Source of the DNA: Fragilariopsis cylindrus CCMP1102
Lineage: Eukaryota > Bacillariophyta > Bacillariophyceae > Bacillariales > Bacillariaceae
NCBI GenBank assembly: GCA_900095095.1
Contig: FMBT01000367.1
Coordinates: forward strand, 1-64,000
Length of the DNA stretch: 64,000 nt
Direction of reading: 5' to 3'
Position numbers and translations under genes: made by a program. The notes below the pieces were generated by a model. It was not told the DNA's origin. It was given only the letters and a program-made list of their open reading frames with translations, and did no database searches. This document shows, piece by piece, positions 1 to 64,000 of the stretch (its first letter is position 1; each line of letters starts with the position of its first letter).

Positions 1-94
1 TGCTGCTGCTGCAGCTTTATCTAAATTACCTGGTATATGGTAGTAAATTGCAAATTGAAATGATACAACATCACATTATTCCACCAACATCCGG

Positions 95-195
95 TCACAC
101 ACAACACACAACACACACAACACACACCACACAACACACAACACACATACTGCAATACACACACATACGGTACACACACAACAACACACATACAT
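95..195. repeat. AC-rich microsatellite
   Basis: Run of ACAC/ACAAC motifs. The sequence around it (1-540) carries no convincing gene; a diverged fragment of the R1 repeat (ending AATGTTCTAGTACACTATGT) sits at about 196-270. Confidence 0.8.
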
Positions 196-540
196 TAGGA
201 ACAGAATAAAGTGGTAGGAGGAAAACATAATGTTCTAGTACACTATGTGAATGCTGGTTCACCTGACCAGGCAGTTGTTGTTGTTGCGTGTGTTGTTGTG
301 TGTGATTTTGTGTGCATGTTTACATTCAAGTTGTTTTCTGTTCACCACAATAGCAAAACGAATTCTGTATCATGATGCTGGGCGTGTACATTCACCTTGT
401 CGCTGTTCATGATGGAAAGACTTATTCAACTTGCTGTTGCTGTTGTGTGTGATATTTTGCACACACATTATTTAATTTATCTAGTACTGTTGAACCATTG
501 TGTTTCATACCAACTTACTGTTATCACCTAAACCTGGATC

Positions 541-1866
541 TCTTGTTCACCTATTTGTTTTTGTGCCTACCACAACAGCGGAATATATTTTATTTGGCAA
601 CCACAGTAACAAAAAAGTTGTAGGAGGGTAACACAATGTTCTAGTACACCACGTGGATGTTAGTGCACCTGAAGCATACGGTCTTGTCCACTGCAACACT
701 TTGAAATAAGATATTTTGTGGTGCATTTTGATGAAAAATATGGTTATTTTTGTGCATGCCACAACAGCAAAATCAAGTTTACTCTTCAACTGCAGGAACA
801 AAAAAGTGGTGGGAGGGTGACATAATGTTCTAGTACACCTGTAAGGCTACTACATCCAACCAGAGAAAAGTTCTCCTTTGGAACCATTCTGAATAAGATA
901 TTTTGTGGTGCATTTTGATGAAAAATATGGTTATTTTTGTGCATGCCACAACAGCAAAATCAAGTTTACTCTTCAACTGCAGGAACAAAAAAGTGGTGGG
1001 AGGGTGACATAATGTTCTAGTACACCCTGTAAAGGCTACTACATCCAACCAGAGAAAAGTTCTCCTTTGGAACCGTTCTGAATAAGATATTTTGTGGTGC
1101 ATTTTGATGAAAAATATGGTTATTTTTGTGCCTACCTCAACAGCAAAATCAAGTTTACTCTTCAACTGCAGGAACAAAAGAATGGTAGGAGGGTAACTCA
1201 ATGTTCTAATACACTATGCGGATGCTACTGCACCCAACCAGAAAAAAGTTCTCCTTTGGAACCATTCTGAATAAGACATTTTGTGGTGCATTTTGATGAA
1301 AAATATGGTTATTTTTGTGCCTACTTCAACAGCAAAATCAAGTTTACTCTTCAACTGCAGGAACAAAAAAGTGGTGGGAGGGTAACTCAATGTTCTAATA
1401 CACTATGCGGATGCTACTGCACCAACCAGAAAAAAGTTCTCCTTTGGAACCATTCTGAATAAGACATTTTGTGGTGCATTTTGATGAAAAATATGGTTAT
1501 TTTTGTGCCTACTTCAACAGCAAAATCAAGTTTACTCTTCAACTGCAGGAACAAAAAAGTGGTGGGAGGGTAACTCAATGTTCTAATACACTATGCGGAT
1601 GCTACTGCACCCAACCAGAAAAAAGTTCTCCTTTGGAACCATTCTGAATAAGACATTTTGTGGTGCATTTTGATGAAAAATATGGTTATTTTTGTGCCTA
1701 CTTCAACAGCAGAATGTATTTTACTCCCCAGCCACATGAGCAGAAAGGTGGTAGGAGACTAACACAATGTTCTGATACACTATGCGGATGCTATTGCACT
1801 GGATCCAGAAGGTGCTGTCTGTTGCAACCCTTCCAAATGAGATATTTTGTTGTGTGTACACATACA
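541..1866 (+). repeat. R1 tandem repeat array, ~189-bp unit
   Basis: Head-to-tail units marked by TTCTCCTTTGGAACC, which starts at 871, 1060, 1249, 1437 and 1626, giving a period of 188-189 bp. Each unit also carries TTTGTGGTGCATTTTGATGA and AATGTTCTA(A/G)TACAC. The central four or five units are nearly identical; the outer ones (541-700 and 1690-1866) are diverged, as expected when an array homogenises from its middle. Short reading frames run through it in both directions, but they are by-products of the repeat and not genes. Related units occur at 3181-3640, 27976-28365, 33426-34300 and 50775-50895, always in this orientation. Confidence 0.9.
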
Positions 1867-1884
1867 TTTTAAATCCCTAATATA

Positions 1885-2095
1885 TGTACTGTGTGTGAGC
1901 CTACATTGTGAGACACAAGTAGGCTTAGGAGACTAAAGAATACAACAGTTCTCCATCAAATAGGTCAATTGTAAACTTTATGCTTTAATTTTCCAAAAAA
2001 AGGACCTTTCAGGTGTATATATTTGATGCTAAAGTTGTTATTATATACCACACTAATGGATACTAGTAACATTTTGGGCATAATTTAGTTTTTAT
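1885..2095 (+). repeat. R2 repeat, 3' fragment
   Basis: About 210 bp matching the last third of the R2 repeat seen at 15860-16080 and 51530-51740. Shared strings include GAGCCTACATTGTGAGA and TTTGATGCTAAAGTTGTTAT. It directly follows the R1 array, as R2 also follows R1 at 50.8 kb. The remaining stretch to 2519 holds nothing I can identify. Confidence 0.8.
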
Positions 2096-2519
2096 GTTAA
2101 TGACTAGTTTAATTGTTTCGAATATTAGTAGATGCAGCATGACAGCAGGAGAGGATGCACCAGTCCTCTACATCTCAAGACATGCTTCTAAATGAAACAG
2201 TTTACATTGAAAGAAGCAAATTTTTACACAGCAGTGCAGTCAGTTCTTGTTGTTGTTTCATAAAATTAGCATGCTTCAATATATGAGATGCAGCATTTGC
2301 TTTATCAATCAGTGAGTGTTGTCCTTTAACTCTCAACAGTACAATAACCTTTGGAATGGAAAAGCTTACAAGAATTACACAACAAATTCAAGCACAACAG
2401 ATGTAACAGATCATAGAGAGCAACTAAGCTAACCCTTCTTAAAATAAACACTCTTCTTTACATACAATAGTATAGAAGTCTTCAGTCTAGTGAACTTAGG
2501 TAACTAAACACATTTACAA

Positions 2520-3030
2520 CAATTCATGAAGAATTCATTGTGTGGTGCAAGTTGGTAAGTAAACAATGCTATTGGTACAACTAACTTAATCATGATAATG
2601 TCAATAATTACTACTAAGATAACATACCTGCATAGGACTGCAAAAAAAATCCTCCAACCAAAATGTACAGAAAGTAAAAGAAGTCATAGGAGTCCAAGAT
2701 AATCAAAATTCTCAAATAATGCATGAAGGAATCATTGTGTGGTGCAAGTTGGTAGGTAAACAATGCTATTGGTACAGCTTAACTCGTGATTATGTCAACC
2801 AATACTACTACAGAACATCCATGCACAGGCAGCACTGCAAACACTTCCTCCAGCCAAAATGTATAAGAACTACAACAATTCATAGAAATGCATGATATTC
2901 AAAATTCTCAAATAATACATGAAGAAACAAGCAATGTGCAGGGTGTGTGCATAAGTAAACAATGCTACTGGTACAACTTACTCATGATAATGTCAATCAA
3001 TACACTACCAACATAACATAACATACATGT
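2520..3030 (+). repeat. R3 tandem repeat, ~197-bp unit, about 2.5 copies
   Basis: CATTGTGTGGTGCAAGTTGG occurs near 2536 and 2733, with a weaker third copy near 2931. Copies also share GTAAACAATGCTA(T/C)TGGTACA and AAAATTCTCAAATAATGCATGA. Divergence between copies is moderate. No coding potential; unrelated to R1 by eye. Confidence 0.8.
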
Positions 3031-3180
3031 GTATTGACATTGGTTGTACATTGGTACCATGTATTTAAACACTAAATTTCTAGCACCAGAGTACATGAGA
3101 ATCCACAGCACAGTAGCCTTCAAAATAAGTCATATAGTAATTCTATGTAGTCTGTTCACCAACCCTACATTAGCACAAGA

Positions 3181-3298
3181 AAATATGTATGGGAGGTTTG
3201 CAACCATTGTTGTGTCATGTTGTTGTGTGCGAATATGTACATTCAAGTTTCTTCTTCAAATGAGATATTTTGTTGTTCATTTCTGGTGGAAAATCTGG

Positions 3299-3334
<36 letters not shown>

Positions 3335-3640
3335 ATCAACAGCAAAATAGATTTTATTCCTCAAACACAAGAACAGGAAACATGTAGGAGGCAAACACAA
3401 TGTACTAGTACACTAAACAGATGTTAGTGCACCCAACCTGTCTGGTTTTGTCCCATGCAAACCTTTCAAATGAAATATTTTGTTGTTCATTTATTATTTC
3501 TAACCAAAATCCTTGTTCCCCTTCCATAACAGCGAATTGAATTTTAAAACATACCCATATCTGCCAGTTAGTTTCTGCTGCATTGAAACACCAACCAACC
3601 ATCTTTGTACTGCTTTTGTTAAGACAAGTTAATACAGCTG
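3181..3640 (+). repeat. R1 repeat units, diverged, with embedded (GT)n
   Basis: Two diverged R1 units recognised by CAAATGAGATATTTTGTTGT, AACAGCAAAATAGATTTTAT and GTAGGAGGCAAACACAATGT. A (GT)17-like run at 3299-3333 has expanded inside the first unit. Short frames here are antisense shadows of the repeat. Confidence 0.75.
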
Positions 3641-3797
3641 GTATTTGTTACTGTCATTTCTATATATTAAAATAATAAGTAATAAACACACCATCCCACA
3701 CTACACAGTTATCTATATTTACACATACCACCAGGTACATTAGAACACAGCATTAATTCACTGTCCTCACTAGGACATTTATTACCCTTGAAGAATG

Positions 3798-3879
3798 GAA
3801 AGCATCATCATCCCAACCCACCATTATTTTGGATGTAATTACAGTTTACCCCTGTTTTCAAAAATATCTCATATTTAAA
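3798..3879 (+). repeat. R2 repeat, 5' part left of the nested insertion
   Basis: Matches 50903-50975 (CAGTTTACCCCTGTTTTCAA and the following AAAATATCTCAT). R2 resumes at 15313 on the far side of the nested elements. The last four bases, TAAA (3876-3879), are the left copy of the target-site duplication of the inserted TIR element. The 3641-3797 spacer shows nothing else. Confidence 0.8.
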
Positions 3880-4249
3880 GGCGTGTTCCGCGCGGATGTG
3901 ATCCGTGTTTGCCCATTTTGTTACAAAATCCTGTCGGCGCACAGACCATTTTATTCCTACAACGCGAGGAATGCAGTAAAGTGCTATCAATTGGGGGAAT
4001 TTTTAACTGTATGGTAGCTCTTCAAACCTTCTCCAGTACCCATCTCTGTATATTCTACACATTCTAAATTATTGACAGGTCTAGGTGGTGTAGGCAATGA
4101 CCTGGTACTTATCTAAGGAGAATTTCCCCCATATGGGGTAAGTCGACGAAGCTGAAAATAATGATTTATCGCGCACCTATGCAGTAAATAGAAGGAAAAT
4201 TCGTTATCAACACATTGACAATGGGAATGTATTGAATCGAACCTCCATG

Positions 4250-4265
4250 GATATCGATCTATTTA
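4250..4265. repeat. Left target-site duplication of the LINE
   Basis: GATATCGATCTATTTA, identical to 14683-14698. It borders the 3' end of the minus-strand LINE. Confidence 0.8.
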
Positions 4266-4363
4266 TATAACTTGTTATTTAAAAGCTGCAGCTTTGCTCC
4301 TCAACTTCTTAGAAAGAAGAAAAGTCAACAGTCTACCCGCCTATTATTCTATATTAATTGTGT

Positions 4364-6601
4364 TTACTTTGGTACATCCCCAAATCGATCATCAATCTCC
4401 TGTATCTCTACTTCCAGTACTGTCTTTGTTCTACTAGTTGATCTTTTCTTACCCATTTTCATGTACAGTTTCGATATCATGTGATTCATTTTATTCTTTG
4501 TTTTCTTTGTCGGTACTACTCTGCTGGATGATCTTTTCTTTCTTAGGCATTTGAACACGTTTGTTAATGGATTGTCGGAGTATTTCTTTGGTTTCTTCTG
4601 TTTTGTGTTTATCCTTGACACAGTAGTCTTTGCTGGTTTGTTTGCAGTGAAGTGTTTCCAAATTGGTTTGCTGTTTTCTTTAGCTAGTTCTTTCACTCGT
4701 TTCATGCTATGATCTATTACTGGTTTCCATCTGTTTATCCATTTCTTCAGTTGTTGGTTTGTATCATCAAGTCGGTTTTTGATTGTTTCATCGTATATCT
4801 TCAGTTCATCTTCCGGTAGAACCATCTCTCTCAGTGTATAGTAGTGAGTGACCTTTTTGATGAGGGAATCATATTCTGCTGCTATTCTGCCTCCCAATAC
4901 TGGTTTGTTTCTATCGATGCATCTATCCATCCAGATTTCTTGTATTATGGGTATGATTGCTTGGAAGAAGGCATGGAACTCTTCTGTTTTATTCTTCTTC
5001 TTGGTATTCTTTGCTTCTTTTCTTTTCTTGTTCCTTCTTGCTCTTGCGTACGCTCTTGGGTCCGACAATTTCTTTCTGATTATGAAAGCTTTCTGTTGTA
5101 TTTTCCATTGTTTTGAGAACTTTCCTCTGAGTAAATTGTCCCAACCTATTACCACCTGTTCATCAATAAGTAGTGTGTACCTTTTGAATATTTGCTCTTT
5201 GTCCACATCCTCTTGACCTCTGAGCCTTAGCATTGCATTTGATACTGATTCTCCATTAAAGTATGTCATTAATCCTTCCTTCAGTATATCGCAGAGTCTT
5301 GGGTCGACCGTGTTTCTTAATAGATTGATTTGGTTGATGACCTTCTTTCGTAGGCTTCTTCTTTGTTCACATTGAAATATATGGTCATCATCTTCTTTGT
5401 CCCATCCACATGATGCGCATTTCTTGACATGGAAGTGATCCCTTTTGTGAACCCTTTCTCCTGTTGGTAGTTTCTTGATACAGTATTTGTGCATCCACTG
5501 TATTCCTTTTGTGGACAAATATTTCTTATACACTGGTCGAAATATATCCCAGTCAATTAGATCAAATATATTGTCACTCCACTTGAATCTGGTACAGTAG
5601 TATTTTCGTAGTGGTTTTAGTTGTATTACTTCTCTTACTGTTCTTTTGAAATCTCTTGTTATTGTTCTTCCTTCTAGGTGAAACTGTATGCATGTGTTTG
5701 GGTCCATTGGTACAATAGGCTTTTCTTGTAATCTCTTCAGTCCTATCGTTGCCAATTCATCTGCTTCCGAGTTGAGGTATGCATTCAGTGGCATTTCTTT
5801 TTCATCAAAGACCATATCATCTTGGTGACTCTTCACCCAGCTTAGTTTTGGATATGTTCGGAATCTCTTCAATGTCCTACTTAATGCTGACAGTACGTCC
5901 CATTCCGAATCTAATACTGTCTTCAGTGGAGCCGTTGGGTATTCATGATATGCTTCTAATTTCTTTATCATACTTAGGCTGTCAGTGTATACCTGTATTT
6001 TTCCTCTTGCTGGTTCATCACATTGTAGTTGCTGATCATAATATTCTGTTATCAGTTGTAAGCACTTCGCCGCTGCCAGTAGCGCGCATATTTCAGATCT
6101 GAATGATAGTGGATCATTTCCTGATGGTTGTCCATAGCAAGATAGCAGTATTGTTCCATCTTCATCTGCAACTACAAATCCCAGAGATCCTTTGAGTGGT
6201 ATTGCTCCTCCATCTGTTGCTATGTTGTATTTTCTTGGTGATTTTATGAGTTCGTAAACTTCAAATGGTGTTGTTAGAAAGTTTATTTCTGCATAGTACT
6301 GTGACACGTGTTCTTCTTGTGACTGTAGATGTTGCATAATCGTTTTGCTCTCTGTGTCTTCATTCTCCTCTTTTTGTCTTACTTGGTGGTGATTTGCTAT
6401 TCTCCATCCGTCCTCTGTGTCCATTACATCCGCTGGTGTTGCATCATTCGGTAGTCTTTCCACATTGTCTTCTGGTACATAGTTGTATGTATCGTTGTCT
6501 GCTATCATGTGGCAGTCATATAGTATTCTCCATTGGTGTGCCATTCTTTTCTGTAGCTCCTGTATAGTACGTCCGTTTCTTCTGAGTAATAGAATGGCCA
6601 C
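4364..6601 (-). CDS. LINE RNase H / zinc-cluster protein
   Basis: A 745-codon frame that begins inside the end of the RT frame. An RNase H domain spans about residues 124-290, with catalytic Asp130 (ATDGG), Glu170 (RSEIC), Asp207 (YTDSL) and Asp281 (SEADELA), plus the SWVKSHQDD segment typical of non-LTR RNases H. A C-x2-C-x8-H-x3-C cluster (C395, C398, H407, C411; CASCGWDKEDDDHIFQC) resembles the cluster at the C-terminus of many LINE polyproteins. The remaining ~330 residues are basic and unrecognised. The frame is -1 relative to the RT frame. The RT stop TGA overlaps an ATG as ATGA at 6508-6505, so translation may restart there, losing only the first 31 residues. RNase H would remove template RNA during second-strand synthesis. 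Confidence 0.88.
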   Translation of the reverse strand: MAILLLRRNGRTIQELQKRMAHQWRILYDCHMIADNDTYNYVPEDNVERLPNDATPADVMDTEDGWRIANHHQVRQKEENEDTESKTIMQHLQSQEEHVSQYYAEINFLTTPFEVYELIKSPRKYNIATDGGAIPLKGSLGFVVADEDGTILLSCYGQPSGNDPLSFRSEICALLAAAKCLQLITEYYDQQLQCDEPARGKIQVYTDSLSMIKKLEAYHEYPTAPLKTVLDSEWDVLSALSRTLKRFRTYPKLSWVKSHQDDMVFDEKEMPLNAYLNSEADELATIGLKRLQEKPIVPMDPNTCIQFHLEGRTITRDFKRTVREVIQLKPLRKYYCTRFKWSDNIFDLIDWDIFRPVYKKYLSTKGIQWMHKYCIKKLPTGERVHKRDHFHVKKCASCGWDKEDDDHIFQCEQRRSLRKKVINQINLLRNTVDPRLCDILKEGLMTYFNGESVSNAMLRLRGQEDVDKEQIFKRYTLLIDEQVVIGWDNLLRGKFSKQWKIQQKAFIIRKKLSDPRAYARARRNKKRKEAKNTKKKNKTEEFHAFFQAIIPIIQEIWMDRCIDRNKPVLGGRIAAEYDSLIKKVTHYYTLREMVLPEDELKIYDETIKNRLDDTNQQLKKWINRWKPVIDHSMKRVKELAKENSKPIWKHFTANKPAKTTVSRINTKQKKPKKYSDNPLTNVFKCLRKKRSSSRVVPTKKTKNKMNHMISKLYMKMGKKRSTSRTKTVLEVEIQEIDDRFGDVPK

Positions 6602-9600
6602 AGTCGTTCTGAATCATTGGCTTGTACTAGCCAATCGCCTAGTGGCTTCGTCAGTCTCATCCGTTGTCCTATCTCACCTCTCGTTCTTCCTTCTTCTCTA
6701 TACTTTTTCTCATATTTTACTACTTCTGTATGATTAAGTTCCTCTTCATCATCATCTTCATACAGTATTTTGTAGTATTTGCCTGTATTGTTGATTACAA
6801 TGCCTCTGTACGATACTCCAATCCAGTATTTGAGTATGAAAGTCCCTATGCTAACTTTATCTATTGCTTCTTTTCGCTGTTGGAGTCCCTCATTTTCTAT
6901 GAGAATATCCCTATTTTCCAGTGAGGTTGCTTTGTTTCTTGGTTCAGTGAATAGATTAAGTCGTGAGCTGGAGCCGGGTTCGGATCCTGGTTCAGTTGTT
7001 TGTGGGTCAATTCTTGGTTCAAATAGGCTAGATTTAGTTGATTCCGGGTTTGAACCTTGGTTCATGCTTGGTTTGCATATCGTCTTCAGGAATTTTCTCC
7101 ACACTGTCCACGATTGATCGCCAGGTCTCTCTTGTATTATTTCCTTCAGTTTAGATGTACATTGTCGTATGCTTCTTTCACCTTTTGCTATGGATGGTAT
7201 TATGAACGCTCCATCAGCTGTGCATAGATCTGATAATCTTTTTACTTGTAGATAACTCTTACAGTAGTAAATTTGGTTGATTTCTGCATCCGTGTAGTGT
7301 TTCAGTTGCTTTCTATCCAATGTCTGCGCCGCCTCTGGTGCACATACTACATCCATTATGTACGTATCTCCTATTCTTTCATCTATTGATTCTGGTATGC
7401 ATTCTATTTCTAGACTAGCTCTGTGTTTTGCCAGAAATCTTCTTATGTGTACATAATAATGTCCTTCAAGATGAGGTGCTCTTATCCCTGGATACTGTAG
7501 CAGCGGCTTTGATAGTCCTGACGCATGTTGGAACGTTCGAAGAAAGATTGTTGCTACTTGTTTTCCGTACCCTGGCGTTCTTAGTTGTCTAATTAGATTC
7601 TGTATTGCATCTAGTCCTTGTTCAATTCTGAGATCATTGCATCCTATCCCTCCATATGATCTTGGCCCAAATACTAACACATGTGCATGTGTCCGTGCTA
7701 TCCTTAGCTTATTCATCAGTGTGGGTATGTATTTCTTCTGCAGGTCGTGTAGTTGCGTTTGACTTAGGTGGCACATGCTCAGTGGATATCCTACACTGCT
7801 TTGAAACACTGCTGTATAGTGTACCCATGCACATTTTGGTGACATCGCTGAGCAAGCTAGCTTTCTCTGATGTGTACTTGATGTCTTTGTCATTTTAACA
7901 TGTTGCTGTGTCTGATTTTTACTTATTCCCTGTTCTGTTCCTAGGCTGCGATATGTCTTGTACGCTGATATTGGTCGTATCACTACTTCTTTGTTGTACA
8001 ATCTGTCTTTTAGCGTTATCGTTAAGGTTGGGTCTACTGGTGCTATCACTGGTGCTCCGTCTAAGCTGAAGTGTGTTGCTATGACTTGAGCAAAACACTT
8101 CTCTAGATTTAGCGCTCCCCCCGTCGCTCTTAGCAAATCATTCCATAATTGTGCGTCATGTTGTGTCCTCTTCATAATGTCCTTTGTGGTTTCCCAGTCT
8201 TCTCCATTGTTTGTGATGTTATTATCGTCTACAAATCCTAAAATTCCTACTATAGTAGTATATAGTCTCCATGGATCCTCATACCTACATCCATGCCCAA
8301 ATTTGTCATGAATATCAAACAGTTTCGATACTAGTTTGCCCCATCCCTGAGCTGATACACCGCTGCCTTGACCCGATCCGAATGCTGGTGAGTCATCTGA
8401 ATGATGATACGTTTCTTTAGATATTCCTATCCCTGTTTTGATTGCATATCTTGCTATTTCTAATAGTGCTCCTATTATTGTTGTTAGTTTCTTTGGCATT
8501 CCAAATGACTGTAAGCACAAATTGAGCAAATGTACTAGTATCCTATCAAAACATGCTGTTGCATCGTTATTGAATTTGACTAGCGTTCTTCTTGTTATCA
8601 TTGCCAATTCTGTCTGCGACACGTCCACAAATACTGGGTCGATGGCTCTTCTTGTTGGTCGACACCCATATACCCCTTTGTTGATGAGAAACTTGTCCTC
8701 ACAGTGTTGGTCAAATTCTCTGAAGAATATTGAGAACAGTAAATTCAAATCACATTCATATAAGTGTATCACTCTTAGTCTGTGTATTCTTGGTATTCCA
8801 GATTCTTTGGCAAGCATACATGTGATGATGTACTCCCACCTTTTGTATACGTGTTCATTATCGTATGCTGTTTGTAGCATGATTGCATGTAGATTGATTA
8901 GCTCTTCACGTATTTCTTCCAATCGTTCTCTATCCTTCTTATTTTTCGCTTTCAGTGGTTGAAATAGTGCATGGAAATGTCCCAGATGCCTGCCTGATGG
9001 TGATGTGCTTGTACGTTCCTTCCATCTCCTGTACTTCTCCATCATTTTCTCTGCTGTTATCTCTATTTTCAGTTCTTCCGAATTTCTTTTCATTGATGTT
9101 AAGAGAAATCTTGACCACTCATCGTCTGTTATATCACTTGGATCATCCGTTCCTTCAAGGATTTGTTTAGATCTAATCGTGTTTGCCCCAAATCCTATTA
9201 TTTTTATCACTTGTGGATTTGCCAATGGTGTGAATTCTGCTTGCCTGAAGTGTCGTATATTTCGCTGTAGTATTACTTGTTCAATAGTTGGTCCGTCTGT
9301 GATTACTTGGTATTCTAGTTCAATTCCTTCTTTCGGTAGTGGTACTAGTATTGCTGATATTCCTCCTGGACAGTTCATCTTCGATGGTAACTCTGACATC
9401 ATTTCTTTTGTATCTCTTGCCCTTTGAAATATTTGTGCTGCACGTTTAGCGTCCATTTCTGGATTCATTGCTACAAAGGCTGCCTCTTGTTCATCTTCTA
9501 TTGCTGTTGTATCTTTTCGTCGCTGCTCAATCAGTTGTCTACATTTCTTCTGTGCCTGTCTTAAAGCTATCATTGCATCCTTTATTTCTGGGGGTAGTTC

Positions 9601-11073
9601 TATTTCTTTCTTTAGTAATCTTTGCTTTTGACGTATTTGTGTACTGCAATCGATGTTGGTCCTCAGACTTGATAAGTGTACTCGCAGTATATTGGCTGTT
9701 GTCATTACTTCATTCACTTCCTTTGACCATGGTTCCCGATGAAAGATTCTGCATTGATCTTCTGCTTCTAGCATTCCCCTTGTTATTGCTCTGTCTAGTT
9801 TTTCTAATTTATCCTTTTCATACCAGTATCGTTGCTCCTTTACTTTCCTGTATATGTCTCTTTCTTTTAGATAGTCGTGTAGGTACTCAACATATTTTGT
9901 TATATTACTTGGATGGGTTCCTCTGATTGCTCTTGATGATGCTGAGAAGATAGATGGTAGCTTTCTGTCAAATAAGCCTGCTTGTGCAAAGTCCACAAAG
10001 TACCCCCTGTGATCCGATGCAATTCGGCTGTGGAATGGTTCATATCCACTTCTTAATATGTGTTTTACTAATCTTGGTGTTACAAATACATAATCAAGTC
10101 GTTTTATTCCTCTTGTGTATGTTGATATTTCTACTGTTCCATGTTGGTGTTCATGTGCATCAGTTAGGCAACCAGCAGATAATACCTTCAGCATTCCCCT
10201 TGGGTCATCTCCTACTAGCTCGTTGAAATCTCCTGTTAGTATGATATCTTTGTCTTCACTCCTAGCTTTCTTTACTAGTGCTGTTAGATCATCAATAAAG
10301 ATTTGTTTTGGATCTGGTTCTCTGATGTTATTGAGTTTATACAGTGCTGTTTGTTGATTGAATAATGTGTCTTCTCCTACTTTCGCATTCTTGTACTGTG
10401 ATACATTGTATGCTGTGAGTACCATTATTTCTTTCGTATCTTTTCCTATTAGCGTATACCCACACCACCTTCCGTACGGGTCAGTTATTGTTTCTCTAAT
10501 TCTTCCTACTAGTGATCCAGTGACGCCTACTAGATTTCCTCCAGGTTTCGTGAAGCTTAGTACTGGTGCTGTTGATGATGAGTGCACTATTTTGCAATCT
10601 TCGTTGTTGTTTCTCCACATTCTTTGTTTAGAAAGTCTTAATGCTCTTCTTGCTAGTGCATTCGATTCATCACCATGTGTTTCATTAAATGTAAATATAT
10701 CAGCTCCTGCTTGTTTTATTTCTTTGAACGCTGAGTCTAAGCCTATCCCTTCTCTATCGAATATTCCACTAACATTCTGACAGTATACCCTTACATATGG
10801 TGTATCATTATCAATTGCTATGTCATCGCATACATGACCGAAAGGTGTATTTTCTTTTGTGATTTTCATTCTAGTTGTTGTTGGTTCTTCCTCCGTGCTA
10901 ATATTATCATTCTTCTTTTCTTCTTCTATTCCTTCTTCTTCTTCATCTTCTTGTTCTGTTTCTTCTTCTTCTTGTTCATCATCACTTGGTATAAAATAGA
11001 GTTCATAATCTTTGTTTTCTTCCACTTCTTCTTGCTTCTCTTTGTTATTATTTTCTTCTATTTCTTCTTCCAT
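6505..11073 (-). CDS. LINE endonuclease-reverse transcriptase
   Basis: 1,522 residues. The N-terminus is Glu-rich (1-75). An exonuclease-endonuclease-phosphatase (AP-type) domain covers about 92-365, with QN (N100), FNETH (E131), AYN (N223), TGDFNE (D282, N284), RLDYVF (D327) and SDH (353-355). A linker with coiled-coil character follows. The RT domain lies about 730-1010: CMLAKESG, RLRVIHL, NNDATACFD (D837), GSGQGSG (899-905) and FVDD (947-950, replacing the usual YADD/FADD). GGALNLEKC follows, as in RT motif D/E. The endonuclease would nick the target and the RT would copy the RNA from the nick. The start ATG at 11073 comes after a 13-codon open lead-in. All key catalytic residues appear present. 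Confidence 0.92.
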   Translation of the reverse strand: MEEEIEENNNKEKQEEVEENKDYELYFIPSDDEQEEEETEQEDEEEEGIEEEKKNDNISTEEEPTTTRMKITKENTPFGHVCDDIAIDNDTPYVRVYCQNVSGIFDREGIGLDSAFKEIKQAGADIFTFNETHGDESNALARRALRLSKQRMWRNNNEDCKIVHSSSTAPVLSFTKPGGNLVGVTGSLVGRIRETITDPYGRWCGYTLIGKDTKEIMVLTAYNVSQYKNAKVGEDTLFNQQTALYKLNNIREPDPKQIFIDDLTALVKKARSEDKDIILTGDFNELVGDDPRGMLKVLSAGCLTDAHEHQHGTVEISTYTRGIKRLDYVFVTPRLVKHILRSGYEPFHSRIASDHRGYFVDFAQAGLFDRKLPSIFSASSRAIRGTHPSNITKYVEYLHDYLKERDIYRKVKEQRYWYEKDKLEKLDRAITRGMLEAEDQCRIFHREPWSKEVNEVMTTANILRVHLSSLRTNIDCSTQIRQKQRLLKKEIELPPEIKDAMIALRQAQKKCRQLIEQRRKDTTAIEDEQEAAFVAMNPEMDAKRAAQIFQRARDTKEMMSELPSKMNCPGGISAILVPLPKEGIELEYQVITDGPTIEQVILQRNIRHFRQAEFTPLANPQVIKIIGFGANTIRSKQILEGTDDPSDITDDEWSRFLLTSMKRNSEELKIEITAEKMMEKYRRWKERTSTSPSGRHLGHFHALFQPLKAKNKKDRERLEEIREELINLHAIMLQTAYDNEHVYKRWEYIITCMLAKESGIPRIHRLRVIHLYECDLNLLFSIFFREFDQHCEDKFLINKGVYGCRPTRRAIDPVFVDVSQTELAMITRRTLVKFNNDATACFDRILVHLLNLCLQSFGMPKKLTTIIGALLEIARYAIKTGIGISKETYHHSDDSPAFGSGQGSGVSAQGWGKLVSKLFDIHDKFGHGCRYEDPWRLYTTIVGILGFVDDNNITNNGEDWETTKDIMKRTQHDAQLWNDLLRATGGALNLEKCFAQVIATHFSLDGAPVIAPVDPTLTITLKDRLYNKEVVIRPISAYKTYRSLGTEQGISKNQTQQHVKMTKTSSTHQRKLACSAMSPKCAWVHYTAVFQSSVGYPLSMCHLSQTQLHDLQKKYIPTLMNKLRIARTHAHVLVFGPRSYGGIGCNDLRIEQGLDAIQNLIRQLRTPGYGKQVATIFLRTFQHASGLSKPLLQYPGIRAPHLEGHYYVHIRRFLAKHRASLEIECIPESIDERIGDTYIMDVVCAPEAAQTLDRKQLKHYTDAEINQIYYCKSYLQVKRLSDLCTADGAFIIPSIAKGERSIRQCTSKLKEIIQERPGDQSWTVWRKFLKTICKPSMNQGSNPESTKSSLFEPRIDPQTTEPGSEPGSSSRLNLFTEPRNKATSLENRDILIENEGLQQRKEAIDKVSIGTFILKYWIGVSYRGIVINNTGKYYKILYEDDDEEELNHTEVVKYEKKYREEGRTRGEIGQRMRLTKPLGDWLVQANDSERLWPFYYSEETDVLYRSYRKEWHTNGEYYMTAT

Positions 11074-11102
11074 TGCTTCTTCGTTGACCGTTTCAACTAG
11101 TA

Positions 11103-11675
11103 CTATAGGCGCCCCTCACTTTTGTTGAGGTCATCCCTATTTTCTAGTGTGGTTTGATTATCGAGATTAAGAGGCTCTACCTCATTTTCTTTGAGGGTGA
11201 TCCTACTGTTTCTTGTACTTGTATCTGTTTCCTTTTCTGTTTCATCGCTATCTTCATCATCTGAGTCTTGGGTTGTTTCGTTGATAAGACTTGTTATACT
11301 GGAGTTATCTTGTACTAATGTACGAATTCTTTTAATCTTTGTTATTGCCTCTTTCAATAAATTTAATCTTGTTTCTAGTGATGGTGGGTCATCCATTTTT
11401 CTAATGCTTGTTGGTTTGTTTGTGTTTGCTCTTTGTTTCAATATTTTTGTTGGTATGAACGCTGTTGTTGTTCTTGATAATTGTTCTATTATGTTGTTTG
11501 ATTCGCCACCTGTTGTATCGCTTTCCAAGGTTTTGCCAGGCTTATTGTTTGTATTGTTTGATTGTTCTTTTGTGTGTCTATTGATATTTTCTTGAGTTCT
11601 TTCTTTCGTATTTTCTTTTGTTTTGTCATCATGTCGTTTCGATAGAAAGGCATTTAATGGGCCTTTATTGTTGAT
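11103..11675 (-). CDS. LINE acidic linker frame (no own ATG)
   Basis: This frame is open from 11675 to the stop at 11103, about 190 codons, but has no in-frame ATG near its beginning. It overlaps the last codons of the coiled-coil frame (stop at 11665) and meets the open lead-in of the endonuclease-RT frame by about 12 nt. The content is Lys/Glu/Asn/Thr-rich, ending in an acidic run (DSDDEDSDETEKETD). It could be reached by a +1 shift from the previous frame, or be the detached N- or C-terminus of a neighbour. No domain recognised. Confidence 0.5.
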   Translation of the reverse strand: MNNKGPLNAFLSKRHDDKTKENTKERTQENINRHTKEQSNNTNNKPGKTLESDTTGGESNNIIEQLSRTTTAFIPTKILKQRANTNKPTSIRKMDDPPSLETRLNLLKEAITKIKRIRTLVQDNSSITSLINETTQDSDDEDSDETEKETDTSTRNSRITLKENEVEPLNLDNQTTLENRDDLNKSEGRL

Positions 11676-13425
11676 TCACTCCCTGTTTAGGAGTGACTTT
11701 ATCTGTTGATTTGAACTGTTGGTTGTTAAACCCCTCTGTGAATGATCCTGTATCGTTATTATTTGTATCTTTATCATTGTTGTTGATTCGATCATCCGTT
11801 TCTGTCTCCAGTTCCATATCATTATTGATTTCTTCATCATGCACTAATTCCTCTCTTCTGGGCAATGGTTTGTTTCGTTTTATCGACAGCAATTCTTCCC
11901 CATTTTCTTCTTGTGTTCCTATTACTGTATTGGCATCTTCCATCTCTGTTTCTTCATTGTCGTTAGATAGTTGTGATAGCGGTCGTTTTTCTGATGAGGT
12001 TGCTGTGTTTGTTGTCGCAATACTATTTGTGAGTGCACTTGTTTGTTCTGTAGTTCCTGTTATCAGTGTACCTGGCACTTGTCCTTGGTTGTTATTCTTG
12101 TTTATACTAAATGTCATCATTGTTTGCATAAAGGAGTACAGCTTTGTCTCGGCTTCCAATCGCTTTTCTTCCATTCTTGCTTCTCTTTCGTCTCTTTTCT
12201 CTTCAGCTTTGTTCATTTTTGTTTCTGTTTCTAATCGTTTCACTTCTGTTTCTAATCTAATCTCTTCCATTCTTGCGTCTCTTTCTTCTCTTTTCTCTTC
12301 AGCTTGTTCTTCGCGCTCTTGTCTTTTCTTCTCGTTTCTATCTTCTCTCATTATTCTTTCTTTCTCCATTTCATTGAACTGTGTTGTTATCTGTGTCATC
12401 TGAGTCATCATTGTTGCTATTGTCTGTTGATCATTCGATAGTCCCGAGTTTGCTGTTGCTACTGTCCGCGCGTCTGGTGATGCTTGTGTTGATAGTGGTG
12501 TTATCTGAGTCAATGGTGTCTGTTGTCGTGACATTGGGTGTGATTTCTGTTGTGGTGTGGGTTGTGCTATCATTATTTGTTTCTTAGGTGTCTCGTTTTG
12601 TTTTGTTACTATATTACTATAAGTTGTTGGTTGATTTGGTATTGGTAGTTGTTGCTGTAATTCTTGTGGTACATGAAAAAGGAATTTCTGTTCTGGTGTT
12701 TTCTTGATTGTTTTGGTTGTTCTTTTACCTGTTGTCGATTCTAGCATTGCTCTAATTCTCATTGCCTTTGAGTGAACTGACATTGACACTCTTTGAATGC
12801 TATCGAATTCTGGATATTCATTGAATTTTTCCAGGGCTAGTTTCGCACATTTTCTTCCACTTGCTCTACCAAATGCTTCAATCAGGTTGCCTATCGATTC
12901 TTTTGCTTTCTCCATGTCTTGATCTCTGAACAGTAGAAGGTATTTTCCTTTGGAAGTTGTCTCCATGGTCCTTTCGATTGCTACGCAGTGCCATACATTG
13001 AGTAATAATTTGTCTACTTGTATTGCTACTGTTCCGGTTACGCCCATTGCTGGATTGTATTTTTCATAGAATAATTCTTCCGGCCAGTTTACCACAGCTA
13101 TTGACCTAATTGTATTTAGCATGTCATTGTTTGTTCGTAGATATTCTCCATATTGTTGTGGTCCTAATTCTTTATCAATTCCTCTTGGTATAATACTATA
13201 GAAATTTCCTAAAATATTGTCATCTAATAATCCTAGTAGTTCGATACATGCTCTTGCCTGTACTTTGGTTGTTCGCAGTACTAGTCCTTCACACATTACT
13301 GGATCATTTCTTGTGCCTCCTCTTACCGTGCCTGTTGCCACTCGAACATGGATTCCTTTCTTCAGTCCTCGTATTTTCAATCTCAGTGCTTCTGATATCG
13401 ATTCACTTTGGATTAGTGCTTGCAT
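11665..13425 (-). CDS. LINE ORF1-type protein, second frame (coiled coil)
   Basis: 586 residues. Residues 1-230 look like the continuation of a globular gag-like domain begun in the frame upstream. A long charged helix, rich in E/K/R with EEKREERDARMEE-type repeats, runs from about 340 to 440 and is a strong coiled-coil candidate. The tail is acidic and Asn-rich. The first ATG lies 13 nt inside the end of the upstream frame (-1 relation). LINE ORF1 proteins normally bind the element RNA and oligomerise through a coiled coil; the same role is inferred here. No zinc knuckle was seen. Confidence 0.65.
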   Translation of the reverse strand: MQALIQSESISEALRLKIRGLKKGIHVRVATGTVRGGTRNDPVMCEGLVLRTTKVQARACIELLGLLDDNILGNFYSIIPRGIDKELGPQQYGEYLRTNNDMLNTIRSIAVVNWPEELFYEKYNPAMGVTGTVAIQVDKLLLNVWHCVAIERTMETTSKGKYLLLFRDQDMEKAKESIGNLIEAFGRASGRKCAKLALEKFNEYPEFDSIQRVSMSVHSKAMRIRAMLESTTGKRTTKTIKKTPEQKFLFHVPQELQQQLPIPNQPTTYSNIVTKQNETPKKQIMIAQPTPQQKSHPMSRQQTPLTQITPLSTQASPDARTVATANSGLSNDQQTIATMMTQMTQITTQFNEMEKERIMREDRNEKKRQEREEQAEEKREERDARMEEIRLETEVKRLETETKMNKAEEKRDEREARMEEKRLEAETKLYSFMQTMMTFSINKNNNQGQVPGTLITGTTEQTSALTNSIATTNTATSSEKRPLSQLSNDNEETEMEDANTVIGTQEENGEELLSIKRNKPLPRREELVHDEEINNDMELETETDDRINNNDKDTNNNDTGSFTEGFNNQQFKSTDKVTPKQGVNQQ

Positions 13426-14567
13426 TGCATTGTTGATCTTCTTTTACAATCAGGTCGCCACACCAGTTTGTCATGCCCATACTGTATGTACCCTATCATT
13501 TCATCTACACTTTCAGATATTAGTTCACTTGACATCCATAGATTGTTGCTTCTTAGGTAATTCATTAGACTGTTTCGTAGTTCCAGCTCATTATATTGCA
13601 TTGTAGTTTTAACAAATATTTTGAAGATTGTTAATCCTTTATTTTCATATACTTCGAAGAAATCTTTAAAGTCTGCTTCTGTTTTAGGATATCCTTGGAT
13701 CGTTGTAAATGAACTGGGTTTAGGAAACATTGCTTCATTTGTTGGATGAAATGCAACTCCTGGGGACTTTTTCATCATCTCCTGTAGTAGTGCTTGGAAT
13801 TCTGCATTTGGATCTTTACCTGCCATTGTTTTGGGGTTAAAACTGATTGAAAAGTCGTACGTTGCCCATTCTGTGCTTGGAGTTTGTTTCCTTTCTGGTC
13901 TTCCACCACGTCCACCTCTTCCTCCTCTTCCTCCTCTTCCTCCTTGTTCATTTCCTCTGTTGTTATATCTGTTACTGTCTTCTTTATTGTCTGCGTCTTG
14001 CCCATTATTATCTTTTTCTTTTTCTTTTCTGTTTTCTTCACTATTGCCATTATTCTGTCCGTTTGTTTTGTTGTTGTCTTCTTCTTCTCCGTTGCCTTGT
14101 GTTGTGTCCATTTCTTCTACTGTTTCTTTATCTTCTTTTCTTTCTGCGAGTGTGGTTGGGTGAAAGTCTATTTCAATTTTCCTATCGTCTGGTATGTTGC
14201 ACTTGTTCTTTCTTTCTGGTGATGTTACGTAGATTCTGTTTTGTTTTCCTATTTCAAGCTGATCTATATTTCCGTCAATTGTCGTGATGATCGATTCAGT
14301 GGATGCTGCCTTGCTGTTATTGTTATTCTTTGGTTTCTTCTTTCCTGGACTTGTCGTCGTCCATCCTTCTTCATCAGTATTGCTGGTATTGCTGGTATTT
14401 TTTGTCGCAAACTTTGTTACGATCGGATCTCCATCATTTTTCGTCAGAATTTCATTCCTTTTGAAACTTGAGTTGGTTCCTACAGACAAATTGTCAACGA
14501 TGCTATCTATGCAGTCAAAATCCCATCCTGCTTGGATAGTATTAGACATGATAACCATTGTCGACAC
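13413..14567 (-). CDS. LINE ORF1-type protein, first frame (RGG box)
   Basis: 384 residues starting at the first ATG after the leader. Residues 1-200 are low-complexity and charged. An RGG-rich block (GGRGGRGGRGGRGGR) near residues 210-225 suggests RNA binding. From about 235 on (EWATYDFSISFNPK...) the sequence looks globular and seems to carry on in the next frame. The change of frame occurs at 13413-13425, where the overlap ATGCAAGCACTAA offers a restart; no canonical X-XXY-YYZ slippery site is visible. It could also be one ORF1 broken by a single indel in this copy. Confidence 0.65.
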   Translation of the reverse strand: MSTMVIMSNTIQAGWDFDCIDSIVDNLSVGTNSSFKRNEILTKNDGDPIVTKFATKNTSNTSNTDEEGWTTTSPGKKKPKNNNNSKAASTESIITTIDGNIDQLEIGKQNRIYVTSPERKNKCNIPDDRKIEIDFHPTTLAERKEDKETVEEMDTTQGNGEEEDNNKTNGQNNGNSEENRKEKEKDNNGQDADNKEDSNRYNNRGNEQGGRGGRGGRGGRGGRPERKQTPSTEWATYDFSISFNPKTMAGKDPNAEFQALLQEMMKKSPGVAFHPTNEAMFPKPSSFTTIQGYPKTEADFKDFFEVYENKGLTIFKIFVKTTMQYNELELRNSLMNYLRSNNLWMSSELISESVDEMIGYIQYGHDKLVWRPDCKRRSTMQCKH

Positions 14568-14682
14568 CTCAATTTAAAGGTTGGCAAAAAGGTTTCTACG
14601 TAGGTTCTACGTAGATTTAGTACTATATGTTTTAGTAGATGTGTAAACAAAGGTGCGCGTTTTAATTTATTCCAAACGAAAA

Positions 14683-14698
14683 GATATCGATCTATTTA
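14683..14698. repeat. Right target-site duplication of the LINE
   Basis: GATATCGATCTATTTA, identical to 4250-4265, next to the 5' end of the minus-strand LINE. Sequence right of it (ACAAAAGCTTATGAGACGAA) continues the left inverted arm of the host TIR element. Confidence 0.8.
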
Positions 14699-15312
14699 AC
14701 AAAAGCTTATGAGACGAAATATAGATGCTTGTACTCTTAACAAGGACGAAAAGTTTGGGTTGAATTGGATCCATTTTTAAGTACTTAATCTCTCTCTTAG
14801 TAAAAGACACACATGATCGGATTTTCCGAAAAAACACGTCCTACATACTCGTTGATAATGGGTCCTCTCTTAATGTAACAATAAGTATAAAAATTATCGC
14901 ATTAACTAATAAAACACTGATAGAGACTTCTGTATCAGTACTTTATCGATCAATCCATTCTTTGATTTTTAATTTTCCTCTCTTATGCACCTCTTCCTGG
15001 CGATTCGAAATTTGCCTTCCAGTCATATACGACCTCATAGAATTTTCCCAAGATATCCAAATTCAACCAAAACGTTTTTCCCTTATTAAGCGTACCATTA
15101 TCTATATTTCGTCTGGTAATCTTTAGTTAAATAGATCGTTACCCATGGAGGTTCGATTCAATATATTCCCATTTTCATGTTGATGTGATAATTTTCCATT
15201 TTCAATACTTAATTATTTTAATTATTTTCAAAAGAATTTTCCTTCGTCGCGAGCCTATCGCGCATTGAGTCCCGTAAGCACATTAAGAGATCACATCGAG
15301 CCGGAACACGCC

Positions 15313-16206
15313 TAAAAACCAATCAAGGACTCTACTTAAAATAGTGACTGTTGGCTGAAAATTGCTCCAACACAAATTTTGACAGGTATTTCCATACAAA
15401 TTCTCATAAAATAAACTAACCCACCTAAAGCTGAAACCATTTGGGCTTCTGGTCCATATGCTACATCTCGTGCAAAATTATTTTAAGTAGATTTTAGCTA
15501 AAATAGGGTATTTATTGATTTTTGGTCCTTGAGGAAGAAAGTAAACCCCTGGTCAAATCCACTGACTTGCATACATATAAATATTAAGCATATAATGGGT
15601 TCCATGATTTTATTTTCCGAAAAAAGTTGTTCTAGCAAAAATAATAGCCGCATCAAATTAACTAGTAACGTGGTGCGTTAGAGGCTGGTCAGCGTACAGG
15701 AATGTGTACATGAACTGAAGGAGTGCCTACCATATATTTTACGACCAATATTTATTACACACATGGTAAGGTAGAGGAACTCTTGTTGACCAAGAAGAAG
15801 CATTTCCTTAGAAGTTCTACCCTGCTTTGTGTCCTGAACTAGATGTCTCATAAAAAGCTGATGTGTGCTGTGTGTGATCCTACATTGTGAGATACCAGTT
15901 GGCTTACAAGACTAAGGAATATAATAGTTCTCCAACCAATAGGTCAATTGTAAACATCATATTCAATAATTCCCAAAAAATGACTTTTTAGGTGTATATA
16001 TTTGATGCTAAAGTTGTTATTACATACTAGGCTAACAAAATACTAGTAAAATTTGGGCATGATTTAGTTCTTATATTGGCATGGTAGTAATCGCGTCGAG
16101 TAGTTTCGAGTAAAACCAAACGCGCAAATTAACACGCACTTTTTCTAAGAAAGACGTATTTATTTTATGTCGAAACTTGTTGAACCGACTACAGTACTCG
16201 CAATTG
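15313..16206 (+). repeat. R2 repeat, main part right of the nested insertion
   Basis: Collinear with 50976-51868, with landmarks CTACATCTCGTGCAAAATTA, CATATAATGGGTTCCATGAT and CGAAACTTGTTGAACCGA. Identity is high but with many substitutions, so R2 copies are older than the LINE. Similarity stops at CAATTG in both copies. No long frame, no terminal inverted repeat and no obvious duplication were found; its class is unknown. Confidence 0.85.
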
Positions 16207-18899
16207 TGTTTTGCGCGCGCCCGGAAAAACTCAACGGAAGATGTTCCTGCCGAACAAGAATTAATTACTCTGTATTTTCGTTGAATTTATTTTATCATAC
16301 ACAGCAGTAACTCGAAAGAAAACAAGCTCGCAACGTACGTGCGTTTTGTTTTCCACTAACTTACGGTAACCGTGAATCGACAAATCCTAATCAACTTGCT
16401 CCTTCAAGTTGTCCTTAAAGGTTTCCAATAGTACTACGTCATCCAAAAAATCTTAAAAAGAATACATGCATGGTGCATGCACGATCAGGCGTATTTTATG
16501 TAGGATGCGAACTTCATTACTGTACGTACATGTACCGTATTCTTGTACAGTGTACTGTACTTCGAAGTACTGTACAGTAAAAAGAAAGCAATTGCTAACA
16601 AGTACAGTACCGCGCTAGGACCTAGCAGTCGAGCTGCAGTGGGTGTCAAATCAAATCAAATCAAATCAACCAAATCGACGACTAATTGTGTATTGGTGGT
16701 AGAGCTTTGTGTGACACCACACATGATTCGATATTTGAGAGAATTTTTAATAATAACCCCGTACTTTTTACAGTGAGCGAAGCGAAAAAGGGCAGTTTGT
16801 TTGTGATGATGTGGGTCAAAAAATATTACACACACACAACAACACAACAACAAGAGCAACAAATAGAAATCGATCATCAAAATGCTATTGAGAAAAAACA
16901 ACAACAAAACAATCAGCAGTACAGTACAGGATAGTACAGAATAGTGTACACCCGGCATGCATGCATAGAGTGGTACTCCCGCCTATGACACAAAGAAGAA
17001 GAAAAATGGATACGACACGACACGACACGACCACCATGACATGAAGGCATTCAATAACTAATTACAACAATCACACCACCGACTTGAATCAATCTATTTA
17101 ATTGCAGTACCATCCTGATCGATCCAGTTTAAACAAGAAGACGAATGAACATCGAATTGCTTCATACTTCAACAACCTAATAAGGCAAGACTAATAAATA
17201 ATACGGAAGGAAGGAAGAAAGTGCAACAACGAATTTGAAGCAAAGAACTAACGAATCTCTCTCTCTCTCTCTCCTCTTGCGGCAGCGGGGGTAGTGTATG
17301 CTCTTCATCTTTCTTTGATTCATTCTTACAACAACAACAATAACAAATAATAATAATGAAACAACAACAACAACAACAACAACATACCGTTCCGATACCT
17401 CCCGATAGGTAACAATGGTGAGTTCACAGAGCCTTTCAGACATTCTATAGCTAGAAATAATAAGGATGTTCCTAACAAGCTCCCGAGATCAGTGGTGGTG
17501 TTGCGATTCAAGTACAAGATCAAAGGTGCAACACAAGACGTTAACACTTTTCGTATATCAGATATTCGCTGGTGCATCATCACCGAATCGATCAACAACA
17601 ACTGATACCATGAATACAGGATACCATCCATGATTATACATGGCATACATAGTACATGATGCATATACGATATACAAAGAATAATACGAAAACAAACAAG
17701 TAAGTAAAATGTAAAAATGATATCCACACAACTAATTCTTTATTCTCTAAATCTTTATACTGATTCTCTCACTCCTTCTATTCTTCGTCGTCGTCGTCCT
17801 CCTCCTCCTACTCACCTATCATTAACAATAATCATCGACATCTGTACTCATCAACCACAAGTAGTATATGGATACAATACGATACCCGAATGCTACTGTC
17901 AATTTAGTTATTGTACAGGAATCAATCTCCCATACAGGTAGTTGAGTTGGTTGGTTCCGGTGGTTGTATGGTCGATAGTTGATACTGTACTGTGCATACC
18001 CGTACAGTATAGGAATAATTACTTACAGTATCAACAATAAATACAATTCGAACAACGAACGCAACACAACGCACGGCACAGCTCGACATTCAAGTACAGT
18101 GCAAAAATTGTAATTCATTATTTTCAAGGATAAACAACAGCAACAACAACCACCACCACCACAAATGATGAGTCAACAACAACAAACAACATACCGATCC
18201 GATACAATACGATACAAGAACAACACCAACAACAACTGATCCCATGCAGGATCGATGAACGTGCATAACTATTACCTACCGACCGACTTGTACATGACTA
18301 AGATGATAGTACTTGCTACTACTACCAATAGAAATAGAAATAGAAATAGAAATAATAATAGTAAATAAACGATTTATTTATTTATCTATTATCCTTCCGA
18401 TTCATCTTTTATCTTATCTAACTCTACTTCCAACTCGACTCCACCTCTACTACAATACAGTACCCTTGGTTCATGCATGTTCTTACGGTATGTATCTTCA
18501 CGTAGTAGATATTCCATTCACGATATCATTATAATCAATCATGACTATGATCTTCTGCTTCAATCCGTAATGAATGAATGATACGCATGCTACAGCACAG
18601 TACTAAGTCTCGCAAGAAAACGTAACGTAACATACCGTAACATAACATAACATTACATACATGCAGTAGTATATACAGTAAGTTAAGTCAAAAAACAAAA
18701 AAGCAGAAGAAGAAAGAGAAAGAGAAGAAGCGATGTAGAAATAAAAAGATATATTTATACGTTATACATATATATATATTAAAAAAATTCCATTCAGTTA
18801 CAGTAAACCGGATATGGTAATGCAAAAAGAATTTTGTGGAAAATTGTGGTGGATTTACTAGCACAGTCAAACCTAACCAATGCAATCATCATCGTCTGA
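16207..18899. other. Intergenic low-complexity spacer
   Basis: No gene with good support. Contents include palindromic GTACTTCGAAGTAC near 16559-16572, (TCAAA)n at about 16646-16670, (CT)n at about 17252-17272, (CAA)n near 17359-17384, and (GAAATA)n near 18330-18352. TACAGTAC/GTACTGTAC is frequent. An ATG-less frame at 17359-17604 (plus strand, about 80 codons) has gene-like composition but no recognised domain or convincing splice borders. Confidence 0.6.
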
Positions 18900-19470
18900 A
18901 TTAGAGCACAAACTGGGTCGTACTGGAAGATGAGATACTAGGGCAGAGCTATACTGGTTTCAGTTAGGGTAAGGGCAGAACTGGTTGTTGCCATCGGATT
19001 GAGCTTGGTGCACTCGGATTGAGCACACCGAAATGCAAATGGACATGATCGCATGGACCGTAATACTAAATGGCAATCAACACGTCGTTGCATTTGGGTA
19101 CTCGAAAGAAAGACGGAAAATGAACCGCTAGGTTTGACGGAAGGGTGTTTGTCGGGTGCTTCTGCAGTATATAGTTCACCAAACACCCTAGCGGGAGTTC
19201 TAGCAACACAAATACCGAATGGGGACAGAGATTCGTCCTTTTCAGGATCTACTGAATGCATTCATCGTTGTTTGCTTCTATGACTTTGTAGTTTTGTCCC
19301 TCGATAGAAACTTTATAGTAAATCGATTTAGGTGGTCCTCTACAAGCAGTGTACATGTATTTAGTGACAAAACCCATCTGGCTCTGTGAGGCCTTCACCG
19401 CATTTAATTGTCATAATAAATATTTAAGTAAACTTGCCTTCTGGAGTTATGCTTCCAAATTTCCCAGCAA
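18900..19470. other. GC-richer block with opposed open frames
   Basis: This stretch is visibly richer in G+C than its surroundings. It has two overlapping antisense frames: 19053-19283 plus (76 codons) and 18938-19261 minus (107 codons). Neither shows a recognisable domain, and nothing decides between them. It lies directly 3' of the MACPF-like gene and could be an exon, a gene fragment or a repeat. Confidence 0.3.
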
Positions 19471-19475
19471 CAGCT

Positions 19476-22400
19476 TCAAAAAAAGTTCACCCAGTCCAAT
19501 ATCATCATTGAAATATCCTTCACAATTTCATCAAGATTAACACTACCAATTTGCTCAGATGGAACCACAATAAAGTTATTGATATCTTGGAATACTTTTG
19601 CAACTTCGTCTGTTACAACTGATTGGCAAGATGGTGTGTCTATTGTGTTCGTTCCTCCTAAAATGCAGTCCGCTGTAATGCTTGGAGTTCCAGTAGCAAT
19701 TCGTACGGATTCACTGCTAGAGGTAATGCCTTTTGATGACAATTTTTCTTTTACTGCATTTGAGACTGCAACCGAAGCAGTAACAGAACCGCTTCCACCA
19801 AAACCAGAATAACTTGCACTCAAACTTGCAGTGATGTCCTCTGAGACGTCAGAACTATCAGAGCTTTCTTTTTCTGTATACAGTGTATCTGTGGAAAGAC
19901 GAACAGTTGCAGAATACAAATATGTAGTCGGTTGTAGGAACCCTCCTGTTGCTATCTTTAGGAATACCGTGGTATTCATTAGGGCTTCTTTTGTTCCAGT
20001 AAATTCTTTAATAAATCTCCAGTCTTCAACAACTTCGGGCTTGATCAAATCTTGTAACTCTAAATCAACAAAACTATCTTTATTCAGGCAGTTAATACTA
20101 ATCTTGGCAATTTCTTTTTTTGTTTGTCGTCTTCCGTATGCACTTCGTGAAAAACCAGTACCTGATGTTTGTCTTTTAGTAGACTGAGCATACCCAGCAC
20201 TAGCAGCAGCATCAAAACCCCCATAACTTCCACTTACGCTTACATCTACACTAATGGAATTAGCCTTTGCAACTTGTTTAGAGTAGGATTCTGAGTTAGA
20301 ATATGTGATAATGGATGATTTGATATTACCAATGGAACCGTCAAATTCAATGCATGAGTTCGTCATTAGTTCTGGGATTAAAAAATCTTCATAGATAGGA
20401 GTGTATTTGTTTCTTGGATAACCAGTAATACCAATAGCATTCAAAGCATTAGTGGACAACTTTAAAGGCCCAAGGGCAAAAGGTGTAATGTCGTTCTTTG
20501 CATCAAACAAGAATTTGCAGCCTAATAAATCAGATGATCGTAGAGGAGGGAGTGTTGGATTATTCTAACAATTGTTGCATAAGAAAGTTCGTCATAAAAT
20601 AGAGAAAAACCCAATAGGACAATGAGTTAGAGGTCATTTTGAAGTAGAGAAAGGCAGAACCTCGTACAAAGAAACGAAAGAACTAATAGCAATCATTAAA
20701 CACTTACAGTTGGACTATGGGTTGGGCTGGCTGATGGATTATTCTAACAATTGTTGCATAAGAAAGTTCGTCATAAAATAGAGAAGCGAGTAGGACAGAA
20801 GGAGTTAGTACAAGGTACGGAAATACGAAAGAACCAATAGCAATCACTATAAACTTACAGTAGGTGAACTTGATGGGCTATCTGATGGTTGGTTCTAAAG
20901 TGTTTGCATAGAAGAACGAGTAGGACAGAAGGAGTTAGTACAAGGTACGGAAATACGAAAGAACCAATAGCAATCACTATAAACTTACAGTAGGTGAACT
21001 TGATGGGCTATCTGATGGTTGGTTCTAAAGTGTTTGCATAGAAGAACGAATAGGACAAGGAGTTAGTACAAAATAGGAAGATATGAATACACCAGTAGCA
21101 ATTATTGTAGACTTACAGTTGGACTACGTGATGGTGATGATGTTGGTGTACCAGTATTCTTGCACTTTTTGTTGCATGTTGATGGACAAAAGAATCTAAC
21201 TTCCTTTCCAGTACCAGGTTGCAGCTTTACACATCTCTTGATGGGTTTTTTTGCAACATACGTATCACATGTCCATGAGGGATTGTCTTCAAAACGAAAC
21301 AACTGTGAATTTTCACATGGACCACGTTGGTTCTAAAGTGTTTGCAATAGGACAAGGAGTGAGTACCACATAATATGGAAAAAGGAAAGAACCAGTAGTA
21401 TTCGTTATAAACTTACAGAAGGTGAACTTGATGGGCTGTCTGATGGTTCGTTCTATAGTTCATCATGAGAAAATTCATCGTAAAAAAGAGAAGCAAATTG
21501 ACAAGGAGTTAGTACAATACACGAAAATAAGAATGAACCAATAGCAATTATTATAAACTTACAGTTGGACAATTGTTACAAGAAGAGACGCATTTGTCCT
21601 TGACCTTTCTCCCCTTTTTTTCTTTTAGTTTAATATCACATATATTGGTGCTGTTGTTGATGTTCAATAAATTTAAATCTAAACGTAGCAATTTCTTGCA
21701 AGTGAATCTTCTTCTTTTACCTCTTCTGGAAACAAATTGCTTCTCTTTTGATTTGATTTTGAATTTCTTCTTCTTGTCTCGGCATCTTGAACTTTTCAAA
21801 TTTCTTTGATCAGATTGATTATCATTACTTTCATCGATAAAGGCAAGGCAACGAGTCAAAGTTTGTTTGACGTATAGTGCTGCTTCTTTCACCCCCTCTT
21901 CTTCTAGTAATCTTAATCGTTCCGTTTTACTGTACACTTCCTCCGGTAAAGTTAAGGTGATACTTCTTCGTGATAGTTGTTCAGGAGTATCATCTTGGAG
22001 GTGTCGAACTTGTAATACAAATGGGTCATTACCAGTGCATTGGTCATCTTGAATATCAATATTTTTACCATCCGGAAAGAATACTACACCCGCAGTAAAA
22101 TCCAACTTGTCTTTACACCCATTCACGTTTGTTTGATAACGAAAGCACAATCCTTTCGAGCCATCAGGAGATGGGATTATCGAATATGATTTGGGGTCAA
22201 TTTCTTGTTCCATTCCATTAAGCATTAGCTTGAACCGGAAATATTGATTAACAGTACTTAAATCCAATTCAATACCGAAAAAGATATCATCTCCAATATC
22301 GTTTTTATTTACACATACGTCATAGGTAATCGTCGCCTCTTCAAGACAAAAATACTCAGTGGAAGCTTTACAGTCTTTAGAATATGATGTGCTGGTAGTA

Positions 22401-22784
22401 AATCCATCGGCGTCTGTTACAGTTTCAGCAACATCACATAAAGTGTAGATCTACGTCATTTATAAATCATAAGAATGGTAGATTACAAAAACAGAACAGA
22501 ACTTAGTGACAACAAACAAAAGCGAAACAAAGCGAATAGTAAAGCCAAGAGTATGTCATTACAAAAAAATATAATACTTCAAAGTCCATAGCAAAAAATA
22601 ATGCAGTACTCACATCCATGTGCGCACAACCAGGAGCTAAAGAACGGGCAATATCTTTGCGGACGGGTGGATATGGATTTTTTTCCACAAGGCTAGTACC
22701 AGTATGGGGAAAGTTATCAACAGCTTCTCCAAACTGACCTAAGCCAATGGCAGAAATAGCGGTGAGTAAGTTAGAGATCTTCAT
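19476..22784 (-). CDS. Secreted ShK-like / MACPF-like protein, 8 exons
   Basis: Inferred exons: 22784-22614, 22450-21563, 21452-21417, 21332-21117, 21024-20989, 20894-20859, 20743-20708 and 20564-19476. All introns are phase 0 with GT-AG borders; the product is about 835 residues. Residues 1-21 form a signal peptide. Exon 2 (296 codons) is an unrecognised region with a basic, Cys-bearing end. Exon 4 (72 codons) has six cysteines in ShK-like spacing (CPSTCNKKC). Exons 3, 5, 6 and 7 are 36-nt Ser/Pro linkers. The last exon is MACPF-like: a small-residue alternating segment (VDVSVSGSYGGFDAAASAG, ~575-603), FIKEFTGT (~657) and GG (~680) in place of the usual FGTHY...GG, then a second segment (SASYSGFGGSGSVTASV, ~716-743). 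MACPF proteins insert such segments as membrane hairpins. The pore-forming role is inferred; the signature is degenerate. Confidence 0.7.
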
Positions 22785-23337
22785 GATCTTGTAACGGTAG
22801 GGTTGTTCTAAATTAACGGAAAAATATGTGGAATGAAAATAAATTAGGGACGGATGGAAGTAAATAGAAAGGATGAAGAATAAATCAGAGGGTACAATAA
22901 AAAAAATATGAGTAGATGTATAGATCGGTCGATACAACAACTCGATTCGATTCAGACTAGACTAGACTAGACTAGACTCGTCGGATTCTAACTTCCCAAG
23001 ACAACTTACCGAAAAAAGCAATAAGCGATTGAGACAATTAAATAATAAGACAACGAAAGTTAATTCTTGTATTATTATGAGAATGTATATCTTTCCGATT
23101 AATCTTGTAATGTAAACCTGTATTTTTCAATTACATGTACTTTGACGCACAGTTATCTGATCTTGAGCGTGTTTAAATTTTTGTTGACGTGGTCGTGGGA
23201 GGCAGCTGCTGTGTTGCTGTGCATTTTTGCCGGATAGAAACGAATCTTCGGGCACCAGCGTCGACGTGGTCATGAGAGGTGCTATGTATTTTTGGTCTAT
23301 GAAAACGAACGGAATCAATGTTCTCTTTTTTTCACAG
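22785..23337. promoter_or_regulatory. Upstream region of the MACPF-like gene
   Basis: Presumed promoter of the minus-strand gene. It holds an (AGACT)n run at about 22953-22978. No core motif could be assigned with confidence, and no other gene is seen. Confidence 0.35.
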
Positions 23338-23816
23338 GCAATCAATCAATCGTAAGTCATTACAAACCCATATATTTCAATATTGATGCTGATTGATATT
23401 TCACAATATTATATACGCCACTGATGTTTCATTTTCGAGGTAGAAGTATCATAATTAAAAATGTATTCAATTAACAAACTACATATTATTGGGCTCTCGC
23501 CTTCACACTCCTTCGAAAGCTCTACTTCTATTTTCAATTTTGTATGATTTACTTAGCTTACACCTTCACATCGTTCGAAAGCTCTACTTCTATTTTCACT
23601 CACTTTCTCTCTCGCAATTACGGTTTGCACTACTTAAGTACATGAAGCAGTATTGAACCACGGCAATCAATCAATCGGAAGTCATTACAAACCTCTATAT
23701 AATAATATTGTTGCTGATTGATATTTTATTATTTAGAAAAAAATGATCGTCAGTCATCGAATGGAAAAAGTTCTCTTTTGTAGTCAGCCAATCAATCAAT
23801 CGTAAGTCATTACAAA
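23338..23816 (+). repeat. Short dispersed repeats, ~75 bp and ~40 bp
   Basis: CAATCAATCAATCG(T/G)AAGTCATTACAAA occurs at about 23340, 23665 and 23787. The first two copies continue into GCTGATTGATATTT. Between them CGAAAGCTCTACTTCTATTTTCA occurs twice (about 23514 and 23577). Noncoding. Confidence 0.7.
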
Positions 23817-23959
23817 TGATAGTTCGACGTTATTTTGTGTATTTATCGCAAAATAAAAGTTAAATGCTACAGAATAGAATAGGACCATTGAATATTAATT
23901 AAACTACTACTGTATTAACTGAATTGCAAAAAACAAAAACTATTGTTTCGGAAGATCGC

Positions 23960-24215
23960 GTTTACTACTTAATTTACTTGCGACTACAATTTCAACAAGC
24001 GATGCGTTCTTTTGTGTATTTATTAACGAAAAAGTTACATTGGTTCCCAATATTATATTAAAATTTCTACTACTTAATTTACTTACGACTACAATTTCAA
24101 CAAGCGATGCGTTCTTTTGTGTATTTATTAACGAAAAAGTTACATTGGTTCCCAATATTATATTAAAATTTCTACTACTTAATTTACTTGCGACTACAAT
24201 TTCAAGAAGCGATGA
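23960..24215 (+). repeat. 105-bp tandem repeat, ~2.5 copies
   Basis: TACTACTTAATTTACTT starts near 23963, 24068 and 24173. Because 105 is divisible by three, short frames run through it in both directions; they are by-products. Copies are nearly identical, so the expansion is recent. The stretch to 24540 holds CTCACTTTCACAC-type low complexity. Confidence 0.8.
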
Positions 24216-24639
24216 TGATACATTCTAATTAATTTTTTTCTTCTTCTGTTTCTCACTGTAAGTTATCACTTTCTCACTGTCTCATTATGTCACTTTCACA
24301 CTATCTCACTTTCACACTTCTTCTAAAGCATATAGGATATCTACGACGGACTACTAATAAGTGCACACAAGTAATTAAGCTGGGTGGAAATTTAACGATG
24401 TTGCATTATAGTGTGGAGTGTAACCCAAAGTTGATGCAATACTGAGTGTTGGATTGACGAGATCTCGAGATTTACCAGCATACTGTACATTTCAGCATTT
24501 CATTAACCAACAGACATACGATAGCTCGAGATGGTATTATTTCGACCAATAATGTTAATTGGTCTCGCCATTTGAAGACCATGTGCTCTTGAGTTCTCTA
24601 GTGAGGCTGTTTGTCGACGATGACGACACAACATACTCA

Positions 24640-25781
24640 ATGGCGCCTCTCTTGATAATATTCCTGCTGCACGTATGTAATTTTACAATTAAGTTCAACG
24701 GCATGATGTCTGATAACAATAACAATAACGACGGTAAAAATGATAGTAAAGTGTCTTGGCTAATTTTGTCGGAAAACATTGAGAAGAATGTAAATAGAGC
24801 GTCATCATATAGATTGGCATACCGATACGTAGCTTCTTCTGCCAACAACAACAACAATGATAATGTTGACGTCAATAACGATAATGACAAACCCGTCGTG
24901 TTGTTTTGTAATGGATTTCGATCTGCCAGTGTATCGGGTGGTACAAAGGTGAACGCTGTGGAAGAATATTGCAAAATCAACCACATCGACTTCTGTTGCT
25001 TGGATTATCGTGGACATGGTTTATCGTCAGGAAATTTTAATGATATGACTTTAAGTGCACAATTGGATCGAAGATACAAGAAATATTATAACTCAAATAT
25101 TGCATTTGAACTTAAATGACAATGATGATACAATAGATAATATTCAAAATAAAAAGCGAAGAATAATACTAGTTGGTTCATCTATGGGCGCATGGATATC
25201 GATTCATATTGCATTTCTTTTTAACAACAATTCTAATATAAATATGCATGTTAATAATCTTAAACACGGTAAGAATCAAACAGTATATATTGATGGGATT
25301 ATCGGAATAGCAGCTGGCTGCTCCAGATTTTATTCAAGATTTATGGTGACAAAATCAAGATCAAAATCAAACTCGCAACAAAGCCGACAATAAAAGCAAC
25401 AATGATGCTGTGCCTATTAAATCAAGATACGAAAGATCCTCCTATCGTATATATATTACGTCCAAACTAGTGGAAGATGCAAAGAAAAATTGGGAGATTC
25501 TTCTAAGTACTTCAAAGCGAAAGAAAGAAGGAAGCCATAGAATCTCAAAAACGAAATCTTGCCGTTCATATTGTCCAGTATATATGTATGCTCCACGGAA
25601 AATGCGACGCAACGCAGATATTTCGTTCAAGAAGTCGTTGGAATTGTCGAAACTCTTGTCAACAGCAGCGACAACTACAGCAAGAAAAAAAGATTCAAAA
25701 AATGATGACATTGATGATCGTATCATTCTTAAATTAATTGAGGATGGTGATCATCGTTTATCTCTCGCCCACAGGATATAA
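24640..25781 (+). pseudogene. Alpha/beta-hydrolase pseudogene (ABHD10-like)
   Basis: Three consecutive frames together resemble one serine hydrolase. The first (to 25119) has an N-terminal hydrophobic stretch, then LFCNGFRS (oxyanion-loop region) and LDYRGHGLSSGNF. A second frame carries WIEDTRNII and the nucleophile elbow GSSMGAW, then IDGIIGIAA. A third carries YITSKLVEDAKKNWEIL and GDHRLS, with the catalytic His. The catalytic-Asp segment (HGKCDAT) is readable near 25595, but again in another frame. The frame changes near 25055, 25315, 25335-25400 and 25590 cannot be explained by introns, so the gene appears broken at four or so places. Assembly error is the alternative. The family includes ABHD10-type esterases and bacterial homologues; substrate unknown. 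Confidence 0.75.
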
Positions 25782-26739
25782 ACTTATACTAGATACACTC
25801 CATTTAATCATACAGGCGTAACTCTATCATTATAATATAGAAGCTTTCTTCAAATTTGAACTTGTTTTTCAAGACAGAATCATAACTTTAGCGGAAATAT
25901 AGAAGAAGAAGAAGAAGAAAAAAAGAGTCGTTGTTTTCTTTTTCCTCTTTTTTTTATAGTACTGTAGAAAAAATATTTTTGCTTCCTGTCTATCGGTTGT
26001 AACGTTGACGAAGATTGAATAGTATTTTCTCTAATAGATTTGTTATTCGCTACTACTTATTTGTAGAACTACAGTACTGTCTCCACTTCTTATTCTGAGC
26101 TACACATAGTTTTGCTACAGTACCATCGTCTATTTACAGTACGTCGAATTCCACAGCATGCACTGTGTACTACTAGCAAAGTGTACAGTATCGAGTTCTT
26201 CAGCTTCGAAACGAAAATCTAGTACTACAGTAGTATCGTTTCGTCATTATATCGTGTCGTGATGAAGCGTCGTCATGACAATTACATATTTAGTCGTGAT
26301 GACGCGGCTACCACGACGAAAGTGTATTACGTGTACTGTACTTTGTACTACAGGCAAAACACTCTAACTTTGCGCGTTTTCTTTATCTATTTTTGTAAAG
26401 ATAGATCAAGTACAGTACAGTAGTTAGGGTGAAGGGCTTCGTTTGTTTGTCTTGTGAAACTATTTGTTAATTGCTTTGATGTTGAATTTGTCTACCTGTA
26501 CTGTATTGGGATTTTCTTTCTTTGTGAATGACGGTTGATGTGTTCTTGTACAGTACATCGCAACGAACGAATGATCAAGATGTTATTATTTACGTGATTA
26601 ACAGCACGTGAACAAAAATCACAAGCAAGTCGGAAGAAGAAATACAGTCGTAGTGATTAAGAGTTCCCGTAGTAGCGTAGCAGGTGTACATTTTAACTTC
26701 TAGTCAAACAACAGACCTCTACTTATTTAGTATTATCTT
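25782..26739. other. Intergenic spacer
   Basis: (GAA)n at about 25903-25918 and many TACAGTAC/CTGTACTGTA motifs. No gene recognised. Confidence 0.6.
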
Positions 26740-27975
26740 AGATAACTCGAAAAACTAAATCTGGTCCTGTGGTATTTGCTACCTGTACCACTCCATTTTC
26801 TGGCATTCTATCCCATCCTAGCATGTATAAAGTCCCAGTCAGATAGTATAATCTGAGCTTAATATGCATAGGGTGGATACCTAGACTGGACTTTGGGGTG
26901 CTAGGTATGTGTTCTTCACACTGGAAGGTGGTAAAGGGTGTGATGCAGCCTAGGACATGGGAAAATGGCCCATTTGGAGGAGTATGTGACATAGTACACA
27001 CTCAAAAAGATGAATTATCCCAAAGTAAGTAGATGGAGTTGACCATATACACCAAGAGCAATATAAACTTGGTGAGCTATGGACAGGACCATGCTGATGT
27101 GGGTGCTAAAGGGGGAAACCTGTTTTGGGCCAAAATGACCCTTTTGGGGGCTTAGCACACCCTGACACCTTCCTAACCTCCCTAGAGCTCTAAGCAATAG
27201 TTGGAACTTGTATCCATAGGTAAAATATTGAGCTCCGTACAATCTTTCAAGGTTATTAGGTCTGTATTGATGGTGCATCATAGCCTTGATTACACACGCA
27301 CTTGGCATTTAGAGAAATTGTATGTTTTAATAGCAGTGGATTTTGACCAATGACACCCAAAATATATGTATGGTTACCTAAAGCAATGATAGAATCCAAA
27401 ACTTTTATGAGTCAGATTGAAGCCTAGCAATTTTATTTGGGACTCAGCATATCTGGTATGGGAGCAGTAGCATCTCAAATATTTTTGCAACATGTGCATT
27501 TTGGGATATTTTATGTGTTTATTCTATTATTGTTCCCCACTCAACCACACTCACCAATACGGCAAATGATCCAAGTATTGTTGGTGTATTTTGACCATAT
27601 TCATATATGGAAGGTATATGGGTGTTAAAACCATGGTTCAATTCCTTTTTGTTGTTGTTGTGGCAGCCTATATCTAAATGGTACTTTTAGGTATGGAAAT
27701 ATGACATGTTGGCCAAAATACAATGTTTGTGTTCTGCAGGCAAGAATAAGGTAATTATGAGGGATCATGACCCTAGGTTTGTCCCCTATGGGTATGAGAT
27801 GGATGACTTGGTGGTAATTTGGTGCAACATGTTGGCTCTAGAACCTGAGGAGAAGTGATTCATCTTACAATTCAAAGTAGTTGTTTAATCTTCCAGTAAC
27901 CAAACTCCACTGGAGAATTTGTAAGAAAAAAATGATACCAGTCAGAATTACTTTAGTCAAGTGATGATGAGCCAC
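26740..27975. other. Unassigned block, possible repeat
   Basis: About 1.2 kb of more complex sequence than the flanking spacer, without long frames (the longest is about 97 codons, at 27015-27308 minus, with no recognised domain). It runs straight into R1 units at its right end. It resembles noncoding body sequence of a mobile element, but no inverted or direct terminal repeat was found. Confidence 0.35.
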
Positions 27976-28365
27976 CAGGGATGGTAGGAGGCAAATACAA
28001 TGTTCTAGTGCACTACTATATAGATGTGTGTGCACCCATTCTATTTTTTGTTGTCCTGTGCAACCTTTTCAAATGAGATATTTTGTATTCATTTCTGATC
28101 AATAATCATGTTGTTATTTGTGTGCCTACCACATTGGCAAAATCAATCTTATTTCTCAACCACATGGACAGGAAAGTTGTAGGAGGCAAACAAAATGTTC
28201 TAGTACACTGTGTGGATGTTGGTGCACCCAACTCATCAGGTATTGTTGTCTGCAACCCTTTTTCAAATGAGATATCTTGTGCTCATTTCTGATCTAAAAT
28301 CATGTTGTTATTTTTGTGCCTGCAACAACAGCAAAACACATTTTATTCCACAACCACAGGCAGAG
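27976..28365 (+). repeat. R1 repeat units, left of the LTR element
   Basis: Two R1 units with GTAGGAGGCAAA(T/C)A(C/A)AATGTTC and AAATGAGATAT(T/C)TTGT. The second is cut by the LTR element after ...CCACAGGCAGAG, and the same unit resumes at 33426 with CAGAGGAAAGGTTGTAGGAG. Confidence 0.85.
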
Positions 28366-28947
28366 TTGTAAAGAGAACAAAGCTATTGTTGTTGACAGAA
28401 TATTGTCGATGACAAAATTATGTCGATGACAAAATAATATTTTGTCGTTGACAAAATACTACTGTTGACAATAGTTCGTACAGAGAGCAAAGACAATCTA
28501 TTGGTATTATTGATGGTGTGCTCTATGGCTTTGCGTTGGTGTTGGTGTTACTGTATTATTATTAATACACACTCAATATAATAATCTAATTCGAATGCAA
28601 CAATATTAACCCAAAGCTCCCAGTTCGTCAAGACCCTACGTCGGTGTAGGCTTGAATCTTCTGTCGGGTAGGTTCAACAATGTCGTATTGTATCGATGCA
28701 GATCGGTTTAAAGCAAAAGAAGAGATGTTATAGTAACAATCAAATTATTCTTATTAAATTAAGTAAGTTATGTGATGTTCATTTTACATCATTAAGGTGG
28801 ATAAATCGCCTTGTTATTTTGTAACATTTTGATCTTCGGACTTCAAGACTTTTGATCTTCGGACTTCAACACTGATTGGGTTATGAGCTCGGTCTTCTTT
28901 GCCGGTACTAGATTAGTTTTAATACTTGGTCTTTGTGTATTTTAACA
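28366..28947 (-). repeat. LTR (3' LTR of the minus-strand element)
   Basis: Ends with the TGTTAAAA / TTTACA(A) boundaries seen in the other copy. The end facing the R1 unit is packed with GACAAAAT / ATTTTGTC inverted motifs, for example GACAAAATAATATTTTGTC. Confidence 0.9.
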
Positions 28948-29993
28948 CTCCCCATTGATTGGCTCAACAATCTCATTGTAACAATCAAAAGAATACACGA
29001 ACACAGTTGTACCGGTATCATCGAGATAACATAATCATATATCAATACTATTACCAGGTTGTAATCCAATCGTTCACTATTCTCCCCATTCTGACCAGTG
29101 CTAGTCGAAGTGGTTGTCTCATCTCCAATAGAGGTACGGGTTGCAGTTCTAATCAAAGTGGTCGTCTCATCTCCTATAGTGTTGAAACTTGAATTGATAT
29201 CGATCTTGCCTTCATTGGAATGACCTAATCTTAATGATGCATCAGTTATAATCGTATCAATATTGTCCTTGGACTCAATTGCTATAATCATGCATAGGTC
29301 TTGATTGGAGTAACACGTTGTTTGCTCCCCATTTTCTTTCATCTTATCATTATGAAAATCGATGTCGGTATTTGCTGTATTCGAATAACTTGAATCTTTG
29401 ATCATTATTGGCTCTTGAAACATTCCTTCTTCAGCATTATAAACTTCATCTTTATATTGCCCTTCGGAACGTAGTGCCCTTGATTGGTATTTCTCTTCTA
29501 ACCTTTTCTTCTCTCCATTTTTCTTCAATATATAATTACAATGATTACCATCATTAGATCTAATGTTATTGTAGTTATTATTCTTCATCCATATCTGTTC
29601 CGTACAATAATATGTTATACTTGTTGTTATTGTTGTATCATTACTATTACAATCATAAGTTGCATCAATTGCAGTAATAATGTCATGATACTGGATCATA
29701 TACGGGTCTTCATTAGAGTAACGCATTGTTCTCTCCCCATTCTTCCTTGTATCATTACAATAATTACCATTATCATTCATTGTTTCATCACCGTGATGTA
29801 TCAAATGAAATGGTCGTAACGTCTTGTACTTGATTTGATATTCCTTGATATAATAATCTTGACTTGTATATTTCTGCCCATTAATTGAAGTAGAGAATTT
29901 AGCATTGCTGTTAATAATATCAAATGGACAATTAAAAATGGAATCAATATTATGAACAACATCTTTGTCATGGTAGAGAGCTACTAGTCGCAT
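28908..29993 (-). CDS. Internal frame of the LTR element, downstream
   Basis: A 361-codon frame overlapping the end of the upstream frame and running into the 3' LTR. It is Asn/Asp/Thr-rich and contains the recurring phrase NGE(Q/R)T..YSN(E/Q)D..MI at spaced intervals, so it appears built from internal duplications. No known enzymatic domain. Treated as part of a mobile-element fossil. Confidence 0.45.
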   Translation of the reverse strand: MRLVALYHDKDVVHNIDSIFNCPFDIINSNAKFSTSINGQKYTSQDYYIKEYQIKYKTLRPFHLIHHGDETMNDNGNYCNDTRKNGERTMRYSNEDPYMIQYHDIITAIDATYDCNSNDTTITTSITYYCTEQIWMKNNNYNNIRSNDGNHCNYILKKNGEKKRLEEKYQSRALRSEGQYKDEVYNAEEGMFQEPIMIKDSSYSNTANTDIDFHNDKMKENGEQTTCYSNQDLCMIIAIESKDNIDTIITDASLRLGHSNEGKIDINSSFNTIGDETTTLIRTATRTSIGDETTTSTSTGQNGENSERLDYNLVIVLIYDYVISMIPVQLCSCILLIVTMRLLSQSMGSVKIHKDQVLKLI

Positions 29994-31801
29994 ATTGGCA
30001 ATAGTATCATCATTTCATAGATATTGATCGTTGCCGTATTCGAATTGATTTGATCTTTGGTCTTCTTACTATCGGTATTACTGGAATCTTCCGTTGTTGG
30101 CGTAAGCTTCATTCTACAAGAGATTTGATGGTAGGGAACTACAGCATAGAGAACTACTAGTTGCATAGTGGCAATAGTTTCATCGTTGATATGAGTATCT
30201 TGAAATAGAGCTTTCTGCATAAAGGTAATAATAGTATTATCAGCTTTGTGGACGTCTTGGTGAAGTACTAGTAGTTGCATAGCGGCAATAGTATTATCAT
30301 CTTTATACTTCAATTGACTTGTATATTTCTCCCCATCAATTGAAGTAGAAAAATTACCATTGTCGTTGCTACATATCAAATGAATTGGTCGTATCATTTC
30401 ATACTTGGCTTGACCTTGGACTTGAACTTGATAGATCCATCGAAATAACAGTATCTCCTCATGGGTTGGAGTAGTAGAGTACCAGCATAGATTGTCAATG
30501 TAAAGATTATTATTATATTTACTATCGTGAACGTCGGCAATGGTATCATCATCTTCACGAACAAACGATCTCATCTTGTACTTGACTTGGAATAGAACTA
30601 CTAGTTGTATAATCATGGCAATAGTATCATCGTCGTCATTTTCGTGAATGTCTTGATGAAGAAATACTAGTTGCGTAATAGCGGTAATAGTATAATACAT
30701 TCTGTTGACTTGATATGCCAATCGAAATAACATTATTAACTCCCCACTGATTGTAGTTGTGCCTTCAGGAGCTGTAGCATGACAGTTGTCATATGAGTTC
30801 TTCAGATCTCCTATATCATATATTCTGTCTTCTTGATATGCCAATCGAAATAATATTATCAACTCCCCACTGATTGTAGTGCCTTCAGGAGCTGTAGCAT
30901 GATGCTTGATAAGTGCATAAATCAAGATAGAATCAATATTATAAACAATATCATTATATCGACGTGTACTTGCATCATCTTCACTGTAAAGAGTACTAAC
31001 ATTATTATTAATAGTGCGCCAATCGTTGTATGGTTCAATACAAGTACGGTCAATATGGATATCTTCGATAAAATTATTCGGATCAAGGCAATTGTAAAAG
31101 ATATCATCTGCGTCAGCAAAATTTTTGTCATTGACAAAATATTGTGGTTGACAAAATTTTATCATTGACAAAATATTGTTATCATCCATGTCAGCAAAAA
31201 TTTTGTCATTGACAAAATATTGTGGTTGACAAATTTTTGTCATTGACAAAATATTGTTGTTGACAAAATCGGTGTCCGTTTTGTACTTGACTTGGTAGAG
31301 TGCTACTAATTGCATAACAATGGCAGTAGTCTCATCTCCTTCGTGAATGTCAGCAATGGTATCATTGTCATCATTATCATCATTATCCTCGCTAACTTGT
31401 ATTCGATACATCAATCGAAGTAGCAGTACAAGTACCTGTATCATCAGAATAATCTCCCCATCGGTTGATAGAATAGAGCAAAGTTGTCGTTGAGAATCCT
31501 CACTATTATTTTCAATAAAATTGTTAGAAGGAGGTGGTGGTTCTGGTAGCGGTGGTGGTCGTGGAGGTGTATTTTCTACTGGAAAAACTTCACTGTCAAC
31601 AACAGTAGTAGTAACTATCGTGCTTTTTGTAGATGCGGAGTCGGTAGCTTCGACTTCTTGGTTTAAAGGTCTTGTTCCACTATCTTCTGTATTACTATTT
31701 TCAATACAAGCATTAGAAGGAGGTGGTGGTTGTGGAGGTGTATTCTCTACCGGAATACCTTTACCATCAAATACAGTGGTTTGAACAGTAGCAGCAGCCA
31801 T
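29984..31801 (-). CDS. Internal frame of the LTR element, repetitive protein
   Basis: A 605-codon frame. The N-terminus has two Pro-rich blocks (VENTPPQPPPP and VENTPPRPPPLPEPPPP) that are copies of one another. The rest repeats a hydrophobic phrase of the type TIA.MQLVVL(F/Y)QVKYK and SGELI(M/I)LFRLAYQ about eight times, separated by Asp/Asn stretches. A DNA-level duplication with palindromic GACAAAAT motifs encodes two copies of KxCQPQYFVNDK. No protease, RT or integrase signature. It may be a structural protein or merely expanded low-complexity sequence. Confidence 0.45.
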   Translation of the reverse strand: MAAATVQTTVFDGKGIPVENTPPQPPPPSNACIENSNTEDSGTRPLNQEVEATDSASTKSTIVTTTVVDSEVFPVENTPPRPPPLPEPPPPSNNFIENNSEDSQRQLCSILSTDGEIILMIQVLVLLLRLMYRIQVSEDNDDNDDNDTIADIHEGDETTAIVMQLVALYQVKYKTDTDFVNNNILSMTKICQPQYFVNDKIFADMDDNNILSMIKFCQPQYFVNDKNFADADDIFYNCLDPNNFIEDIHIDRTCIEPYNDWRTINNNVSTLYSEDDASTRRYNDIVYNIDSILIYALIKHHATAPEGTTISGELIILFRLAYQEDRIYDIGDLKNSYDNCHATAPEGTTTISGELIMLFRLAYQVNRMYYTITAITQLVFLHQDIHENDDDDTIAMIIQLVVLFQVKYKMRSFVREDDDTIADVHDSKYNNNLYIDNLCWYSTTPTHEEILLFRWIYQVQVQGQAKYEMIRPIHLICSNDNGNFSTSIDGEKYTSQLKYKDDNTIAAMQLLVLHQDVHKADNTIITFMQKALFQDTHINDETIATMQLVVLYAVVPYHQISCRMKLTPTTEDSSNTDSKKTKDQINSNTATINIYEMMILLPICD

Positions 31802-31840
31802 TGTGCACTTCTTGTTCTTGTCTGGAAATCCAATGGATAG

Positions 31841-32355
31841 TCATTGCAGACGCGGCGTCCGCGCTTTGGCACCTTCTGAAGTAGAACTTTCTTCTTCTAT
31901 TCTGATATCATCATTCACCATTTTATCGAATTTCGTATGGTCATGTTTTATTTTTGTCAACGACGTAGCACATGAGTTACTATTGAACGTGGTTGTTGTA
32001 ATGGCTGTCGTTCCTGCAAGGAAACTTAGCTCATCGTACGCAACCCAATTTCCGTACAATGATGTATCCCAGCTTGGTGGATCATTCGCATGACATCATT
32101 TGATTGTATAAGGTGACGTTGGTAGTTTCGAATGGATTGGAGTTCTATGATAATACTTTTTGCAGGGTATTTTGGGATATTGTTTTCGAAATATCTGAGA
32201 CCGTCAATAAAAGATGTTGGTAGTTGAATAAACTTTGACCAGCTATAAATAGCTTCTTCTTCAAATACGATACGCGTTGGGTTTGTTTCAGTATCAATAG
32301 GTACGCCAAGTAGGTCCTTGAGTACGTAATCGAGTTTAGCATCAAATACTACCAT
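31841..32355 (-). CDS. Possible gag-like N-terminal region of the LTR element
   Basis: Two overlapping frames near the 5' LTR. The first (32355-32026) contains FDAKLDYVLKDLLGVP and WSKFIQLPTSFIDGLRYFE, which in spacing resembles the start of Copia-type polyproteins of diatoms as I remember them. Weak evidence; the family call (Copia-like) rests on this alone. Fossil material. Confidence 0.3.
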
Positions 32356-32842
32356 TGTAAAAGGTGTGGTAGTGGATGTTAAAGCAAGATTACCGACGGG
32401 ACTGTCGTTGTCGCTGTCGCGGCTAGGTAACTCGTTCTCTCCCTAGTTCTACTAAAATTAGTGGGCTCTTGTCCAGACTAGGTTGTTATATTAGGGGGCT
32501 GTCTATTTGATTGTCTCGTTCCTTATTCTTCGGGACTCTCTGTTGACATAAATATCGGGATACGATATTATTGTTATTGTTTATTAATAATCAATTCGTT
32601 ACACTTGTAACAGATTGTTATAATAAAATAAACACTATTCCTCCGTCTAGGACAGAAATAGGGACGTTATTCCGAGATATTTCGTATTACGATCACCGAT
32701 CTTTGGTATCGTTTTCTTTCTTCTTCTTGCTTTGAGGTTATGCAATTTATCGGGCAGACCAAAGTCTGATAGGATGGGATTGCAATTTCCTTATCACAAT
32801 AATCGTATCAACACAGTTGAGAGAAGTATGCGACTGTTAATC

Positions 32843-33425
32843 TTGTAAAGAGAACAAAGCTATTGTTGTTGACAGAATATTGTCGATGACAAAATTATGT
32901 CGATGACAAAATAATATTTTGTCGTTGACAAAATACTACTGTTGACAATAGTTCGTACAGAGAGCAAAGACAATCTATTGGTATTATTGATGGTGTGCTC
33001 TATGGCTTTGCGTTGGTGTTGGTGTTACTGTATTATTATTAATACACACTCAATATAATAATCTAATTCGAATGCAACAATATTAACCCAAAGCTCCCAG
33101 TTCGTCAAGACCCTACGTCGGTGTAGGCTTGAATCTTCTGTCGGGTAGGTTCAACAATGTCGTATTGTATCGATGCAGATCGGTTTAAAGCAAAAGAAGA
33201 GATGTTATAGTAACAATCAAATTATTCTTATTAAATTAAGTAAGTTATGTGATGTTCATTTTACATCATTAAGGTGGATAAATCGCCTTGTTATTTTGTA
33301 ACATTTTGATCTTCGGACTTCAAGACTTTTTTAACTTCGGACTTCAACACTGATTGGGTTATGAGCTCGGTCTTCTTTGCCGGTACTAGATTAGTTTTAA
33401 TACTTGGTCTTTGTGTATTTTAACA
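32843..33425 (-). repeat. LTR (5' LTR of the minus-strand element)
   Basis: Near-identical to 28366-28947 along its whole length. Followed on the plus strand by CAGAG, the right copy of the target-site duplication. Confidence 0.9.
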
Positions 33426-34300
33426 CAGAGGAAAGGTTGTAGGAGGCACACACAATGTTCTAGTACACTATGTGGATGTTTGTGCACCCAACTCATCTAG
33501 TTATGTCCTCTGCAACACTTTCAAATGAGATACTTTGTATTCATTTCTGATCAATAGTCATGTTTTTTTGTGCCTGCAACAACAGCTAAACACATTTTAT
33601 TCCTCAACCACATGGACAGAAAAGTTGTAGGAGGCAAACACAATGTTACAGTATATTAAATGAATTATAGTGCACCTGACTTATCTTGTGTTGTCCTATG
33701 GAATTCTTTCAAATGAGACATTTTGTGGTTCATTTTGATCAAAAATCTTGTTATTTTTGTGCATGCCATAAAAGCAAAACACATTTTATTCCCCAACCAC
33801 ATGGACAGAGACAGAAAAGTTGTAGAAGGCAAGTACAATGTTATAGTATACTGTGTGAATGCTAGTGCACCTGACCAACCTGGTTTTGTCCTATGGCACC
33901 CTTTTATATGAGATATTTTGTCGTTCATTTCTGGTCAAAAATCATGTTTTTTTTATGTGCCTGCCTCAAAAGCAAAATGAATTAAATTCCTCAACCACAG
34001 GTGTAGAAAAAGTTGTAGGAGGCAAACACAATGTTCCAGTACACTTTGTGAATGTTATTGCACCTGTCCTGGCAGGTGTTGTCCTATGAAACCCCTTTTT
34101 ATGAGATATTTTGTGATTCATTTTGATCAAAAATCTTGTTATTTTTGTGTGCCTGCCATAAAAGCAAAATGAATTCTATTCCTCAACCACATGGATAGAA
34201 AAGTTTTAGGAGGCACACACAATGTTCTAGTACAGTATGTGGATGATTGTGCACCAAAACTATTTGGTGAAGTCCTCTTTATCCCTCTCAAATAGTACTA
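33426..34300 (+). repeat. R1 repeat units, right of the LTR element
   Basis: About five R1 units, each with GTAGGAGGC(A/C)CACACAATGTTC-like sequence, TGCACC(C/T), CAAATGAGA and GTGCCTGCC. Divergence between units is greater than in the 541-1866 array. Short opposing frames are shadows of the repeat. Confidence 0.85.
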
Positions 34301-35340
34301 GTGTAGTACATAATAAACAATATTTTTGTAAGAAATATTTTGTGTCCCCAAATACATTTTATTTTTGTGGCCCCCCTATGCTCTTTTGAGGGATTATTAA
34401 CTACAGTTACACTTTTTAGGGATTTAAAAAATAGTTAACTAAAAACACTAGTTCTCAAGGAAAACCCCCGATTAGAAAAGTAAATGTGTGTTGCCTCTAG
34501 TGTAGTGCATGAACGGAGATATATATTTTTTTTAAACAGCCAGGTACACGTGCTTAATAATTTCAACGGACTAAAAGTAAATGTGCGTAGGTACCTACTA
34601 CTAATGATGTGTATTATGCCAAACACAGTACAGTACTTACAAGCTTGTCGTAATAAATAAAAATGTTCACATACTGTATTTTACTAAGTACCTTATCCAT
34701 CAACGCGCCATATTATTATTTGATTTAAAAGTTTTTTTAATTCGGAGATGAAAAAATAAAAAATGAGACTATATAAATCGATGGGTGTTGGTGATGTTGC
34801 ACACGCATCGCCAACAAAAATAATGACGATAGTAAAGATGAATGTAGCACGCTTATCTTGTCATTCTTTTTACGCACGATCAAATCTTTTTAAATAAATT
34901 AGAGAAGCACAAGTCAAGAAACAACAATATGGATATATTATGGCATGGCTATTACATCACCAACCAAAGGCGAGCATTGCTGGGCTTGCTACAGTAATGA
35001 TAGGGTATTTTATCGATTGTTCGGTCGTCGTCTCGAAACAATTAATAATTGTAAGCCAGATATACTTCGAAGTAGCACACCTACATTGTATCATCATCAA
35101 TCTCTCCCATCACGTGTCTGTTATCATCACTTTTCATCACATCAGAGAATACTGACTTGATTTGATCTGATTTGATTTCATTTGATTTGATTCCTCTCTA
35201 TATCTAATATTGCTTTATAAGGCGACGACAACGACGACAACGACAACGACGACGATTATAACGGACAGAGAAACGATTATAACGAACTGAAAATAAAAGC
35301 GAACAGAACCGAACCGAACCGAAACGTAAGAAAAGGCATT
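34301..35340. other. Intergenic spacer upstream of the MATE-PDZ gene
   Basis: AT-rich. One small plus-strand frame (34945-35160, 71 codons, CWACYS near its start) has an ATG but no recognised domain, and is left undecided. Short (TTTGATTTGAT)-like and (ACGACGACA)n runs precede the start of the next gene. Confidence 0.5.
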
Positions 35341-38300
35341 ATGGGTAGTAGTAGTAATGACAGCAATATTGCGTCCTTCGTTTTACATGGAGCTGTTCAT
35401 CGTTATCTTGGTGGTGGTGATAATGATGATGACAATAACAATAGCAATGACAATGACAATGGCAATGGCAACGGCAATAATAACAATGGCAATAATAACA
35501 ATGGCAACTACAACAATAACAATGGCAACTACAACAATAACAGTGGTAGTAGTTATAATGAACAATATACAACAACAGGATTTAATGTATGGTTATTTAC
35601 TGGTACAGCCTTATTTTGTATGATCATGTTTTTATATATCCTGCTTCGTATTAAATATCATCGTAGACGTACTAATAATGAAAATCGTATTAAATTAGGT
35701 GGTGGTAGTGGAAATAGTGGTGGAAATAGTCGTGGTAGTAGTCGTGGTGGTAGTCGTGGTGGTAGTACTAGTAAAACTAGTAGTAGTAGTAGTAGTAATA
35801 AAAAAAGACAACAAATAACCGATGAGGAAATATATAAATATGTCTTACCAATCAAAAAAGAAAATTCCTACAATGAAGCATTTTATATTATTAAAAATGA
35901 TATTGAAACCAAACGGATCTTAAAACTATGTAAACCATTTTGGTTTGATGCCTTGATTGCATCCATTTGTGATATCATTTCCGCTTCCTTAATTGGACGT
36001 GGTTTAGGTGTTGATGCCTTAGCCATTTATTATATTGTCGGCGTACCCACTACCTTTACCTTAACATTAATTGAATCGATCTTAAGTACCATATCGACCT
36101 TAGGTGGACAAAGTATTGGTGTGGGATCGTATAAATTAACTGGACAATATTGTCAAATTAGTATCGTATTGGTAAGTAGAACAGTACAATATACACTACA
36201 CTTCTACAGACGCAATATACCTAATTCTTACTCCTACTCCTATATATACATATATTCCCTTTTTCCTTCTTCTTTTCATTCTACAATCTTATTCTACAAT
36301 CTTATTCACACAATCTCGCAACAACAAATAACAATAACAAATAATCAAAATCAAAATCAAAAAATATCAAACTTTAAAAAAAAAAAGTATACAATATTAT
36401 ATATCCCACATGCCATATTATGGATCATCTATTTAAAACCAACATTACGTTGGTTTGCACCAAATTTAAATGATGATATTATTGATGAAGGGTATAAATA
36501 TTTTTTAGTATCATTAGTATATAGTTATGTCGAAGCATTTTCTACCGTAATACATAGTTTATTAGAAGTAACAGATCATGCGGGGTATGGGATGAAGTCC
36601 GGTGTGGCACATAATATTATCTCAGTGATTGGGTTTTTTCTGTACTTAGAGTATAATAGATATCATAATGTATCCTCGTCATTAGTGATTGTGAATATTA
36701 TCTGGACAATACTGGTGATTGTCTTTCTTATTATTGATTTATTGGTAATTAAAAAGAAAAAATGGTTTGATGATTTTTGGAAAGGTAAACAAAACACACA
36801 ATTAATTGAAAGAATTGGTCTTCGTTTTTGTTTTTTTTTGTTTCGTTTTGTATCGTCTACAATTACAGTTACAGCACATAATACATTGTAATCTCATCTC
36901 ATCTCACCATTTTTTCCCTATCCTTGTGTTCGTTTCTTTCTTTTTACCTTGATGACGTCATCGTCGTCGTCATCGTCGTCGTCCTCATTTCATATCTGTT
37001 TGTCTTATAATCATATACATTATATTTCATAACTATTTCATAACTATAAATATAGGTATGCTACGATCGGTAGCAATGAAATATTGGAATGTTGTTTGGC
37101 TTGTATTGAAAACAGCTGCACCTATTTCTGTTGGGAATGTACTATTAACAGTTGAATGGGAATTATTAGCGATATTTGCTGCAACTTTAGGTGGGAATCA
37201 AGTTGCTGCATGGGGGATTGGTACGTTGAGGTTTATATTTCAATGTTTGCGTTATCTCAGATTCTTATGTTGTTGTTTTTGACTTGTATTTGTACTGAAA
37301 CTCGCCTCACCTCACCGCGCCGCCACACACTCACAACTTACTCTATCTTTTACTAAATTACTTACTCCCCATTTTATTTTTATCCTATAAAAGTTGGTAG
37401 TATTTGGGGTGTATTAGAATATGCAACAGATTGTGTCGCCTCTGCTGGTGAAATTCGTGTCGCCAAGTTACTCGGTAATGGCAATCCGGTAAGTTTTAGT
37501 CTTAGTCTTAGTTTTAGTTCTGTTTGTGTGCGTGTGCGTGTGCGTGTACTTATGCGTGTGTGTGATTGGTACTGTACTGTACTATACTGTATCTCACATT
37601 CACAATTGCGTTCATTCATTCTTCTCTTTCTTGTTTATCCACTTTAAATCACCAAAACTGAACTTGCACTTGCACTTGCAAATCGATGCTTGACTTGCAG
37701 AGATTAGCAAAATTATCAGCATACAAATGTTTATTTTTAGGTAATGCATTCGCTACAGTTATGAGTGTAATATTTGTAATCGGTATACCATTCTTGCCAA
37801 GGTACGAACGAACGAACGAACATATCACAATCTTTGATCTTGATTCTTTTGTGTCTTCTTTCTCTAAATTGATACTACATTTGCTTAACACTAACACCTA
37901 ACCTATTATTACCGTACAACTATTTTTAATTCTACACATATTCACTTATTATCTTTTCTTTCTAAAAGTATATTTACTGATGATGACGAACTAAAACAAA
38001 ATGTTGCTATGGTATTACCATATTGTGCCATTGGTAATTTAACATTAACTCTTGGTAGTTTATCATGGACATTAGTCGGTGCACAAGGACGATACAATGT
38101 TGCAACATTCCATGGCTGTGTTGGAAGGTACGTCATGTTCACGTTTTACGTTACGTATACCTCAGGTTTACGTTTTACGTAATACTACGCTCGTTCAATT
38201 GTAGTCCCTACCTGTGCCACGCATTCTCATTTTCGATTACTCTCTCTCTCTCTTTCGATTTCATCCTGCAGTCTATTCGTAACGATTCCTTGTGCTTGTG

Positions 38301-39628
38301 TTTCAATATTTTATTTTAAATGGGGACTACCAAGTCTGGCTGCTAGTGTTGTTATCGGATATATGGTTTCTGGTGCGTTCAATTCTGTTACATTGCTGTT
38401 GAGTGATTGGGAATATATTTCCTATCGTGTTATGATTCGGAACGGCGCCACCGAACCCGTAGAGGATGACGAGGATGATGACGAGGACAGCGACGTCGAC
38501 GTTGGCAACGTTGGCAACGATGCTGGAGTTAATAAAAGATGGAATTTATTACAATACATGCGGGGTGGCAATAATAACAATGAAACATATAACGATGACG
38601 AAAAAAATGTAAGCTTTATTAGTGTCAAATCGAATCAGAAGAAGTATGCCGATGCTGATGCCGATGATGCTGATGATGCTGACGATGATGGGTCAACAGG
38701 AACAAATAACACCGAAATCACGTCTGGTGTTATTAAGAAGTCATCCAGTCGGTGGTTAACCTTTGGTAGGGACCATGAAGAAAACGAATTACGGAGAGTT
38801 GTTTTAGGTCCAGGCAAACTTGGTTATACAATCCAATCAACAAAGGTAAACTATATATATGTTGCACATGACCTCGGTTGTATCTCATTTTGTTAAAATT
38901 GCTTCGTTTTGTCAGTTTTGTCAGTTATCACTCACAATTTTCCTAATTTAACTGCTTCTTTTTTTAAATCGCCAAGAATGGACCGATGGTCGTAGGGTCC
39001 AGTGATGAATATTCAAATTTGGACGGAACTGCTGCTGTTGCAGCAAGGACAAATAAAAGTGGCGTATCATATCGTGGATATCAAGCAAAGAATTTAACTG
39101 GACAATTATTCAATGGCGATATTATTGTTGAAATTGATAAGACACGGTGGTACGTATTATATGCTTTGTTATATGATAGATTCGATTCGATTAGATTAGA
39201 TTCGATTAGATTGATGAAATGCAATTAAAATCCTAATATCATCGATTGATTCGTTATAATATAATGCTGTTATTTGCATATTGAGATTTATTTTCGACTC
39301 AACTCGCTCACTCACTCATCTCAACTCGCATTCTTCCATTTTCATTTCCCTATATTCTTGTACTAGTGATAAAATGAGTGGAAAGGATGTTAAAAAATTA
39401 CTCAATACGAAGAGTAAACAACGTCGTCGAACTTTGATTGTGTCCCATCGCGAAGGTACAGATTTAGGCGCAGTATACCAACCAGGAATTTATGGTGCTG
39501 CTGTTCTTGCAGCATTATTAAAAACCAAAGGGAATGATGTTGACGACGAGCGTGGTACAGAGAAAGAATTTGATGACGATGGTGTTCATGGTTACTCCAA
39601 TATGTCAAATCTTGGCTGGTTCGCTTAA
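35341..39628 (+). CDS. MATE-family transporter with C-terminal PDZ domain, 9 exons
   Basis: Inferred exons: 35341-36171, 36388-36784, 37056-37220, 37394-37488, 37701-37801, 37969-38127, 38272-38845, 38977-39149 and 39367-39628; total 2,757 nt, 918 residues, frame kept throughout, GTAAGT/GTACGT-type donors. N-terminus: Asn/Asp-rich stretch, one extra membrane segment (FNVWLFTGTALFCMIMFLYIL), then a Gly/Ser/Arg linker. The MATE core (~190-640) has CKPFWFDALIASICDIISAS, LGGQSIGVGSYK, KTAAPISVGNVLLT, ATLGGNQVAAWGI and GEIRVAKLLGNG. MATE proteins export organic cations or metabolites against Na+ or H+. After an acidic loop comes a PDZ-like domain (~757-860): LGPGKLGYTI, GQLFNGDIIVEID, MSGKDVKKLL, RRTLIV. 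PDZ domains bind C-terminal peptides. The fusion is unusual; membrane and substrate are unknown. Confidence 0.85.
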
Positions 39629-40580
39629 AAAAAAAGTGTAAAACATAGCATCGTTCGATTTGATTTATTAAATACGTTTTCCTATTATAATAACTGTCAT
39701 CTTAATGTATAAAATTACTGAAGTACGTGTATTCTTCATCTATTTCATAGATATATATCATTCAGATCAGACGAGAAAGCGTAGTGTTTTCGAAACGCTA
39801 GTTCAATAATTTCTCCTCTCCTTCGAGCAATCAGGTATTGAAAACATGAAACGATTTATGTAAGCATTCAGTCAGTCAGATATTTACCACCGTGATAATT
39901 GTTTCCCACCCTTTACGCCGCTGCTACATATTAATTTGAAAATCGTATAGTATAAGATATATTATACTGCTGCACTAAGCCTAGGACTAGCACGTACGAG
40001 CATTATTATATACCTTAATTCAACACTTTAAAAAAAAACATCATTACTTTCAATTAACAATAAAATCACTTTGAGCCTCGGATTGGGAACAACTCAGGCG
40101 CGATTTCAACAATTTCATCAATTTGAATTTGAAAGCAAGAATGATGAAACAACCTAACGTTAGGCGCGATTTCTTTCACCTAATTTATTTTTACGATCCT
40201 GTTTTTGAATACGGTCGAAAAGTACATCTAATTGCACTGTATAATTAAAATATTTGTTATGCAAGTAATAAGAGTAAATACCTTATTGTTTAGTGTTCTC
40301 GTCACATTGTTTGGATTATTTCGTTACTACTAGTACAATTAATTGTAAAAGAGAACAACAGAAAATAAAAACTTCACAGAAATGTTATCACTATTCCAAT
40401 CCCGTCGTGTCAGCATGTTCCGAACCGAAGGATGTGTTAAAAAAAAAGGTTCACCGATTACGATAAAAGCGCCTATTAACTCACAAAATATAATTATAAT
40501 ATTGCACTATACGTGGAACAGCAACATACATCGTCGCAATAGAACAAAAGTTCTTCTACCATCCCCCATTGTTGACTAAA
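39629..40580. other. Intergenic spacer
   Basis: 3' region of the MATE-PDZ gene and upstream region of the next gene. AT-rich, with no gene recognised; a short frame at 40382-40579 has no support. Confidence 0.5.
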
Positions 40581-41444
40581 ATGAAGAAGCAAGTAAGATT
40601 TCGAGAACGAGTACTTGTATATCCTTGTAGTGACGAATCTTCATCATACAGGATATTAGATAATAATAATAGTAATAATAATAACAAGGACGAGCGTACT
40701 ACTGAAACTACTCGTCGACGGATGCAGACTAACGTTTGCTGCGAGACGAATAATGTAGTGGTGAAAGAAGATGTGATGTGTAAAACAGTTAGCAGTAATG
40801 AGCAACGTCATTATTATCGACGATGTCTTAGTGCTCCTGAACAACTACAGAAGCAGCAAATTCACAAGCATGATGACGACCCAAGAGGATTGTTTGCGGT
40901 GTCTCCTCTACTACTAGATCGTTCGGATGCATTTTTGTCGCCATCAGCATCGCCATCATCGTCATCCGTATCACAAAAACAAATAGGGAAGCTATCACTG
41001 ACATTATCATCAAACACTACTACCGCTTCTGCTGATATTGCAGCTACTGCAGCTAGTACGCCGCCAGTCAAATTGTCAGAAGGTTTACGTCAGCCATTAC
41101 TAGTAGAACTACTAGAACGAAAGGAAAACAACAGCATCAACAACAACGTTACTCATTTTCCTGTTCATAAGAAGAGTGCTGAATCCATTAATACGACTAC
41201 TGTTCCAATAATTCATGTTGTTGAAAATTATGATGATCCTTGTCGCATACGACCGTTAGTTGGTCACACTTCTTCCCAACATCATCCTCATCCTCATGAT
41301 CGTCGTCGTCGTCCTAACGATACACCTCCAGTGATGCCTGTGCGGAAGCCATTCTCGACATCAAAATCAAAATCAACTACGGGAATGGCCTTATTTGAAT
41401 CTACAGTATTACAGAGCAAGATCAAGAATAAACGAAAACGATAG
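40581..41444 (+). CDS. Hypothetical protein with V-x-F motif
   Basis: 287 residues from the ATG at 40581 (the frame is open a little further upstream without a better start). The N-terminus reads KKQVRFRERVLVYPCSDE. The KKQVRF part fits the R/K-x-V-x-F docking motif for protein phosphatase 1, but a V-x-F block followed by a short beta-like stretch also marks many uncharacterised diatom proteins, as I recall them. The rest is Asn-, Ser- and His-rich and probably disordered; the C-terminus is basic (KIKNKRKR), a possible nuclear signal. Single exon. Function unknown. Confidence 0.6.
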   Translation: MKKQVRFRERVLVYPCSDESSSYRILDNNNSNNNNKDERTTETTRRRMQTNVCCETNNVVVKEDVMCKTVSSNEQRHYYRRCLSAPEQLQKQQIHKHDDDPRGLFAVSPLLLDRSDAFLSPSASPSSSSVSQKQIGKLSLTLSSNTTTASADIAATAASTPPVKLSEGLRQPLLVELLERKENNSINNNVTHFPVHKKSAESINTTTVPIIHVVENYDDPCRIRPLVGHTSSQHHPHPHDRRRRPNDTPPVMPVRKPFSTSKSKSTTGMALFESTVLQSKIKNKRKR

Positions 41445-42602
41445 ATATTATAATAGTATATATAAACGATGTTTAGTAGTTATTATTATTTCTATTAGTA
41501 TACAATTAATATATAGTCTTATCATCATATATCTGTTAACAGTAGACGTGCCGTATCGTACTACATGTCTTATAAGATACAACTAGTAGCTAGTCTAGAC
41601 CCCGAATGGGGTGGATAAAAGCGTTTAACATATACAATTCATGCAAGGGAACAGTACGATTTTAAGTATGTCTGTTCGGAAATATCTGTGGTGACATGAG
41701 CAATAGAAGAGCGAAGTTATTGACGTATCAATAGACGTGCAGAAGGTGGGAGATACTAAAAGAATTGGCTAAGTTGCTCCTCTTCGCGGGCTAGGATGTT
41801 GCCCCTAGAAATTCCACAATTGTGTGTTGAAAACTTTGCTTACTCCCCCCTTATAGCAAACTTTTAGGTCGTATTATCAAACAATTATGGATATAATCGC
41901 ACATCTTTCATCTATCAACTGAACAGCCAATATGCGGTCATCTTCTATCAACTAGCTGACGCTATCAACTGAGCACTTTTCGCGCGCTTTCTACCATCAC
42001 CTATTGAATTTACTTAATGAATTTTTCACAGACCCTATTACAGTATGACGCACAGTCCATCCATATGGGAAATACAAAATAAATACGTGATTTGCTTCGC
42101 AAAAGCACACCCACCCTACTGTACAGTATCTGTTTCACATCGTTCTCTCTTTACTCCTACCATAAAACCATACATCATTATCTTCACTACAATGCCATTT
42201 ACTTTTCCATCAGGATTGGGGTTCCGGGGGGAGGGCAGACTCACTAGTTTCCATTTACTATTGTACCCAATCATAATTCGATAATTTTCTCCCCAGGCAA
42301 TTTCACCCAAAACTCCACACCTGACAATCAAGTTACAGTTTGCATAGCATAATATTACTGGTCCTTTTATTGATCTACTAGAAGGGAACCCATTACCATG
42401 GGATGTATTTGACAAGTTTTATTTACTTTAAATAATTAATTTGCATGTGTGCTTTGTACCTAACCACTAAGAACCAGATCTACTTTATCAGTGAGGTCTG
42501 TCCATTTCTTCACATATTAAAAACAGTTGATACAGTGATTCACACAAGTTAGTTTGAAAATCCCTGGATTGCAATCTAGGGTGGAAAGTATTTCCCAGAG
42601 TC
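41445..42602. other. Intergenic spacer
   Basis: No well-supported gene. A 99-codon minus frame at 42116-42415 sits in somewhat GC-richer sequence but has no recognised domain. Confidence 0.45.
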
Positions 42603-42870
42603 GGTTGGTTCAACCACTAGGACTGGGGTCCAGTTGTGGATCGATCGGCTCATTGGAATAGAATTCCATGCCGGGTGGGGTGGGAGGTATTTTAAACTTT
42701 CTTAGTCTACTAGGTTGTGGTTTCCCCCCACTTTATTCTAGACGTGTATTAGAGTCGATTGGTTTGACGGCTAGGACTGGGGTCCAGTTGTGGATCGATC
42801 AACTCATTGGAATAATATTCCATGCCGGGTGGATGGGAGGTATTTTAAACTTTCTTAATCTATATTTGAG
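42603..42870 (+). repeat. ~157-bp tandem duplication
   Basis: ACTGGGGTCCAGTTGTGGAT and GGGAGGTATTTTAAACTTTC each occur twice (about 42621/42778 and 42681/42835). Copies are about 85-90% identical by eye. Noncoding. Confidence 0.75.
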
Positions 42871-43011
42871 GTTGTAATTTTGGTAGCTCAGTTGTCCCAC
42901 GAATAAAACAGAGTTGTGAGCCTTTCGGGCTGTTTTCTTTTGGTAGGTATTTTTCTTTCATTTGCTGGATCTTTTCATTTTTCATATCTTCTTTTTCAAA
43001 TCATCTCTATT

Positions 43012-43086
43012 CAGATCTTCAGTTTCCTATTTCGCGCTACCAGTTTCGCGCTACCAGCAGGAGGGGCATGCGCTTCACTTATAAGT
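43012..43086 (-). repeat. Left member of an inverted repeat pair flanking a gene
   Basis: Contains AGATCTTCAG, TTTCGCGCTACCAG (twice) and GGGGCATGCGCTTCACTTAT. Its reverse complement matches 45779-45848 with a few gaps. Confidence 0.75.
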
Positions 43087-43568
43087 AGGTTCAAAGCTTG
43101 GTTCTAGTTGGTTAATTGAAATTGAAATCAAAGGGTTGATTAGTTAAAGCGCTGGAGTACAAGTACTAGTACAAAAAAAAATTGAAATTCTTAACGAAAC
43201 TATAAAAACGCACAGTCAATAAATAAATGACTTCCTTGCATCCTATAAATTAGGAATTACGTACGTGTATTGTTCCGCAGTTTGATCTACACGGACAAAC
43301 GATAATGATGTATCATTAACTAATTGATTGAAGAATGATAAAACTTCAAAATTACAGTTGTTTATTGTTGTTTTGTTGTTTAGCCAGATCCTTCGCTCCA
43401 TATTCTACAATAGTAGTAATTTAAACAACCACGATTTGAACAACCACAATTGTATAAAACGCAAAGCATCACATCACAAACACATTCAACCACAACTGTT
43501 ATACAATACAATACGGAACGCATCCAGATAATATTATATTATACTATAAGTACTATCAAATAGAGATC

Positions 43569-45738
43569 ATGGTTCCATCATTATTATCGAGACCCTTGTC
43601 GTTGTCGCCATCGTTCCTACTGCTGACGTTAGCGGTACTATGTAGCTATGAATCAAATTCAAATATATTCGTTACAGCTCGAATCAATAATCATAATAGT
43701 GATAGTGATAATAATAATGATGGTCTGAATAATATCGATGATAAAACGATACCTCGTGATTTGTCTGACGGAACAACAATGACAACTACACCAATTGGTG
43801 GATTAGGTGTATTATGGGATATGGATTTTCCAACATTTGAATTTGAAGCAATTGCAATAAAAAATAATAGCATTGAGAATAGTGATTGGAATAGTAAATT
43901 TCGTCTAACGTATACAGTGAATGATATGATTGAAGATACAATGTTTAGTGCTACGTGGTGGACAGCACCAAATTGTAAGGCCGGTGGTGTACCATTAGAA
44001 CAATATGGTATTGGTTATGAATTTGAATATGAAAGTGATGGCCAGCCACCAGGTGATGGTTCATCAACACGTGAATTTACTGTTGCATTCCGTTCTGCAC
44101 CAAGTAAGTGTTATTGCTTTATTGCCAATTTTTTTTGCTTTGTACAATTATTATTGCTATTGTTATTGTTGCATTATTACACCACACCGGATCGGATCGG
44201 ATCGGACCGAACCGAACCGTACACTTCGCACAAAAATTACACTACATTATTACTGTAATCACCCCCTTTGGCAAATAATCGAATCAATCTCCACGTATTC
44301 CTCACACACCCTCTTTTTCCTTTCATCTTACAACGCAACACAACACAACACAACACACACGCACGCACACACACACAAATATTTTACTACGCTAACTTTA
44401 ACTCCATAAAATAAATAGGTGTAAGGGAAAATTTGGATGTTTATACAGAGGATTATTCAAAAGGTGATGCAAGACGATATGCAGTATTGGAAGTATGTGT
44501 CCGTGCATCACTCAAGACATTATCTGGTGTTGAAATTAATTATATTGAAAGTTTATTAACATTAACTTATGACTTTCAAGGTGGTTTTTTTGTTATAGAC
44601 TCATTTGATGTATTACCACCAATTGGTACGTACTATATCCTATACTATATTATGTTATACTACAGTATACATGATTCTGATGCATGTGTAATCGTGTCAA
44701 CAATGAAACAATGCCTCGCTTCGCCTCGATCGCCGTATCATCTCACACCATCCCTTTTTATGCTTCTTAATCCTCGATTTACACTACACTGTACTGCACT
44801 ATACTACCCTACACTATACGTAACTAACAGCTCAGGTAATGAATTTAGAATTGGGTGATATTGTAAAATCATATTTTTGCATACCTGGTAACAAACGTAT
44901 TACACAAGGAACTGTTATACAAATTTGTATTGAACCATTACCATCCGCAATATTAGATGGTTTTCGAATAACAGCTGTTGAAAGTTTGTTCTATGAAAAA
45001 CCAACTGCTGAATTATATCAAGATGCTGTTATTAATCGTAAACAAACAACAACAAATGAATTAAGTGTATTAATTTGTCCTGTTGGTGCCAAACAATGTA
45101 TAGTCCAGACGATGTTGTACGCTCGATTTTATGCATTTGAGGAAGAAATTGTTGCTCGAGGTACTGTTACATTTCAATTTGGTGAAAATGATGGTACTAT
45201 TGGTGCTGTTACTGATGATGATGATGGAAATCCTGCTTGTGTTGGTATGGAATGTAATAATAATGCTGAAGATCAAGATTTAGATCGAGTAACTGATGAT
45301 GATAGTATTATTTATATCGATGATAAATTTGTTGACACTGATGATGTGATTATTGATACTGATCCTCCTAGTAATCCTAATCGTCGTCAACTTCAAGTTC
45401 AAGTTCCACGTAGTCGACGTCACTTACAACAAAGTCAAACTGGTATTGATCTAAATGAGTTACCCGCTGTACTTCCCATATCTGAATTTGCATTACCATT
45501 ACTAATTTATGCTGATGATGATGGCAATGGAACAAATAGTTATAATACTAATGCGTCCACAAAATATGGTTTCGGTAAACGAAATACACAATGTTTTTTA
45601 GGATATTGTGGTTTATCATATTCCTTAGGTGCAACGATTGGTATTGGATTTTTATTACTTTTGAATTGTATTGTTATTTTTATCATGATACGTCAATTTC
45701 CATACTTTCAAGGGAAACGATTTTATATTCTATCGTAA
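43569..45738 (+). CDS. Signal-peptide, single-TM protein of unknown function, 3 exons
   Basis: Inferred exons: 43569-44103, 44419-44625 and 44831-45738 (549 residues); both introns are phase 1. The third exon starts after ...CTAACAG at 44830; the alternative AG five bases downstream would hit a stop at once. Residues 1-25 are a hydrophobic leader. The lumenal/extracellular part has segments EVCVRASLKTLSG, LTYDFQGGFFVIDSFD and ITQGTVIQICIEPLP, which recall a large uncharacterised diatom family (from memory). An Asp-rich stretch follows, then a dibasic-rich stretch (NRRQLQ, RSRRHLQ), then a membrane span (LGATIGIGFLLLLNCIVIFI) about 30 residues from the end. Likely a type I membrane protein of the secretory route or cell surface. 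Confidence 0.75.
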
Positions 45739-45778
45739 ATTAAAGCTAAACTAGTACTAATAGTAAAAATATTTATAC

Positions 45779-45848
45779 AATAAGTGAAGCGCATGCCCCT
45801 GGTAGCGCAAAACTGGTGGCGCGAAATAGATAAGAAAGAGAAGATCTA
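45779..45848 (+). repeat. Right member of an inverted repeat pair flanking a gene
   Basis: TAAGTGAAGCGCATGCCCCT, GGTGGCGCGAAATAGA and GAAGATCT; inverted relative to 43012-43086. It starts 40 nt after the stop codon of the gene between them. Confidence 0.75.
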
Positions 45849-46300
45849 CTGAAAGAAAAGATTGTGTTGATGACAACAATCACTTGTGACATACAGTATG
45901 AGGCCATCCATTGAAGAAACATGGAGAACATATCGATGGGTTCTTCGTGTACATACTTGCTTTCCTTCTTGCTATATCTGAAGTCAATACACAATTCTTT
46001 GCTTGAACGAATGAAACCGGTCTCGTGTCTCTAACTTGAAAAGTGATCTTACGATCCTTCTCAGCAAAACTCAGTAGATTTTTGTTGTTAAAATGCGCAG
46101 AATGACTACTATGTAGTTGTATGTATGTGTAGCGGTTCCTGTCACTCGTTCTTGTTGGTACAGCTATTCAAGAATACTACAGTATAAAATCTATATTAGC
46201 TAGTAGGCTATATATATATATAATTATAGTAGTAGTATACTGCACTGTACTGTAGATTAGATTAGAAGTTCTTTAAATATATTTAGTACTTCTTATTCTA

Positions 46301-46696
46301 TCAATAATCGTATACATCGTCGTATTGCGATTTATTATGTAATTTAAGTATCTTCTTTTGATGTAGTTGAACTTTCTTTTTTTGTATAATGTGTTTTATT
46401 ATAGATGGTGTCATCGTAATTGATGATAATCTTCTTCTTATTATTCCTGCACCTTCTTGTATTTGAGATGATGATTCTTTTCTCATTCTATCTATTTCGT
46501 TTTGACCATACCACAAATCAGATTTTTCTTTTGAATTTTCATATAGTTTCGGTATTTCTTTTATATGAGCAGAACGGAATTGAACACTTTTTGTTGTTGT
46601 ATTTGTATCATTCAACTGCATTATTATTACTGTTTTATTAGTTTGATCTTGGTCTTGATCGATTTTGTTTGCTGCGATTGTCATTGTCGTTGTCAT
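46301..46696 (-). CDS. Small hypothetical protein with V-x-F...LWY motif
   Basis: 131 residues from the ATG at 46696; the frame continues upstream to 46744 without ATG. The core SVQFRSAHIKEIPKLYENS, followed by KSDLWYGQNEIDRMRKE, matches a pattern I associate with many uncharacterised diatom proteins: V-x-F, a beta-like segment, then L/I-W-Y and an acidic helix. The C-terminus is basic and helical. Single exon, and divergent from the RimP-like gene with about 0.9 kb between starts. Function unknown. Confidence 0.6.
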   Translation of the reverse strand: MTTTMTIAANKIDQDQDQTNKTVIIMQLNDTNTTTKSVQFRSAHIKEIPKLYENSKEKSDLWYGQNEIDRMRKESSSQIQEGAGIIRRRLSSITMTPSIIKHIIQKKKVQLHQKKILKLHNKSQYDDVYDY

Positions 46697-47594
46697 TGCT
46701 CGTGTTGTGTTTTTGTGTTTGTGTTGTGTTTGTGTTGTTTTCAAATATTAAAAGACGATGTTTTGTATTACTGTAGTCAATGTATGTGTTTTGTTTGTTT
46801 GTGAAGAGAAGATACCAACGTTACGACTGTTTTGTGATGGTATATCAAGTAGTACAAAGTACATAGTACGATGATTACAACGTGCATCCGCCGTTGTTCT
46901 GTAGTGATAAAAAGAAGTACAAAGAAGTCCAAAGTACAGCACACTGTCTGGTTCTTCGGTTGATGATCACATACACGACAGACATTGATGCGCACGTGTA
47001 ACTGTTGACACGAAAAAAAATTGCTTCGCCCTATCGTTTTCACGCACCGTACAATTTACAGTACCCGAACACCGATCTCTTGGATTGATTGGTTTTCCTT
47101 CACCGCACACACAAACAAGTTCACGCAAGAAAGTTCTCAGCCATAACAAACAAGTTCACGCAGAAAGTTCTTAGTTGATGAAAAAGATTTTTTTGTTGCA
47201 TAAGTGAAAGATACGAGTTGATTGAGTCGAGTGAGTCGAGTGAGTCTTTTGTGTCGAACACAGGTGAAAAGGCTGTTGACAGACGCACAGGCGACGCTTT
47301 TTTAAATGCCACCATTCAAATAATATATCTTTTCACACATCGCATCATTCATTCATGATGAATGAAGAATCATCATCTAAAAATCTGGATCATTCTAAAT
47401 TCCTTTATTGCCATGCACATGCCTTTCCATTCCATACACAAGATTAGCTAAGTAAGTACGGTACATTACTACCGTAACTTGTGGGAATTGTATACAGCGA
47501 GCGGATAGGCAGAAGAAACCGTATTGACGTATTAATAATTACTATTCAACACACAAAAAAGAGAGATTGGAATATTATTATAAAAAGCAAAACA
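46697..47594. promoter_or_regulatory. Shared upstream region of a divergent gene pair
   Basis: Lies between the minus-strand V-x-F gene and the plus-strand RimP-like gene. Contains no convincing frame. A near-duplicate, ACAAGTTCACGCA(A)GAAAGTTCT, occurs at about 47114 and 47150, and GAGTCGAGTGAGTCGAGTGAGT near 47224-47245. Confidence 0.4.
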
Positions 47595-48698
47595 ATGTCG
47601 TCTTCTTTATCATTTGCATTTGCGTTTACATTTCTAGTATGCGCGTTACCGAGCATCGTAGAAGCCTTCACAACCAATAACAATATCAATATCAATATCA
47701 ATAATAATAATATTTACCACCACCAACGACAACAACAACACCGACGACAATCACAACAACACCGACGACAATCACAACAGCAAATTTTACATGCATTACC
47801 AAATGGGTATAAAGAATTTGGTGAACGTATAATTCGTGAAGCTGCTATTGAATGTGGTATGGTATTGGATGACACTGGCACTGGCGCTGACACTGAAAGT
47901 AATGAGAATGGAACTGAACCTGAAATTGAAATCAGTAGTAGTACCGCCGCCGGTAGTACAGACATTATAAAGAATAATAAATTAGATATTGAATGGAAAG
48001 CTGGAAGTATTATTGTTACTGTACATGGTGATGTATTATTATCAGCAATACCAATTGAACATGCAGAAAATGAAATAACAACAGAAGAGGGTGCAGACGA
48101 AGATGTGGATGCAGATGATGATGAAACAACAGCTGATGATGTAACAGCTGATCTTTTTGGTGATGATGATGATGCCGTCGACGACGATATCGAAAACAAC
48201 AAAGACGAACAACAGCAACCAGCAGAAGAACCGGTAGATGAAAATGCACGTGGTGCAATTGATATAGCATTATTAGCACGAACAATTAATAGAATGTTAG
48301 ATCCTCCTAAAAAATACGGCGAGGATGACAATAATGACGAAGACAATGAGGATGAGGACGACGATAATAATGGAATTATTAATATTGGTTTAGCAATAGC
48401 GGAAGTACATTCAATTGAAGTAACAACACCAGGTGTCTCCGATGATTTAATGATCTTAATTAAAACGAATCCACAAATATTAAATGTCTATAAAGGGTTT
48501 GTAGTATTGATACAACAAATTGATAAAAAGACGGTCAAGAAAGCAAAAACAAAACAAAAAACTATTGAAGGTCGTTTAGTATCCTATGATAATGAATTTA
48601 CTATCATTAATATTAATGGTCGGATGAAAACTATTCGAAATGATACAATAATTAGTATGAAATTACCAAAAGCTAAAAAAGAAAAAGGTTCCAGATAA
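47595..48698 (+). CDS. Plastid-targeted RimP-like ribosome maturation factor
   Basis: 367 residues from the ATG at 47595; the frame is open upstream but the leader fits only this start. Residues 1-24 form a signal peptide ending VEA, followed by Phe25, the Ala/Phe motif of diatom plastid presequences. A Gln/Arg/His-rich transit-like stretch follows. The RimP N-domain begins at about 72 (YKEFGERIIREAAIECGMVL), with LDIEWKAGSIIVTVHGD, then IALLARTINRMLD and VHSIEVTTPGVSDDL (EVTTPG, 275-280, equals EVSSPG of RimP). The C-domain is GFVVLIQ...IEGRLVSYDNEFTI...TIRNDTI. RimP binds the free 30S subunit during assembly, so the likely site is the plastid 70S ribosome. Two Asp/Glu-rich insertions (about 164-212 and 243-260) are not part of bacterial RimP. 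Confidence 0.72.
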   Translation: MSSSLSFAFAFTFLVCALPSIVEAFTTNNNINININNNNIYHHQRQQQHRRQSQQHRRQSQQQILHALPNGYKEFGERIIREAAIECGMVLDDTGTGADTESNENGTEPEIEISSSTAAGSTDIIKNNKLDIEWKAGSIIVTVHGDVLLSAIPIEHAENEITTEEGADEDVDADDDETTADDVTADLFGDDDDAVDDDIENNKDEQQQPAEEPVDENARGAIDIALLARTINRMLDPPKKYGEDDNNDEDNEDEDDDNNGIINIGLAIAEVHSIEVTTPGVSDDLMILIKTNPQILNVYKGFVVLIQQIDKKTVKKAKTKQKTIEGRLVSYDNEFTIININGRMKTIRNDTIISMKLPKAKKEKGSR

Positions 48699-50135
48699 AA
48701 TAAGATAAGATAAGATACTATAACTTTTCATCCATACCAATGCACTGCACTGCACTGCACTGTACTACTGTAGATTGAACACTCTTTTTCTCCTTGACTT
48801 TCCTTTTGTCTTTTACTTTTCTGTGTACCTAAAAACAATAGATTCCAATTAAATATTATATGATGATATTGAGATACCTACCCCTTTCTGCCTACTATTA
48901 GGATGGATGGATGTGTTTGTGTAGAGCTCTCTCTTTCTTCCTCTTTCTTCTTCTCTCTTTCTATCTAATCAATAGGCATATCATGTGTGTTTGTTTGTTT
49001 GTGTTATTTATAGAGCACACACAGCCTCTCCTGCCTCCAATCCTACTATGATTCTCTCACTTTTGTTCTCTCTCTCTCTCTATCTCTCTCTCTCTATCTA
49101 TCCATTAGTATGCATGCATGTCTAATCCTTCTCAGAATAGTGCTCTCTCTCCTACCCTCTCATTATCTCACCCCAACTCTTTCTACTGCTACATATTACC
49201 TTTTTGAGACCCCCCCCCCCTCCCCCTCATTATTATCTCACTATTATTCTCTCTCTTTCTCAAACAAATATATATACACATATCATCAGTAGTATTGCTT
49301 CAAACACATCTTTAGTGGTTCTTGCACTGATGGTTAGGTTTGTGGATTCATGATGTGCCTGCCTGCCTACATGTGGTGATGGGTAGGCAGGTACATGCGT
49401 GCCATTCTACAATATGTGGTGGTTAGAATGAATCCACCACATATCATATGTACATTCCAGGTGCTCTGATGCTAACCATAGCATGCATGCCTGTGTGCAT
49501 TAAAATTTGAAGTGCCCTGTTGCTCACCTTCAATATAGATACAATATGTATTGGGATTCAATTCCTTGACCTTCCATGCCTTGTCTTGTTTGTGCATCTG
49601 GAAACAGATTGTGTAGAGGGGGTCTGCCTATGCCTACTGGAATCATACATACGTATCCACGACCCATTATGCGGTCGGTAGGTAGGTGAGAGTTTGTGGA
49701 TTTTGATATTGGTCTTCTACTGCTGTTTGTTTGCGTAGAGCGCTCTATCTATTTCATCCTCTCTATTTTAATTGATTTTTTTCCTTCTATTATTCTGTCA
49801 CCCTCTCTCTTTCTTTCTCTCTACTATATTGGCATATGTGTGTCTTGCTATTATTTGTCCTCTCCCTTTCTGAACTGTCATCTATTAGCCTGATGCACAT
49901 CTCTCTCATTCTATCTATCTAATAGTAGCATTTGTTTGTGTGTATTTATTGTGCAGATAGGGCCCTGAATCTCTCACTAATATTCATCCTCTCTCTCTCT
50001 CTCTCTCTTATCTTTTTGCAGGTGTGTGTTTGTTTCCATATGTGTGTGGTGCATGCCATGTGTATGGTGGTTGTCTTTCTGAGAGCAGGCTCTCTCTCTC
50101 TCTCTCTCTCATCATACCCTCTCATTCTTTCACTT

Positions 50136-50179
<44 letters not shown>

Positions 50180-50769
50180 TATGTGTGTATAGTTGTATGT
50201 TTTTGTGTGTTTGTGTGCTTGTTTTTCTGAGAGAGAGCTTTCTATCTCTCTTTCTCTCTCATCACAACCTCTCATTGTCCCTATCTCTTTCTGTCCATTA
50301 CTAGCTATCCTCTACATGTGGTGGTGATTGGAAATGATGGCTAGGTGCAGAGTGTGTGCATACCTACCTATGATTTGTAATGTGTGTGATGTGTAAAACT
50401 ACTAGTCATTTCATTCCAACTGCCCCTCAATGTTCATCCTATGTTCATACTCTATTGTTGCTGCTGCTATTATTTCATTCATCATACACTGTACTAGCTG
50501 TTGTTTCTTGTAGTTGATATGTTGTCTCATGATTTCTTGCCTTCCTACTTTCCTATCTTTCTTTCAGTTACCCTACCATGCTCAATCTTGCTAGACTATC
50601 TTGGTGCAATTGAAGTTGTTTTGTGCTATGCCACTATTGTGATGCACAATAGCTAATGCTCTAATTTTGCCAAATAAACTAAAATGTGTTTGGTTCAAAG
50701 GTTTTATATTTACATAGAACAATGATTTTAGGGTTCAGTCGACTGAGTCGAAGATATTATGTATGTATT
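48699..50769. other. Pyrimidine-rich microsatellite tract
   Basis: Two kb with repeated (CT)n runs on the plus strand (for example 49068-49094, 49989-50008 and 50091-50110), a C-run near 49211-49224 and (GT)n at 50139-50189. Phrases such as GTGTAGAGC(T/G)CTCT and TATCTAAT(C/A)A recur at intervals, suggesting an old tandem origin. No gene. Long homopyrimidine runs could form triplex structures; this is inference. Confidence 0.65.
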
Positions 50770-50774
50770 TTTTG

Positions 50775-50895
50775 CTACAAAATAGGACTGATTTGAGTGC
50801 AAACCTACCACAGCCAAATCTACTTCCCTCCTCAACCAAACATACGAAAAAGTAGTAGGAGGGTTAGGCAAGATCCTCATACACTATTACTTGTG
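50775..50895 (+). repeat. R1 repeat fragment
   Basis: Diverged R1 piece: CCTACCACAGCCAAATCTAC, CTCCTCAACCA and GTAGTAGGAGGGTTAGGCAA. Sits directly left of R2, the same order as in the other R1/R2 neighbourhoods. Confidence 0.6.
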
Positions 50896-51868
50896 GATAG
50901 AAACCATTATCATGCCAACCCACCATTTTTTGGGATGTAATTGCAGTTTACCCCTGTTTTCAAAAATATCTCATTATAAAAAGCAGTCAAGGACCGTACT
51001 TAAAATAATCACTGTGGGCTGATTTATGCTCCAAAACAAATTTTGACATGTATTTTCACACAAATACTCATAAAATAAACTAATGCACCTAAAGCCGAAA
51101 CCATTGGGGCTTCTGGTTCATATGCTACATCTCGTGCAAAATTATTTTAAGTGGATTTTAGCTAAAATAGGGTATTTATTGGTTTTTGGTCCTTGACGAA
51201 GAAAGTGAACCCCTGATCAAACCCACTGTCTTGCATACATATAAATATTAAGCATATAATGGGTTCCATGATTTTATTTTTTGAAAAAAGTTCTTCTAGC
51301 AAAAATAATAGCCGCAACAAATTAACTAGTAACATGGTGTGTTAAATGCTCGTCATCGTAACAGGAATGTGTGCATGAACTGAGGGAGTGCATACCACAT
51401 ATTTTAAGATCAATAGTTGTCACACACATGGTAAGTTAGAGGAACTCTCGCTGACCAAAAAAAAGCATTTTCCTGGAAGTTCTACCCTGCTTTGTGTCCA
51501 GAACAAGATATCTCATAAAAGAATGATGTGTGCTGTGTGTGAGCCTACATTATGAGATGCTTGTAGCCTTGTGAGACTAAGGAATATAATAGAACTCCAT
51601 CCAATAGGTTAATTGTAAACTTCATGGTTTAATTTTCCAAAAAAATGACTTTTCAGGTGCACATATATGATGCTAAAGTTGATATAACATACTAGACTAA
51701 CAAATACTAATAAAATTTTTGGACATGATTTAGTTCTTATATTGGCATTGATAGTAATCGCGTACTGTAGTTTCGTATAAACCCAATCGCGCAAATTAAC
51801 ACGCGTTTTTTACAAGAAAGACGTATTTATTTTATATCGAAACTTGTTGAACCGATTACTCTCAATTG
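50896..51868 (+). repeat. R2 repeat, uninterrupted copy
   Basis: Collinear with 3798-3879 joined to 15313-16206, without the nested elements, so it gives the empty target site (ATCTCATTATAAAAAGCAGT). It ends at CAATTG, followed here by a G-run. No open frame of note and no terminal repeats seen. Confidence 0.85.
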
Positions 51869-52552
51869 GGGGGGGGCGGCCTGATTTCTATTTACGTAGT
51901 CTTATTTGTACTGTATATAAAAATGAAGTTGAGTCCCACCTGTTCAGGTTCGGTGTAATGAAAATGTCTTTCCGCCGCTGTAAACCTGTTGGGTATATAT
52001 TTAAATTATCATTCCTATATATAATCAAGTCGTCAGAACATCTTCTGTGCTACTTTTATGATTCGATTTCGATTCATTCGATCATTAACACTTTCACATT
52101 CTTTTGTTGATTTACATAACGTTACATTGATTTATAGTCATTTTATCGGTATATTTATGTCTTCTCTTTCTTGAAGAATTTATATCAAGCCTATGTATTT
52201 TCATTTTTTTATCATACGGTATTTATCTTCTAGGAACTGTACTGTAATGCATTACTGTAGGTATTCTTATTTTTATTATTAATTGTCACTTTACTACTGT
52301 GTATTGGTTGTGTTCCATTGACTGTATTGTATTGTGACCTTTCTACTGTATTCCCTCACTTCACTCTCCCTACTACTGTATCTCTTTTGCTACATATCGC
52401 CTCTTTCTTCTTTAGATGTGCGCTACTAGTACTGTACGCCTTGACACTGACACTGACACTACTACGACTTCTAGACTTACTACTTTATATCGGTCCTACG
52501 GTATTGAAACTTACTTCAACAAAACAAAACACCGCACATGAACAATAAGCAG

Positions 52553-52583
<31 letters not shown>

Positions 52584-52882
52584 GTACGTAACATAGCAAA
52601 CAACAAACGCATACAGTATAGTATAGTAGGCACAAGAGCAAATAATAGCAAAATAGCAACACATCAAAGCCCAGCAGCACAGTGCAAACAAAGCAAAGCA
52701 AAACAAAACAAAAAGAAGACTGTCACTACTATCGACACAACTCGTCATCAATAAAGGGCGGTTATTTAACAAGCGATAGAGAGATTGAAAGAGATACAGA
52801 CAAAAAGAGAAATACAAAGAGAGAGACAAAGAAAGAGAGAGAGAGAGAGACAAAGTACAAAGTACATTATTAGTATTTTATT
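51869..52882. other. Intergenic spacer
   Basis: AT-rich, then a (CA)n run at about 52557-52582 and GA-rich microsatellite (GAGAGAGAGAGA) close to the next start codon. No gene recognised. Confidence 0.55.
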
Positions 52883-55800
52883 ATGGTTTGTGATACAGAA
52901 TTAGAAGGTGCAATTAGTTGTGTCACAGGTGATGCAGAAACATGTGCAGCCTGTATTGATATAAATACCTATCCGGACGAATTTCCAAGTAATGCTGAAA
53001 ATGCATTCCGATCCACATTGGCCTTTAAACCACCGACCGATCCGGAAATATGTTTAGAAGCAAATTATCGAACGTGCAAACCATGGTCACCAATCAAGGA
53101 CGGACCACATTCTTGTTGTTGTGTTGCGGAACAAGAATTGTATATTGGTTGTCAATTTGATACGACATGGTTAACAAAGTATTCTATTGGTGATAAGACA
53201 TGTGAATGGTATGGATGTGATCGTGTTATGGGTGGTCAACCAGAAGCAGCGGGGACAGTGACGACAAACGATGAAGGGTTCTTTACCACCACAATGATCA
53301 TTATTATTGGTAGTTCCTGTGGTGGTTTATTAGTATTATTATTATGTATCTATTTATATTGTAGATCACGACGTAGAAATGCTAAAAGTATGGTGGCGGT
53401 GAATATTAAAGTTGGAGATACTACTAGTGATTCTACTAGTGTCAAGAAAAATGGTAAAGAAAAAAATAAGAAGAAAAAGAACAAGAAAGGCAAAAAGGTA
53501 CGTAGCTTTATTCGTTTACTTACTTATTTGCGGTTGTGTGTGTGTGTGTATGTGTGTGTGTGTGTGTGTGTGTGTTTGATAAAGTAAGGAGAGAGTCAGG
53601 AGATAGAGATATATACAATGAGAATGATTGAGCGACGAGAGGGATCTACTGCAATACCACGCAACGCAACGTAACGCAACGCAAGACAAGACAAGACATA
53701 TACAGTTCTACACAGAAAGATAAGACCTACGCATACACATACGCATACAGAGATAGATAGAGAGAGAGAGAGAAAGAGAGAGTTACATCGTCGGCTAGCT
53801 ATGCCTAGGTTCCATCCATCGCAAAAAAAATGGCTAGTCTAATTTTGTACTCAAGACAAAGACAAAGACAAAAAAATACAAATACAAATGCAAATACCAC
53901 CAACGACGACAACGATTCATTCATTTGCTTGTACTCAAGATAAGGCAAGGACAAGGCCAAGATAAATACTACCACCAACGACGATGACGAACACGATTTA
54001 TTCGTTTTGCGTATATGACTTTACAATCTTCTGTTCGGGGATATCGTCGATCATCCATCGTTATTGTCATCGTCCATATCGGACAGACCATTACAGTACA
54101 GCATAGTACAGTACAGTACAGTACAGTACAGTATACGATTGATTTGATGGAGAGACGGATGGGATGGACACCAAACAGAAAAAATGTAGATTGATTTGTT
54201 TCGATCTGATTTGATTCTCTTCTTCCAGCATCATCATCATCACCGTCATATATATTGTATATTGCACCGTACAGCCAACCGGTGTTCTCTGCTGCTTTGC
54301 ACATATTCTCCCTTCTTCCACCTTTCCGTATCCCTGAACGATACTCAAATAGAATCTCTCTCTCCCTTTTCCTTGTATCATCGAGAAAATATTTCTTCCA
54401 TTTCATCGTTTCCGTCTAACTTAACTTTTCTATTCTGCACCTCCTCATTTTTGTATCTTACTGCACCTATGTTACAACCTATAGGATATTGAATCGGGCG
54501 ATGATTCTGACAGTGATTCTGACAGTGATTCAGATGATTCAGATGATTCAGATGATAGTGATAAGAAAAAGAAAAAGAAGGATAAGGAAAAAAAGAAAAA
54601 GAAGAAGGAGAAGGAGGAAAAGGAAAAAGAGAAAAAGAAAAAAAAGAAGAAGTCATCACGTGATAATGATAGTTCTGATAGTGATAGTGATAATAATAGT
54701 GGTAGTGGTAGTGGTCAGTCTGGTCGTTCAAGTCATTCTAATCGTTCTCGTGATCCTTCTTATCGTTCATCAAGTAAGAACAGGAATAATAATAATAGTA
54801 ATAATAATAGAGAGAAAGGATCTGTATCAACGAAGTCAACTTCATCAGAAAGTAGAAGTACACGACGAGGTGATCGTAGATGTGATCGGGGAAGTGATCG
54901 GGATCGTGTTTTCAAATCAAGTCGTCGTCTACCCCAACGACAACGATCACGACCACGACACAATAATGATCGAGATGACCTTGAACGGGCAGAGCGTGCA
55001 GCAATAAATGCAAGATTCGAAAGTCGTGTTTCTACCAAGAAGTTAAATAATTTAGCTGAATCTAAAAAGGAAACAGAATACAAGCTTAAGAAAGCAAATA
55101 GGAAGGCAAGGCAAATTGAAGAATCACTTGAATCAGAATTAGAACAAACAGCAGTAGAAAAGAAGAAGATGGCAAAATCAATGAAAAAATTAGCAAAAGA
55201 ACGTGAATTAATGGCACAACAAATTGCTGAAATGGAAGACAATCAACAATATGAATTTGAATTAATGCAGCAACAACAACAGCAACAACAACTGCATGAA
55301 GAAGAACAAATGTTTCTAGAACAACAAGAATTAAACCAGCAACAGTATGAAATGGAAATGGATTTGGAACAACAACAACAGCAACAACAACAAGACGGCA
55401 ATGATATGATGATGATGCAGCAGCAACAACAGCATCAGCAGCAATATGGTGGTGTACCAATGGATTTGGAAGATGCTATTGGTATTGAACAACAACAACA
55501 TAATATGATGATGATGCAACAACAGCAACAGTACCAAGATCCGAACAGTATGATGATGACGAATAATTCAAATCATTCATTTAGTGGTAGTGTATATAAT
55601 CCACCTATTGGTATGATTGACATTCAAAGTGAAAGAGGAGGAGGAGGAGGAGGTTCCTCGTCGAGATCACAATGCTCACAACGAAGTTTTCGTCCTAATA
55701 ATGCAGGAATTGATCCAACACCATCACGCTCAAGAACAGGACTAACTAGAACTAATTCATCAAAATCAATGAAGTCATCAAAATCAATGAAGTCATCAAG

Positions 55801-56017
55801 ATCAACAAAGTCATCAAAATCAGCATATCAAAATAATTATCCATCATCAAGTAGGAAGGAACCATCATATTCTGGTAGTAATAGTGTCCAAAGTGGATCA
55901 CGTTCTATTGATTTTACTGGACGTGTAAATCATGAAGAGCAAGGACAACGACGACCTACAAGAAGACGTGTATCACAAGAAAGATCAACACGATCAGGTA
56001 GAAGTGAACGATACTGA
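52883..56017 (+). CDS. Cys-rich single-TM protein with charged and Gln-rich tail, 2 exons
   Basis: Exons 52883-53497 and 54485-56017 around a 987-nt intron (GTACGT...TATAG), phase 0; 715 residues. Residues 1-130 hold about 12 cysteines (CDTE, CAACID, CCCVAE, CEWYGCD), then a membrane span at 138-160 (MIIIIGSSCGGLLVLLLCIYL) and an Arg-rich stop-transfer (RSRRR). The tail begins Lys-rich. Exon 2 gives an Asp/Ser repeat (DSDSDSDSDDSDD), a second Lys/Glu block, Arg/Ser-rich sequence, a coiled coil (LERAERAAINARFESR to LAKERELMAQQIAEME), a long Gln/Met stretch and a Ser/Lys-rich end (SSKSMKSSKSMKSS). No signal peptide is visible, so either the TM acts as anchor or a 5' exon is missing. Family unknown. 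Confidence 0.7.
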
Positions 56018-57215
56018 ATTATACTATAGGCTAAGCTAGTTAGTTAAAGTAAAATGGACGAGAAGACTAGGTAATAATTACTGAAGAGAGGGGAGAGTAG
56101 ATACTGTAGTGATTGAACGGTGTTGTCTAGTCATAATAATATTTGTACGAAAAAGAAAGCAAAAATCATGTCAAAATCTATTAATAATAATAATAAAGAA
56201 GCAAAAGGACCCAGTTATTCATTTATGTTTGTATCTATCTTTCCTTTCTTTTTTTCGTATAAGTCCCTCAACTTAAAACACGATCCGGCCGGTGTAGTGC
56301 TATGCTAAGCTGCTTTATTACTGTACTGTACTGTACTGTACTACGTTCTGTTATGTGCTGTGCTGTGCTTTTACAGTACAAATAAATAATACAGTAATAC
56401 GTCCATAGCTAGGATTGGCTTGAGGAGAAAATGAATGAAGGATGGGAAGATTTGTTGTGAATGGAATGGAATGGAATGGAATGGAATGGAATAGAACGAT
56501 CCTTCTGCCGTACTGTATGATTTTTCTCTCACTTTCGAAAGAACAACAAATTAATGCTAAAAGTACATAACGTAATAACGTAAAAGCGTGTTTTCGTCAG
56601 CACATCTCACCGAAAGCTGAAAACAACGAATAAATGTAAGTGCTTTCAAAAGCAAGAATCAACGGACTCGACAACTGACTCGCATGCGAATGCATCATAT
56701 CTGTCATTGTATTGACAAAAGAATACAGTATCTACTGCAGTAGTCAAAATCATGATGCATGTGTCTTGTGATAAGCAAGCACTATGGTACAGTACTAACA
56801 AATGCGAGTAAAGCACTGTAGTAGTACAATTTCTACCCGTGAATTGTAATCTCTGTATAAAAGTTAAATATAAAAGACTATTTGTGAACTGCACGTCAAA
56901 CTTTGGTGCGTTACACCCTTCAATTGCATTCTTGAATTTTCGCGCCGGGTGACCTATCGAAAGGGACTCAATTCGACAAAAAAATCGGCTTCCACGATCA
57001 AAATTAGAGAGTCTTGTCAAATCGTGCGCGCTCATAATGTCAATTGATGACGTTGTCATCTTATTTATTAGAAAGAACTTATAATTTAGACGCGAATTAC
57101 GTGTACAGTACTAATAATCTCTTCACAAAGTCTAATGAGCTTTAAAAAAAATCAAAACAATCAAAACACAACATTTTCAAACTAAATATTAACTTAATAT
57201 ATATAAACTGTCAAA
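56018..57215. other. Intergenic spacer
   Basis: 3' region of the preceding gene, (TACTG)n near 56320-56341, (GGAAT)n at about 56457-56491. No gene recognised; a 137-codon minus frame at 56646-57059 has no recognised domain. Confidence 0.55.
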
Positions 57216-57579
57216 ATGGAAGAAATTATGTACGTACAGGAGAAGAATCGATTATCGGTATCCATGAATAACATGCATGATAATAGATATCAACGCATCG
57301 TACAACAAGAAGGATTGATGTCACAATCACTGAATGGCATGCAAAATACAAGATTTTTTAATATTCAAGAAACATCATCATCAGCTCGTCCTGCCGTTCA
57401 ACAGCAACAACAAGATCGTGATACCAAATTTTTTACAGCATCATCCATGAATAACATGCATGATGATAAATACCAACGCATCGTACAACAAGGAATGATG
57501 TCACAATCGCTTAATGGCATACAAAATGCAAGATTCAATATTCAAGAAACATCATCATCATCATCAGCTGCTGCTGTTC

Positions 57580-57611
<32 letters not shown>

Positions 57612-58520
57612 CGACAACGACAACGACAACAAGATCGTGATTCCAATTTTTTTACAGTATCACCCACTAGCATCGGTCTTAATAATGATCATCATCGAAC
57701 ATCAATAATGAGAGACAGGGGAGAAAGAATGGAAGTATTACAACAGGAACAAATTGTTGATCAACATCAACAATCCATGATGATCAATACTAGTATGCAA
57801 GTACTGATGGAATCGATGAAACAATCGGCTGTAAGTCGTAAGCTGATAAAAGAATTTCCTATTCCTTTCACTAAAAAGGAACAACAGGAATTAATGGCTG
57901 CTTGTACTACGTTGTCCTCCTCCTCATCTACCAATAATAAAACAACACAACCAGCCGTCGTCGGTTTAATGGAAACGAAAAGGTATTCCAATCAACAACA
58001 GAAGAAATACAACAACACCAATAATGTTAAGACGACACCATTATCTGTGTCGGCGTTCTTAAAACGTACTAATCCTTTTTCGACAGATAGGACTATTACT
58101 CCTACTACTTCTAATAATAATAATAATCCTATTCCCTTCGGAACTACTAGCATCCGTCCTGATAACTATGAATCATCGTCATCATCGGATTCGTCCGAAG
58201 CACTATTATACGCACAACCAGCACAAACACAAGCACAGCATTACAATAACACGACGACGACGCACCCGCACGATAATAATACGTACGATAACAATGATAA
58301 TAACAATGATAATGATAATGATCATGATAATGATCATGATGATGAGTGTTATTCGATATCACGTCCATTCTTTGATGATGATGCAATATCTTGTACATCG
58401 TCAATCCTATATGATGATATGGCATCCTTGTCATCATCCTCCAGCAATAGTAGTACTGATGTTGATGAGGTCTGCTACTACGAGAACAGTTGGCTGCTGT
58501 GCCGTAGTAGTGCCGAGTAA
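57216..58520 (+). CDS. Gln/Asn/Ser-rich hypothetical protein with internal duplication
   Basis: 434 residues, single exon. Residues ~17-77 and ~78-150 are copies of one unit (MNNMHDxxYQRIVQQ, SQSLNG, NIQETSSS, Q-run, QDRD..FFT), with the second Q-run expanded. A short non-repetitive core follows (SAVSRKLIKEFPIPFTKKEQQELMAACTTL, ~206-235), then Ser/Asn/Asp-rich sequence ending in a more ordered tail (DDDAISCTSSILYDDMASLS). No known domain. The core and tail look conserved in character and could be interaction motifs. Function unknown. Confidence 0.6.
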
Positions 58521-59278
58521 TAGAGAGTAGGACTACAATTATGAACTACCTACTAACTAATATTACTATAATCATTACAATATATACTGTACTGTACTAT
58601 AATACTATCTATAAAATATAGAACCACCACACGTGTATTTCTAGTACTTCTAACTTAGTAAAATATATCAACTTAATAAATAGTATTCGATTGCAGTACT
58701 TATGTCGACAAACAAACCACCTTCAAATTATCATCACCATTATGATCAGTATATTTGCAACGTGACTTGATTTCTTGACGACAAAAAGAACCGTGTAATG
58801 ATTGTTGTGTTGTTGTCGGGTGTTCCGCGACGAAAAGAAACGTGGATTCGATTGATTCATTCATTCATTCATGCATGAACCAGTCACGAGCATGAGGATG
58901 CTAGGATTTCAACTTTAGCTGGATATTTTTTTCCTTCGTTCTTGCTTCTCGACAAATTAATTGAGTTGAGTCTTGTCTCGTATAAAACATCATATAACTT
59001 ACGGTAAGTATGGTTTGCACAAGAAAGTATAAAATTAATTCTCGCGACGAAAGACAAAAGCAAAGTTAAATTATATACTTGTATACTGTAACACCACAAT
59101 AACGCATTCAGACACAAACACACAACACACAACGCAGCAGACACAAAGTAAAGAAATCTTACCTTCCTCCACTACTATTAGTACGACGAAGAAGAACTCT
59201 CCTCCTCCTCCTCTTCAATCTTCTCCACCACAACCACAACCACAACCAAAGTCAAATTCAAATTCAAATTCCAGTAAT
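58521..59278. other. Intergenic spacer
   Basis: Holds a TTCATTCATTCATTCATGCATGAA run near 58857-58878 and a pyrimidine-rich stretch before the next start. No gene recognised. Confidence 0.5.
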
Positions 59279-60487
59279 ATGGCGAATGCGAATGCGAATG
59301 CGAATATGGTGAATAGGACCAGTAACACAAATAAGAATACAAATAATACAAATACAAATGATAATAATACTACAAATAATACAAACAATACAAATAATAA
59401 TAATACAAATACAAATAATACTACAAATAATACAAATACAAATAATAAATGGTTAATGGATCGTATTCATGGACAATCGAAATATAATGACAATGAACGA
59501 CCACCCAATCCATGTTGTTGGGTCTCACCAATCGTTGGATATTTTCCTGTTTTATTGGAAACAAATGGATGTTGTCGTTGGTTTGGTGCCATTGGTTTTG
59601 GTACTAGTACTAGTAAGAGTAATAGTAATAGTAATAGTACTCCGAACAAAAATGAATTAGTTCGTTTTTATATTTTACATTTTGGTTTTTTATGTAATAT
59701 ACTGGCAGTAGTATTGACAGCCTACACGGCATTATCGATCAGTTTGGAATATTTTTTACTATGTAAATCCTCATTGTTTGAAATCACTATCCTGGAAACC
59801 ACAGTATTCGCGGCAAATTCTGCAAGTAGTAGTAGTAGTACTAGTACTAGTAATACCATTTATTTCGGATTCAGTGGTATTGGTATTGAAAATCAACAAA
59901 GTGTAATTGGTTATAATAATTTATGTAATGAGAATGACAATGAGAATGAGAACGAGAACGATCCATATTATTTATTAAATTCAGAACCATCCTCCGATTG
60001 TAATAATTATAATTATTTTAGTATGAATAGTACTATTTCCATTTTAATGAGTCTCTCATTATTTATTCCCACATTCTTTTTGACACAACTTCGAATGTAT
60101 TCGGGATATGATAGTAATTGTGTCAAAAATACACTCACTATCCTTGGTCTAGTCATTATTTTATTAAATCTCAATATTATTCTATCCAGTGTTTACTTGT
60201 TATGTTTTAATAATACATCCTTTATTATGAACAACAATCAAGATAATAATAATAATAATGAAGCATATTATATGTACTATGATCGTGAAGGTAATGAAGT
60301 TGGTGACAATTCTGACGATATTTCCTATTCTATTGAAGTCTCTTATGACTGGAATTGGAGTTGGGGATTAATTCTGTTAGTGACTGGTACTGGTTTAAAA
60401 TTCCTGGATCTTATCTGTAATATCCTCATCTCTACACCCACTATCACACGTAATAAAAAAGAACAAGAAATCTATGAAACTATTTAA
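59279..60487 (+). CDS. Four-TM membrane protein of unknown function
   Basis: 402 residues, single exon. Residues 1-56 are an Asn/Thr microsatellite-encoded leader. A Cys/Trp-rich segment (NPCCWVSPIVGYFP, ETNGCCRWFG; ~77-103) precedes the membrane part. Predicted spans: ~130-152, ~251-271, ~285-310 and ~361-384. The loop between spans 1 and 2 is about 100 residues with at least two cysteines, and a second loop of ~50 residues lies between spans 3 and 4. The topology resembles tetraspan proteins (claudin/tetraspanin style), but no CCG or W-GLW-C-C signature is present, so no family is assigned. Confidence 0.65.
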   Translation: MANANANANMVNRTSNTNKNTNNTNTNDNNTTNNTNNTNNNNTNTNNTTNNTNTNNKWLMDRIHGQSKYNDNERPPNPCCWVSPIVGYFPVLLETNGCCRWFGAIGFGTSTSKSNSNSNSTPNKNELVRFYILHFGFLCNILAVVLTAYTALSISLEYFLLCKSSLFEITILETTVFAANSASSSSSTSTSNTIYFGFSGIGIENQQSVIGYNNLCNENDNENENENDPYYLLNSEPSSDCNNYNYFSMNSTISILMSLSLFIPTFFLTQLRMYSGYDSNCVKNTLTILGLVIILLNLNIILSSVYLLCFNNTSFIMNNNQDNNNNNEAYYMYYDREGNEVGDNSDDISYSIEVSYDWNWSWGLILLVTGTGLKFLDLICNILISTPTITRNKKEQEIYETI

Positions 60488-61441
60488 TTTAATTGAAGAA
60501 TAATAATATAAATAAGAATAATGTAAAATGTAAAATAGTATTATATTATTCGTCAATATGTTCAGATCTTGTCACTGTCACTGTCAATGTCAATATCAAT
60601 GTCAATGTCAATGTCAATGTCAATGTCAATGTCAATGTCAATGTCAATGTCAAGTAATATTATATATACGAAAACGAAAAAAATATGATAAAATAAACGT
60701 TGAATGGAATTCTATTCTATTCTATTTTGTTTTGTTTTGTTTTGTTTTGTTTTACTTTATCAACCAAAAATAAATAACAAGTTATATCATATAATATAAT
60801 ATAATATAATATAATGCTCTGTCTATCTATCTGTAATATTTAGATCTTTGACAATACAATACAATTTTTTAGGTTTTTTGTTATTGTTTTTTGAGAATAC
60901 TGTAGGTTCTACTGTATATTTCTATATATTGTATAACGTACGTACGTACGTACGTACGTACGTTGGAATGTAGTGTATATTACAAAAAAATCAACGATAC
61001 ATTCAACCATCATTAACACGTAAAAAGCACTTAGAGAATTTAACCAGTAGAAATCACTGGTTAGAGAACTGTGAATGAAAATTAATTTTCCAATGATAAT
61101 TACATGCTAAATTACAACATGTATAATTAATCACCAGTAAATTACATGTATATATTTTGAATAAAGGGTTCCTGGACATTTTAATTTAAGAAGCAGAAAC
61201 ACTAGTAAAAGAACTGTGAATTTGAGTGAAAATGGCAAAGAATTAAGATAGCATATGTTGTGTTGTTCTCATTTTGTCTCTTTTATAATTTATTTCTATT
61301 TTTTGTTCTAGTAATACAAGAAAAGCAGAAGCGACGATAACAATAACAACAGTAGCAAAGCTAATAGTAGTAGTTATAAAATTGAATTGGCATCGTTGGA
61401 AGCACTAAAACACAACCTACGATCGGTGTACTACTGTTACC
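60488..61441. other. Intergenic spacer with short tandem repeats
   Basis: (TCAATG)n at about 60582-60652, (TTTTG)n at 60723-60750, (ATATA)n near 60788-60815 and a (CGTA)n palindromic run at 60937-60964. No gene recognised between the convergent neighbours. Confidence 0.7.
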
Positions 61442-62023
61442 CTAATTACACAAACAGACTTCCTCGCCATCGATCGAAGTAGTTGCCATAGGTAATGTAC
61501 TACCTGTTCCTCCAAAAACAATATCATCATCAAATTCATAATTGTAGTTCGCTTCATCCTCATTCCAATCCCTAAAGATTACATTACTACACCGGTTCAT
61601 ACAATCCAAAACGGATGATAATTTGACATATTCTCCTCTTTCAGTAGAATACACTACTAAATCGGAACATTTTTCATTTAAATCTTCTGGTAATACCATC
61701 GAAACTTCATTGATCTTGCAAATCGAATTGGCTTCAGCATTAGTGATAGTATCAATATTAAAACCGTAACTTGTTCTGTTGGCTGCACAAATGGTGTATT
61801 GTACTCCTCTATTATTACTACCAGTAGAAGTAGTAGTAGTAGTAGTAGTATCATCATCGACAACGTAATGGTAAAATGCAACAGAAGATGCATTATTGGC
61901 ACCAGACGAGTCATCGTTAACACACTGTTCGATAACGTCGGGACTTGGGTCAAGACTGTTACCATCACAAAAAATGACAGAGATAAAAAGGATTAGAAGG
62001 ACACTCGATAGAAGAATATCCAT
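61442..62023 (-). CDS. Small secreted Cys-containing protein
   Basis: 193 residues. A clear signal peptide (MDILLSSVLLILFISVIFC) is followed by a mature part with about eight cysteines (IEQCVND, YTICAAN, SICKINE, EKCSDL, DCMNRCSN, EVCLCN at the C-terminus). A Thr run encoded by a (TAC)n/(TAG)n microsatellite interrupts residues 59-66. Single exon, no membrane span beyond the leader. No family recognised; even cysteine spacing suggests disulphide-bonded extracellular use. Confidence 0.65.
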   Translation of the reverse strand: MDILLSSVLLILFISVIFCDGNSLDPSPDVIEQCVNDDSSGANNASSVAFYHYVVDDDTTTTTTTSTGSNNRGVQYTICAANRTSYGFNIDTITNAEANSICKINEVSMVLPEDLNEKCSDLVVYSTERGEYVKLSSVLDCMNRCSNVIFRDWNEDEANYNYEFDDDIVFGGTGSTLPMATTSIDGEEVCLCN

Positions 62024-62219
62024 CTTTGTATATTTTGATACTGTTTTGTTGTTGTTAATGTTTAGTATGTTGATTGTTTTATTGTTAGATTTCGATTCTG
62101 TGAGTACATATTAAATTCTACTCCTCTAACCTTATTATTTATAAATTTACGTTGGATGTCTAAAAATGTTCTTTATTCGTGTTTTGGTTCCTGAACGCCT
62201 GAACCTGTTTGGATTACTA

Positions 62220-62419
62220 CTTCCTCCGTGCACCACTAAGTGACAGCGTACTATCGATTGGAATTATTAGAGATTACAAACTGGTTGAACCCTTAAAAAG
62301 CTTCGCTTTTTTTTCGTACATTTCGCATTTTGTTGGTAGATTTTAAGGGTTAAACGCACTTTTATCCTTTAATAATTCGAAGCGATAGCAAACAGTCACT
62401 TACCGGTGCACGGAGGAAG
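62220..62419. mobile_element. Stowaway-like MITE, 200 bp
   Basis: Terminal inverted repeats begin CTTCCTCCGTGCACC and extend about 55 bp with gaps (GTAAGTGAC-type and CTATCG...GAATTATTA blocks on both arms). Inner arms AACCCTTAAAA/TTTTAAGGGTT add to the fold. Flanked by TA on both sides, as in Tc1/mariner-type insertions, and CTTCCTCCGT resembles the CTCCCTCCGT start of Stowaway elements. No coding capacity. Confidence 0.8.
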
Positions 62420-62421
62420 TA

Positions 62422-62838
62422 CTCTTCTCAGTTCAACCATTAATATTTCGTTTTCATTAAACAACCGATTACTATCTATATAAATATCTGTTGTAATGTA
62501 TCGTTGGACGTATTAATCGTCATAATATTATTGTTGCTGTTGTCATCACCAGTGATATTATTATTAGGAGCAGTAGCAGCAGCAGCAGCAGTAGCGACAA
62601 GAGCAGCTACTTCATACTCAATTTTAGTGCAATGAACATATAAAAAGATGACCAATCCAAGAAGGAAAAAAAATATTGCAACGAAAACGAACTTTAATAG
62701 TTTACCATTATTTTTCCTTCATCGTTCATTTTCTATAATGTTGTTGCCGGTCATAGTGCTCGTCGTATTATTCCTATTCCTATTATTATAGATGATGTCT
62801 TTGTGTTTAGAATGATAGAATTAGGATTACTGTAATCG

Positions 62839-62872
<34 letters not shown>

Positions 62873-63620
62873 GAAGAGACGAACGAGCAGATCGCTTTTA
62901 TATCTCTATAATATAATAAAGTGAGCATTGAAATTGCACGATCACGGTTGCGTGATTAAAAGCTTACGTGAAGTGTTTTGTGAGCCTGAGATTAAATGCA
63001 ATCACACACAGGCAAAATTCTTCTCTTCTGCCTCCTACAATTTCGCACGACTCAACTAGACCCGTCTGAATTGTACCACAGTATCAAGCCAAAAAAAATC
63101 TTCTACTGTACCGTACATAGGATCGTTGTCCAAGATCGAAGCGAATAATAGCAGTATCAATCAATCAATATCGCTCGTGAATGGTCGTGATCCTTCTTAT
63201 TAACGGTTCTTACGACCACCATAAAAGGTCATATCTAGAGTTGGCTAATGCAGAGCTACTAGCTAGCAATAAGTAGGTATTCCCTACTAGTATTGTCATA
63301 AAATAGTTGTACATCAGTTTTCAAATTAGAATGAATTCTTAATTAACGACTATTGTTTGTAACTTAGTCTACAAAATAAAAATCCTGCATTTAAATGATT
63401 GTTCTATTTTTGTTTTATTTTATTTTACGTCACAATGGACGGGCTGGGCGACACAGCCATTGTATCTTTCTGGTCCCATTTGTGAGTGTGTGTGTGTGTT
63501 TTACTGTATGTTAATATATATTTTAAGATGAGTGATATTGTAGTTTATTAACGGATTGAATGTGAATACAACTGTTGATGTTCTTAGTGTGTGCTTGTGC
63601 TGATTTTGATGTTATAGATC
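62422..63620. other. Intergenic spacer
   Basis: Contains (CAG)n-like sequence near 62563-62592, (AT)15 at 62841-62870 and (GT)n at 63484-63499. It includes the 3' flank of the right-edge gene. No other gene recognised. Confidence 0.6.
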
Positions 63621-64000
63621 TTACAAAGTCTTGCATTTCTTTTTGCATGTAGCAGGACAAAATTTTCTAACTTTCTTTCCACCAGATTTAGGTTGTATCT
63701 TTCTACATCTCTTATTGGGTTTTAAAGCAACGTATGAATCACATGTTCTTGATGAATCACCTTGAAATCGGAATGTATCCAAATTTTCACACTTACCACG
63801 TGGAATCTTGCATTTCTTCTTGCATGTAGCAGGACAAAAGTATCTAATTTTTTTTCCACCAGTATTAGCAACTATCTTTTTACATCTCTTCCTGGGTTTC
63901 AATTCAGTGTATGAATCACAAGTTTTCGACGAATCGCCTTGGAATTTAAAGTCAAGATCATTTGAACAGCCCGTGGTGGGTACAACACTCGGTGATGAAG
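63621..64000 (-). CDS. ShK-like domain protein, C-terminal part (cut by window edge)
   Basis: The frame runs from the window end to a stop at 63621 (about 125 residues visible). Two tandem ShK-like domains are seen: FKFQGDSSKTCDSYTELKP...FCPATCKKKC and FRFQGDSSRTCDSYVALKP...FCPATCKKKC, each with six cysteines, joined by KIPRGKCENLD. They closely resemble the single ShK-like domain of the MACPF-like gene (FRFEDNPSWTCDTYVAKKP...FCPSTCNKKC). Upstream, PTTGCSND and a Ser/Pro stretch are visible. ShK-like domains are common extracellular modules in diatoms; function here unknown. Confidence 0.8.
   Translation of the reverse strand, partial: SSPSVVPTTGCSNDLDFKFQGDSSKTCDSYTELKPRKRCKKIVANTGGKKIRYFCPATCKKKCKIPRGKCENLDTFRFQGDSSRTCDSYVALKPNKRCRKIQPKSGGKKVRKFCPATCKKKCKTL

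Follow-up and report, generated by a model that had tools for sequence, protein, structure and literature searches.

One gene of this diatom encodes a MATE-family carrier core and a PDZ-like domain in a single reading frame of nine exons. The first-pass annotation had described this frame, and the observation was confirmed in the genomic sequence by a shared exon 7, the splice sites of a second copy, mostly synonymous change between the copies and PDZ profiles built within the genome. We favour, with fair but not high confidence, a MATE-family carrier that has an extra helix at the N-terminus and, at the C-terminus, a PDZ domain that most likely holds or clusters it.

The gene lies on the forward strand of the window (the whole stretch of 64,000 nucleotides analysed here). 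The coordinates given for it at first pass were exact: the ATG starts at 35341, and the last base of the TAA stop codon is at 39628. The coding sequence has 2757 nt for 918 aa (Table 1). Splice sites were picked by hand from genomic DNA and verified by the reading frame. GT..AG borders were found at all eight introns, which measure 131–271 nt. Intron 1 (216 nt) has no in-frame stop. Its retention as coding sequence was discarded and it was read as non-coding, because intron 1 of the second copy has 290 nt and breaks the frame.

Table 1. Features of the window and of the MATE-PDZ protein. Positions are window coordinates or residues; substitutions were counted between the window and the second copy.
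Feature	Position	Strand	Content	Synonymous	Non-synonymous	dN/dS
Probable non-LTR retroelement	4367..11115	-	Two long frames
Exon 1	35341..36171	+	Asn-rich N-terminus, extra N-terminal helix (residues 83–101), low-complexity linker, first MATE helices
Exon 2	36388..36784	+	Remainder of first MATE half; 397 nt here and in second copy
Exon 3	37056..37220	+	Second MATE half begins; MatE match at residues 432–590
Exon 4	37394..37488	+	Second MATE half
Exon 5	37701..37801	+	Second MATE half
Exon 6	37969..38127	+	Second MATE half
Exon 7	38272..38845	+	Last MATE helices, acidic linker, first PDZ strands (GPGKLGYTIQSTK)
Exon 8	38977..39149	+	PDZ middle with ~20-residue insertion, then LFNGDIIVEID
Exon 9	39367..39628	+	Helix and final strand of the PDZ (DKMSGKDVKKLLNTK..RRTLIVSH), then the C-terminal tail (last residues GWFA) and stop codon
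314-codon open frame	40500..41444	+	Just downstream of the MATE-PDZ gene
N-terminal tail	residues 1–75			5	10	0.374
Segment	residues 76–110			0	0	
First linker	residues 111–155			1.5	5.5	0.868
MATE	residues 156–655			29	2	0.019
Second linker	residues 656–752			5	0	0
PDZ	residues 753–866		114 codons	6	3	0.141
C-terminal end	residues 867–918		52 codons	1	0	

Two further features of the window were recorded. Of the two long frames that probably form a non-LTR retroelement, one contains an endonuclease/exonuclease domain (36.3 bits) and the other a weak zf-RVT match (20.7 bits; cut-off 27.5). The 314-codon frame had no Pfam match; it also aligns with the second copy, at 94.8% identity across 767 bases within 40582–41444 and with indels.

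The MATE-PDZ gene itself is on contig C401, and the in-genome searches covered an assembly of 67.9 Mb. The second copy was found at the start of contig C648. Two blocks in the same order align to positions 34677–43811 of the window (9000 bases compared), with identities of 88.6% and 94.1% and an overlap of ~140 bases on C648. Every splice site was kept in this copy. Only two exons differed in length, exon 1 by -27 nt and exon 7 by +12 nt; all eight introns did, seven of them by non-multiples of three.

The second copy is probably the other allele, because several contigs were paired with equal scores and because a silicon transporter is found on both C401 and C648; a recent duplicate is also conceivable. 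The frames of the two silicon transporters (C401:140811-142664, 715 codons; C648:135375-137207, 712 codons) have opposite relative orientations, a hint of an inversion between the haplotypes. Silicon transporters (PF03842) also mark the genome as that of a diatom: they scored up to 757 bits in it, and one match, under the family cut-off, was found among 14 control genomes.

Overall, 47.5 synonymous and 20.5 non-synonymous changes separate the two copies (dN/dS 0.112). According to the counts per segment, the MATE core, the second linker and the PDZ domain are constrained, and the N-terminal low-complexity parts much less so. At the level of these substitutions, purifying selection was shown both for the MATE core and for the PDZ domain. 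The three non-synonymous changes in the PDZ domain sit at residues 799 and 802, inside the insertion described below.

These data also bear on whether two adjacent genes, the upstream one for a MATE protein and the other for a PDZ protein, were wrongly joined. The gene structure is known from genomic DNA alone, which leaves room for such an error. However, the boundary between the domains falls within exon 7. The last MATE helices, the acidic linker and the first PDZ strands share its open frame, so that two genes become very unlikely. Moreover, changes in the linker were exclusively synonymous and those in the PDZ domain were mostly so, and introns 7 and 8 measure only 131 and 217 nt. We consider a wrong join extremely improbable and rejected it on the basis of exon 7 and the second copy.

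The carrier part was readily recognised. MatE (PF01554) matched two stretches of the protein with 81 bits in Pfam (cut-off 24.9). The NCBIfam model TIGR00797 covered residues 205–605 (model positions 7–395 of 396) but reached just 97.5 of the 147.4 bits required; this library is meant for bacterial and archaeal annotation. A MATE core is expected to have 12 helices in two bundles; in the hydropathy profile, several segments of the core merge or overlap. A PDB search with the core returned just three sequences at E ≤ 0.001 (E 2.3e-5 to 3.1e-5), namely plant DETOXIFICATION (7dqk and 5y50) and human MATE1 (9r10). One scan of viral contigs with the core found no relative. To our knowledge, neither plant DETOXIFICATION nor human MATE1 carries a PDZ domain. 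Human MATE1 has a thirteenth helix at its C-terminus, whereas the extra helix is N-terminal here.

Residues 753–866 are, by homology, a divergent PDZ domain. Direct Pfam scores did not reach the cut-offs: PDZ_6 gave 13.8 bits with the full protein and 17.6 bits with the fragment (cut-off 27), and PDZ gave 13.6 bits with the fragment (cut-off 23.2). Besides the second copy, a search with the window PDZ as a single sequence gave weak matches only: C525 (E 0.007), C196 (E 0.009), C715 (E 0.087), C223 (E 0.17) and C293 (E 6.6). C196 and C293 themselves lie above the PDZ cut-off of Pfam, one with 30.3 and the other with 29.6 bits; C525 and C223 match PDZ models, none of them above a cut-off. Identity to the window PDZ was 35% for C293, 33% for C196 and 29% for C525.

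A profile of four of these domains (C293, C196, C525 and C223; window excluded) scored 44.7 bits with the full protein (E 1.1e-12 among 1967 sequences). With residues 753–866 it scored 53.1 bits, and the best shuffle reached 8.5 bits. For a profile of eight other PDZ domains of the genome, again excluding the window, the values were 54.2 and 6.5 bits. Both controls used 2000 shuffles of residues 753–866, of which 1642 (four sequences) and 1689 (eight sequences) returned a score. Searched against the PDB, the eight-sequence profile found 41 sequences at E ≤ 0.001, with PDZ chains of GRIP, InaD-like and syntenin proteins on top; the best match was 1p1d (GRIP1, E 2.4e-9), and 9v90 (syntenin-1) had an E value of 7.5e-7. 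When the window was included in the profile, 238 PDB sequences were found at E ≤ 0.1, and we take the best 60 of them, by name or from general knowledge, all to bear PDZ domains. Homology to accepted PDZ domains thus runs through the in-genome relatives and spans the whole domain, the insertion aside.

This insertion is defined with respect to the in-genome relatives: the profile match consists of two collinear pieces with ~20 extra residues (roughly 793–811) between them. An unspliced mini-intron was set aside as its origin because the real introns measure 131–271 nt.

PDZ domains hold the carboxylate of a peptide with a loop of the pattern x-hydrophobic-G-hydrophobic. The putative loop KLGY fits this pattern, as do the loops of seven of the eight relatives (the exception is KLHI in C196), and the GD motif is also kept. 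Class I PDZ domains have a His at the start of the peptide-binding helix. The MATE-PDZ protein has Gly at this position, where the eight relatives have Ala, Val, Ile or Cys. By this rule, a class I ligand would be unlikely because Gly stands in place of His.

The same Gly, the insertion and the low Pfam scores would fit a decayed or repurposed PDZ relic that has lost ligand binding. On the other hand, the 114 codons of the domain show twice as many synonymous as non-synonymous changes between the copies, with the latter confined to the insertion, and both the loop and the GD motif were retained. We regard a relic as rather unlikely and prefer a domain that would still bind peptides.

The domain could also act in cis. 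It would then bind the protein's own C-terminus (..GWFA) or that of a neighbouring copy, and would regulate or oligomerise the carrier instead of anchoring it. The last 52 codons are without amino-acid change between the copies, and a PDZ domain without the class I His might accept W at P-2 with A at P0. However, these codons contain a single synonymous change, so their conservation is barely testable, and the related PDZ proteins on C293, C196, C525 and C223 have C-terminal ends other than ..GWFA. Self-binding is possible; as a replacement for anchoring, we judge it distinctly unlikely. Anchoring to a partner would be the simplest reading.

In C293, C196 and C525, the PDZ domain is C-terminal in a long frame, with a hydrophobic segment far upstream (judged by eye). 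These proteins belong to the same PDZ subfamily as the MATE-PDZ protein, but no 12-helix carrier is present in their visible frames.

A search of the genome with the MATE core gave at least six further clear loci (C90, C83, C265, C324, C742 and C55) and a weak seventh on C554 (20.4 bits). The additional N-terminal membrane segment noted at first pass is present (residues 83–101, mean hydropathy 2.15). In all six paralogs inspected, residues 1–200 of the first frame likewise include a hydrophobic segment of 19 residues (mean hydropathy 2.06–3.03), and a long stretch of low complexity comes after it. The helix is therefore not peculiar to the MATE-PDZ gene, and it was dropped as a special feature of the fusion. 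If the far end of this helix is cytosolic, positive charge is expected past it. A net positive charge was found in four of seven proteins (window, C265, C742 and C55) and not in C90, C83 and C324.

The expectation that MATE proteins end after the membrane part did not hold in this genome, as three of the six paralogs bear another C-terminal module. C265, C742 and C83 (L043, L045 and L042) carry a repeat of ~60 residues (..ELP..V..AA..LGYT...WD..), one unit of which comes after the last MATE helix in the same open frame. This LGYT..WD repeat had 29 matches in the genome, many of them on other frames, and none on C90, C55 or C324. In Pfam, the repeat tail of C265 exceeded the cut-off for PF10123 (28.5 bits), and the other matches were under their cut-offs; all look spurious. 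C90 (L041) has a WW-like stretch in the linker before the MATE core (15.9 bits, under the cut-off of 26.9).

Among the loci compared, a fusion to a PDZ domain was seen in the MATE-PDZ gene and its second copy. Run against the frames at the six paralogs, the four-sequence PDZ profile matched nothing on the gene strand. Its lone match, with 10.5 bits, was at C742 on the other strand; in the same run, two exon fragments of the second copy, serving as positive control, scored 13.5 and 13.1 bits. Comparing positions of the other MATE and PDZ matches of the genome gave no same-strand PDZ close downstream of a MATE match. The comparison is a weak one for PDZ domains split by introns, as it also misses the window's own. 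The nearest same-strand PDZ (C90:583898) is ~6.8 kb away, and a frame of at least 513 codons on the other strand lies in between. On C84/C622, an opposite-strand PDZ lies ~4 kb from a MATE match.

No record of a MATE-PDZ protein was found in the literature within scope, which left out most subscription papers. For MATE transporter and PDZ domain, the sole match was a fungal genome study (title level), and for PDZ domain, silica deposition and diatom nothing was found. PDZ is not mentioned in the available main text of PMC9546453 or in the accessible part of PMC8970042; in that of PMC3019232 it is mentioned twice, in a kinase table. Since our search covered this genome and not other diatoms, the architecture may already be present, unremarked, in diatom gene catalogues.

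MATE proteins use H+ or Na+ antiport to export organic cations or metabolites, and their standard topology is a 12-helix core with both ends in the cytosol. Applied here, the N-terminus of the protein would be outside and both ends of the core would be cytosolic, so that the acidic linker and the PDZ domain should face the cytosol. There, the PDZ domain would bind a partner by a short peptide, and this binding would hold or cluster the carrier at a particular place in the membrane. As for transport, the core would presumably export organic cations or metabolites via H+ or Na+ antiport.

In our best reading, these genes form a diatom MATE clade in which the paralogs have different cytosolic tails, and the PDZ tail likely serves to anchor the carrier. 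More tentatively, and with less than even confidence, the clade may be a distinct one that combines the extra N-terminal helix with exchangeable cytosolic modules (PDZ, the LGY-W repeats in three paralogs and perhaps a WW-like module in a fourth). Such modules might form a docking code per paralog for different sites, e.g. silica-forming or plastid compartment membranes. If a paralog group swaps tails, the localisation of diatom MATE proteins would become testable gene by gene.

GRIP1 and syntenin-1, whose PDZ domains rank high among the PDB matches of the diatom profile without the window, are soluble animal scaffolds in which the PDZ is not known to be fused to a transporter. Animal carriers are placed by separate PDZ scaffolds (PDZK1/NHERF), which grip the tail of the carrier. 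As proposed for the MATE-PDZ protein, these carriers are positioned through a PDZ domain. The difference is in the place of the domain: in the PDZK1/NHERF systems the peptide is on the carrier and the PDZ on the scaffold, whereas in the MATE-PDZ protein the PDZ is on the carrier. From the built-in domain it would seem that the carrier supplies an intracellular attachment point of its own. A carrier with its own PDZ would reverse the animal arrangement and offer a direct handle on what positions diatom exporters.
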